A DNA stretch of 64,000 bases from the NCBI RefSeq assembly GCF_025024155.1, contig NW_026251718.1, forward strand, positions 367,001-431,000. The letters run 5' to 3'. Position 1 is the first letter of the stretch; each line of letters opens with the position of its first letter. Under the pieces are notes generated by a model. The model had not been told where the DNA came from and did not search any database. It saw nothing but the letters and a program-made list of their open reading frames with translations. Both the position numbers and the translations under genes were made by a program. The stretch comes from Gamsiella multidivaricata (Eukaryota > Mortierellomycota > Mortierellomycetes > Mortierellales > Mortierellaceae). Shown here in pieces: positions 1-64,000 of this stretch.

Positions 1-2808
1 GTAGGCTGGTGAGAAATATAGCAATTGATCTTGGTGCCATCTGCCTCGCAAATGATGCCTCTGTTCCAGAAGCCATTGACATTGAAGAACGCCAGGATGG
101 TCGAGCCGATAGTAGGGATAGGGACTTGATTGGCAGTGGTCTCGCATTTCAGCCGGAGTGGATCCAAAATCATCGTACTAAGTCCAAATGTGACACTGTC
201 GCGTAGAATGAGAAAGAGATGATCTTCATGACCGTGGAATCCAACGTATTCGATCTTGAATCCAGGAAAGCTCCTTTCATCGATGGACATGCCCGTATCT
301 TTAAAGTATGTTGCGAGACTTCCATCGACACTTGCTAGCGCGACAATGGTCTCATCAGGAGAAAATGCCATTTTGCAGTGTCCCCGGAAAGTCGCTCCTT
401 TGAACCTGGCGTTCTCGATGCTGGAAATGTGAGTGATGTTGGATCCTGTTAAAAGGTTCCAGATAGTGCAGCTGCGTCCGCCATCCTCCAACCACATGAA
501 TGTGTTGCTGCTGATGGTGTCCATCATCATCTTGCAGGTGATACGTCTAGAAAGCGTTGGCAAAAGGTCCGTCAAGGTAATGGTGTGTGCGCGGATCCAC
601 TTTTTGTCAGGTGAGATCCTGAAGACGTCCAGATACAGGCCATTGCAGGCTACAAACATGGAACTAGACGCTGGTCCGTCGGTCTCGTTCCTACCGTCCT
701 CCAGATCCTCTTCCGCGTCAAAATTATTTTCTTCAACAGACGGTGTTGGCGCATCCTTGATTTCCCATTCGTTTCTGCTTCTCTCTGGCAAGAATGCACC
801 ATAACCGATGAATGCAGCGAGAATCTCGTTCTCATAGTGAAATTCTTGTAGCTCGATGACTGCTGGTGACGACCGTGATGTAGCTGTCTCGTGTTCTGCT
901 AAGAGTCCATAGACTCCTTCCGGGTCGCGATCCGACGACGTGTCCATGTCCAATACAACAGCTGGTTGAGGAACTAATGGATTACTGAACAGTCTGAAAG
1001 GAAATGTCGGTTTCTCCGCTTTTGAACCATCCACCCACTGACCAATCTTCGGTTCCTGATAGACCGCAACGAGATCTCCAGTCGTTGAGAGAGAAAGTCC
1101 GATCGACAGCTGACCAATTCCACGATGATGAATAACGGCAGTGGCGATTTTTTTGGATGGTTCAGAAGTGCCCGGTGACGATAAAGATGGATTCGGCACC
1201 GTGCTCATGTCCCAAATAGCAATGTAAGCATAGTTTTGTGAAAGCGACAAGGATGCAAGGTATCGGCTGGCTTTGGAAGATGACAGTCTGGTGATTTGTG
1301 CTGCCGATGGGATACCTGTTGCATCCTGAGCTACGGGAAACGCATCTGCAGAATCGATAACGAACTTGGGTATGGCTGCCTTCGAAACTATCACGTCAGT
1401 GATTTCCGCTATTGCAAGGTAGGATGGAGATCGTTAAGACTCGGCAATAGAGAGACAAAACTATTGCAATGCAAAGGTAAGCATATCGGCAGATAAAGAA
1501 TAGATCTTTACCATGTTTGTCTCCTTGCAATATGATCGGTCTGATCTCGACGTGCTCGATCACGAGTCCAGAGTACTCATACCGATCCGGGTTCTCGTTG
1601 TTATTAAGAATCGGCTTCTCGTTGTTACAAAGAATCAGCTCCACCTTGGCGACTCCCTCATGTGGCTGAATAATCAGTTTGTCCTCGAGAACCAAATTGT
1701 ACCACTGGTCCTTCTCTAAAAACGAGGAATACAAAGAATCAATCATACCGTTCTGTTTGCTATCGAACAAAAAGTTCTGGTTCCGGTCGCTTCATTACCT
1801 AGGCCGTTCAGTCGATCGGGAAGCATGATCACATCCAGACTGCCGCTGATATCGGGTTCGACCTGTCAATATAGAACGGAGATAGTTCGTGAGCACCGTC
1901 GGACTATGCTACTATGCGAATACAGTCCACAATGACATTATTACAATGGCAACTTACGTCGTACGAGACATTGATAACGAAGTGAAGTCCATTGGGGATG
2001 TGAAAGTCCTGAAGTTTCTTGACACGCCAATGGATGCTGTAGTATCCGGCGTCGTAAGTGTTAAAGTTGGCGGTCAACTAGATTCCCAAAGGTTTTGCTA
2101 ATGGATTAGACCGGATGCGTAGAAACGGTATATATGTCTCTGTTGTTGTAGAGTGATATGGACGAACCTTGAAGGCGGATGTCTTTTCAGGGACATGTAC
2201 GACCATGTCGGGTCTACATGTATGGATCATAAAAAACAATACTGAGTACATATCCTCTTGAAGTCTCTGAACTGCCACATAAGACAAACGAACGCTAATA
2301 CATACAGTGGCCTAAACCGTGGACTTCTATTAAAGACATACAAAACCATGCATTGATGTTAGTCAAATCCATATGCTGGTATGTACAACGCATGAAGAGC
2401 ATACGAGTTGATATTAGGACAGTTTTGAAAGCAAAGATTCTCACTCCTCATTCCCAATGACCGTAAGAGTCTTTGATCGCGAAATAGTAATGTCTTCGGA
2501 ACTAAAGAACCGCCGCTGAGCTATGATGAACCGGTAGAATACACAAATGGACAATAGACCATCAACAACTGCGGATACGATGGCTAAAAGGGAGAACAGC
2601 AAGCGAGCATACCCTTATTTGAGGAATTGTCGGCTTCGACTGCCTTGTTCATCGAAGGCAGCCCTCCTGTAGGATTCACCCCGTCTCCTTCGGTACAATC
2701 AATTAGAGCCATGTCTTCTGGGGACTTGTCCTGCTTCTCTGAGGTGAACTGAGACATATCCTTGAGCTGCACCGTCGGGTCCTCAGTGCTTTGCTTTTTC
2801 CAGAACAT
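1..2808 (-). CDS. TRP-type ion channel paralogue A (3' part outside window)
   Basis: Only the N-terminal part is in the window; the open frame continues past base 1. Exons (5' to 3', minus strand): 2808-2613, 2520-2445, 2323-2306, 2213-2168, 2077-1958, 1862-1799, 1715-1512, then 1408 to the left edge. The start is the MFWKK methionine, shared with the downstream paralogue at 10684. Exons 2, 4, 5 and 6 have the same lengths (76, 46, 120, 64 nt) and phases as in paralogue B, so they are clearly duplicates. The encoded order is an acidic leader, a beta-rich segment ending in VEIRP that resembles a PP2-like lectin fold (inference), then a long propeller-like region with motifs such as IWDM and YQEPKIGQWVDGSK. 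The channel domain itself would lie left of the window, so the function is carried over from paralogue B. No frame disruption was seen in the parts translated. Confidence 0.8.
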
Positions 2809-3183
2809 GTTGGGTGAAGGATTTGAGAAAGGAAGAGATTGAAGGGTGGCCCTTTTCGAACGAATTCAGGGAGGGCACAAAGCCGAGAGATGAGAAAGGT
2901 TTGCGGGAGGCGGAGGAGTTGTTGGTGGGTTTTGACCGGGGCACGACCATGTTTAATTGCAACGAATCAACCAAGGGGGCTCATTGTTCTCCAAGCAAGT
3001 CTGGGCTTAGACTTTTTCAGAAACGATGCAGTTGTGTAACCCAAAAGGAAAAAGAAAAAGAAAATAAGACCATGCAGCATGTAAACAGACGGGGCTGAAA
3101 AAGTTGACATTAGCAAGAAACTCTTTTTGAACCAGCAGGGCTGAATTCAGTTCCATCAGCAGAGGATATGCTTTTTTTATTGT
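2809..3183. other. Intergenic spacer between tandem TRP-like genes
   Basis: This 375 bp spacer separates the stop of paralogue B from the start of paralogue A. It must hold the promoter of A and the 3' end of B. It contains A/G-rich runs near 3045-3065. I see no supported gene; the small plus-strand ORFs lack domain-like content. Confidence 0.6.
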
Positions 3184-4389
3184 TCATTCATTCTGCACTG
3201 TAGAATCCTCTCCAGGAGAAGGATGTACGGGAAGTGTATGAAGCGGTATAGGGTTATGGGGAATGCTCCTCAGTAGAATCTCACTATGCGCCCTTCTAAG
3301 ATGCTCCGGCTGATCGGGTGAGGGCCGCTGAGCATGATGCACAGTGACAGTCTTCATCAGGTCTTCCTCATCCTCCTCTGTGTCATAAAGCTCATCATCC
3401 TCACTATCCCTGCGTCCTGGAGGCTTGATATAGATAGGATGGCTTGCATTGTTGTCTTCGATCATCTGGTGAGTCTTGAGAACGTCATCCATTGTACGGA
3501 CAACTGCCAGCTTTTGTTGGAGACGCCGCTTGATGGACGAATAACTGGATTTGCGCCGAACAGGACCAGCTAGATGTGGATGCTCTGCAATCCTTTGTGG
3601 CACTGAGGAGGGGGACGCACCTACCGACGCTGGGCCTGCGTCGATGGTTCCCTCTCCTGGCAGGTGGCTCGCAGCATCACCTGCCGATATCGGAGAGGTG
3701 CTGATCGAGCTTTGAGGCGAATTGAAGTGCACAGTTGGGGAATAAGATGTCGGCGATTCCGTTTCCAAAATTGTGGTGCTAATCTTGCGGCGGAACGGTA
3801 CCGAAGACTGTTTTTTGGATCGTCTGTTTGATTGGCCAGCAGTGGAGAAGACGGCAGCAGCAGCAGCAGCAGCCCCCGCAGAGGATCGGACTACACCACC
3901 GGGTAGACCAGTGCCTGGAGCGGATAGAGGTCCCCCTGGAACAGAAATGCCAGAGCCAGTCGTTGGTGATGCCCCGCTGTTCGGTGGGTCATTTTCAACA
4001 GGAGAAACCTGCGGTGGTTGATCGCAGTCTGGGCTGGTGGGGGCAACAGTCGTCGTCTGGGCCAAGAAGGCTGCCATAAGTTCTGTCATGTCCTGGTTGA
4101 AGCCGTCCTGGGCATTCTTCATCCTCTCCAGTTCCTGCTTGAGCAACTGAACGTCCTTATGGATGGCACGCTGTGTCACCTGGGCCACAACCTGCTCCCC
4201 AGTGACAGTATCCACCAAGAATCGATTTTCAATCGAGAGGTTCGACTTGTTGGCGATGTAATATTTGGACTCGTACAGCTCTGCTTCTTGCTCATTCGCT
4301 CCGTAATATACGTAGTCGGGAAAGTAGTTGCGGTTCTGCCGCGCGCCCTGGGACATGAGGAAAATCTCCACCTCTAGGTTGCAAAAATG

Positions 4390-4440
<51 letters not shown>

Positions 4441-7400
4441 GTCAGCCGGTATCGATGCATCATCGCTGGATCTCTCAAGCAATGCCAGACACTTACCAGC
4501 AATGACTTCTGACCACTGCTTAAGCCACGCAAGCTGGCCCTGATCCTTGCTCTCATTATAGGCATCGTTCATCAAGGCTATAGTGAAAACGCGGTAGGGT
4601 TAGATGCTGTCTTTGGATAGACAAAGCAAAGTATAAGACATAAGGTATAACTTGATGCAGAGCCGAGAATCATTACCGATCAGGATATTGAGAAGCAGAA
4701 TGGCCGTGAAGAAGAAGAAAATAACCATCATGACATGAAAGCTGGTGGAGCCCTTGTCAAAAGAATCAGAGATGGGATCGTAGCGGCCAGCCTAGATATA
4801 TACATATAGCCCCGTCATCTCATTAAAAACATGCATCGGTGCATGGCATGGCAGTTGCAGCTGGAAACACTCATCGAACGACATGGTTTCGTACCAAGAA
4901 GAAGTACGTTGCAGACAGAGCTGAAAAGAACCCTGTGGGGTATCCGTCCGGGTAGTCTCTCCCTTCGCCTTCACATGTGTCATTTGCCACACAGGGGTCG
5001 TAACGCCGAGTGTGCAGTAAATGGAGTAAGGCATGTGTGAAAGCAATCAAGAAGAGGCCAAAGATCAGGAAGAACCAGCCAATTCTACGTGTGATATTCA
5101 AAATGATGTTGACAACAATCCCCAGCTGCTTGATAACACGCAGCTCGAACAACTAAAGTGTAGTACAGCAGACGCTGGTGTTAGTGGCAGATTGACTGAA
5201 GCGAATACACCGAAAGATTACCGAGACGCAAAAAGCCGTAGAACACCCTGGACAACTTACAATGTTCATATAAAGGGCCAGGATCGCAAAGCTCATCACC
5301 CAAATTTGGCTAGGGCCTCTGTCGCCATCGACTATATCAGTGCTGATATCGATGGGCCCTGGTTGGGTTTGCAAAAACATGAGGCACCCAACGACCGGCA
5401 AGACATATGCAGCCAGATCCATGTAGTTATATGGCGACCTACACCCCAAATAAATCGAAAAATAACGCTAAGAATGTGTCTGTAGCGGTAAATTGACGAA
5501 ACTAGAAATGACAAAAAGTTAGGACGCACCTTATGTACTTTCTTGGCGAATCCAGAAACTGCATGATTTCGTATACAATCAAGATGAATCCAAAGATTAT
5601 CACAGCCTTGAAGAGTGGACGCCATTCGAGTAGATATCGGCTGGCAATATCGGCTGGCGAGACATCATCAAGATTTGAAGACGTATAAATCTGCTTTGCT
5701 GTGATAATCAACACGAGCACAAAGAAGGTGAACACCACAGAGAAGCGCCAAATCCAGTAGAAAAGACCGAACTTCTGCCTACAAGAAAAAAAAAAAAAAA
5801 AAAAAGCAAAGCAAAGCAAAGCAAAGCAAAGTAAAGAGCAAAGAGCCATCGTATTAGGTTGTGGACCTATTCCTTGCAAATCAAAAGTCATTCCTTGGTT
5901 TCAAAAACGCATACCATTTGAACTCAAGTGTTGCCACCATAGCCGGACTATCAAAAAAGTCTTGTCCTGCGATGTCGGTAAACGCAGATTTAGCCGATGC
6001 CATATCCTTGAACCATGGACGATACGGCCCATACATGGACAGTTTCGGGAATGGAGACACATAGATCTTGTGCGAAAATTCCGACTGCAAGCTCTTCTTG
6101 TCCTCTTCTACAACATCCGGCCTTGCTGGGAATTCCTCCTCTCTCTTCTCGCGGACAGATGTCTCAATATGCAGAATGTTCAAGAGACTCGACGCGCGGA
6201 ACGGGAGCTGAGAACGCAAACTGAAAACTGGCTTCTCATAGTCGTTGATGTTGTTGGACTTTTCAAACTTCTTCCCTGTAAAGATATTCCAGAACATGAG
6301 CTTGGACTTGAGCCACTTTCCGTACTGTTCGTTGGCAATGATGGCATGAGAGGCAACATAGCCGTAGTTGTGGACCGGGACATAAGAGGCCTTCCTGAAC
6401 AGGTCCGCAAGCACATTCGGATATCGGTCTGAGAGCTCGTTCAAACACTGGACTGCTGGCATTAGGTATGCTGGGTGATACTTTTTGGCGTTCTTGATGC
6501 AGTAATCGACAAATGCTTCGAGGAGCTGCCCATTCCTCGCCTCGATCACGCGCTTGATCGGATTCAGCGCCTTGTTATCGCGGGGGATCCAGTCGCCATT
6601 GGAAGAGTTTAGCAGCCCCTCAACAAAGACATGATTTGTGCGTTGCAAGTGAGGGTGGTCCAAGAGAAGCGTGAGCACCGTAACAACATCAGACCGGGTA
6701 CTACTCTTCGATTGAGGTGTCCTGCGTTTATAATCGTGTTTTCCACGGATATTTTGAGGACGAAGATCGACCTCGTCATCATCATGCCTATTGGCGTTGG
6801 CATGGACAGTGACGTTCTCTCCCACCACCACAGCTCCGGGAGCTGATGCGGAAGACTCTAATACGTCGGCGTCAGAAATCGGCTGAATGTTGTTCAGTGG
6901 TGCTGGTTGATTAACAGTGCTGGGTCCTGGTCGCTTCGTGCCCTTCGCGTCCTTTGTGTTGTTCTGTGCTTGGCCTGGTCTCCGTGGTGAAAAAACACAG
7001 ATAGACATCATGCGATTGATATGCTCTCGCGTGAATCGAACGATGGCTTCTGCATGGTCCTCGAACGTGAACGTCAGCTGTGGTGAATCCCTTGTCGTCT
7101 TCTTACTCTCGTTATGAGAAAAGGTATAGGCGGCTGAAAGCAAGTGAACGCTCCGGAAGCAGTAGAGAATCGCATAACGAGCACCAATATTGCCTGGCCC
7201 TGGGATGGGAACAATCTTCTTCCTCGACCTGTCATTCATCTTGATCTCGGCAACGGTACTGCCCGTTTCGGCATCTAGAAAGATAGAAATACCCATGATG
7301 TCCATGTAGTAGTCCCTGACTCGCCTAGACTTGTAAGCGACACCGCCTGGCAGCAGCTCCTTTTCGTCTCTGGGCTGACTCCAGATGAACTGCAGGCTGC

Positions 7401-10400
7401 ACTTGGAGTTCTCAGTCGTGGGCAGGTTCCAGATTTGCAGAGTCTGCATTCCGACAACAGCAAAACGAGTTCCGCATGGGACAAAGAATGTTGACTGCAG
7501 GTTCTCCGGGTGGACGACTTCCTCGGTGGTGACGCGCATCCATGGCTCTGGCACAAAGGAGAATATGATTCTGGACGTCTTCTGTTTCAGATTCTCCTCC
7601 ACCACTTCGACACGGAGTACCCAGTACGACTTGCCGTCGCCTTCAGGCAACAGCTCTCGGTGGATGCCGGTCAACAATCGATACTGGATATCGACGTCAT
7701 GCGAAGACTCGTAAACAACATCCTCGGGTGCGGCCTTCAGAGCAGTCTCGCTATCCTTGATGAGTTTGGAGCTCGTAGGCTGATGGGAGATATAGCAGTT
7801 GATTTTGGTGCCGTCGGACTCGCAAATGATGCCTCTTTTCCAGAATCTCTTGACATAGAATAAAGCCAGGATGGTCGAATCGATAGTCGGAATAGGAACT
7901 TGGTTAGCAGCAGTCTCGGATTTTAGCTGGAGTGAATCCAAAATCCAGGCGCTGAGCTCGTAATTAACACTGCTTCTCAAAATGACAAACAGCTGGTCAT
8001 CCTGACCATGGAACCCAATGTATTCGATCTTGAACCCAGGGAACTTCCGGTCATCAATAGCCATACCCGTATTAGCAAAATACGTCGTCAGGCTGCCGTC
8101 CACACTCGCCAATGCCACAATGGACTCGTGAGGTGAGATAGCCATCTTGCTGTGTCCGTGGAAGGTGGGGCCTTTAAATCTGGCGTTCTCAATACTGGAA
8201 ATGTGAGTGATGTTGGATCCTGTTAAAAGATTCCAGATAGTGCAGCTGCGTCCACCATCCTCCAGCCACATGAATGTGTTGCTGCTGATGGACTCCATCA
8301 TCATCTTGCAGGTGATGCGTCTGGAAAGTGTTGGCAAAAGCTCCGTCAGTGTGATGGTGTGCATACGCTTCCACCTCTTCTCAGGCGAAATCTTGAAGAC
8401 ATCCAGGTATAGACCATTGCAGGCAACGAACATTGTGCTGGATGGCGATGAGTTGTTCCTGTTGCTAGTCTCCTTGGATTCGTCACCGCCATCACCCTCG
8501 TCAGCATCACCGCTGCTTGTTAGAGCTGCGTTGACATCGTTCTTTTCCCAGTCACTCTTCCTCGTCTCTGGCAAAAACTCACCGTATCCGATGAAGGTGC
8601 GCAAAATGCTGTGCTCCCACTGAACTTCCTTCAGCTGACGCATCTCAGACGGTGTCGGTGCAGGACTGGCGCTGTTGTAGCTCTGTTTACGGTCTCCTTT
8701 CGCTTCATCCTCAGCTGGAGCTTCGTTCTTCACATCCGTGTTGATGTTTGATTCAGCGTCGATATTGACAAAGACGGACGCCTGGGGAACCAGAGGGTTG
8801 TCAAACAGCTTGAAAGGGAACGAGGCCTTGTTCATTTTGGATCCATCCATCCACTCTCCGATCTTTGGTTCCTGGTAAATCGCCACTTGGTCACCATTTG
8901 TCGACAGAGCAAGTCCTATGGGGAGCTCGCCGATATCAGTGTGCGGAACGACGGCTACAGCGCAGCCCCTGTACAACTTTGACATGTTCCTGGACGGATT
9001 GAGTGGGTTTTTGATGATACCCATGTCCCAGACAGTAATGTAGGCTGCGTCCTGAGAGAGTGCCAAAGACGCGAGGAATCGGCTGCTTTTTGAAGATGCT
9101 AGCCTGGTGACCGGAGCATTCGGCGGCATGTATGAGCCATTCTGATCACTTGGTCGTAGGTTTGCCATGTCGATGGTATAGTTGGGAATAGCGGCTCTTG
9201 ACACCATAAAATCGGAAACGCCGGCTATAGAACAAAGAGGCATTTGTCCAAGTGAAGGAGACTGTTGTTACCATCTACTGTGTGCATTGACACCATTAAG
9301 ATGGGGTTGTTTGATGTGGAAATTGCCGCAGTGTATTGTCCTTACCTTGCGGCTCTGACTTCACTGTCATAGGCCTGATCTCCACATGCTCGATTACAAA
9401 CCCAAAGTACTCGACCCGATCGATGTTCTCGTTGTTGCAGAGAACAACTTGGATCCGAGCATTCCCCACGTGTGGCTCGATGACCAATTTCTCTTCAAGG
9501 ATCAAGTTGTACCATCTGTCTTTAGCTGTTAAAAAAAGAAATTGAAAGAGATAGAGAAGATAGAGACGTTAATATAAATGCTGCTGTTGTAAACAACTCT
9601 TGCTAGCAATCGTAGTTACCTAGGACGTTCAATCTGTAACCAGGCATGATAACATCTAGGCTCCCGCTGATATCTGGCTCTGCCTATTTCAATCAAGCAT
9701 AGCATGATAGTAAGCCTAACTGAGCTATGCGTTATAGTAGTGGACCGCCAGTCGCTTGAAGGTAACTTACGTCGTACGAGACATGGACGACAAAATGAAA
9801 CCCATTCGGGATGGCAAAATCCTGGAGCACTTTGACGCGCCATTGGATAGTATAGTGTCCAGCACTGAAGTTATTAAAGCTGGCGATAAGCTAGCATGAA
9901 GTAGATAGAGAGTGGATGATGGAGAGTGGTGTGGATGCGCATTGTTCGATGGTCAGGAGCCGCAGCTTCAGGTTGTTTGTGGCTAAAATAACAGCAGCAG
10001 GCATGGGCATGTTAGCGCCAACGAACCTTAAAAGCGGACGTTTTCTCTGGGATGTGAGCTGCCATTTCTGCTCTAAAAGTATAATTGTGGGCAACTGTGT
10101 GAGTCCTAACACTGCTTAAAGGATATGCATGAGCAAATGGTGCACAAACTAACGCTTACTGTGGTCGAAACCGTGGTCCTCTGAAAGAGAAGAGGGAATC
10201 GTTCATTCGAGTTAACACCGTTACATGTCCAGTCATCAATAGGTTTGCGCATGGAGACGCTGAGAATCAAAGACTTACTCGGCCTTGCCAGTAACCAGAA
10301 CGTTCCTTGCTCGCGAGAGGGAGAAGCTGTTCGAGGAAAAGAATCGTCGCTGGGCTGTGTTTGGGTGAAAAACATGAAGCGAGGAACAATAGCTGGTCAG

Positions 10401-10684
10401 TCATCCGCGTGGTTGTCCTAGGGCAACATATAGTCTGTTCACAACTTGGGGTTACCAGTTTTGCAAGGATTTCTTGATCTCGGTATTTCAACAGGCACCT
10501 CTAGTCGCCCTCCAGAAGCTTTCTCATCTCCTTCGTGGTGATCGATCTCGGCCATGCTAGGCATGGCCTTGTGCTGGTTCCTGAGGGAAGAGGTTTGAAG
10601 AACTGCTGGAGCTGAAGCTGGTGTCTGGGGTATATCCTGGAGTCCCAGATTCGAGTCTCCTGAGCTGTCCTTCTTCCAGAACAT
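3184..10684 (-). CDS. Giant TRP-type cation channel with propeller-like N-terminus (paralogue B)
   Basis: Complete 14-exon model of 2038 residues: 10684-10456, 10354-10279, 10180-10160, 10072-10027, 9890-9771, 9683-9620, 9525-9346, 9224-5915, 5778-5530, 5438-5261, 5152-4895, 4791-4677, 4577-4497, 4373-3184. All junctions are GT-AG with consistent phase. Approximate residues: 1-109 polar leader; 110-245 beta-rich PP2-like segment ending VEIRP; 246-1100 propeller-like repeats; 1100-1345 helical linker; 1349-1640 six-helix channel; 1645-2038 charged, low-complexity tail with a coiled coil. Channel hallmarks are SPYNYMDLAAY (S2-S3), an S4-S5 helix after ELRVIKQLG, a pore turn ATYFFLAGRYDP, and NILIALMNDAY in S6, typical of TRP channels. 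A plasma-membrane or vacuolar cation channel sensing stress or mechanical load is inference. Ion selectivity cannot be read from the sequence. Confidence 0.85.
4374..4496 (-). repeat. (GT)n microsatellite inside an in-frame intron
   Basis: The last intron of TRP paralogue B (donor GTAAGT at 4496, acceptor CCTAG ending at 4374) is 123 nt long. Plus-strand positions 4391-4438 are an uninterrupted (CA)24. The intron has no in-frame stop, so the flanking frame reads straight through as alternating Cys-Val. Removing it joins ..SEVIA to EVEIFLM.., the expected TRP post-S6 helix. Confidence 0.9.
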
Positions 10685-11901
10685 CGTTCCTGAATCTTGT
10701 GCTGGCTTGAGTGGATATGTCTCGGATGGTTGAACGTAAGGTTTCAGGAAGCACAATGCTCTCTGCTATGTCTATGCACAATGCCAGGGTAGGGTATAAT
10801 GGACAACAAGGACAAAGAAGGATGGGTTTATGAATCAGATTCGGAAGAGAAGGATGGAGGGAGTGTGTGCAGACTCGATCGAGTGTAAAAACAGCTCCCC
10901 GGCCGAGTGTGAAAAGCGAAGGAGATGAAAGAATGGATCGCTCCTTCACAGCAGGCCTGTGCAATGGCTAGTAATGAGCAAGAGGGATGGCGAGCCAATG
11001 GAGGAGAGGAGGAGAGGAGGGAAGAGGAAGAAGGACTAGGGTCGAAGCGGGCGCAAGCGCTCATATGCGCTTTGCACTCTTGGAAAGCGTTCCCTGTTTA
11101 TTGCGCCCATTAGTGAGCCTATTTGGATCGGCCCAGGTCCGCTCGTTCGTCTCTGCAGACGTCTTTGAGCCAATGGAAAATGCATGTCTTTGCCTACCCT
11201 GCCCTCCTCCTCGTCGCTGCCTCGGCCCTTGTATTGATCTTAACTCCCACCCTTTAATCATTCGTTCAATAGGAACTACACGGACAAAAAGAAGAGGCCA
11301 GCTGGACAGGGGCATTTGCCTGAGCCACGCAACCAGGCAAGGAAAAGCCGTCTGCATGCATAAACAATGGTGAGCAATCCATCAGAGATGAACAGCGACG
11401 ACAATTCAAAGTGCATGTACGCGGGGGTTGGAGCTCCACATGATCCATTTGAGGCAGTGTTACCACTTCTTAGACGCACACACCCTGGCGCAATATGCGA
11501 TGGACCACTTTAAACGACATCCCATGCACACCATGCAAATAGAGCATATGTCCAACAGTGCAGAATTGCCTTTCTGGTCACGAAGGAAACTGCCTAGAAT
11601 GAGATACGCCTTGAGTACATCGGTATTTTTTTTGAGCTGCTTGCACTTCAGCCTCCGACTGGAGGAAGTTTTCTTCCATGTCCAAGGGCTGTTGGGCACA
11701 TCGTCCTAGGAAAGAATTAGGGCTACGCCCCGACAGCCTGGCCCTACTTCATCACCATTCAACTTACTGATCCAACATCATTAAAGTATAATTACGAGAA
11801 TTAGTAAGAAGTTGAAGCAGATTTATTCATTTTATTCAAGTATTCAATATTCAATACGAGCGGTGCAAATATGGACAGGGCAGGAAATATAAAAATGTTG
11901 C
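10685..11901. other. Intergenic: promoter of TRP paralogue B, 3' flank of ATP-citrate lyase
   Basis: Both neighbours are on the minus strand. The stretch contains an A/G-rich block on the plus strand near 10,985-11,035 (C/T-rich on the coding strand of paralogue B), as expected of a fungal promoter or leader. No ORF here has recognisable content. Confidence 0.5.
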
Positions 11902-14900
11902 TTAAGCAGCCTTCTTGTTGATGGAATCCAGAGACGCAACCGTGCGGCCCAGCTCATTGCCAGGAGTCAAGTATGAGATATCATCCCAAGGATGTCTGTA
12001 CAGTCCTTGCTTCAGTCTCTTCTGGTCCAGGAAGTGTCCAATAAATCCGATCGAACGCCCCAAGACGAATAAACCGTTCAAGGTTCCAATCTTGATGTAT
12101 TCCTCCGCTTCCTCGCGAGTAAAAGCACCCGAGTGCCTCAACAGATCCACAAACAGAATTCCAATCGCACCATCAACGTTCAGAATTAGATTGTCCTTCT
12201 TGGACGTCGTGATCGTCTCCACAGCTAGAGCATAGTCCAAGACTGGGGTCGAGGGAAAATGCGCCTTGGCGTAATTCTTGATGATCTCGACACGTAAATC
12301 CGGGTTTGTCCTCGACTTGATCTTGTGTCCGATACCGAGAATTAATTTGTTCTGCTTTCTCATCGAATTGACAAACTCACGAGGGGAAAGCGACTTGTCA
12401 TAAGCAGATGAGAACTGTTCAGCAGCACCGTCTAGGGCGCCTCCAAAGCGATCTCCTATGGTAAGGAGACCAGCGCAGAGAGACGAGACCAGATCCTTGC
12501 CAGCACGGGCAGTGACAATTGTGTTATGGGCTCCGGAAACGGCAGGGCCGTGATCGGCTGTCAGCATGAGGACCATCTCGATAAACTTGCAAGCATAGGC
12601 TGGCAGACGACGCTTAAACCACAGCAGCGAGAGAACGCCACCGATTCCAATGTCCTCCTTGAAAACATCTGAGATGCGCATACCGGCATAAAGTAGTTCC
12701 TGTCCACGGTCATCGCAGATAGTGGAGACGAACGAAGCGGGCTTGCGGACCAAGCCCAGCTCCTGAGCCCAAGAATAATCAATGGGGATCTTGGGTGTCT
12801 CGGGCTCGGAGCGAACGACAATAGCACCCTTTTTAACCAAGGTCTGATAAGTCTGGCTCAGAACTAAAGGTAGCTTCTCGAAGGTCTCGGGAACAATCGC
12901 ACCAGTCGCACGAAGGGCTCGGTTCTTGGCATCTGCAGTCTCCAGATCAGACTGAGCAAGGGCACCAGCGTGCCCAAATTGAACCTCGGTAGCAAACATC
13001 TTGGCGCAGGTACCGATGCACCAGGCAATAACAGGCTTACGAATCGTGCCGTTCTTGATCGCCTCGCAAACCCTGTACTCCTCCACGCCTCCGACCTCTC
13101 CCAGCAAGACCAGCATTTTGCATCCAGGGTCCTTTTCGTAACGAAGCAAATGATCAATAAAGGTCGAGCCTGGATAGCGGTCACCTCCAATGGCGACACC
13201 CTCATAGACGCCATCGGTTGTGCGAGAGATTATGTTATTCAGCTCGTTCGACATGCCACCAGATTTGGACACGTAGGCGACTGATCCAGGCCGATACAAT
13301 TTAGATGAGACAATGTTGTCCATCATGCCTCCAGTATTTCCGATCTTGAAGCAACCGGGTTTAATACCTCCGACAGTCGCTGGTCCGATCACTAACACGT
13401 TGCGTTCCTTGGCCTCCCACAAGATCTGACGGGCGCGACGTTCTGGCACACCCTCGGCAATGATTGAGATGGTGCGAATTTGCTTCGAGTGCTTGAAAAT
13501 CTCGCGGGTAGAATCATAGACCGATCGGCAAGATGCAAAGTTGACAACGGTATCCACCTCGGGGAACTTGGCAATGGCCTCATCCAAGGAAGTAAACACG
13601 GGCAAAAGGGTCTCCTTGGTGCCCCAGTAAAATTTTTGGACGTGAGCACCGCCAAAGGGGTAAACCATGGCTGCCACAGAGGGGACCTCACGCTTGCAGA
13701 TGAAATCAAAGTCGAGCATTCCTTGTACAGCACGAGGTTGCATTCCATAGATAAACGAGCGAGTATGTGCGGTGAAGGGCGTGTTCTCGTCGCGACCAAT
13801 CTCTGCACTCTCAGCGCTCTGGTCCTGGAAGTAGGTCATTCTGTCTTCCAGAGGTGGTGGCGAGGAGGCACGCGATCCACCGTTAAGTGGTGTGTTGCCG
13901 CCCAAGAGCTGGTCTTGGAGCAGGTTTCCAGATAACAATGTGGCGCTGGGAGTGGCAGCCCCGCTTTGATCCAGTCCAGAGGTCTTTCCAGTCAAAGCCA
14001 GGGGCACGATCTCGGTGATGTGGGTCTCGGGGCCAAAGACTTGGATCTCAACTCCTAAAGTCTCGCCGAGTTGACGCATCGAACGAAGACCCTCCTGATA
14101 GTTTGGACCACCACGGCGGACAAAGATGCGGACTTTGTGAACGATGAGAGGCTGCTTGAATTCGGTTAGAGCACGGACAATACCCTTGAAAGTGGAGGCG
14201 ACGTTGGTAAAGTTGGCAATGCCCCCTCCGATAATCAGAACCTTTCCAAGAGGATGTGCCACCGGGGAGCGAGTCATGAGATCGAGGATAGTCCTGGCAT
14301 ATTCATAGGTCTGAGTCTCCGTGGGTGCTCCAGAGTACTCGCCATAGTTGGCGAGCTCACTCGCCTGACCCAAGGCAGCAATGGCATCGCTATTATTGAT
14401 AAGGCGGAATGCACTCGTAGGTCAGTGGATGGCGTTCAAGCGTTACATCAATCATTACAGCGATGAGAGCAGCATACCTGTAGACAACAGAAGCACCTCC
14501 TCCTGCGACCATGGTCCAAATGCGGCCATCCTTGTTCAAGATCGTAAGCTTAAGAGATGCACCAGTCTTGGAGTCCAACTCCTGAACGTATGCCTCCTCT
14601 TTGGTCAATTCTCGGCCGAATGGGGCAGGGAAATCCAATGGGGGACCGGCATCGACGCCTCGAACAATGCCAGCGGCCAACCCAATGTTCTGAGGAGCTC
14701 TGGCAAATGCCCACTTGGGTCCAGCCTCGAATTCAGCAGTCTGGTCAACCTTGGCAGCCAAATCCAAGTAGTAGACCTGTGCGGGATGTTCAGGAGTGGG
14801 ATCCAGGACGACTAAAGGATTGATCTCGAGATATGTAAAGTGGAGATCGACATAGACGGCATAGAGGCGTGTGATGAAGTCGACGAGGACGTCGTGCTTG

Positions 14901-15621
14901 GTTTCAGGAACGTGAGTCAAAAGCGCGCCCTTGATGGTTACAGGTGCGGGGAAGATGTCGTTGATCTTGACCTGAAGCTTCAGGGCCTTGGCATCAACAT
15001 CACCGACCTCGATTCCTCCTTCGTGTGTGAAGAGAATATTGTCGCCGTCGCGGTCCGAGTTGATGCAGATATAATATTCGGTGTTGGCGGGGTGAGGAAT
15101 GAAGGGTTCGACCAAGAATGTCTTAAGAACGCCACCAACATTATCGACCTAAATTTCGTTGAAGCATACAGGGCATTAGGCCTGGACCAACCGACAGATA
15201 AACTACAACAGGACGACTCGACTTTCCAGAGACACGCAAACAAAGCGTCACTTACAATGACCTCCTTGCCGGCGTGCTCGCTGATCCAGGTCCTGACTTG
15301 GGGCCAGTCTGCGTTCAACAACAACAATCCGCTCTTGCCGCGTCTCTTGATCAATTGATCGGGCTTAGCGACCAATTTAGCCGTCAACAGCCAAGGATGG
15401 ATTTGCTCCAAGTTGTCAAGCAGCTTATGGACATGCTGAGCGAAGACGGCCTTATCCGTGTTCAGGAGGGCAGTGTCAATTCTAATGTGAGCCAGGCGTG
15501 TTGGAGGCTGGACAAACTTGGATCCAGTTGCAGAAACGCTGGAGGCTGGGACGGGTGTGCGAAGAAGCCAGTGTGCCAGCAACAGCTTTCCGTCGTACTC
15601 GCGAACTGCTTTGGCGGACAT
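11902..15621 (-). CDS. ACLY: ATP-citrate lyase, single-chain form
   Basis: Makes cytosolic acetyl-CoA and oxaloacetate from citrate, CoA and ATP for lipid synthesis and acetylation. Exons 15621-15256, 15148-14478 and 14389-11902 give 1174 residues, close to animal ACLY (about 1100). Order: N-terminal ATP-grasp and citrate-binding half ([32 protein letters not shown]), a CoA-ligase half ([47 protein letters not shown]), the phosphohistidine motif EVQFGHAGA, and a citrate-synthase-like C-terminus ([26 protein letters not shown]). A Ser/Pro-rich linker around 13,830-13,970 matches the position of the animal regulatory linker. Ascomycetes carry this enzyme as two genes, so the fused form argues against Ascomycota. 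A CTATAAAG motif at 15,663-15,670 may be a TATA element but sits close to the ATG. Confidence 0.97.
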
Positions 15622-17390
15622 GATTCTGAAGGGAGTTGAGAGAAGTGGGGTCTAGACGTGTCTTTATAGTCTTTTCTACAGTTCCCGGTTAAATAACGTA
15701 AGGTTAATACGACTGCTGGATACTCCCCGGTTCACTCAAGGTGTGCGACAGACGCATCCATGACCCCACATTTTCTTTAATTGTCCCCAGCCATAAATTC
15801 TAGATCAGTGTGGGGCTAACGTACTCAGCCGAGTATGGCAAAAGTGCAAAGGAAAGGCTGCGGGGAAGATCGGAACAGGGTTCGCTTCATGCCGAACCCC
15901 ACACAGGGACCTGACTCATTCACGTAGTAGTTTGCTGTGGACGAAAGAGGAGAGGACAGAGTGATATATATAAAACCCGATGTGTGTATGCGCATGTGCA
16001 TGTTCGAGTGCGTGTGTGAAACGCTCGTTTGAGGACGCGCAACACCACTGTGGGGATAATTATTGGCGTTTTTGCAGGGTATTTCTTGGGAATGGACAAT
16101 GACATGCATGGTAGCAAAAGACATGCACAAACCCCAGTACCTTCTTTTTTGCTTGTGTCCGTCTGATGTGGGAAGGTCTCGGCAGAAGAAGACGCAAAAG
16201 AAGAAAAGAAGAGGGTGACGAGGGAAAAGACGGTTGTGAATGGCGGCAGCAAGTGATCGCTCTTTTTTGCGTGATGGCAGGCAATAATATATCCCGCCGT
16301 CTCCATAGTTGGAACGTTGTACATAGAAAAGGAAAAAGTGTAGCACTTGCTATACTCTCCTGAAAGCCAGGAACACACTGACCGGGGGCTCACTGTCCGC
16401 ATCGCTCCATGTTTTTCTTGTCATCCATCTGTGACACTTTGAATCCGGCTTATTCAACTCCCCTATCTCACCTTGGCCTTACAGGCAGTTTGGTAAACGC
16501 ATATTATTTAGAAACACGCCAGTCTCGGTCGTTTTTCATGTGGACTATTCCTTTGTTCTTTCTCTTATATACTTCATGCTTCACTCAGTTCGGCACTGGT
16601 CCGGTACCTATCTCTTGGTCCCTAATGTCGCGCCCTACTAAAGCAAGTCCCGGCTCCAAGGCCAGTTTCTCGTATATACTCTGGTTGCCGTATCCGTCCC
16701 TTGGATCACGGTCACTTTCTTCATAAGCCCCTTAACTTATCAAGCAGACACGGGTGCACTGTAACTGGAAGGTTGGGGCAACTGTCATTTCAAGGCTTCT
16801 GAACATTGGATTATAGGAACGTCGACAAGAACAAGCTGGGAAAGTAACATATATCGCTATAGACAATGAATGGGATAGCAATGATTTTATTCAAGCGCTC
16901 CTTGATCTCCAACGCCCGCATCGAGTTGCTGTTGCCTCCCTTTTATCAAAGCGACACACAGCAGTTAGTTTAAGGATCAAAGAGGTTTAAGCGTGGCACA
17001 GTTACGAAAACTATAGACCATACACAAACGAGGGATCAAAAAGAGCTTGGCTGGAGTCAGGTATTGCGTGGCGCCCAAAAAAGTGAATCCATGAACTGTG
17101 CCATGTAATCGGAGGGGCGTCAATGCACTCCCCGCCGTCAACAGCGCTACAGTAGCCGTTCCCTTCGAAAAGGAAGTGGTGGGTCTCCTATAAGTACGTG
17201 CAGCGGGAGGTCCAAGAGGCAACATCCGTAATTGTATTGGCTCACCCAACCACCAGAAACCCACCAGCTAAAGAGCATTGCCTTTGACATTCAAATCCCC
17301 CAAATGAATAAAAGTTTATTAAACGATATGGACATCGTGAAAATATGGAGCGACCCACCAGAATAAATATATGTACAGTTCATAGCGCGT
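15622..17390. other. Intergenic: ATP-citrate lyase upstream region and sirtuin 3' flank
   Basis: About 1.8 kb with no gene I can support. A run near 16,160-16,215 is purine-rich on the plus strand (pyrimidine-rich in the ACLY sense). Short ORFs on both strands (for example minus 16,977-17,264 and plus 16,409-16,726) have no domain-like content, introns or relatives I recognise. Confidence 0.5.
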
Positions 17391-20314
17391 TCAAAGCGTA
17401 GAGTCGACAGAGTCATCAGCGACTTTGTCATTCAAGGAGCTGGGGAGACTGGATCCTTGGCCTCGTATGGTATCCTGGCTGCTGTCACTCTCGCTATCCG
17501 TATCCAGTATCATAATCCCCAGCGATCCGCGGCGCTCACCCGTCAGTCTCCTGTGATGCTCATCGTCATCGTCGGTATCGGCATCATAGCCCTCAGCCTC
17601 ACTACTTCCGAACCGCGCGCGTTCCTTGCTGAAACTCTGACTCGATTCGTATTCGATATCACCGAGAATGGCACCCTCGAACGTATAGGTGTTGGGCTCA
17701 ATCACGGACCACTGGGCACACCCCCCTTTCCCTGAACCATCTGCATTCGTATTGATGTCCATGCCTGGTACATTCGAGGTCCCTCCTGGGAGCTTTTCAT
17801 GTCTCAGCTCCCACCCCGCCATTCTGCAAAGCTCAGCAACGATTGTGTCACAGTTTCCTAAAAGCTGCACATCGAATTCCATGTGCGTGATCGGCGTTCG
17901 GTTGATCAGAATCTGAGGAATATGCTTAGGAAGTTGGTCTAGTAGTATAGGTCAATTGAGCAGAATAGAAGCGAAGAAGGCAAAGAAAGTGCTTGGTATG
18001 AGCATTGACAGCGACAATGATGCAGACCTGGAGTATTTACAGCCAGCAATAGGTACTTATGACTTACGCATAATATCGCTCACCGGGGCAACCTTCAAGC
18101 TGCTTCCTATAACAATCAGCAGGTCAACCTTGTCGCGATCTTCGTCCCAGTTGTCATCAAATACGGTTGGTAACCGCTCGCCGAAGAATACGATATCTGG
18201 CTTCATTACTGCCGGTCTGGTATCATCAGCACCATTCGTCCTGGATCCGCCGTCGATAGCCTTCTTTCCTATGTTCAACGGTGAAGTCGCGGTCTGGCAC
18301 ACTTTGCAATATGCAACCTCTTGCTTAAGAATCACGTCCTTGATATCGTCACCTGGGACCTGGTGCTTGCAACGCAGACAGCTGGCAGTCGCAAAAGATC
18401 CTACACGTTGAAAAGTGAGGAAGATGTTCAGTTAATGGCCGAGTTGATACAAGGAAATTTTGTCCGCAGCGTCAAACAGCAAAAAATAGACTTAAAATCC
18501 CTACCATGGCATTGTAAAATGCGGCAGATGCCAGCCTTTTGCTCCAGTGTATCGATATTCTGCGTATAGTTCCTCAACAGCTTTCCTTGGTCCTCGAGAA
18601 GTTTAATAAAATTATGTGATGGGCTTGGCGTAAAATTGCTGGGAAAGATTTCTCTCGCGAAGGAATAAAATACCTGGGGCTTCTCCTGGAAGAAGTCCAG
18701 TTCAAACATCTGCGTGGGGTCATCCAGTTCGAATTCTGAAAGGCGGGAGTAGATTCCGTCGGACGACCTAAAATCCGGGATGCCACAAGATACTGAAACG
18801 CCTGCACCCGTTAGGACCATGATGTTTTTAGAGTGTTTCAGAAGGTCGACAACATGGCCAAGCGTGTGAATATGAAGCAACCGATGGCGACGCTGAAGTT
18901 CACGCTCCAGGCGTTGCGTGAGTGCTCCGATTAATTCGTTTTCCGTCAGATTTTCCTGGATTTTGAACTGTGGCAGATATAAAGAGAAAAAAAAATGGTT
19001 AGATGAATGTTAAACAGGCCATCCAAATCACCAGTTCTTATCCGGCATTGCACATACCCCTTCATGTGAAACCATGAGCAACAGTTTTTTCACAGTGTAC
19101 ACTCCTGTTAGTACATATTCCTGAATGATATGACTGATTCCTATAGAATTCATTTAGGTGTCAAATGTTCAATATCAGGAGATGGACAGAGACAACACAA
19201 GATCGCACATTATAAACCAATTGAAGATGAGTATCATACCAAATTCTCTTGCTTCGTCCATGATCTTTGCCTTCTCTTCCTCTGTAAGTCTGTCCAGGCA
19301 TAATGGATCTGTGTCGTGGTAAGGAAATCCTGTAGACCCATCATGATAACTGCTTGATTGAATGTTGTTGACATCAATGTCCAAGAAAGAGTCGTCGTCG
19401 TCGCTCTCAGACGTATCCACTCTGTTGAAGTGTTCATCGACGGTTGTGTCGGCAGCGAGTTCGTAGTCCTCATCTGAATCGTCGTCTGTGTTCCCTTCAT
19501 AGTTCAGCGATAAATCTAGAAACGCTTTCTGCGCTTGGAGGCCCTCCGGATCCGCCATCTCGTCGGCAGTTGGTCCGCTTTGTTCGCCGTCCTGAGTGCA
19601 GCTGTGCTTGTTATTCTGAGGATGAGGGAAAGCCTCGTCATCCACATGCATTGGAGTTGATTCTCGGCTTTGCGTGTCTGCCATTCCTGGGATGGGACTT
19701 CCTTGTCGACTTATCGTAACAGTACCCACGGCGCGCTCGATTCCTGCTGTTCTAGCTGGCGCAATACCGAATCGTGTGCCCAAACTGAGGCTCTCGAGCC
19801 CAGGATCAGCCCGGTTAATAAACGCAGGCGGCGTGCTTGGCCTGATCTCCTCCAGGGTCCGTGATCTGACAAGGATAGGGATTGTTTGTGTCACCGCGGC
19901 TGCATTCAAGTCAAAATTTTCCTCGCTGAGTGCATTTAAAGACGATACCAAAGTCATAGGCGAATCGGGCTCCAGAAGTGGCGATGTCTGAGGCGAGGTT
20001 GGATCGTCGGCGATTTCTTGAGATGTTCGATACTCGGTCAAGCTAGCCTGCGAGAGGACCAGCGACGTCTTTGACTTTTTCAAAGGTGGAAGTGAGCTGT
20101 GATTGGTGCTTGTTGTTGCCTCTCCATCCTGTGCTTCTCGGGCATCGGCCCTCTTTCGGTTGATAGGCGAGACTGGTTGAGAGTTGCCTTCGAGCAAGAC
20201 TGACGATAATGTAGGTGAGCAAGAGTCCGTTGTGATTCTAAGAGGGGTGTGCTTGATGTCACTGCTGTCCAGAGACCGGTCGTCAGACAGATCTGTACCT
20301 GCGTCCTGTGGCAT
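17391..20314 (-). CDS. Sir2-family NAD-dependent protein deacetylase (class I-like)
   Basis: Removes acyl groups from protein lysines using NAD+; nuclear class I members silence chromatin. Exons 20314-19240, 19140-19058, 18967-18505, 18400-18068 and 17938-17391 give 833 residues in frame. The first ~360 residues are Ser/Thr/Asp-rich and probably disordered. A helical N-terminal module ([19 protein letters not shown]) like that of yeast Sir2/Hst1 precedes the core. Core motifs are [15 protein letters not shown] (NAD loop), TQNIDTLE, catalytic His in QCHGSF, zinc ligands CLRC and [22 protein letters not shown] and ILINR. The C-terminal ~150 residues are acidic and Ser-rich with a DADTDDDDE run. 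All catalytic residues are present, so an active enzyme is expected. Nuclear chromatin silencing is inferred from family and architecture. Confidence 0.95.
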
Positions 20315-21263
20315 GTGTGGCCCGATTCGTCCTGCAGGATGCTTGCGAAATGTCTGTGCTCTGTTGATTAGTCTGTAGGAAAGCCTGTCGTTGTCTTGTG
20401 CTGAGCGTGGTGAATGAGAGAAAGAATGCGATGTAGCAAGAGGGAAGAATCAGAAGTAGCCAGAGAATAGGATTACAAGGAAAAGCTATACGCTTATTGG
20501 CTTTTGAGCAAGTGGATGAATAAAAGTGTTCAGGGGCATAGCAAGGCTCTTGCCAAGTTAAAAAGTGACTTCCGCGTATAAAATCCTTCAATTGCTCCCA
20601 ACTGTTTTCTTTCTCTTTTCTCTTTCTTCTTCTTCCCCTTATTTCCCCCACTCGCCATATCACATCTTTGCCATCCGATGGATCGTCAGGATCCGCTCCA
20701 CTTACCAGTCCAGACCTGTCTACATGTATCAAGATCACCCTGCTGTAGGATCGAGATCAGGATCAGGATCGAATCAGGATCGGGATCAGGATCAGGATCG
20801 AATCAGGATCACATGTCTGATCAAACCGAATGCGACATTGGATCTCATCCTTTACGATTGCTCTGCGGATCAAATGTGATTTGATTGTAAGTTGCCAGCT
20901 TTGTGATCAGATCACTTTATTGTTATTATTTTCTCGCTACTCCTTGTTTGATATGATGATCTACGCTCATGCTACTTTAAACCCAGCTCAATTCGATATA
21001 TAATGAGATTAAGCGTCTACAACTGAACAACACTCGAGCAGCAAAACAATTAAGCCCATCGCGTTTCAATCCTGGAAGCATACCAGTCCTTAACCGAGAT
21101 ACCTTGCTTTTATTGTTCCCCGGTATTAGGTTAATAAGACTATTTTCTCACAGGCCGGGCTAGCATCGCTTGATTTCAGCTTTCACGTCAATTGCGAGCA
21201 ACTGAAATAATTGAAGCAGGTGGAACGATTGAAGCAATTAAGCCAACCCCTCGTCAGACAGGC
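20315..21263. other. Sirtuin upstream region with GATC-rich repeat
   Basis: Contains the putative sirtuin promoter. A block rich in GATCAGG units lies at 20,749-20,810. A C/T-rich stretch at 20,605-20,660 is on the wrong strand to be the sirtuin leader. No gene seen. Confidence 0.5.
20755..20810. repeat. 27-bp tandem duplication of GATCAGG units
   Basis: Two 27-bp copies begin at 20,755 and 20,784, each built from GATCAG/GATCGAATCAG subunits. The block lies about 440 bp upstream of the sirtuin start codon. Confidence 0.8.
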
Positions 21264-22400
21264 TCATGCAGGCAGGGGTGAAGGTGAGGTAGTGTTATAA
21301 TTGGTCTTACGTCTGAACTGCCCGCGCATATTTTTTTGTGGCATCGCGACAAGGATCGATTTTGCAATTTGCTGTATTGTAGCATTAGCAAGCATATCTA
21401 TGGTGTTGCTAGATAGTAAGCTTGATTCCAGGTCAGGTTGCCATCGTTGTTTACAGGCTGTAGATCTGTGGACGCGTCTGTGCAACAGGCTGAGAACAGG
21501 CATATTTGGGCGGCCATGCTGTCGCGATGGTACGGAAGCTATGGATTGGCGAGCCCCGACACGACTCTTGAAGTGATACTCCCTAAGCTTGCCGATGGGA
21601 ACGATCAATCTCAATAGGAGTTGACCAGGTTTTGGCTCGCCAAGCTTCTTCAAGCAGCTATCCATTGTAGTCGTACTGTCCCAGCTAAGGGCCGCCGTAA
21701 CCTCTTTGTATTACACAAAATGAGGTGTCCATTTGATCGGGAGGTTTATTTTCTACAATAAAGTCATTCACTTTCTTCATCACTGTCTTGCTACCACTTC
21801 CTATGATTGATAATTTCCTTTGCAATCGCCATGAAGGATATGATAACCGATATGTCATTGGATTCTTTCTCTCAACATTAGGGATTGAGGAAGATGATGC
21901 GCCAGCAGCATGTCCCGGCCGTTTACATGCAATTTGTGCGGGGAAACAAAATTTGACCAAAGATTCTTTTTGAATTGATTTCTTATTCTAAAAATATAAG
22001 ACCCTCCTGGACGATCGGTTTCGGGGAACAAAAAAAGGATGGGATTTGTGGCTTGGTGAGTTTTTGAATTGAATTTCTATTCTAAAACTATTGGTGCTGG
22101 CGATCATGCATTGCTGCGGGTCGTTGTCAATGGTGTCCTTTGCCTTTGTCTTTTCCGATTTGTTTGATCCATTCCTCCACGCTCTTTACAATATCCTTGG
22201 CTTTTTGAGAAGTCTTTATACGCGTTCGGTAAATGACTTCCCAAATATGACCGTATCTGATGAAGAACCTGGAAGGGAGGTTCTCTTTTTCCTGCTCTAA
22301 CTACAATAAGATGTACCAAGCAATCAACCAGTTTCGTGAGGAGAGCCACGCCTATTGCCGCAGATGACAGAAAACACGAATGCACAGTCAAGTCAACAGT
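21264..22400 (-). other. Possible decayed coding fragments, unrecognised
   Basis: Three minus-strand open stretches (21,264-21,665; 21,685-21,960; 22,104-22,391) have protein-like composition, e.g. KKLGEPKPGQLLLRLIVP in the first and YRLSYPSWRLQRKL in the second. They cannot be joined into one frame with clear splice sites. I do not recognise the family. They sit beside the broken nuclease locus, so an old mobile or effector-type gene is possible, but this is a guess. Confidence 0.25.
21939..22092. repeat. Imperfect ~90-bp direct duplication
   Basis: The pair CGGGGAA(A)CAAAA ... TTTTTGAATTGA(A)TTTCT(T)ATTCTAAAA(A/C)TAT occurs twice, starting near 21,940 and 22,023. The intervening sequence has diverged. 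It lies within the decayed accessory patch. Confidence 0.6.
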
Positions 22401-23226
22401 ATCATATCTAGGTTGCTTTGGCGAGGTCTTAAAAGCTTCAGGATCCCTTTTCAGTCATATCCTTCCGAGATCTCTCTATACCAATTCCGATTGCTTGACC
22501 CCAGAGGGAATTTTTTGCTTACTGCAAGGGACTTGCTGTGCTTATAGCGCCAATGGTGCTCGATCTCTACTCGGTCTTGGTTCACCCTTTTGAGTGTTTT
22601 CTCGGAGTCCCCATGTCTGCATACATGTCTCACTGACAAATCTAATTCACGCGGTCGACCTCGTTTTCCGTCGTAAAGTAGACGGGAAGTGGTGCGTTGC
22701 CATTCAGGGATTTCTTTTCGTACCAGGAGCGCGAGTTTCCTTGCGAGCAGTGCAGCCATTGAAACGTGTTTCTCCTGATATATGGAGTAGGGGAGTCGTA
22801 TTCTCAAGGGAAATCATATGGTACGGTAGCAGTCGAGGGGTCATAGTTGAGTGAGTAATGCAGAATGTCTTTGAGCTGCAGGAGATTCATGTGGTATAAG
22901 AGTGAGTGAAAGTGGGCGGAGGTAAAAAGGAAAAGCTCAACAGCGAGTCTGGCGAGCAAGAACAAAGATAAGAAAGAGGTTATTTGCATGCGAATGCCAA
23001 TGGTTGACCAAGTGCAGTCAGCGGTCAGATACCTGATGATTGCATGTGAGAACCCTTTCTTCCCCCTGCTTAATGTCATTTTCCATTGCGCTAAAGGATC
23101 TGTGCGGTTTGCCAGATCTTTCCTATCCATACACTCTCACGCTCCTTCACTGTTCCCACACTCTCATCTTTCTTCACTGCCATTGTTCGAAAAAAAATTC
23201 CATATCTTCTCGTAGTGTAGACAACC
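22401..23226. other. Gene-poor flank of the nuclease locus
   Basis: Contains only short, unsupported ORFs. No promoter motif for the downstream locus could be identified with confidence. An in-frame TAG at 23,218-23,220 closes the frame just before the nuclease N-terminus. Confidence 0.4.
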
Positions 23227-24298
23227 ATAGGCATTGAGGGCCTGTGGCCCTTTCTACGGAAGGAAGGGTACGAGCCTGTTCTTCGCCATCAGTCCTTCCA
23301 CTTGTTGAACCTTCCCAACTCCTTTGATCACAACTCGGCAATTGGAGTCGACATCCTTGGATCGTTTTATGTAACCGTCCGCCACGCGTATTCCTCACAC
23401 CCCATGGAGGATGCTCATTGCGTTGTTGAGCGAAAAGTACGGGAGTTTGGAGCCCAGGCGAACCTGGTTCTTTACCTGGATGGCGGCCCCTCAAAAGAAA
23501 AGAGACCCACTCAAGTGCACCAGCTTTGCGGGTCATGTTACGGAGCTCAGGACAATAAAGGGACAACTCGATGAGTTTTACAACGGCAACAACCGTTTCA
23601 TGAAGCACAAGTGGGATGCAAGAAGGGCCAGAGATGCAGAATACAGACTCATAACGGATCGCCTACTCAAGTTGGTTGGCGGGTCGATCGGCAGAAAGAG
23701 GGATGAAGCTAATAAGGTGGTTATTGGAGTCGGTTTGGGCGAGTTTTCAACCAAGACGAGGCTTTCCTCGCTACATGAGTCCTTCCAGTCATACTTTGTT
23801 CAAAAGGTAGGGGTACTATCACTAAAGATTCCAAGTCGTGTAAAATCGTTTTGTATATTTTACTGACTTCGTCTTGGTGTCCCATAGGCGAGGACCCTAG
23901 GCTACATCGTGGTTGGTCTAAATGAATACTATACGTCCAAGAAGTGCCCGACGTGCGAGAAATTTGTCAGGCAGGTCGAGATCCGCAGGCTGTACTGCCC
24001 GACCTGCAAGTCTTACATGCACCGCGATACCATGGCGGGGCACAACATTGCCAATGCGATTCATGGTCATTTGGTCAATCAACAACAGCCTCCCTATCTT
24101 CAACTGGTGGATAAAAATGGGCACTACCCCCGGATGCAGAATGCAAGATCGCACACAGAAGCCGGTAGCAGCAACAGCAACAGGAGCAGCGGCAGCAGTA
24201 GCGCGGTGGAGCCAGGGCAAGGACGAGTTGGCGGTGGACGCGAGCGAAGAGCGTCCATACAAGATGCCCGCCGTAAGCGAGTCTGCCAAACAGTTTAG
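23227..24298 (+). pseudogene. Broken XPG/FEN1-like + TnpB/Fanzor-like nuclease gene
   Basis: Two nuclease-type segments lie in different frames. From 23,227, frame A reads IGIEGLWPFLRKEGYEPV, then GVDILGSFY and LVLYLDGGPSKEKRPTQ. This is the layout of XPG/FEN1 N-terminal domains (start MGI.GLW..L, an early metal-ligand Asp, then a DG.P..K motif). The initiator is ATA instead of ATG, with a TAG three codons upstream. Near 23,515-23,540 the similarity passes to frame B (23,540-23,806 spliced to 23,888-24,298; clean GTAGGG..CATAG intron). Frame B reads FYNGNNRFMKHKWDARRARD, VVIGVGLGEFSTKT, GLNEYYTSKKCPTC, YCPTC and HRDTMAGHNIANAI: the RuvC-II/zinc-ribbon/RuvC-III end of TnpB/Fanzor nucleases. 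The RuvC-I Asp is absent, consistent with an internal deletion. Frame B has no stop before 24,298. Mutated start plus frame change argue for a dead copy. Confidence 0.7.
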
Positions 24299-24516
24299 CT
24301 AGTCTAGCTTTATTTTCCATTTATGTGTGTTAGCAAGCACACTTTTAGTTTAGAGGTAGCACGTCCTCGCGGGAAGAATGTCTTCGGTGACGTATTCTCG
24401 GCGAGAAACGAGCTACTTTCTTTTCCGCCAGCTGTTCTTGAGACGATCGTTCACACTCTCCTCTTCTCGTCGCCCACTTCTCCTTCATCCTCTTCTTTCA
24501 CTCTCTCACGACAAAC

Positions 24517-25744
<1,228 letters not shown>

Positions 25745-27126
25745 AATAGAACTCGTCGCCTATACATATATTGTTTTCCTCCCCACTTTGCCATCCTTCT
25801 CGCCATGTCTTTTTCTTTCTTTTGTAATGAAAAAACAGCAACAATTTATTCCAAATTAAGATCGTTGCTTTGATAGTCTAGGATGCTTTTTGAAGCCGTT
25901 TAGACGGATATTTTGACTTGCGCACGAGCAATGTGAGAAAAAATGTTGAAAGTTGAAGCTGAAGAGGGTTAGAGGGTAGGCCTGCAAAGTGCAGGAGTAA
26001 GGGGCGAAACCCAAAAAACAAAAAAATGCGTTCAAAGTTCGGGCCACCATGGCGATGTTAAACAAAATTCGTAGGTGTATTGACACCAACTAAAATCAAT
26101 GCACCCAAAATTCGCTGAGCGAGTATGCAAGGTGGCATCTGAATTTGAACGCGTTTATCGGTGTAGCAAGGTGATACAAATTTTCTACTCCTTACTTGTG
26201 CAGAACGAACAGCGTGCCCGAAAAAGATGACAGGCGCTTGCTTGCTTCCTGGAAAAGATATAAACAGAGCGCACTGCGCATTCAAGACACTATTGCTCAC
26301 AACCTGTTTGTTTATTCAGGCCACTTATAAGCATTGGCCATTCATCCGTTCATCCATTCATCGTTCAAGGGCCTTGAGTATCGTCAAGAGATGCTTTCCT
26401 GGCAACTTTGAGCGCCGCCCTCTTGTTTTGTTCCACTATTCGCGATTTGATCAAATGCACTCCACATCCAGCGATGGTCGGGTGAAATACGGGTAGTGTA
26501 TAAACTTGCTGATCCACTCTGATCCCCTGCCTTCACTTTTTATCCTCAGCCTTGCGTTGTTGGTTGCGCTACGGCTCCTGCATACTCTAGGTCGAAAGTC
26601 CGATCGTTATTGGCGAAGGACGCAATCAGTGCGCGTCCCAACAGCGTGAAGAATATACGAACCGGAAGATACCTGCACCAGTGATTGAGTTGTTCAAATA
26701 GCGTGGTCTAGCAGGCCCTGCGCAGCGTTAAGGACGCCCAGAACGGAGGGGTGTCTGTCAATCTTTCCCAATCACTCAGTCTGTTCATGCACATGCAGTA
26801 TGCAGGATGAAGCCACTTACTTTTGCAATATAATAAGGTTCATGTACTGTACAGCAAGCGGACATGGCCAGTTTCGCATTGGGCATAGCGGTATGGAAGT
26901 GAAGCGCACGCTGGCTGGCTGGACAACGACATCTGTTTATGCGCACGATTTAGCCGGCAGCAAAAAGAACGCGCATGCGCGAGATATAAAATGGCCGCTA
27001 CAAGAGGCTCTTTGTTCCTTTCTTGTCCGTCCACTCTCACGTCCATTCTCACACTCAAAGGCAACCTCGACAATCACTCCAACCACTCCATCCCCACAAC
27101 TCCCACTCCCTTTCACTCTATCCGCC
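25745..27126. other. Intergenic between NDUFS7 and the dehydrogenase
   Basis: About 1.4 kb. The left part is A/T-rich, fitting the NDUFS7 3' UTR (AATGAAAAAAC near 25,825). The right part holds the dehydrogenase promoter. ORFs crossing this region lack domain content. Confidence 0.5.
26984..26990 (+). promoter_or_regulatory. TATA box of the short-chain dehydrogenase
   Basis: GAGATATAAAATGG places a TATAAA element about 140 bp before the ATG at 27,127. A C/T-rich leader (27,010-27,125) follows, as in many fungal genes. Confidence 0.5.
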
Positions 27127-27876
27127 ATGTCTTCCACTCGGCGTGTTGCTATCGTCACTGGTTCTTCCCGAGGTATCGGTCGCGCCATTGCCCTGCGTCT
27201 CGCCAAGGACGGATATAATGTCGTCATCAATTACCTGTCCAACGCATCCAAGGCTCAGGAGGTCGTTGAGGCCATCCAGAGCTCCTCCGAGTCGAAGGCG
27301 ATCGCCCTCAAGGGCGATGTCGGATCCCTCGCAGAAGGTGAAAAGCTCATTCAGGAGACCTTGAAGGTCTTTGGACGCATCGACACCGTTGTCTTCAACG
27401 CCGCCTGGATTGTTTACCAGGCCATCCACGATGTCACAGAGGAGTCGTACGAAGAGGCTTTCCGCACCAACGTCAAGGCACCATTGTTCTTCACCAAGCA
27501 GCTTCTCCCGTACCTCCAGTCTGGCTCGCGTTTGATTTATCTGTCGTCATCGTTGACCTCTGTTTCGGGTGTGGGGCCGAACAACTTTTTATATTGTGCG
27601 ACCAAGGGGGCGGTCGAACAGATGGTCCGGACATTGGCCAAGGATCTTGGTGGAAAGGGGATCACGGTCAACTGTATCAATCCCGGTCCTACCGACACGG
27701 ACGGATTCCGCACAGGGAAGACGGAGGAGCAGATCAAGTTCATTGCAGGACTGAGTCCAGTCGGACGATTGGGACAGCCCGACGATATCGCGGGTGCGGT
27801 TTCATTTATAGCAAGCGAGTCGTCTGCATGGGTCAACGGACAGATCCTCCGCGTCAACGGAGGCATGGCCCTCTAA
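27127..27876 (+). CDS. Short-chain dehydrogenase/reductase (SDR), FabG-like
   Basis: Intronless, 249 residues, the usual size of classical SDRs. The Rossmann cofactor motif TGSSRGIGRAIA is at residues 12-23. NYLSNASKA at the end of the second strand lacks an acidic residue and suggests NADP(H) preference (inference). The catalytic set is Ser in IYLSSSLTS and YCATK (YxxxK), and the post-catalytic NPGPTDT loop is present. The usual NNAG is FNAAW here, a mild departure. The substrate cannot be told; close families include 3-oxoacyl-ACP-reductase-like and sugar or polyketide reductases. The start was chosen at MSSTRRVAIVTG because the open frame further upstream runs through the TATA box and leader. 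Confidence 0.93.
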   Translation: MSSTRRVAIVTGSSRGIGRAIALRLAKDGYNVVINYLSNASKAQEVVEAIQSSSESKAIALKGDVGSLAEGEKLIQETLKVFGRIDTVVFNAAWIVYQAIHDVTEESYEEAFRTNVKAPLFFTKQLLPYLQSGSRLIYLSSSLTSVSGVGPNNFLYCATKGAVEQMVRTLAKDLGGKGITVNCINPGPTDTDGFRTGKTEEQIKFIAGLSPVGRLGQPDDIAGAVSFIASESSAWVNGQILRVNGGMAL

Positions 27877-28366
27877 TTCGTGTTCTGAGGAGTATTTTAA
27901 AGATAGGAGTGAATAAAATTGTACGTCCTACTTGGTGGCAAAAAAGAAAAAAAAAGAAAAAAGGATGGGATGAGGAGAAGGACCATGCGAATGGGTCCTC
28001 CATAACAAAACGCGTGTAGCGACAGCCTTTCCTCAGTTGACATCGGCCTTCCGTTGCCGTGACTCATCGCGATGAACAAAGACTGCGCATGCTGATGCTG
28101 ATTCTGATGCTGATGCATCTCAACACGCGCAGGGCTCACAAGCACAAAGAGGACAGTCGCAACCATGGACTTTAAAAAACCCTCCCTGCGTCTTCTCTCA
28201 TTTCTTAATTTACTCTTTTTCACTCCTGTACTCTTTAACAGTCCCCCCAATCTCGTCCATTCACTCCCACTCCTCCAACACTACATCGTCTTAATACATC
28301 CAAACACCTCCTTAGGTTTGCACACACCCACATCCACACCCACACCTACACCCACAGATACTCAAC
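27877..28366. other. Intergenic between SDR and kappa-GST
   Basis: A GATGCT/GATTCT repeat-like stretch lies at 28,090-28,118. A pyrimidine- and CACACC-rich leader (28,190-28,366) leads to the next ATG. No gene seen. Confidence 0.5.
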
Positions 28367-29965
28367 ATGGCTGCAGCACGCGCAAGCATCATTTGCTATT
28401 ACGATGTTATCTCGCCCTATACCTTCATGGGTGTGAAGCTCTTCAATCGCTTCCGTCAACAGTGGCCCGGTGTCGACGTTACCTTCAAGCCCATGCTCCT
28501 CGGCGGCGTCATGAACGTAAAGTGATCAGTATCTTTCACTTACGGCTGCTTTTACTGGGGAGGGGAGGGGTAACAACGGTTTCTTTGAAACGCTGTTCCT
28601 GCATTACCTGGTTCCCCTTCCCCCCCTGACGCCAGAAAAAAAACCCCCCGATTTCTGATTTCTTTCTCCTCCCGCTCGAATGCCCTGGAATTTATAAACT
28701 TGTAGTCCATTGGCAACAAACCGCTGTTTGAATTCGTATCCAAGAGAGAGCATATGGTACGTTTTCAAAGGCTCTATTTCCTAGACTCTTTCATCTTTTT
28801 TTTTTTTTTTTTGCGTGAAGAACGTGTGTGGATGTGCGTCTTTTTCTCGGTTCGGGAGATTGATGATCGTCAAAGCCGTGAGAAAGTACAGATATTTAAA
28901 ATTCGCTTCCTTCTCTCTCTCACACTCTTTTATTTTTAAAAAAAAAAAAACAGATCTCGGATTTGGACCGGATTAGTGCCGTGACAGGAGTGCCTTTCAA
29001 GTTCCCCACAGAGTTCCCTGTGAGCACCATCCTGCCCATGCGTGTGCTGGTGGCTCTGCAGATCCACGAAAGTACCGAAAAGTATGAGCAGTGCATTGAC
29101 AAGGTAAGGTAGGACAGGAAAAAAAAAAAAAAAGTAGCTTCGGACCCTGAAGCGTGGGAGGAATTTGTTCGATCCATTCAGGAACAGAGTATAGTAATAA
29201 TAATAATAATAACCCCCTGGGGTAGGATGAGTAACATATTCAGTCATCAAAATCAGCCAAGGGCACTTGTGTGGAGGAGAAGAGGAGGAGAAGAGGAGGA
29301 ATGGCATTGGACTCTGCTTCGGGTTGGGCGCAAACATGGCATCCAAACAAAGACTGCGCTCCTCACATGGCCACTAACCTCGATCGAGCCCCAGGCCTGC
29401 CAAACAAACCGAGCACCATACTAACTTTGTCTGCTTTTAACATCTCTTTCTCCTCTTCTCCTTCATGGTCGACGCGCCATGTCAACGCTGCTCGGACTGC
29501 TTCCTAGTTGTTTGTAAGGCAATACACGCTTTCTAGCTCTTCCCATCGATCTTGGAACCGATTGGATTGTGAAATGTACAACTAACTCTCCAAATGCGCA
29601 TGCATATCTCCCCACTACTTACTGCCCCACAAACAAAGGACGAATATTTTGTTCATGGCCGCAACATCTCCAAGCCTGAGGTCATTCAGAACGCCTTGAC
29701 CCCGATCCTTGACTCGGACGTGTCCAAGGTCCAGTCCTACATGCAGCTCGCCAACCAACCCGAGGTCAAGCAGGCCTTCAAGTCCAACACCGACGAGGCC
29801 TTGGCCCGCGGTGTCTTTGGTGCACCCAGTTTCATTGTCAAGAAGGCGGGCGATCCTGAGAATAAGGAGCACTTGTTCTTTGGATCGGATCGATTCGAGA
29901 TGATCGCCGCCTTCTTGGGTCTGCCTTATCCAGGCTTGATTCCCAAGAACCAGCCAAAGCTGTAA
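28367..29965 (+). CDS. Kappa-class GST / 2-hydroxychromene-2-carboxylate isomerase family (DsbA-like)
   Basis: Glutathione-dependent enzyme with a DsbA-like thioredoxin fold. Exons 28367-28516, 28706-28756, 28954-29103 and 29639-29965 give 225 residues, the usual family length. The active-site region is YYDVISPYTFMG, where the Ser replaces the DsbA cysteine as in GST kappa. Later marks are PFKFPTEFPVSTI, GVFGAPSFIVKK (cis-Pro loop) and LFFGSDRFEMI, all typical of the family. The protein ends in PKL, fitting a peroxisomal PTS1 (human GSTK1 ends ARL); peroxisomal location is inference. Intron 3 is long (535 nt), and the join between EQCIDK and DEYFVHGRNIS is about two residues shorter than in human GSTK1, so a tiny missed exon or shifted splice site is possible. 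Confidence 0.88.
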
Positions 29966-30193
29966 AAAAAAAAAATACCATCACCTCCACATTCTCTTTC
30001 GAATCGATGGAACTGATTCTTTATTTGCCTTTATTTTTTTTTTCTTTCACAATACTTTTTTTTCCCTGTTGACAGATTTGAAAAAAAGATTCCGCTTTGC
30101 TAGTCCTTGCTACCGTTTCGTGCTTCACAAATATGCGCTTTTGAATCCTCGCCCGCATTGGATTTGGGGGAACGCTGGCGCAACTTTCCGTAT

Positions 30194-33100
30194 TTAGTTG
30201 CGGTATCCTTCGTCCTGGACAGCATGCTGCTTGATGTGCCAGATCTCATCAGCGTACTCCTTGACCGAACGATCCCTAGGGATATTATGACCACACAATA
30301 GAAGTAAAGTTAGGAAAGACATACCTATCGCACCATATCCGGAAACAAAACTGTCGTGTCCTTATGACCACTAAAACTTACGACGAGAATTTGCCCATGT
30401 TGGCGGTGCAGAGGATACTCTTCTTGGCCCACTCCTGCTGGTTCTTGTACGCAGCATCAACCTGCTGGTTCGCGACGATGTACGATGCAAAATCCGCAGA
30501 GATCAGGTAAAAGTCCTTGCCGACTGTGAGCGTGCTGATCAAGGGCTGGAAGATCTTGGGATCCTCAAACGTTCCCTTCTCGATCGCAGAAATGACGCCC
30601 TGCAGGGCAGGGTCCATAGGCACGCTTCGGTATCTGTTTTAAAGATAAGATATGATCCAGATGTCAGCACAAGTTCATGTCGTCAACGTTCAGCCATTGC
30701 TACACGACAGAAAGATATATAAAAAAAACGCACCTCTGAGCATGGCGAAGATCTTCGACCTCGTGGGCCATGCAGCCAAAGATGAAGATGTTGTCTTCAC
30801 CAATCTCCTCCATGATCTCAATGTTGGCTCCATCAAGAGTTCCAATGATGATACCGCCGTTCAACACAAACTTCATGTTCGACGTACCCGACGCCTCCGT
30901 TCCGGCAGTCGAGATATGCTACATTTGTCGCCCCAAAAAAAGAAGAGAAAATTCGTCAATGTGTTAGTGAGGATCGTTTGTAGGCACTCAAATGACGGTA
31001 TCAGCACGGAGTACATATACCTGAGAGATATCACTGGCAGGAACGATAACCTCCGCGACGGAGACGTTATAGTCAGGGATAAATACGACTTTCAGGAGAT
31101 CACCAACGGCGGGATCCTGGTTCACAACGGCCGCGACGCTGTTGATCAGCTTGATGACCAGCTTGGCAATGTAGTATCCAGGAGCGGCCTTGCCACCAAA
31201 GATGACAACGCGGGGTTGAACACCAGCCTTTTGAGCAGCGCTCATCGACTTGATGGCGCGGTAACGGTGGATGACGCTAGAAGATGAAGCATCATGTACA
31301 AATGTTATTCATCGTAACATCGCAGCTCTCTGACGCCGAAGCGGCACTGAAACCACAGTCAACTTACTACAAGATGTTCATGAACTGGCGCTTGTACTCG
31401 TGGATACGCTTAACCTGGACATCGAAGAGAGCATCGGGGCTGACCTCGATATCACAGCGAGTCTTAATCAGCTCGGCCAAGCGAACCTTGTTGGCGCGCT
31501 TGATCGCCATCCATTTCTTGCGGAACGCTGCGTCACCGACCTTCTTGTTGAGGCCCTTGAGAAGCGAGAGCTCCTTGAGCCACTTATCGCTGCCAAGAGT
31601 CTCGGTGATGAAAGCACTCAACTGAGGATTGGCCTGATGCAACCAACGTCTGGGCGTGATACCATTAGTCTTGTTCACGAACTTTTCCTCACCATAGTAA
31701 TCAACAAAGTCTTTGAAGATCTATATGCAGTTAAACATGAAGAAATGGCAATTTAGATGCGATGTCGTAATGACGGGCTTATGATCGCGTTCCTTTGAAG
31801 CAAGAGGAATGAGAAGAATGAGAAGAATCACTTACGGTGGTCTTGATGAGGTTCGAGTGCAGGGCGGCGACTCCGTTGACCTTGTGCGAGCCAACAACAG
31901 CCAGGTGGGCCATCCTGATCTGCTGGGGTTGGGCCTCCTCAATGATCGACATGCGGTTCAACAGGCCACGGTCGTTGGGGAACTTCTTCTCGACCTTTTG
32001 CAAGAAGAACTGTAATACAACCACAATATGAGATTGTGAGATTCGATGTACGGTAATCAGATATATAATGAATGACATAGTACGTAAACCACCATACAAC
32101 TTACCAGATTGATATCAAAGATGATCTGCAAATGTCTGGGTAACAAATACTCAAACATGGGGACAGACCACTTCTCCATAGCCTCGGGAAGGACAGTGTG
32201 GTTGGTGAAGGCAAAGATCTTGGTCACGATGTCCCAAGCATCGTCCCAGCTCAACATCTCCTCATCGACCAAAAGACGCTGGAGCTCAACAATGGCCAAA
32301 GTGGGGTGGGTATCGTTAAGTTGGATGGCAACCTGGTCAGGAAATTCGGACCACTCACGCATCGACTTCTTGAACCGACGGACAATGTCATGGAGAGACG
32401 CGGCAGTCCAGAAGTACTGCTGCTTCAAGCGGAGCTCCTTTCCGGCCATGGTGTTGTCGTTAGGGTACAGGACACTGGTGATCTTTTCAGCGTTGGTGGC
32501 ATCCTCAACCGACTTTTCGTAGTTGCCCTCGTTGAAGCTGGTCAGATCAAAGGCCTTGGTAGGCTTACTGCGCCAGAGACGGATGTTGTTGCAGTTCTCG
32601 GTAGCGTATCCAGGGATGGGCACATCGTAGGCGATGGCCTGAACGCTGGTCGCGGGGATCCAGTTGTGGCGGGTTACACCATATTCGTCCTGTGTGATCT
32701 GGACATGGCCACCGAATCCAATCTGGATCGAGATATCGAGACGGGCCAGCTCCCAGGGATTATCAAAGTTCAACCAATAGTCTGGGTACTCGGTCTGGTA
32801 ACCATCAACGATTCTACAAGAGGCAAACACCATATGGAAAGAACATTGCAGCATTGTCAGCCTAACCAATAAATGCACCTCACGCCCAATGTATAGTAAC
32901 ACGTGTGACCATGGATTCACAAGGAAGCGAAAACGGAGTCAAAGATTCAATACCTTTGCTTGAAGATACCATAGTTGTATCGGAGGCCATAACCCCAGGC
33001 CGGGTAATCGAGTGTGGCCAGGGAGTCCATATAACAGGCCGCAAGACGACCGAGACCACCGTTACCAAGGGCGGCATCGACTTCGGACTCGATCACATCC

Positions 33101-34516
33101 TCCATATTGAAACCGAGCTCCTCGATGCCCTCTAATTATGGTCAACCGGAACAAGCATATAAACATATTGGTTATCTTTCTATTGCCAGCTCACAAGGCA
33201 GAGGGACAGCCTGAGACCTCAAACAATGGATTACATTTCATTGACTACTTACTTCCGTAAACATCTTTCAGGCCCATGTTGAGCAGAGCATTGTCCATGG
33301 ATCGACCGAGCAAGAACTCGAGCGACAGGTAGTAGACACGCTTGGGATCGGCCTTGGATAGTTGCTATGAGAGAGGCAGATGCGCACACAAAAGACAGAT
33401 TAATTTTCTCTTTTGATGCAAATGGGCGTTTCTTTTTCTCCGCATTGACCCATTCATGAGCGATAATAATGTCTTTCTGTGTTCAACACTGCCCACCAAG
33501 AAAAGAAAGGAGGGAATGTCATCACCACGACCACCTGCCGGCGGACTAGGCAGATCGTCATCGGTCCTCCAATTCTGCATATTTTTTTATAATATGCAGA
33601 ACAACCTCCCCAAATGAATGTAATTTACAAACAAGTAAAAAAACATTCCCACACCCCCCTCACCGGGACAGAAAATCATAGTACTTACACCCTGGGTCTC
33701 GTTCCAGCGACTGATAAGACGGTCGCGAGTGCTGTGGAGGGGGGACAAGGACGAAAAACAAAGAGGTGAACATATTTAGTCTGCGAGTTCAAAAAGGACA
33801 GTTATGCACATTTATGAAAAATGCAGTAGGGCCCTTGATATATGCGCTTGGGTGGTGGATGTACCTGAGAGCCACAGCCTGGTAGGCAGTAAAGTTGTCC
33901 ATGTTATACGCAGCACGGGCCAGCGTCGTGGTAACATGGTGAACGATGCTCTTCTCAATGGACTCGAGGTCTGCCAGTGCATCATTGTTATCGTTATCAA
34001 AGAGCCAGACCCCATTGATATAGAGAAAATTGGCAATACGCGAAACATTTTGTCAGTTAAAAAAAAAAAAAAAAAAGAAGCGATGCATGTCCGCTTATCT
34101 CCAAGACTGAAAAACTAGGTAATCGAGCATGGGTAAACGGTAAACATTGACACTCAAGCAGATAAAAACTTACCGTTGGCTTCTTTCTTGCTCAATCTCT
34201 CCCAGAGTTCGACCGTCTTCTTGGGCCATTTGGATCTCTCAGCATCGAGTTCCTTCGAGGTCAAACCTTTAAAATGCAGAGAGAGAGAACGTTAGATATG
34301 GTTAGAGACAGATGCATTGCATCGCGACCACTACTAGAAGCATCCCTCTTCTGCAATTTCTGATGCCATTCTGCATCTGCAGACGCGTAGAGATATTATA
34401 GAAGCGCGTCTTTACGGGGAATCGACCACTTTCACTATACCTGTAAAGTTGCGTCGATGGTGCATAGGTCTCCTGGGGACCGTGCTGTTGTCGGACTTTT
34501 TTAGTTCGGCCATCAT
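30194..34516 (-). CDS. Glycogen phosphorylase (GT35)
   Basis: Releases glucose-1-phosphate from glycogen using pyridoxal phosphate; cytosolic. Thirteen exons: 34516-34441, 34266-34174, 33970-33865, 33731-33689, 33364-33253, 33131-32954, 32813-32105, 32009-31836, 31720-31368, 31276-31021, 30918-30734, 30633-30382, 30275-30194; 872 residues. Family motifs in order: [110 protein letters not shown], and the PLP site [15 protein letters not shown] (Lys binds PLP). Two consecutive ATGs open the gene (34,516 and 34,513); either may serve. The N-terminus is short and basic (RRPMHHRRN), and phosphorylation control is possible but not shown by sequence. The active site is complete. Confidence 0.96.
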
Positions 34517-34779
34517 ATGTCGCGTTTACTTGTTGGTGGGTAAGGAAGACGAGTGTGTTGAGGGTGTGTGTGGGAACAAAATGGAATGAGAAGAAGAAAG
34601 GGGGAATGAGGGGAATGAGGGAAGGGGTTCTTGAAGGAGGTACGCGAACAAAGAACGAGCCATGGAACGATACGAGGATGCGTCCTGTGACGTGACGGCA
34701 CTGTCTTTAATTCTTTTCGAAGCGCGTTGCATGAGATCGTGCATGGGTACATGGTTTATTGTATTCTCTCGTTCTATTC

Positions 34780-36398
34780 CTAGGAGTCGCCTGCACTTTC
34801 CTCAGAGATCGGCTGCTGGGGCCACCATGTCGGGAAGAATGCCTTTACATGGACATTCGTCCCTTCACGATCCATCACATTGAACGTGCTTCCGTTCGCC
34901 ACATCATCCAGCTTGACCAGCGCCAGACCAATGTTGCCAACGTTCGATCCAGTCTTGCCCGATGCCCTGACGGGCCTTGCTGAAGACGACGACGCAGCAG
35001 GCTGCGACGCTTTCTCGCTTTTGACAGGAAACAGCTCTGATTGCGGAGGGATTACGTGGGATGCGCTCTTGTTAAACTGGACCACCTCAGGCTCACTAGC
35101 AGTGGTCCAGAAATCGATAGATCGACGAAAATGAAATGTGTCAGCCACATTGTCCAAGATCAGTAAAATAAGCTCATTTTCTATTACGACTTACGGATCC
35201 TCGGGCTTGTAGTACTGTACGGGCATAACTCTCTTTCTGATGATGCCTTTATGGTACGTGCGGATCGTCAGTTCCTGACCAACGTAGCATCCCTTCCTAA
35301 AGTCAACTGAATAAAGAAATAGCCAGGGAAAGAGATCGGGTCCATGAGAATCACAACTTCAATGCCTTGTACGACCATCCATCGTATCAAATTTATGAGA
35401 CTCCCGGCCTACCTCCGTTCATGTAGTCGAGATCGCATTCCAAGGGTAGACTGGTTCCCGCAATAAAGTCGTCAACTCCTTCTGGTACTCCATTGATGAT
35501 CCTGCGCACATGGTATTCCTCTAATGTCCCTTGTCTATAGTCCCCCGGGAGCGATACTATTGAAGGAGACGATTTTTCAGTCAGTCGTGTTGTTCAAGAA
35601 GTTATGGAGCTCTTTGGACAGAGTCGCGATACAACCGACGCGAATCAGACTTACAGGATTGCCCTTTGGGAATCACCACTCGGTATCCCATTCTGTTGCT
35701 TGCCCTGTTGTCAAGCATGCCAATTGTGGCATTCATCTTGCCAAGTCGCTCCATGACCGCGACGTTATCCGGGACAGAGGTATCACTGGTACCAGCTTCA
35801 TTGCCATCCAGCACTGAATATACGTCAAAGGACTCTGTTACGCCAACCATCTTGACCTTGGATCGCAATACGAATCGCGCAATGTGTTTATGGAGTTCCG
35901 GAAGAGCCCTAGCATCGCACTCGATCAGGAACGCCGGATCGGCACCCTCCGTAGTGCTGTTTGTTGGGTGAATAAAGACATCGTACATGACCCTTCCCTA
36001 AAAAATGGAGTGCCGAGTTATCAAGATGATCCTTCGTTGGTGATATGATCAACAGGGGAGCAAGTGCGCAGACGGGTGGTCCCACACAAGGGTCGATCCA
36101 ATACCTTGGGACTAAGAAACGCAGCAAGGAACCCACTACCGCCATTCTCAATACGAGGCATATGGTTGGTGATCAGACCCTGAAGGAATTTGGAGGCGTC
36201 CTTTCCACGAATCTCCAGGAGACCGCGCGTGGGAAGGTGAATGAAAGATCCAGAGGTTGAGGTGGTGGTCGACAGGAACCGCGAACGATTGGCACATGAG
36301 GCGCGTAATGCTGGAGCTGGGACTCTCCTGCATGAAGCAGATCCTTGACATGAGAGCACCTTGAAGGACTCTAGCCGAATTCGTTGAAGGAGACTCAT
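34780..36398 (-). CDS. IBA57: IBA57-type mitochondrial Fe-S cluster assembly factor (YgfZ/GcvT family)
   Basis: Acts with ISCA proteins to build [4Fe-4S] clusters for aconitase-type and lipoate/biotin enzymes. Exons 36398-36105, 35997-35655, 35556-35413, 35306-35195 and 35095-34780 give 402 residues. An Arg/Ser-rich, acid-poor N-terminus of ~45 residues fits a mitochondrial presequence. Then come [21 protein letters not shown] and FLSPKGRVMYD, the folate-binding YgfZ start. The family signature [17 protein letters not shown] has the conserved Cys. The C-terminal barrel is extended by a Ser/Ala-rich insert (about residues 315-345). Exon 3 was placed by phase: the nearer AG at ATTAG would give a stop, so the acceptor at 35,557-35,558 was used. 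It is divergent from the FANCB-like gene across 245 bp. Confidence 0.9.
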
Positions 36399-36423
36399 GG
36401 TTGCTTCTGTACGAGGAGACTCA

Positions 36424-36467
36424 GGAGGAGGAGGAGGAGGAGGAGGAGGAGGAGGAGGAGGAGGAGA
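36424..36467. repeat. (GGA)n microsatellite
   Basis: About 14 consecutive GGA units end in GAGAGAATCC. The tract lies 26-69 bp upstream of the IBA57 start codon, within the spacer shared with the divergent FANCB-like gene, so it is probably in the IBA57 5' leader. Confidence 0.9.
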
Positions 36468-36643
36468 GAATCCCTCTGCGCAGAAGACTTGGAGTCCATC
36501 ACGTGGAAAGGCCTACCTTGGACGTTGAAGACCTGCTTCGTTGATGCCAAAGAGATCCGGTACGCTTCGACCCAATTCACACCGGGACCAGAACCAGGAC
36601 CAGGAGCAGATCAGGACCGGGACAAGAGTGTAGACCAGACGCG

Positions 36644-39225
36644 ATGTGGCTACACCATGCCCCATATACTCTGTTTGCCACCGTCTCGGACCGAAGCCAG
36701 GGATCAGTCCGTATCCGTATTCACGTCTACAAGCTGACTGAATCCAACGAAACGCCTGGCATAGCGACGTTAAATCACCAGGAGCAATTGACAGTCTCGT
36801 CCGAGTGCTTGCAAGCACCTCGGATATTGTGTTTTGGAAAGCTATGTTCTGACGAGGACGCACTGTAAGTTTTCATACTATCTTCAGTGGACCTTCGCGT
36901 TCAATGACACGAGACGTTAACACGTCTTTTGCTTCACAACATCTTACCACAGCCTGCGGCCTCACTTAATCGTATATGATGATGTGCTTCAGCAGTTGGA
37001 GTGCCACTGTGTGGAAGTGGAGAATCAGTCGGTCATTGCCGCGATCGGCTTGAGTCTAGGACGAGTGGAATGTAGGTAGATATCATGGGAACCGATTTTT
37101 TGGCTCGACACTGGACGACAGATCTAATAGGTATCTCTCACCATAGTTTGCCGCATTGTTTCGAGCACAAGCATTTGTATTGGATCAAAGAGCAGCAGGC
37201 GAGACCGTATTGATGGGTACGACCTGTACGAATGGACCCCCAGCGAACAACGACTACTGCAGGGTCACTTGGAGACGAACTGCATTGCCGGCATCACAGA
37301 GGCATTTGACAATCGACCCTGGTGTCTATTCTACGCCCATCCCACGGATGTCAATCGCATTACCGCCAGCCAAGGCTCGTCACTTGTAGGTCGTATCCAG
37401 CACCAACAACACTCGCCACCAACCATACATGTCGCTGCAATTCCTGCAGAGTACAAGGAAAAGCTGGTCCGCGTCGTTGTAGCAGACGATACTGAACCAA
37501 CTCCGTCATTCAGTTGCGTATGGGCGCAGACACGATCGGGAGAAATGGTGTTTTTCAAACATGGTGTCTTGCAGTGGAGCACTGCACTGTCTTCAGTGCC
37601 AGTGGAACTGTAAGTGGAGTTCTCTCTCTCTCTACACGTTTTCTCCAGAAATCTACATGCGTGCTGATAGTACAATATATTTGTTTCTGCTCAGTATCCT
37701 TGCCGAATGTCAAGCTGTTGACAGCATCTCGCGGATCTGTCTATTGGCTCTGGCGGATATGAATGCCTACTTGCTCGACGCAACTACAGGTCGGCTACTG
37801 AAAGGTAAGCATCAGTGTCCTCTTTTTTCTTTTTGTAAGTTCAGGGACCATAGTTTGTTATTATGCATTCTAATCTAATCGGCGAATCTTTGTGTATCTC
37901 CAAGACTGGACTGGGACCAAAGACGATACTATCTTGGCCGACATTCGGGATGTGGGACTCTGTTCTGTGTTGATTTTGACTGGCCGCAGTCAGCACACCA
38001 CCTTGAACTGCACCATTTACCCAGCCTCGCCACGCGTACTCATGGGCTTGCAAACAGCCCCAACGGATGAAGGCGTCGCTAGAGCAAAGATCCACATGGA
38101 GAGCGCGCATACGGCTTTGGAACAGCAGCTAGAGCTCAAGCAGAAAAGAATTCAGCGTCTTCAGGACTCTCTTGTCAGCAAGGGCGACATCATACAGGAC
38201 TGTCAGGATATGATGGCTGGTCCCCTTCGGTCCATATTTAACACAGGAGGTGATCACAGTTTCAACGATTTTATCAATCGCGAAGGATTGGTCTTGCTTC
38301 AAAGAAAAAGAATGGAACGACAAAGACGGGTACTAGAGCGATTGATTCCAATTGTGGGTAACACCCTGACCCCTACTTTATTCGCACAACCAAACAATGG
38401 GACGTCAGATACAGAGATCTTGGATGCTGTCAATCTTGTCAGTCCTGATGATCCTGGAAATCTTTTAGTGACGACGAAAAGTGCTGCGGGATGGATTTCA
38501 CCAGACTCAGTCTGGTTTGGTGTCGAAGTACGGAATCAGTCCAAGGAAACTTTGTACAATATTCGTTTGTCAGCCTCGCAATATAACATGCGTGGATCAC
38601 ATATACCCCGATTGCGTCCCAAAAACTGCAGTCTGCTTCTCGGTGTCATCCAAGTGGAGTCTTCTTTACTTGCGGACGATGAATATCTGGACAGATCACG
38701 CACTGTGCAGAGAGTTCTTTCGAACACTGTGCATGTGTTGTTTGATCATAAGCAGAGTCGAGACGAAGATGCGGGCATGAACTCGGTCTCATTTTCAATC
38801 CCACGATTTCCTGACCTTGCGCACTGCTTCCAAGAATGGCAGACTCCTCTCGGTATGTTGCAAATAGTCGCGATGGGTAAGGTGTAATTATTTGGTCTGA
38901 CGCATTAATTGACACTGGCAATCATCCCGCTTTTTTTTTTTGTTTTTTTTTTTCAATAGCTGACATCCTCCTGCCATCACGCATCGGATGTCAACTCGGC
39001 AGTATCGAACGATCAAGGCTCATGCTTCTGCTACAGGACGGGCTGAATATTTCCTGCAGCGATGATGGCGTTACGTTTGGATCATTAGAGGAAGGTCTGA
39101 TGGCGACTATTGAGGCAACCGGACAGTCTGACGATTCCTGGGACGTGGTCTTTCGGGCTCGGACCGAAGTCTTGGCAAGTCAAGCAGCAAGGAAGGCAGC
39201 CTTGCTCAGCCCGCGATTCGTTTGA
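36644..39225 (+). CDS. Candidate FANCB-like beta-propeller protein (Fanconi core complex)
   Basis: Six exons (36644-36864, 36953-37071, 37147-37609, 37695-37804, 37905-38852, 38960-39225) give 708 residues in one frame. Family assignment rests on architecture and local patterns seen in animal FANCB. There is a propeller half with CVWAQTRSGEMVFFKHGVLQ, then ICLLALADMNAYLLDATTG. Next comes a W-x-G turn followed by ADIRDVGLCSVLILTG, where FANCB has its IDDFIGSGTEQVLLLF segment. A coiled coil (ALEQQLELKQKRIQRLQDSL) matches the FANCB helical stretch. A following beta domain opens DSVWFGVEVRNQS. If right, the protein would help ubiquitinate FANCD2-FANCI at DNA crosslinks in the nucleus. The N-terminal ATG is the weakest point; upstream exons may exist. 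Alternative: another WD/propeller scaffold. Confidence 0.6.
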
Positions 39226-40010
39226 TGGACACTTTTATTAGTCTTACATAATCAATCAAGGATTGGCAAGCAGTGTCCGAATAGATAGACCTAGACAAGT
39301 ATTTGTACTCTACTGTACTACTGTTACGCCATCAAACAAAGGACCTCTAACACACAATTGCTCATGAGTCAACTCGACTATCGAACGACTACAGCCTGAT
39401 TATCAGCAAGTCTAGATTGTACATTCGGTGACACGGTACGTGTGCCGGTAAGGTTCATGAAAAGGACTCCTTATGTCTCCAGGATACGATCGTAGAACAG
39501 AAAGAGGTGATACGGGTACGTTGAGTGTGGGATGTCATCCTTTTGCGGGATCCTGGGGGGTTTTTTTTATCATAGGTGGGATGCTGTTTTCTCTTCCTTG
39601 GGAAACAGAGTGTGCGGAGAAAAAAAAAAGGCACTCGCTCTCATTCCTTGGCCATTCTGTCCCCTGCTAGTCGCGTCCGTCATACGTGGATCGTAGAGAG
39701 ATTTTAATCGCGTTTCGTATTTATTTATTTATTTATTTGTTTGTTTGTTTGTTTTTCTTTGTTTACTACAAACTGTACAAAACTTCCCCCGGGGCGACTG
39801 TAAGAATTATTTACTTTTTTTTTTTTAATTGCTCATAGAAAAGAGTATCACTTCCATTGGAGGAAAGATTCTATCATGGAAGGACCGGGAGGAAGACTCA
39901 ACCGCTCCAGTTCTTGGGAGAGAGAGATATACTGGGAGGGGGCCTATGTTAAATTGTTGTTCATGGTGTCATTCTCAAAATTTTTGCTTTACACAAGCGA
40001 GGACGCGGCG

Positions 40011-40052
<42 letters not shown>

Positions 40053-43000
40053 TGTTTATAACTCGGTTCAGACTGCACTGCATCGAAAAAAAAATTGTTG
40101 TTTGTTGCCTTGCATACCTTCATGTTAAAGAGATATATATACATCTGTGGGAGTCTGGTTATTACAAAACACGTTATGTTTTTCTAATCCCGTATTAATT
40201 AGCATGAGAAGACATGAGCGATGTCAGACAAATGTTGAGAGATGGGGGGAGGGGGGGGACAATGAGGACGCACGCTTTTCTTTTATACACTGTGCTTTTC
40301 CGTTTTTATTATTATTATTGTGGATGTTCTTGATGAGTTCAAATGAGACAATCCCGGCAAATTGCTGTGCCCTGCGATATGTATATATTCTATGTGGGGT
40401 GTGTGATCGATCCATACGCGCGAACACGCATGGTCCGTACAGATAGCTTGTTCCTGTGGTACACACGCTTTTTGGAGTGCAACAACCTATAGTTGAACTG
40501 TTAGTAATATGTAATACGAAAGCACTGAAACAGCATATTTCCTTCATCTTACCATAACCCCCCTCTTCACTTTGGGGGACCCCTGAGGCATCGTTCTTGG
40601 ATGTCGAGAGCTTTGAAGGTGACTCCAGTGCTTGCTGACTGGCGGTGATGGTGGTGCTGGAGGTGCTAGGATGGGGAGTAGCTCGGGAAAAAGGCGCGAG
40701 CTGGGTGTGCAGGTCATTCGGGGCTTTCGTATGCCACCCGAGATCAGGGATAAGAGGTATATTTTGCATTGAAGCATGGTTCTGTAGGAAAAGTTGGGGA
40801 TGCGTAGGAGAAGGATGGATAAAGCCAAAGGCGTGCTTTGGTGAAATGAAGATCCATTGCAATATAAGGAGCGGTAGAGAGTTGCCAAAAGTCGCGGATT
40901 TCATAGGCATCAACGCATGCATGCATTGCTAAGAACGCGAAGCCTTTTGTTTCGGCAGGCCTTGATAGATGCGGGGAAATAGGAGGACAAGGTGTGATTG
41001 CTAGCTCGCGTCAAATCTTTTATTCATGCGCACAGAATAGATCCTGCGAAATAATCAGTTTGACGCGTCTTCTGTCTCCGTCGCATTATCTTCTGAACCG
41101 AGAGAGACCAACAAAGGGATGGATCGCTCAAAATAGCCATCCTCTTTCCACTGCAACGAAGAAAACACAGTTAGGGATGCAATAAGTTCAAGTCTGGGAG
41201 CATGGTGTTGCAAAAGTTAAAGGGAGTGTTCAGTGGTGAAGGTATATAAAGTGGCAAAGACTGAGGTTCAAGTAAGGGAGACGCGTGTCTTGAATACTAA
41301 TGGTTTCAATATTTCTGTTCAATGCAACATCTCTGACACTGTTCCATAGAATCGGGTATGGCAGCTTTGCCATTTCCTCTTCCTGTTTTGCAATACTCTT
41401 AGCGATATAGAATGGCTTGACGCTTCTCTTTTGTCAGCTTTCTCTTTTAATCCGTTTGTCCTTGTTAATACGAATGCGCGTGCTGTCGGTAGGGCAAAGG
41501 TCTTGCAATGTCTTGATTCGAGCCCGTAGCACATTTGCGCGGGAAGGCTAGGAGGCAACAGGAATAGGTATTTAGCCTACGACATTTTTTTCTTTAGTAT
41601 CCGTCGCCTATTGATGTGGAGAGTGCCTTGGCCACTTGAAGCGAATAATTATCTTCATCCACAGCATAAAACCTGTCGTTGTCCGTAAAATTTCTGAATA
41701 CCCATTTTATATAGTCGTCGAAGCCATCTTCCGCAGCATCCAAGGCTTCGATGAAAAAATGGGTTTGAAAAAAAAAAGCTTGCGGCTAGTGTAAGCAAAC
41801 AGGTGCTTGAAAAGACAGCGGCGTGCTGCGATGTGCAAAAAGTTCGATTCAGCAGCGAGATCTAGGGGCGGTGAAGAAGAAAGGACAAAACTTTGTAGCG
41901 ATGTAGAACCTTCAAAACAAGCGATGGAAGCGCGTTGTAAAGCCCTGCCACCTGAACTCAATGGCGTCCTCAGTGACGTTGTAGAGCCGAGGGATAACAT
42001 TCGTATTGGGGGAGCGTTTTTTTGTCATGTATAATCTAACTATCGATGGTAGGTCTACAGGTCTATCTATACATTGATCGGTGTGCGGAAGGTGCACTCT
42101 TGGGAAAAAAGAATTTTCTTTTTCCAGAACAGTCGTGGATTGTGAGCATGTCTTATTTTCCAGCCGCGTATAGCTGCTGTGTGTCCGTTTGTCTTACTGA
42201 GCGTGCGGATGGCAGGCCTTGCAGCAGCGCATTCTATATCAGCCTTCCACACCGCCTCGTATTCTAAATAAGAAGGGAGACGCGACAATGGTGCAACTTC
42301 ACACCGGGAACGGCAGTAGGTACATAAAGGCACTGTTCCGCAGGGGGCATTAAAAATTGGACATGATAAACGCGCAAAAGCAACCAAGCCGTTGCGTATA
42401 GTTGAATGTTGAATGTCCTTTGCAAGAGACAGAAGACTTTGCGCTGGAGAGATGTGTAAGCAGTGAGCGGTCTTTTAACGCCCTGTTTTCTGTTGAATGC
42501 AAAAAAAGTTTTAGGGTTTCCATGTGGGATTGCGATTAGGAACTCCCGTGGAAATTGGGAGAGCGGCTGATGATCGATAGAGCGCTGCGGGGTTACAGCT
42601 GGTGATGATTGTCTGTTGCGCACGAATTTCACGGGAGAGTCAAGAACAAAAGACGTTCGGCGTGTGAAAGGAATTAAAAGACAGAAACGGCTAGACTCTG
42701 GACGGATGGATAGATGAATCTGCAATCCGAAGCCAGAGAACCAATCCTGAGCGGGGCGGGGTTTTAGTTATTACGGAGTGGTAGCATTCTGACCCGCCTT
42801 ATTCTTTAATTTCGCTCGTACTTTCATTAGCTCACTAACGACATTCATGTTTTTTGCGGCGGTATCGACCGATTGTTTTTCTAAAGGAAGCGGCCAGTGG
42901 CATGGGACGCATGCGGCGCTTTTGCGCTTTTTTCTACAAATGTTTTTATATGTGGCATTAGAGCATCCGCTTTTTTGGTTGCGCATGGTAGAGCGTTGCA

Positions 43001-44871
43001 ATGACGACGATGCGTGGAGAGAGGGGGAGATCTTTTGTTTTTGGAGGGAGATACAGGTATCGCCATGGCCACAAACTGCAAACAAGTTGGGGACCAAAGA
43101 AAACGGACCCTTTTGCCCGACTGAAGACTAGCGCTAAACTAAGTTCTATGCAGGCCATTCCAAGGTAACAATTGGTCTGTGTGTGAACAGTGCTGGAGTG
43201 CAGGCTATAGTACATGTAGATACATGTAGAAGGCGCCAGATCCACTCCGATTCAGTTTAGCTCGATTTGACTGTCGACTAGCAGCCGTTTCCATCCCGTT
43301 AGGGTTTGCTGCGAGCGAAAGTGGGGGTGAACGGGAGTGGGGGATGGGTGTTGCGTGCTGCGTGTTGGGTGCTGGCTGTCGGGCGTTGAGTGCTGAGTGT
43401 TGAGTGTGCTGGTGTGCCGCCAAGTGGGGACGTATTCTCATTCGTATCCGGGTTTCCGTTGTTGTTGTTCTTTCCTTTTCTGCAGAGTACCCTGCTCGAT
43501 TCAGTGCGTTGCATACTCGACCCATCGTCTCGCTGCCTCTGTACCACTGAGGGACCCCTTCTTTTTCCTTCTTTTCCTTCTTATTATCATTTGTATCATT
43601 TGCTCAGTCAAATCTCCCCTCTCGCACTCTCACCCTCACACCCTCTCGCTCTCTCATTCTCCCTCCCGCCCTTTCCCTTTCCCTTTCCCTCGCACTCGCA
43701 CTCGCACTCGCACTCACGCTCTCTTCCCTCCCCCTCCCCTTCCCCGCCTACATCCATCTCGATTCGCCTTCATTTCCGCTTTTCCACCTCCCACTCCATT
43801 CCTCTTTCGAATCCCACTTGCTCACTCGTTCATCCGCTCACCCGCCCCACTCGCTTTCTGACGCTCACTCTTTCACTCTCTCACCCGCCCACCCGCTCAC
43901 CCACCCACTGAAACAGTGCGCACTTTCTAGTCCAGGAACAAGCTTCATTCACACATACCCGTTTACCCGTCCTCAACAACCCACCCCCACACACCGCTCC
44001 ACTCCACTCCACACCGCCCCACCGCCCCACCGCCACCACATAGGCGAGAAAGACGACCTGCCCATCTTCCTCTTTCGCAGCCCTATCCAGTCACCCTTTA
44101 GACTCAAGCCCCGCCTCGTGCCTACGCTCCAAAAAAGGGATAGCATACCACCCATCCACAGAATAAGCAGACACATAGTCTTCTAGTTTGGATCAAGCTC
44201 CACCTATTATTTCCTCCCTCTCCCCCTGTCCTTCGGTCCTTCGGTCCTTCAAGCACCAGCGGTGGCTGTGGATGTCGTTGTCCCCTTCATTGTACGTCGT
44301 TATGCTCTCGTTGCTTGAGTGTGTGATATGAACCTGTATGTGGATGCATCTGCAATTGGATATGCTGCTGTTTGGATATGCTGCTGCTGTTGCTGTTGCT
44401 GTTGCTTGTGCATGAGGTGCAAGATGTATAACTATGTCATCGTCATACCCTGGGATCTCACTTTACAACAGCCACCCCCATCCCCTCTTTCCCTGCATGT
44501 CTCTCTATCCTGTGATCCTACCGCATCATATACGCTTCATTTATCTAATCAAGTCCATTGACCCACAACACAACCAACGTAGTCTACATCCATCCATACA
44601 CCCATACATCCATTGCAGCCAGCAACCGCCAGCCAGTAGCCAGCAACCAACAGCCAACTGCAATTTGCTCCTGGCGTATCATGTCTCGCACCCACCATCG
44701 GTCGCATCCTTTGCCTGTTTCGTCTCACTAACCCGCTAACCAATCACCATGCCCTCCCTTATCTGGCTCCCACTCCACCAGTCTGCAATAGGCCCTCATT
44801 GCCCTGCCCTGCCCTGCCGCCAAACCCTCTCCTGGGCTTCTGGGACCAAAGTGACCAAACCAACATAGGCC
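39226..44871. other. Gene-poor low-complexity region and histidine kinase upstream region
   Basis: About 5.6 kb without a gene I can support. It holds ATTT/GTTT runs at 39,720-39,760, a ~40-bp poly(A) at 40,011-40,050, short ORFs on both strands, and from ~43,550 a C/T-rich tract leading to the histidine kinase ATG. The tract could be a long 5' leader or carry untranslated exons. One minus-strand ORF (40,224-40,922) begins with a hydrophobic run but has no family match I know. Confidence 0.5.
43664..43720 (+). repeat. CCCTTT and CACTCG simple repeats
   Basis: A run of CCCTTT-type units is followed directly by four CACTCG-like units, in the pyrimidine-rich region about 1.2 kb before the histidine kinase start. 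Confidence 0.75.
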
Positions 44872-47800
44872 ATGACCTCCAATTCTCCACCGACCTTTCC
44901 AAAGAACATGCATCCGCATGGTCCGCTCGACTCGGCTGTCCCACCCATCTCTCCACCACAACCACAACGCCCGCGCTTCTTGCGTGCCATCACCTCTCCC
45001 CTGCCTGCTCTCACTGCCTTTGCAGCACAGATTGCGGGCGATGGCTCTGCGACAGCCCCACATCCTAACGGTTCAGACATGTGCTACTCCAGCGGGACAG
45101 ACCCAAGGAACGATGACCCTGATAGTCAGGATGCCTTAAAAAAACCGCACTCACGGCCTCGGTTACAGCCTCTGCAACTCCAGAATGACCAACACCATTC
45201 ACAAAGCCAGCCATCAGCCACACCGGACCCTTCCCTCCGTTCCTTTTCGTCCTCCATCCTTTCCACCCTCTTCTCATCCAATTCTAGCTTAACCAATGGA
45301 CCTGCATCTCCCACCAGTCCCACGCACCCACGAAGTTCAATTGCAGACGCCCTGCTGAAAGATCGTCGAAGATCCAACGGACAGACTCTTAACTGGATGC
45401 CTAACTTCACAAGAGGACACCATGCAGAGGGATTGGATGCTCATCCAAATTCCGTCGCTGCAAGCCAGGCTTCTTCCAGGTAAGCTCTGCGTGGCAATCT
45501 CTATTTGCATCTAAAATATCTTTGTACTACCAAAGCAAAAAGACGTGTGCGACACCAGGAAGGGAAGGTTGGAAAAACTAGGAGCCGTTCAGCGTACTCA
45601 CAGTCTGTCTGTCATATTTGTGTACATTGTCAGATCTCCCAAGTCGGCACAAAAACCCATGCTTGACTCGTCAGGACACCAGCTCGCTGCTTACTACCAG
45701 GACTCCGAACACTCTGGTGGATGTGCGAGTCTAGGATTGGACACCGTCTCCGTATCAGGAAACTTGTCCAACGGCCTTAGTGCATCCGAGTCTAGCATGT
45801 ATCATCTCAAAGGGGACGAAGCACGGACAAGGCGGACGTCAGAGTCAGGACAGAACCTTCTCTCTATATCAAAACAACCTGGACCAGGACTGGGGAAGAG
45901 GCTCTCTGGATTTGCTCAGAGTATGCGCACACGACCACCCTTCTCTGGAACCAACCCAACACCGCCGCCCTCAATAGATTCGTCAGCCTCGCGACCGAAT
46001 TTGTCAAAGCACAGGGCCCAGAGTGGCGATGCAATACTGTATAGTGCTCACGAGAGTCAAAAAGGGACCGATCGTAATCCAGGGTTCGGCTCATGGGACG
46101 ACTTCCTGAAGGCGTACAGCGAAGGCCGCTTCCCCAATGTCCAGCTCCCTCCCCAAACCCAAAAGCGACATGGAATAGAGTTCCCCCCGTTCCCAGATTA
46201 CGCCAAACCAAATGACATTGCTAATCCACCGCCCTTTTTGGCTGCACCTTCGCCACCCACTGAGGAGAAACGCCTTAAGGCCCTGTACAGCTTTCAGATT
46301 CTCGAAACCGGCAGTGATATGAACTTTCAACGTGTTGCACAACTTGTGGCGACTGTCCTGAACGTGAGTGGCTGTATGATCTGTCTTGTTGACCAGAGCC
46401 AGGTCACGATCAAGGCAAACCATCGGGCAGAGAACATGGAGTGCAGCAGAGAGGTTTCATTAAGCGGTCATGCCATCTTGCGGCCAGCCGGCGATCCTCT
46501 AGTCGTTTTGGACGCTTCGGAAGACTGGAGATTTAGGAATTTGCCTGCCGTCACTGGTGGTCCCAGGGTACGATTCTATGCTGGTGCAGCGCTCGCAACG
46601 TCGGATGGTCTCAACATCGGCTCCCTGTGCGTTATCGATCCCAAACCCCGAACCGAGTTCTCAGAAAGGGAAAAGATGTTACTGGTCGACTTTGCAGCCG
46701 TTGTCATGAGGGAGATGGAGCTCTGGAATGATCAGGTGCAGCTCTGTACGCGAACCCGCATGATGCGCGATATCACACGCTGGGTGCGCGGACGCCTCGA
46801 TGTTAATGCGAAAGAATCGGCCCTGTCCTCGAAGCTGAGCACAAATTCCAAGACTGATGAGCATTCGTCTGATCAGGCCCAGCCCACGATTCCCCCAACA
46901 TCACTCGAGGCGGCTATCCCTGGATCCACATCAACCGATCTTGACAAGCCCACCACGCAGCCATCCGATGCGGCCTTTCCTACGCCCACCGGCTCTCCAA
47001 CACCCGGTTCCAGCGCTGTAGAGAACAAATCAGGCAGCAGGACCGAAGTCGAAGGCGTTAGAGATCACCTGGAGGATGTGGCGTTCCCATCGGCGTGCGG
47101 TATGATTCAGACGACCATGAATGTGGATGCTGTCTATCTGATTCAGGCAGCCGTCCACAAATCCTTCATACAACTGAACGATTCTAACGTTGTATGGAAC
47201 TACTTGGGTAATGGCGATCGATCCAAAGGCTGTGTTGGAACTATTGGTGGCGGTGAATTGCTTCAAAGCCCCGGGAGGATGGAACTGAACTGCCTGGCCT
47301 CGTCGAAAAGGTTTGCCAAGGCAAACAGCGCCTTGTTTGACGAATCGGCGCATCAAGTCCGTCGACAAGGAAGTGCTTGGGTTTGCACGGATGAAGGCTG
47401 TCGGCCCCACCGCCTCGGCGACATGCTGCTCGATGCTGTCGAACCAGAATGGACCCGAGACCTCCCCGTCATCTCGGAAATGTTGAGCTATGTACGACAG
47501 GAGAAAATAGCGCCGGACCAATACCCTTTATTCACTTACTCACTGGCGAGCGAGGAGAACGACTTTTCTGAACCTTGGGCCAACGAATCCACGCCCAAAC
47601 CTTCGAAGCGAAACGCCCTTCTTTGCCACACATTCCAGGGCACGCTACCCCTGCTCTCAGCTGGCGCCAGTTCCCCCTACAAATCTGGTATCGTGATGCC
47701 GATTCGTGGCGCTTCGTCGGGCAACCGCTCATCGGTCCAGGAGGAGGAACCTTGGGCATATTTTGTCGTCTTGTCGTCCTCGCGCACGAAGCAGTTTTCG

Positions 47801-50700
47801 ATCCATGAAAGAATCTACCTTAAGAATTTTGGGTCTTGCTTGATCACCGAGGTCCTAAAAAGACGAGTCGAGGCAGCCGACAAGGCAAAGGGAGTCTTTA
47901 TCAAAAGGTGCGCAACGCAACTGTACATACTGCATTCTTCCTATTTCTTGTGATTGGTCCTCTAACCACCGTGCCATTTCTTTACTTTTTTGTTAGCATT
48001 TCACATGAGCTCAGGACACCACTGCATATCATTCTGGGCATCCTGGAGCTGCTTTATACGAGTAGCGAGGAAACACTGAGTGAGCACCAGCTCTCGATGA
48101 TAGCCTCTGCAGAAGCGTCGGGCAAGGGCCTTATCGATACCATTAATAACATTATCGACTTGGCTGATCTGGATCCCGACAACAATGCCGACTCTGAGAA
48201 CTTTCAGCGCGCACAGTGTCCACTCCCAGAGCTGTACACGCACGTTGCCGAGATCGACATTCGCGAGCTATGCGAACAAGTGGCCGGGACGATGACCAAA
48301 TCTTGTATAGATAAGAACCTCGTGATTGTTCCCACCTGGACCAAGCCGTCGTTGGTGTCGCTCTCCTCGTCCATGACGAATTCTACACCTAATTCCAGCT
48401 CTGGAGCAAACGTGAGAGCAGCAACCCCAGTTCAAGACTACGCAAGCAGTCGACAGTCGATGGACGAAACTAGCCACGAGAACTCGCCCTCTCCAGATTC
48501 TTACTTTGGACAAACCGGTTCCAAGCATTCCTCGGATCAGAAAGCCGGGCTGGAGTTGATAGTGGCAATGGATGAGCCAGATAGAGACCCAGAGGAGGAC
48601 GCACACTGGAACTTTTTACTCAACCTGCCGGTGATTAAGCGCATCCTTACTCAGGTATCGAATATGTTCTGGGAGGAAAAATCTTTGATTTTAGTTGTAC
48701 GAGATGTACTCCTTCAAAATTTTAACTAACGACATCCTCTCTTTTTTTTTTTTTTTTTTTTTTTTTCATTGTCAACGTATAAGCTCCTCGAGAACGCGCT
48801 CAAGTTTACGACGACGGGCTTCGTAGAGATCTCGGCCGTGTCACCTCCTATGTCTTCATTGCCCCTCAGACCCCCACAGCCCGAACTGCGCCCTATTCTG
48901 TTTACTGTTCGAGACACCGGCAAGGGCATCTCGCCCGAGTTTGCTCAATTGCATCTTTTTCAACGATTCTCTCAGGAAGATCCTCTGCAGGTTGGCACAG
49001 GACTGGGACTGGCCCTAGTAAAGCTGCTGGTGGAGAGCTTGGGCGGCTGGCTCGAGATTTACAGCGAGGGTATCGAGGGCAAGGGCTGTGTTGTCCGAGT
49101 CCTGGTTTGGGCCACACCGGCCACGAACGAGACAAAGTCTCTCAAGGACGAACAAGGAGCCTGGCAGGAAAAGTCCTGCCGATTCTACACGGGCGAATCC
49201 GCTTTGAGCACGGACAGATTGTGGAAGATCATGGGCGAGCGCATGATTGCCCAGGATCTGAACATGAATGTGGAACGTGGAAACGAGCAAGATATTAGTC
49301 CAGAGGACATGTTGCGCGACTTGAACGACCAGTCGCCATGCGATCTACTGATTTTCAACGACGATCTGGCCCGCCTCAAGGCCTATCTCTCCTATTGGAC
49401 GGACGAGCACCAAAAAGCGATGGGACAAGACATTGACTCTTCCAAGGTTCCTACTCCGCTGCTGATGCTGATCTCCATCTGGAAGCACAAGAAGGCCCAA
49501 GCTCTCATCGACGCCTACGTGGAATCCTGGCGTGAGCGTGGTGGATCAGACCGCGCTGCGACAGTGGTGCTCATGCCTAAACCTTTTGGTCCACTCAAGC
49601 TGCTGGGCTGCCTACGCAGCTGCTTTGCAACGAATGATGATGCCCGGTCTCTGCACGATCATCCAGAGCTGACGGACAAAACTGAGGACGGCGCGATGAT
49701 GACGCAACCGAGCATGATGCCTCTGATGCGATCTGCGACAGTACCCCATATCACCACCATGGCAATGGGCGTCCAGGATAACCGTATGCTTTCTGCGGGA
49801 ATCATGATCAAGTCGTCTTTCAAATTCCCAGCCTCACCTGCGCCTCTCACGGAACTTGGTAGCGCCCCAGTGCCTCCTCATTCGCCCGGTGGACTTGTTA
49901 TTGGTCCAAAGGACCCACCCACGGTTCTTTCAGATAGCGACTCTCAATCCTCACTGAGTGATGGCTCTGTCACGGCCCCCAGAACTGATCGTGACCCAAG
50001 TGTGATCAAGCCCAAGACCCAGAGATCGATCCGGAAGTTTATGAGCCATCGAAGCGGATCAGCGAGGGCGATGGGCAAGAAATCGAGCCTGAACGAGGTA
50101 GAGACAATCAACTCGGGAAAGTCGACAGTTGTCCTCGGTGAACCACTTGTGTCCGAGGGCTCGGACCAGCTGGGGATGCTCAAGCCTGTTCCACGGGTGC
50201 TGATTGTGGAGGACAACATGACGAACCGGATGATTCTGAGGACGTTTTTGAAAAAGCGCGGGGTCTCTGTGGTGGAGGCAGAGAACGGCAAATTGGGAGT
50301 GGAACGGTTCCAGGAGGAGGTCTGGAGACGGCAGGGGCGATCCGGGTTTGAGTTTGTGCTGATGGATCTGCAGATGCCGATTATGGACGGACACCTGGCG
50401 ACGAAGCGGATCCGCGAGTTTGAGCACAGCATGGCAAAGCAGCATGGACTCTCTACACCAGAGGTGTCGGACATCTCTGAGATGGACAAGCTTTCGGAAG
50501 CCCAGGACATCCCAGAGTTTGAGAAGAGGGGGTATCGTCCGACGACGATCTTTGCGTTGACGGGTCTCGCGGGCGAGGAGGATAAGCGGTTGGCGTTCGA
50601 GTCGGGTGTGGATGGGTACTTGACCAAGCCCGTGAGTCTGAAGACCCTCGGAGCATTGCTTTCGAGCTGCCATCCTAGCTATGAGGAGTGTCTCAACTAA
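44872..50700 (+). CDS. GAF-domain hybrid histidine kinase with pseudo-receiver and receiver
   Basis: Sensor kinase of a phosphorelay. Exons 44872-45479, 45634-47907, 47997-48654 and 48784-50700 give 1818 residues. Approximate order: 1-410 Ser/Pro-rich; 412-575 GAF (EEKRLKALYSFQILETG ... GSLCVIDPKPR); 675-955 a second, divergent GAF-like segment; 960-1030 HisKA with H-box SISHELRTPLH; a low-complexity insert; 1181-1290 HATPase with N-box LLENALKFT, G1 DTGKGI and G2 GTGLGLAL; 1320-1465 a degenerate receiver; 1640-1800 a full receiver (VLIVEDN, phospho-Asp in LMDLQMPIMDG, ALTG, YLTKP). No transmembrane helix is seen, so it is probably cytosolic. It should pass phosphate to a separate HPt protein. 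The ligand of the GAF domains is unknown; no phytochrome-type PHY module is seen. Confidence 0.95.
48741..48768 (+). repeat. Poly(T) tract before a splice acceptor
   Basis: An uninterrupted run of about 25 T lies in intron 3 of the histidine kinase, just before the acceptor CGTATAAG at 48,783, acting as an extreme polypyrimidine tract. Confidence 0.8.
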
Positions 50701-51171
50701 AAAAATGTTCGGATCCGGGGGGAGGGGTCCTCACCCCTGTCTCTTTTTTTTTTTTTCTTTGTGTTTTTTTTTTCTTTGTTTTCCTTTGCATTCATCCTTT
50801 TCTTTGATCTTTTGAAGATTCCGTATTTTATTTCGTCTACCTTGTATAGTTTTATTTTATACCGCCTATTTTATTCATTTCTTTTTTTTTAAAAAAAAAT
50901 TCCCAACGCTACCTCCGCTCATTGTTTTTTATTTTTTATTTTTTCTTTTTTCTTTTTTTCCCCTCCTTGTTCTGTTCAGTTGCCGCGTACTTTATGCATC
51001 TCATCCTATATTTCTATTGTACATGTACAACGATACTTTTCTCGATGGCCCATCTTTTTTTTTTTTTAAAAAAGCTAAATTTTTTTTATGAAATGTCATC
51101 ATCCCCATGATACTGTGTAATGGTTCTGAGTTGCCAAAAAAAAAAATGCGAAAAAAGAAAAAAGAAAAAAG
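50701..51171. other. Convergent 3' spacer
   Basis: The shared 3' region of the histidine kinase (plus) and the Sel1-repeat gene (minus), very rich in T and A homopolymers. No gene seen. Confidence 0.7.
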
Positions 51172-53575
51172 CTAGCCCGAGGAAGGTGACCGGCGATGTT
51201 GAAGATGGTGAGGAAACAAACTCCACCGATGCTTTTTCTTGGTCGTCGGTGTCGTCGTCGTCTGGTCCTGCCCCGACGATCCAGAAGACATATCCCCGAT
51301 GACGACGGCTCCAATGGTGGCACTTGTCAATTGCTCCGCCTGCCTCAACTTGAGCTCCAACTGACTGGACGAAATCAAATCGCCCGCCAGGTTATAGCGA
51401 TCCTTTCTAGCACTCGCTCCTGACATTCCGTTCCGTTCCGAATTCTTTCTACCGCCACCCAACAGAAGAGACATCGCGTCTGGTGTTCTTGCGGCTGCAG
51501 CTGCACCCAAGGGAGTGGCCATAGATGCAGCACTGGCGGTCATGGAGGCCAATCCTGCGGCAATCGAATTCGTAGGCGACACTGGACATGGACCTGCTGT
51601 GTCTGCACTTGAGGCACCTTCTGGATGTTGTTGTTTTTTCCTAGATGTAGCAGTAGCAGCGGGAGCGGCGGCAGTGGCGTTGGCGTTGGCATTGGCTGCA
51701 TGCTGTTCGCAGTACTGATCGTATTTCGGTTTCCAGATCCAAGAGTTCCCGAGTTGAGAGGCTCCCTGTGCAGAGGCTAGACGGTAATATCGTGCGGCTT
51801 CGAACGCGTTCTTCTCCGTCCCAATTCCGTCCAGGAAGCATTGTGCAACTTCGTTTTGGGAATCCGGATCACCCTAGAAAAGGAAGAAATAAAAATATAT
51901 ATATATATATAAAATAAGAACAATTGCAAACATTGCGGATGAGTAAAAAAAAAAAAAAAACTTCACTCGGTGCGGACGAAATTCTCATTCAACTTCAATG
52001 CACAAAGAAAAAAATAAAATAAAATAAAATAAAAAAAAGTACAACGTACAAGATCCGCCGCGAGTTTGAAGTAATGGAACGCCGCGACCTTGTCCTTATT
52101 GACACCCCAACCCTTCAGGAATGACATTCCAAGCTCGTAAAGGGCCATGACCAATTCCTTTCGTGCTGTCAACATAGCGGAACGCCTATCAATGGTTCCC
52201 ATCCGTCGCAAGGGCTGCGGTCCTGATGCGGAAGAAGAAGAAAAAGAAGATGGTGATGAGGACGTCGGTGGCAAGGACACGCCGCCAGAGTGTTGCTGAT
52301 GCTGATCTTGTTGCCGTTGGATCGCTTTGATGTTCGCGGTGCTCCCGGGAAGGAGGTCCTTGAGCTCGTTCATGGCATAGGCTGCAGCGCGTTGTAGATA
52401 AATAATGGCTTCCTTCGGGTTTGGTTTGCATCCCTATTTTTCAAAAAAAAAAAAAAAAAAAAAAAAACCAGCTGGTTAATATTGCATGTATGTACGAGAT
52501 ACACATGCACATTCATGCATGCATGTAGTTTATGTATGGATGTATGGAATGCATTTTTTTTTTTTTTTTTTGGCTCTGTTTGATCTTGCTCTTACCCAGC
52601 CATGTCTCAATGACAGCCCATACATGAGCTGCCCAACAGGGTTCTCACTCTGGGCGGCCAGTCGGAAATAATACGTTGCCTCCTCGAGCTGATTATCCTC
52701 GTGAAGTTCAATCGCCCGTTGGATATACGCATCCGCCTCGGCCTCACGCTGTTGGGCCGGTGTCAGGACCATGGCCGCGACAGCTGGGGGCAGCTGAGTG
52801 GAATGGGCTCGACGTTGGGGTTGACGTTGAGCGGGGTCGAAGGAGATGGAGCTGGGGCGATCATCGTCGATGGTGATGGTCGCGGTGATGGTCGTACGGG
52901 TGCCGCTGGCTTCTGAGCTCTGGTTTATGGGGCCTGGACTTTGTGACTGCGGTATTGGGTATGGCTGTGGGGGGTATCGAGGAGAGGTATAAGATTGTCC
53001 ATGTAGTTGCTGCTGCTGCTGGTACTGTTGCTGGTGCTGTTGCTGTTGTTGTTGCTGGTACTGCTGCTGTTGATGGTGCTGCTGCTGTTGCTGGTACTGC
53101 TGCTGTTGCTGGTACTGCTGCTGTTGCTGGTACTGCTGCTGTTGCTGGTACTGTTGCTGTTGCTGGTACTGTTGCTGATTCTGTTGCTGGGACGATAAAG
53201 GATAGTTTGCGTGGTAGTGCTCGAGCTGTGGAGGCGGGTACTGCTGATGCGGCAAGGGTCTAGTGCTGACGGCTAGTTTGTCAATGGCAAGGTCTTCCAA
53301 AGCTGTTTTGCCACTATGATACAAATTGATATGACACATCGTCAGTTACAGTTACAGCTACAGTTTAATTGTATCCTTGTTGGTGGCTAAAAGATGGATA
53401 GGACAATGGTCGGGGGAAGGCATTGGTCGCATGGGAGAGGGGAAGAAATGATGGTTATGTGCGAAGGAAGAATGAATACCTACATGGTGTGCGTCTGTGC
53501 CTGGTCGCCGGTTGGTTTCAAGGGCGGTGTTCTGTTAGGGGTATTCCTTTGTGCTGGGTCTGGTGTCAGGGCCAT
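51172..53575 (-). CDS. Sel1-repeat (HCP-like) protein with poly-Q region
   Basis: Four exons (53575-53484, 53313-52596, 52433-52050, 51873-51172) give 631 residues. The start MALTPDPAQRNTPNR was chosen because exon 1 joins exon 2 in phase, whereas the ATG inside the intron would skip it. Residues ~60-130 are a Gln-rich tract with repeated QYQQQQ units. Then follow Sel1 repeats: ADAYIQRAIELHEDNQLEEA..YFRLAAQ, GQLMYGLSLRHGWG, ALYELGMSFLKGWGVNKDK, NEVAQCFLDGIGTEKN..AARYYRLAS, then GNSWIWKPKYD. The tail is Ala/Ser/Thr-rich. Sel1 proteins are alpha-solenoid adaptors. The WIWKPKYD ending recalls fungal Dsf2/Nif1-like cell-cycle or polarity proteins, a tentative placement. A partner role with chitin synthase or a kinase is not shown by sequence. 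Confidence 0.85.
53007..53190. repeat. CAG/CAA minisatellite encoding Gln-rich hexapeptides
   Basis: An 18-bp unit (plus strand GCTGCTGTTGCTGGTACT) recurs with small changes inside exon 2 of the Sel1-repeat gene. The periodic Tyr codons show expansion of the whole unit, not a pure CAG run. Confidence 0.85.
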
Positions 53576-56267
53576 GGTGTAGTTGAGTTGATAATGGAGG
53601 ATGTAATGAGGGTGGCCAAATGGAGTAAGGGAATGGGATGATGAGTGCTACCAAGAGTGGACGAATAAAAAAAGGATGAACACTTTGATCCCCACAGACA
53701 GAGAGGAAAGGTGGCTGTGCACGGTGCTGCAGTCGATAAAAATAGCATTACGCCCTTTTGGGCTTTTGCTGATCCCACCCGATTTAATCTGTCTTTGCAC
53801 ATCAGCCCCAGGCAACCGCAGTAAAGCATTTAGGCTGTTCAAGGAGTGACCCGGTAACGTCCATCGGGCGCCAATCTCTATCTTTCATCCTACTACTGCA
53901 CCTACAACTAACCGAAATATCCCCGGGGCACTGCCATCGTCCTTACCTGGTCTACCATCAGTTTCTTGCTACAAAGAGGGAAGCATGTGTTGGTCTGAGC
54001 GGTGACAGACTGAAGACGAGGAGAAGTCGGCCAACAGTTGCACAATGGATTCTCGAGAGCCATTGGGGCAACTGCTGGACTTCATGTGGATGGTCAAGAC
54101 TTGAATTGACATGAGTCTGTCCGTAAATCCACTATGCTTATGGAACTAAAATAAAAGAGAATGCGGACCTTGATGCACGAAACACTATTGCAGCTACTAC
54201 TGCTTTGCTCCCCTGGGATGTACAGTCAGTCCACTATGCAGGTCAAGCCTAGTTAGATGATTGACCTGCCCAACCGCCATGCATGGCTCTGACTTGTCCT
54301 AGGATGGGGACACATGGGCTGGATGAAATGGGGTCTGTAGCTCTTGTGCCCAACTTAGACTATCCACTACACACACCCTGCACCGCTCCATTTTTTATTT
54401 TTATTTTTCGTCCGCGCGGGTTTTTAGCGTTGAATCTTGTTTGTTCATATGTCGCACAAAGTTGCAGGGCAAATGACAAAAAACATTCGCGTCAGCATGC
54501 GCATGCAGACTAAGAGCCTTGAATGGATCAGGTATTTATTGGCGAAACAACAATCAAAACAAAAACATAGAGTATGTATTCCTTCTGTTGTAGAGTTTAG
54601 TGCGTGTGTATAGTGTTGGCAGTAAGGCACATGCGATGAATAAACTGTAACTGCAAATGGATATCAAGCAGTCAATTCCTTAAGATCTTGATGCTTACTC
54701 CGATTCAGAGAGTTATAAGGAATATTGAATTCTATCCATGTGTATATTTCTCCGTATATTGGACATTGCTTCATCATTTGGTGCGCCTTGATAGCCATTG
54801 GGGCTGTTCTGGGTCAAAAGGTGCATGCAAGTCGCCATGGAGCTTGGAGGATATTTTGTTCCGATATCAAAGAATGGCTCATGAAAGATGAATATAAAAT
54901 GGGATGGCGAAGTCTGTATAGGGGTAGAAGACTAGCGACACAACGATCTATATCGGATTGATAAAAAAAATCAAAAAAAAACGAGGATGGTTTATTCCAA
55001 GTTGCCGAGCGACCCTTTGTCATCCTTGGATCATCAACAATCGGCCCTTATCTCCTTCTCCACTTTTACTCTTTCTTCTCCTTGAGCTCATCGGCTGGCC
55101 CGTCAACTGTTTCTGCTCGTCTGTGTGCATGCATGTTTGTGCTTCTCCAAGTCCCTTTTTTCGATCCCTTTCAAACGAATGCTTGATCCTTGCATCTCTG
55201 TGCCTGATTATTCATTGACCTATCCACACATCTCTTGTCTCCTGGCAAAGCGGGGGTGTCCCTTACCCTCATTTTTGTGCATCATTTGTTGCTCGCCTGG
55301 TCTTAGCTGGTACTTGCCTATCTTTTTTGTGCCATGTTAGTGGTGCTTGTTATTGTCAAATTGGAGGAGTGCGTTATGTTATCTCCGATCACAGCGCACA
55401 GTTCACCCCCCAACTTTGGCTAAATCCTAAATGTCATTTCAACGAGCGAGTGGAGCAATGCTTGAAGCACCGTACAGAGCACAAGAAAGTAAGTGCTCTT
55501 TTTTCTGAAAGACAGTGACCGAAGACATGTAGCGATGCAGATAGACCAGAGTTTAACATAGGAATCCTTGCTGTTTCTGCATTGCATTGCATACTTTCAA
55601 TCGAGTAAAAAAAAAAAGATATATTTATATGGCATGGTACATGCATGCATGCATTGCATTGGCAAGCAATGCACCCATCCCTCATTCACGAGTCCAACAG
55701 AGCAGATGCAGAAGCACAACACAAGACCATGAGCAAAGCAGAAAGTAATAAGCATCGCATACATGGAAACACATCCCATCATGTCCCATCCAACCCACAG
55801 CAAAGTGGGGATACATGGACTGAGTACATCACACTTTTCATTTCTTTCCTTCTTCCTTCTCTCCGCCTTTCCCCTTTCCTTCTTTCATTCTCTCTTTCGC
55901 ACTCTCGCAGATAACACTCTTTTCCTTCTTCCCTCCTTCCCTCCTTCCCTCTTCTCTTCTTCCCCCTCTCTCTCACACACTTTCACATATTCTTTCCCAC
56001 ATACACTCTCCCACACTCTCGCATTCCTACACTCTCACTCTATCACTCTTCCTCGCCTATTTTTACTCCTCACCTATCACATTGAATCCCAGCACTGCAC
56101 ACACTTTTTGCTTCGCTTGTGCCGACGCATCAACCATCCTTACCAGGCACCCACCTTTTTCTAGATTCTGACAATTGCTTACGCCTTCCCTTCCTCCTCC
56201 CTCCTTCCCATCCCTCTCCTTTGCTTTCCCTCCCACGCCTCCCTTCCCTCGTCGTCTCCACTTTGGT
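53576..56267. other. Divergent intergenic region
   Basis: About 2.7 kb between the minus-strand Sel1 gene and the plus-strand hypothetical gene. The last ~430 bp before 56,268 are strongly C/T-rich (TTCCCTCC repeats near 55,930), a likely leader. A short open stretch at 55,327-55,518 with a GTAAGT-like donor was seen but not supported as a gene. Confidence 0.5.
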
Positions 56268-59200
56268 ATGAAGCACCACGAACCTCGTTCTCTTTCTCAC
56301 TCCTCTTCTGTCTGCTACTCAAAACCCGCCCCCGCTCCCTCGTCTTTACATACCACGTCACACATACCATCCAATTCTACTCCACCATTGTCCCTGCCTT
56401 CGCCCCCACCCTCCTTTCATGTCCTCGATCAGCCCCAGCCCCAGAAGCAATCCCATTGTCGCCCTCACTTCGGGGAGGACAGCAATAGCAGACACAGGAA
56501 CGTTCTTCGTTTCAAGTCTAACCTGTCTTCATGTATGTCCCTGGCTCACATGAGCAACCATTGTGATATGAAGCACTTATCCTGCGACAAGGATTTCACA
56601 CCAGCATCAAGGCCACCATCACCGCCAACGGAAACAGCAATGCAGTGTCATCGCTCTCAACAACCACATCAACAGAGTCAACTGTATGGCTCTCCCAGGC
56701 CTGATATCTTCGATGTATCTGCACTGGATAACATCAGACACGAGGAGGGCTCTCATCTATCCCCCGCACGCCCTTCAGAATACTACTCGGACTCCTCGAT
56801 CGCAAACTTAAAGGACTGTTATCATGATGATGAAGGGTCTGTGGTAGCTATCGGTAATGCTACTGGTGATGCAGGTGCAAGGGAAAGCCAAGGGTGCAAG
56901 GATGATAGTGAAGATAGTGTTTGTAGCACAAGATGCGGCCGTGCAACTAAAACAGGCACTATTTTAGCTCGTGTCACACCTTGTCCGTCTGTCGATGCTC
57001 TCGCTGGCCCTGGCTCACCGGAGGACTGTCCACCCGCGTGTGCCTCCGCTTTGGTATGTGTTTTTTTTATTGCGTACGCATGTCAATGGGAACTGGGATG
57101 TTGATATTGAGGATGAGAGAGACGCATGATACGTGATGCAGCTGATAGGATGTTGCAGCTGCAAGCACAGCAAAAAGACACGTAAAAAAAAAGCAGAAGG
57201 GGAAGAGAGGATGCATGCATATATCTCCGATACCCATGGTCATCATGCCATTGCACCCAATTGGTTTCTGGTCCACGCCCTACCCCATTTTCTTTCCTTG
57301 TCTCTTGCCTGCTATGCTATCCTCTCCTTCCTGCAGTCTATGTTCCTGCAACGCTGCGCTCGAGAGCCCCTCCTGAACCGTTTGTCCGTTGGAACAACGA
57401 GGGTCCTATACATATACAACGGGTCTTGTTTATTAATAAAAACTCTTGCTTACTTGCCTCTCTCCCTTTTTATTCCAACTTCACTTCGAACCGCATCCCC
57501 ACAATCAGATTTCGTGCAACAGTATCAACTCTGCGCGCTCAATTGCTTCAGCTCCCGACCTGTCTATTCACCAATCGCAATCATCATCACCAGAGCAACT
57601 GCCGAGCACGAGCCAACTGCTAGAGCATCCCCATATCATATTCCCTAGCATGCATCAATCCGACGATATCATCGCACCAAAGCAATCAACAGCCGCCTCC
57701 GAGTCGTCAATCGCACTGCCATCAATATCGACCTTTGAGCTCATTGACGGAGACAAAAGTGCCAAGGCGCCCTTCATGCAAGGGTCTTCAAGAAGCTGGG
57801 GATTGAAGCACGACCGCAGTCTACACAGGGAGAGCACCGCCACAGATCAGGACAGCGACGATGCTGGGCAAGAAAGCTCTACCGAAAGCGAGGAGAGCAG
57901 TGATTCAGAGGTTGAAAGGAGGCTAGCATTGGAGCCTCACAAGCCCATCTCCATGAAACGCAGGAAGGCAAGTGAAGAGGACGAGGACGAGAACGAGGAC
58001 GAGGACCAGAATGAGGACCTCATGCAAAGACAAGCTAGCGGGAGATTGTCTCCCTCAGACACCTCCAGCCCTCCTCGGAGGCAATCTCAGCAACCAGTAG
58101 AGTCCTCATCCACGCCACCATCTCCCTCCAGGGCATCGCCACATCGACCTTCCAGCTGGCCTGCCCGAAAGCGGAGGAGCATCCTCGCAGACCCATCTCC
58201 AAAGTTCTCTGTGCCCTGCCAAACCGATCCCCCTTCGTGCAGCAATCTTGATACATCATCCCTCAGTCTGCTCTCTGCCACTTCTGCTCTTGTCTCTGCG
58301 GGTACTATCCCACCGCTGGACAGCAAGGACGGATTTCTGCCGCCGCTATTGTCTCCACCAGCCTCGACGTCTTCTTCACCGTCATCATCGCCAACTTCTT
58401 CACCGACAGAACCTCAATTCGCATCGATCCTGGGCTCGTTTGCATGCGCTAAGGCATCTAATGCCACCAAAACGCGACGTTCGTCCTCGTTCTGTCGACG
58501 CCTGCGGTATTGTTTCCCACTCCTTGGCGCCTGTCGCAAACGGAACTTTGAGGAGGCAATCGAGCTGACACGACCTCTCGGAAACGATCCCTCAGTCGAG
58601 CATGCCGGATGGCTCAGTTCGATCAAGCGGCGAAAGATTCACCACTATCCAACACGCTGGACTTCAACTCTGTCGCCCTCACCATACGTGAAACTGATGG
58701 CAATGCGCGATTTTTGGGATGTGATGCAATCCCGTCTGGATCTGTCTTGGCTTGACCTATTAACCATCACAACATCAACCTGTCAGGAATTTCAAGTCGA
58801 GACAGAGCAAACGGACATTATTACTGACTGCAAGGGCACTGTTGATGATGTTAAGAAGGGTACCGGGGCAACCCTCAGAGAAGAAAGCACGGATATCGAC
58901 ACGGGAATGAAGGCGAAGGAGGTCAAGTCGTCTGATGAAGTATGGTCATTGTGCCTGAAGACTCGCAGAAGAACCGTAGTTCAACATCCGAATGCAGGTC
59001 TATTTTTGAGAGGACTCTGGGAAGAAGAGGAGAGGAGTCGTCGACAACGGCAGATGGTTCCGGAGAGCGTTCACAAGACGATGAGAAGCAAGGTCTTGAA
59101 CAGGAAACCCCTTCCTCGGTCAAATGTTCCCAGAAGTCAGCCAGTGTCGTGGATTATTCCAAAGGATACGAAAGACTTGAAGGATTCCTCAGCCTCCTCA

Positions 59201-60438
59201 TCGTCGTACGTCAAGACCTCTGATCAAGCAACGGAGAAATCGAAGAACGACGAGGATACCAAAGAGAAACGGAAATCGGATGCGAAGTCGTCCCAGCAGA
59301 ACCAGGCTGAGCAAGAGATGATACTGCGGAAGAAGCCTGGTCCTGCAGCAGCTGTTCGATGTGAGTGCCACAAATCATAAAATATGCATTTCGAGTCGGT
59401 GTTCTTCTACTCAAGAATAATTATTCTGACAAGTTTGATCCGTTCCCTTCTTGGTTTAATAGCGAATGCTCTTTCTGAAGGATATGATCTGAACGAGCAC
59501 AAGCCGTGGAGGGATGCTACGATCACACCACATCGGGGCAGCATTCGCTCTTTGTGCAAGATGCGCAGTACCATGCTCGAGCCATGGCCGTCTGAGAAAT
59601 CTAGGGCCAAGGATGAATGTACTAGGGTTCTACACCGCATGCGTGAACAACTGAACGTTGTCATCAATCTGCAGAGTATGTGATGCTCCACGTCCCTGCT
59701 TTCTGCAGCACCGTCCTTTCTTTATTCTTGATGCTTCTTTGCATATCCACTAACGTTCAATCTCATTGCTACGCCTATCAACTAGTTCATCTGCGATCTA
59801 TGATCAAGACAACACCTTCACACATGTCGTTCCTGCTATCGATCCGCCATCCTGGTCAGGTTTCGGTAGAGCTACTGAATGCGCTCTATGGACCGCAGTT
59901 CATGCAGACGAGTGCCTTCCGATCGATCGAGCAATTGCTATGGGGGAAACACCAGCCTGCCAGGATTGAGCACCAGTATCACCACCAATATCATCACTCG
60001 CAGCACCAAAACCCAGGCTATTTGCCACACTCGTCGCATGCGCCAGATTACAGATACCACGATCATGAGAACCAGCGGTCTTTTGAGAGCAAGTTAGATT
60101 CTGGCGTTCAGGATCAGCATGGCCAACCTGCCCATTACCATCGCTACCATCATCAGGGAGGACGTCGACACGATCATCATCACCACGACGGCATGGAGGA
60201 TAATGAGGGATGCGAGTTTGAGGAGGAGTTTGACGAGCAATCGTATCAGGATCCTATGATGGGTTTGGATCATATCGTTGAGATTGGGGATCATGGAGCC
60301 AATCGTTGCCACAGTGATATGGAGGTCGAAGCTAAGGCATGGATCAGAGAGATGGTGAGTGAGGACGATGAGATCGAGGCACTCGGTGTATCGAGAGCTC
60401 CCCGCGATGGAATCCTGGTTGAGGTCCATCAGGGGTGA
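56268..60438 (+). CDS. Large hypothetical protein, Ser/Pro- and acid-rich
   Basis: Not recognised. Exons 56268-57053, 57509-59360, 59463-59675 and 59786-60438 give 1167 residues with consistent phases. The first ~400 residues are Ser/Pro/His-rich and likely disordered. Residues ~395-480 are acidic (DEDENEDEDQNED) beside a basic KRRKAS, possibly a nuclear localisation signal. A conserved-looking block follows (about 590-800: YVKLMAMRDFWDVMQSRL; EVWSLCLKTRRRTVVQHPNA; GLFLRGLWEEEERSRRQRQ). A second folded block lies at ~880-1010 (LNVVINLQIHLRSMIKTTPS; LLNALYGPQFMQTSAFRSI). The tail is His/Tyr-rich (HHQYHH; HDHHHHDG) and acidic. Intron 1 (455 nt) is the least sure; it could hide another exon near 57,340-57,410. 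Role unknown; a nuclear regulator is only a guess. Confidence 0.75.
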
Positions 60439-61615
60439 AGAGGTACAGGCTCTTTTGTTCTGCCTTGTTGGGCACCATCTGTGTATTAGATTTCATGTTT
60501 CAATTTTTTTTGTAGACTATCCTTCTTTGCCCGACTCCTATACAATATTAGAACAACCATCAAAATGTCAACTTAGAAAAGTCTTGCTTTCTTCAATTAT
60601 CTGAGTAAATGAGAGGGAGGAGATTTTAATTTCTATCAGTTCCAGCAGCGGCTCTTTTTGTGAGTAAGGCCCACCAAACGGTGCTCGTCGGAGGAATTAT
60701 GGCTTCACAAAAAAAAAAATCGTCACTTCATCGACGATTTCTGCCCCGGTTCTTGAGTCAATGTTTGATGTGAGTGAATTGCCGCAAAGATGTTCATTGA
60801 GGGGAGTTTTTTTTATCTCGATAATGCCCAATGCTAACCCCTCACCATTCTAAACGATTCCCACATGGATCGATGCGTGGAGAGCTGAAAATCGGATGAT
60901 GGAATAACACGAAACCTTAAACTAGCTAACTAATTGTAGCGTCCACGCGATGCTGGATTCCCTTATATAGAAGGACATAAGCTATCCTGCGCCGTTTGAT
61001 GGGCGCTTCCTGCCTCTTGACAAGTAAGTCGTTCCAGAGCGTCGGAACACTTAAAGTTTTTTACTTATTGAAGAACAGCGTTAGTAGTGCTCTTTCTAGC
61101 GTTGTGGTCCCCGATCGCACTGAAGGTCGGCCTTGAGGTTCAACCTGTGCGCTAAATCATATGCGACATTTGTAACAAGACGTAAACGTTCATGTCAGCA
61201 TCCCTTTTATCGGTGGCCTATGTGCACAGCAGAGTTTGTGCCAGTAGAATATCAAATATCATCACATATCGTACCATTCTTCATCAGTCCGAATAAAACA
61301 TTTCTACAGCTTCAAACATACTTGAGTCTGGAGCTTTGATATGAACTTACTGATCGAGTCATTGCCTGAGCCTTTTATAGATCCTCCGAACATCCTAGGC
61401 AGTTTGTTCCCGACTTCCTTTGGCTGGTCCCCTGGTTCTCGAACTAGTTTTCATCAACTATTTTCCCCTGACCAAGCAGAAGTTGTGTTTGTAAGCGAGT
61501 GTTGGAAGGTACGTTAACTGCAATGAAATGCAGAATCAGACGACAGAGATCAATTTTGCATATTTTACGGTCCTCGAGGACGAAAGAAAGATTTGCAGTA
61601 GGATACTTCTTGGTC
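60439..61615. other. Gene-poor stretch
   Basis: No supported gene. It contains scattered A/T runs and short ORFs. The 3' UTR of the hypothetical gene probably occupies the first few hundred bases. Confidence 0.5.
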
Positions 61616-62148
61616 CTATTCTTGCTCGCGTCGCCCTGGTCCACCTCTACGCTCACCACGGCTGGTTTCTTCGGCGATTATAGATCCGTAATGGCCATGG
61701 TATCCTCGCTGATTACGGCCTCCACGCTCATCGCATTCGTCTCGCTCTCCTTGCTGGCGACGTTGGATCTAAAATAAGAAGAATTAGCGCGCTGGACAAT
61801 AAGAAAGGTGCGGACATACCAAACCATCGCGCATGCTCTGCAACAAAAAGTACTTACTCTTTTACCCTTAGGTGCATCTGGAGACACTATCCACGATCTT
61901 TTTTCATTTACGTATATGGCCTCGTTGCCCTTGGACCTCTCTTCTGAGGCCTCGATTTTGTCGAGGAAAATTTGTTTGAATGATTCGAACACTTCGGTGC
62001 TTGCTCTCACCTGGCTACAATACTGATCCAGGACGTCCTGCTTGTCATCTCAATCACATCCGCGTAGCACGACGATATTCTTTACGAACGACTGGCCTAG
62101 TACATGGCCTGTGCAATCGTTGTTCGTAACGAAGGTAGTTGTGAGTCA
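61616..62148 (-). pseudogene. Decayed coding fragment, unrecognised
   Basis: On the minus strand an open stretch from 62,148 (after a CTGCTAG acceptor) encodes TTFVTNNDCTGHVLGQSFV, then KNIVVLRGCD, then an in-frame TGA at about 62,050, then resumes DDKQDVLDQYCSQVRAST ... FLDKIEASEERSKGNEAIYV ... SPDAPKGKR. A GTAAGT donor follows at 61,857 and a TTTTAG acceptor near 61,771. After joining in phase, an Arg/Gly/Glu-rich tail ends at 61,616. The composition and clean splice sites suggest a former gene. The stop in the middle and the lack of a 5' end suggest decay. I do not know the family. Confidence 0.4.
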
Positions 62149-63814
62149 CTAGCAGTGCTGGCTTTCAGCTTCTAAATAATGTCTTTCGCTTTATCCGACG
62201 TGCACCTTCACCCATGAAAGAGCACATCCAAGTCACTCGGGGTAACTACAGCCTAACCAGCCAGGGCACTGCCTCACCTTGCGACCAATAAAGATGACCG
62301 TTTTTACGAGCCCTATATCAGCATATCCTTGGCTTTCAGATAAGTAGACGGGGCTGATTGCTGCTGTTTTTAGGGAGGCTGACTGCTACTGTTTTTAGAG
62401 AGGCTGGCTTCTCTTTTTCTTCACTTACAACGTAACTATGACTGGTAGGATGATATTGCACTTTGAATCTTATTTCAAGAGAAACGGCAAGCTATATCAT
62501 TAATAACCTATGCTTATCCATGGACATATGGGGGACTGCCTCGCTGGCTGTTACAGGTATGGCAGAAGAGTCTCAGACATCATCCCCTGTTTCTCACTGC
62601 CTCTTCACAGTTGGATTCTTCCATTTCGTCTTGTTCCTTTTCGGCGTACCTCAGTGGGTAGGTTCCCCAATAAAATAGAATCTTCCACCGGTCCAGTTAC
62701 AGTACTCGATGATGGACCCACACAATTGGAGCGCGTTCTATCCGACATCAGAGCCTGGGGGCTATACATTCCAACTTACATTCTCCTCAGAGATATGTTC
62801 GAGTCAGTTTTATTATCTTTAACAGTCTCTCGGTAAGGTGCTTTAAAGTAGTCTGAAAAGCGACGTCCTTGACTGACTGGCTATTGGAGTGGGTTCTAAT
62901 ATAGCAGCTCCAAATCCAGGGACCGGAGTAGATCCTTTGATAGCTTTATGCCCAGGGTAAAAGAAGGCAAATGAATGGATGATGCAACACATAAGGCACA
63001 TTGGGACGTATCCAAGTGGAGTCCACATATATGCAGAAAAAAAAGTTATCCTAGGCAGGAACTGTCCCTAGGGAGAAGATTAAGAAGCTTCTTTTGTTCC
63101 CGGAAGTGGCAATCTAAATTTATCCAGTGCAAACTAGCAGGTGAACGTGGTTGGTATGGGCCAGAGGACAAGTATAAGACAATCTATACTATCTCTACTT
63201 CGAGTAGCCTTCAATGCACAATGTGGTCCGAGTTTGGTTATAGCTAGTGCCAATACATCGCGGTACTGACTCAAGTGAATGCTTATCTTTAGTTTGTACG
63301 CACTACTGCCTCAAAGGACAGACAACGGGGTAAAGAGGCTGCTCATGAGAAATGGTAACAGCCCAAGATTAACTTAGTATGAAAGCATTGACCCTGCTTC
63401 GGGTCCACCTTGTATCGTGTTTTAAAGTTCATTCGAAGATGCGAGCCCAGGTCCAGCTACAAGCAAGCAGGTGCCCATGGGTACCGAACTAGGTATATAC
63501 GTTGATGCGCACATTTGTACAATAGTCTGCTTTGTTTGTTTGAGAGGATGGCTGTTGGATAGTAGAGGCGTTATTTATTAGAATGTAACAAGGGACTGGT
63601 ACGACGTATATATCACATCGCATTATTACTGTAATTTACTTCGGCACATTGAATTGGCAAGTAGAAAAAGCATTTGTCCAGCAGTGCATAAACTTACTCA
63701 AACAGCTAGGCCCCGTCTATTTCTGTTCTCTACACGCGCTGTGCCTTTTCCTTTTATTGATTGGATGGATAACATGCTTATACGATAGCCAACCCTTCAT
63801 TTCCCTAGGGAAAA
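62149..63814. other. Gene-poor stretch
   Basis: A short duplication, GCTGACTGCTACTGTTTTTAG-like, occurs twice near 62,350-62,405. Small ORFs lack protein-like support. Nothing else recognised. Confidence 0.45.
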
Positions 63815-64000
63815 AACCCATATAAATACAGGCACTTGAATCCCTTTCTCTTCCCACATATTCACCACCTCCTCTCTTCTTTGTCTCGTATACTCACGCA
63901 CCTCGACTGGTCACTACGCCATTTACCGCTTATACACACCCCCTATCCCTTCAACAGACCACCGCCGTAGACTCTCGTTCCTCTTTTTATTTTTTATTTT
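63815..64000 (+). promoter_or_regulatory. Promoter and leader of a gene starting beyond the right edge
   Basis: CCCATATAAATACAGG gives a TATA box at 63,821. From ~63,840 to the end the sequence is C/T-rich with CTCTCTTC and CACCTCC runs, like the leaders of other genes here. No ATG with an open frame follows inside the window. Confidence 0.5.

Follow-up and report, generated by a model that had tools for sequence, protein, structure and literature searches.

The window analysed here, a 64,000-nucleotide stretch of Gamsiella multidivaricata DNA, contains a dead, non-functional internal-deletion derivative of a larger mobile-element gene, and this copy very probably belongs to a family in which a FEN1/EXO1-type nuclease is fused to a putative RNA-guided, Fanzor-like nuclease, an arrangement from which we infer that copying of the element may be driven by resection. 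The two remnants are an XPG/FEN1-like N-terminal piece (23227-23518) and a TnpB/Fanzor-like end (23521-24298), as the initial annotation had proposed from peptides that are all present in the window sequence.

Table 1. Features of the element copy in the window.
Feature	Position	Strand	Basis
Mobile-element copy, extent by homology to other copies	22099..24425	+	blastn of window 21000-24600 against other copies
Decayed pieces of divergent (head-to-head) transposase-like gene	22107..22890	-	tblastn, protein homologues
FEN1/XPG-like N-terminal piece	23227..23518	+	first two of seven acidic sites: GVDILG, LYLDGG
Internal deletion junction	23518..23521	+	window follows L052 on the left (to 23519) and L049 on the right (from ~23519-23521)
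Fanzor-like stretch upstream of zinc ribbon (LDEFYNG...GVGLGEFS...YFVQK)	23521..23806	+	matches longer copies L021, L040, L057
Intron, GT...AG, 81 bp	23807..23887	+	sequence; intron at corresponding place in L021, L057
Last exon: displaced RuvC-II Glu (NEYYTSKKC), C4 zinc ribbon, RuvC-III (HRD), tail, stop	23888..24298	+	PF07282
3'-terminal hairpin region, stops at element's right end	24331..24420	+	fold of 24331-24412, alignment of ends

The window copy shares its left limit with L052 and its right limit, at 24420-24425, with L014 and L015 (blastn). The N-terminal frame (frame A) is open from 23227 to 23574 and reads IGIEGLWPFLRK...GVDILGSFY...LYLDGGPSKEK, with family homology stopping at ~23519, and the last exon reads GLNEYYTSKKCPTC...YCPTC...HRDTMAGHNIANAI. 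Alignment with L014, L052, and L049 indicates that the deletion takes out XPG-I, the REC/WED part, and RuvC-I, and with them the greater part of both nucleases; longer relatives carry the missing parts in order, which bears out the earlier suggestion that the copy derives by deletion from a larger two-nuclease gene. The spacing of ~25 bp then given between the halves does not hold for the C-terminal motifs listed at the time, which start ~370 bp past the end of frame A similarity and beyond the intron, but an unlisted Fanzor-homologous stretch (~23521-23806) does adjoin the end of frame A. Since the copy has no ATG where its relative L052 has a start codon, its FEN1-like and Fanzor-like parts are out of frame with each other, and the deletion is internal, it can make neither nuclease. 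The deleted form itself has nevertheless multiplied, as an identical junction recurs in L014, 360 kb off on the window's contig (84.7% identity over 1439 bp, no similarity beyond). The last exon matches Cas12f1-like_TNB (PF07282, E=1.5e-10, above the Pfam cutoff), so that the domain assignment held for the C part, but the N piece alone gave only a sub-threshold match to Pox_G5 (E=0.019). Neither piece is a chance frame, because each matches elsewhere in the genome at E<=0.001, the N piece 69 times (up to 77% identity) and the C piece 149 times (up to 82%).

For the transposase-like pieces, a tblastn search with the N-terminal transposase-like region of L045 as query gave E=1e-18, L051 698-1170 corresponding to window ~22418-22890. 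The ORFs at 22107-22454 and 22454-22813 have protein-level homologues in L052 and L040, the second ORF also in L045, L047, L043, and L019, and a Pfam search of the two pieces gave no significant match.

A search of the window's own assembly (37.5 Mb) with both segments recovered many other copies, the longer ones holding both halves in order, as had been expected. The counts, which are lower bounds and include fragments, are at least 150 matches to the C-terminal end (with scores for 150 of 190 candidates), at least 70 N-piece matches, at least 69 XPG-I matches, and at least 127 matches to the RuvC-I region. A C-terminal match lies no more than 6 kb downstream on the same strand at 59 of the 69 XPG-I places, compared with an upstream C match at 3 of 69 and an opposite-strand match on either side at 7 of 69 in the controls. 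The N piece, XPG-I, and the C-terminal end occur together at 36 places, 29 of which have RuvC-I too. In L057, L056, L058, and L059 the order is FEN1 half, linker, REC/WED, RuvC, and zinc ribbon, with introns present; these four are all the longer host-genome copies that were read closely, and each carries at least one frame break by eye.

Protein searches returned 37 proteins with the spliced L057 protein as query and 91 with the RuvC region of P0006 (97 distinct in all). Both segments do occur within one protein, as had been predicted: profiles of both halves are matched by 64 of the 97, with the N half first in every one. The other 33 have the C half only, many being annotated as partial, and some of them may be stand-alone genes; no protein has the N half only. 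Hits with an organism name fall in eleven genera, all placed under Mortierellaceae in NCBI, and no named hit lay outside the family among proteins of 0.55-1.75 times the query length; two of the searches scored only the 8000 candidates with the most words in common, and a wider distribution is compatible with these results. A scan of viral contigs gave 47 pattern matches, none confirmed as relatives.

Full-length members are predicted to be a single protein of ~1,100-1,350 amino acids with two nucleases. In P0006, a FEN1/EXO1/XPG-type 5' nuclease (~1-297) is followed by a linker of ~150 amino acids and, at 446-1124, a zinc-ribbon nuclease of the Fanzor fold; at the pTM of 0.65 of the predicted structure, how the two nuclease domains lie relative to each other is uncertain. 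Among 41 proteins scanned with Pfam at E<=0.01, TNB was found in 36, XPG_I in 18, and XPG_I_2 in 6, and XPG_I and Cas12f1-like TNB co-occur in P0016, P0041, P0044, and P0053. The family may have been overlooked because databases name its members after whichever half is recognised ('Rad2 nuclease', 'XPG-I domain-containing', 'Cas12f1-like TNB domain-containing', or 'hypothetical'). The names given to P0102, P0109, P0100, P0101, and P0046 ('Rad2 nuclease', 'Elongation of fatty acids protein 2', or 'putative transposase') derive from one half or, perhaps, from a neighbouring gene merged with it.

In the aligned sequences, both sets of putative catalytic residues are conserved in full-length members. 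The seven acidic sites of the N half, which presumably follow FEN1 residue numbering, read D 22/23, D 31/31, E 34/34, D 34/34 (E in FEN1), D 32/35, D 35/35, and D 35/35 among those of the 41 rows that have the residue. This half has the FEN1/Rad2 fold, with EXO1 as the best fold match and FEN1 within 1 Z unit, and the fold alignment extends to EXO1 residue 318, a range that may include the helix-3-turn-helix DNA-binding element. Unlike the stand-alone 5' nucleases FEN1, EXO1, XPG (Rad2), and GEN1, the family member is fused to a Fanzor-like nuclease, and it is encoded by high-copy mobile elements, not by a host repair gene.

In the C half, RuvC-I has D in 41 of 41 rows and RuvC-III has D in 37 of the 37 with the residue, and the four zinc-ribbon Cys are kept. 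The displaced RuvC-II Glu, rightly noted by the initial annotation before the zinc ribbon of the window copy, lies six residues before the first zinc-ribbon Cys and is E in 35 of the 36 rows with the residue (5 of the 41 rows have gaps); the pattern is found in 47 of the 97 proteins, many others being without the region. At RuvC-I the 41 rows read DLG (27), DGG (7), DAG (3), DPG (3), or DMG (1), and among the 97 proteins DPG accompanies the displaced E in 5 and a residue other than P accompanies it in 40. According to PMC10711439, the Fanzor fingerprint is DPG at RuvC-I plus the displaced Glu, and a second displaced-Glu clade has a hydrophobic residue in place of the P of DPG; the present family may descend from this second clade or may have lost DPG secondarily. 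P0006 fits the Fanzor motif D-X(125,275)-[TS][TS]-X-X-C4-X(5,50)-RD given by Bao and Jurka (PMC3627910), with spacings of 188 and 5. The C half has the Fanzor fold in predicted-structure comparison; a sequence-profile search matched no Fanzor chain up to E=10, LaTranC was matched at E=3e-4 (E=0.012 with a second profile), and the guided_TnpB model was matched at E=5e-8, below that model's cutoff. We call the C half Fanzor-like because of its fold, displaced Glu, and motif fit, the fingerprint of DPG with displaced Glu being mostly absent. Compared with Fanzor (Fanzor1; SpuFz1, PpFz, GtFz), the family adds ~300 N-terminal residues that form the second nuclease domain, and its RuvC-I is mostly DLG, DGG, or DAG instead of DPG. 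TnpB/TranC (LaTranC) resembles it at the zinc-ribbon/RuvC-III end, but the displaced Glu and the fold are nearer to Fanzor. To our knowledge, bacterial TnpB proteins have no N-terminal nuclease.

The fusion genes are carried by mobile elements whose 3' ends are base-exact, and in some of these elements a SWIM transposase-like gene stands head-to-head with the fusion gene. In subfamily F1, 13 of 13 aligned loci stop at the same base and then run into unrelated DNA; the right end is likewise at the same base in subfamilies A (4/4), C (3/4), D (2/2), and B (2/3), and a third copy of subfamily D, L063, agrees to within a base or two. The transposase-like gene, which we provisionally label 'MULE', ends in a SWIM zinc finger (E=1e-5 in L022, 0.004 in L030) and has a weak ZSWIM RNase-H-like match (E=0.02). 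Among 14 locus entries (not all distinct places) that extend at least 1 kb upstream, it lies head-to-head with the fusion gene in 6 and is absent from the other 8, L014's place among them; it is also found in four entries with less than 1 kb upstream (L001, the same place as L051, and L029, L045, and L047). LINE-like 5' truncation, considered in view of constant 3' ends and variable 5' ends, was dropped when L030 proved to be an internal deletion linking the transposase-like gene to the Fanzor half. The terminal repeats anticipated at the flanks did not emerge, as no inverted-repeat score rose above shuffles, and no exact or near-exact target duplication, which measures ~9 bp in Mutator-like transposons, was found, only chance-like partial matches inside L029 and L060; in both cases the left end of the element is not fixed. 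Fanzor1 elements of the MuDr type have been described in Rhizopus, Phycomyces, and Mucor by Bao and Jurka, who also describe a Mucor family whose 5' ends are fuzzy (PMC3627910).

Subfamilies F1, A, and D and the window family share a G[GC]TGACGT motif, which begins ~33-36 bp ahead of the right end; the 3' motif of the window copy spans 24382-24420. In L036 and L060, a short ACGTCACC-like motif near the left side mirrors the right-end GGTGACGT in inverted orientation, possibly by chance. The subfamily D copies L040 (5' flank, to 1543) and L062, on contigs C47 and C94, have their 5' neighbour DNA in common; their 3' neighbours differ, and the extent of the element's 5' end apparently differs as well.

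By analogy with TnpB and Fanzor, the C half would be a putative RNA-guided DNA endonuclease that takes its guide RNA from the 3' end of the element and the adjacent flank. In the mechanism we consider most likely, its RuvC would cut the flank or the target site under RNA guidance, the FEN1/EXO1 half could then, in what is purely a conjectural step, resect 5' ends or remove 5' flaps at the break, and repair would run through homology, copying the element into, or back into, the site. Tentatively, and with rather less than even confidence, we propose a natural 'cut-and-resect' machine, in which a putative guided Fanzor-type nuclease with its own EXO1/FEN1 module turns breaks into homologous repair that copies the element.

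It is somewhat unlikely, though a serious contender, that the fusion is real and its flap-nuclease half serves a step other than end resection, such as trimming of guide RNA or mRNA, cutting of displaced-strand or R-loop flaps, or processing of 5' flaps made by the transposase. Substrates of FEN1/Rad2 enzymes include 5' flaps and forks, such structures arise in R-loops and transposition intermediates, and the head-to-head transposase-like gene in 6 of the 14 entries is in keeping with such a role; the best fold match of the N half, EXO1, speaks against it, although FEN1 is so close behind, and the sequence data would fit either end resection or a flap step.

TnpB and Fanzor draw their guide from the sequence adjoining the right end of the element, and base-exact right ends with variable flanks would fit a guide of this style. 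Ten 3' tails, folded in windows chosen by eye, gave z-scores of -5.2, -3.3, -1.8, -4.8, -2.5, -2.3, -2.4, -2.8, -0.9, and +0.2, with -1.79 for the window copy (24331-24412), -4.81 for L015, and -2.45 for L014. Of the conserved structured RNA suggested for the flanks, what emerged is terminal hairpins that differ in strength: they are strong in subfamily A (z -5.2/-3.3) and in L015 (-4.8) but weak or absent in C (-0.9) and B (+0.16). L001, L003, L029, and L040 had no Rfam match at E<=0.1, and the 3' hairpins could equally be transposon-end features. This inconsistency between subfamilies, together with a RuvC-I other than DPG in 38 of 41 rows, would suit a C half that is no longer RNA-guided, a captured Fanzor fold that the transposon has put to new use as a DNA-binding/nuclease accessory; we consider this improbable, given the retained Fanzor fold, the conservation of the RuvC-I D (41/41), displaced E (35/36), RuvC-III D (37/37), and four Cys, and a dN/dS below 1 in the pairs compared. 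The values are 0.40-0.59 for the N half (5 pairs, all L035/L038/L039) and 0.07-0.78 for the C half (11 pairs, of which two are entries that overlap at a single place), all below 1 in pairs of 70-98.5% identity with decaying copies among them.

Finally, it is highly unlikely that gene predictors wrongly merged neighbouring FEN1-like and Fanzor genes, as might be read from the halves lying in different exons with several introns between and from the 33 of 97 models with the Fanzor half alone, since 64 models from many genera join the halves in the same order, 59 of 69 genomic places hold the pair on one strand, and the linker is coding, with at least 60 residues in 39 of 41 rows (the N half is missing from some of these) and a block (346-402) as conserved as the FEN1 half (0.54 versus 0.53).

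No fusion of Fanzor or TnpB with FEN1, XPG, or Rad2 was found in an open-access literature search that in part covered titles and the openings of abstracts, with most subscription papers and supplements outside its reach; 'Fanzor flap endonuclease homologs' in PMC11071296 is a label, and the accessible part of that paper describes no fusion. The FEN1/EXO1 and Fanzor-like fusion is thus new relative to the literature searched, and there is a strong case for direct tests. If the cut-and-resect proposal is true, the fusion would be a natural counterpart of engineered Cas9-Exo1 editors, which likewise place a 5'-3' resection nuclease N-terminal to a programmable nuclease (PMC10572186); those are man-made and use Cas9, whereas the family is natural and Fanzor-like. 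Truncated Exo1 at the Cas9 N terminus raised knock-in 2-2.5 fold (PMC10572186). The hundred-plus, mostly decayed copies in one genome would then be the product of such homing. A fused DNA-end/flap nuclease hints at which repair step limits the help that Fanzor gives to transposons in eukaryotes, a hint testable with two point mutants in one protein, and the family could serve as a naturally evolved genome-editing scaffold favouring homology-directed repair.

As to the surroundings of the copies, many lie 2-3 kb from contig ends, and a subtelomeric location was considered and abandoned, as four contig-end stretches held no telomere repeat array; these contig ends look like assembly breaks within the repeat. 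In L025 (C121:309000-315868) and L007, a stretch of 4 kb lying ~2 kb from a contig end contains three C-terminal copies, in both orientations, and the contig end at L022 (C126:736010-736129) reads by eye like a helicase-like piece (VVLDEAQ), which may belong to another repeat. At ~4440-4545 of L057, the last exon of the fusion gene is broken up by a short insertion that resembles a MITE, with inverted repeats of ~27 bp (by eye). Next to the window copy lies a gene for the NADH:ubiquinone oxidoreductase 20-kDa subunit (24517-25744, + strand, start and end read by eye; PF01058, E=5e-14 for one exon), and as the element stops ~100 bp before the putative start codon, it sits in the promoter or 5' UTR region of this gene.
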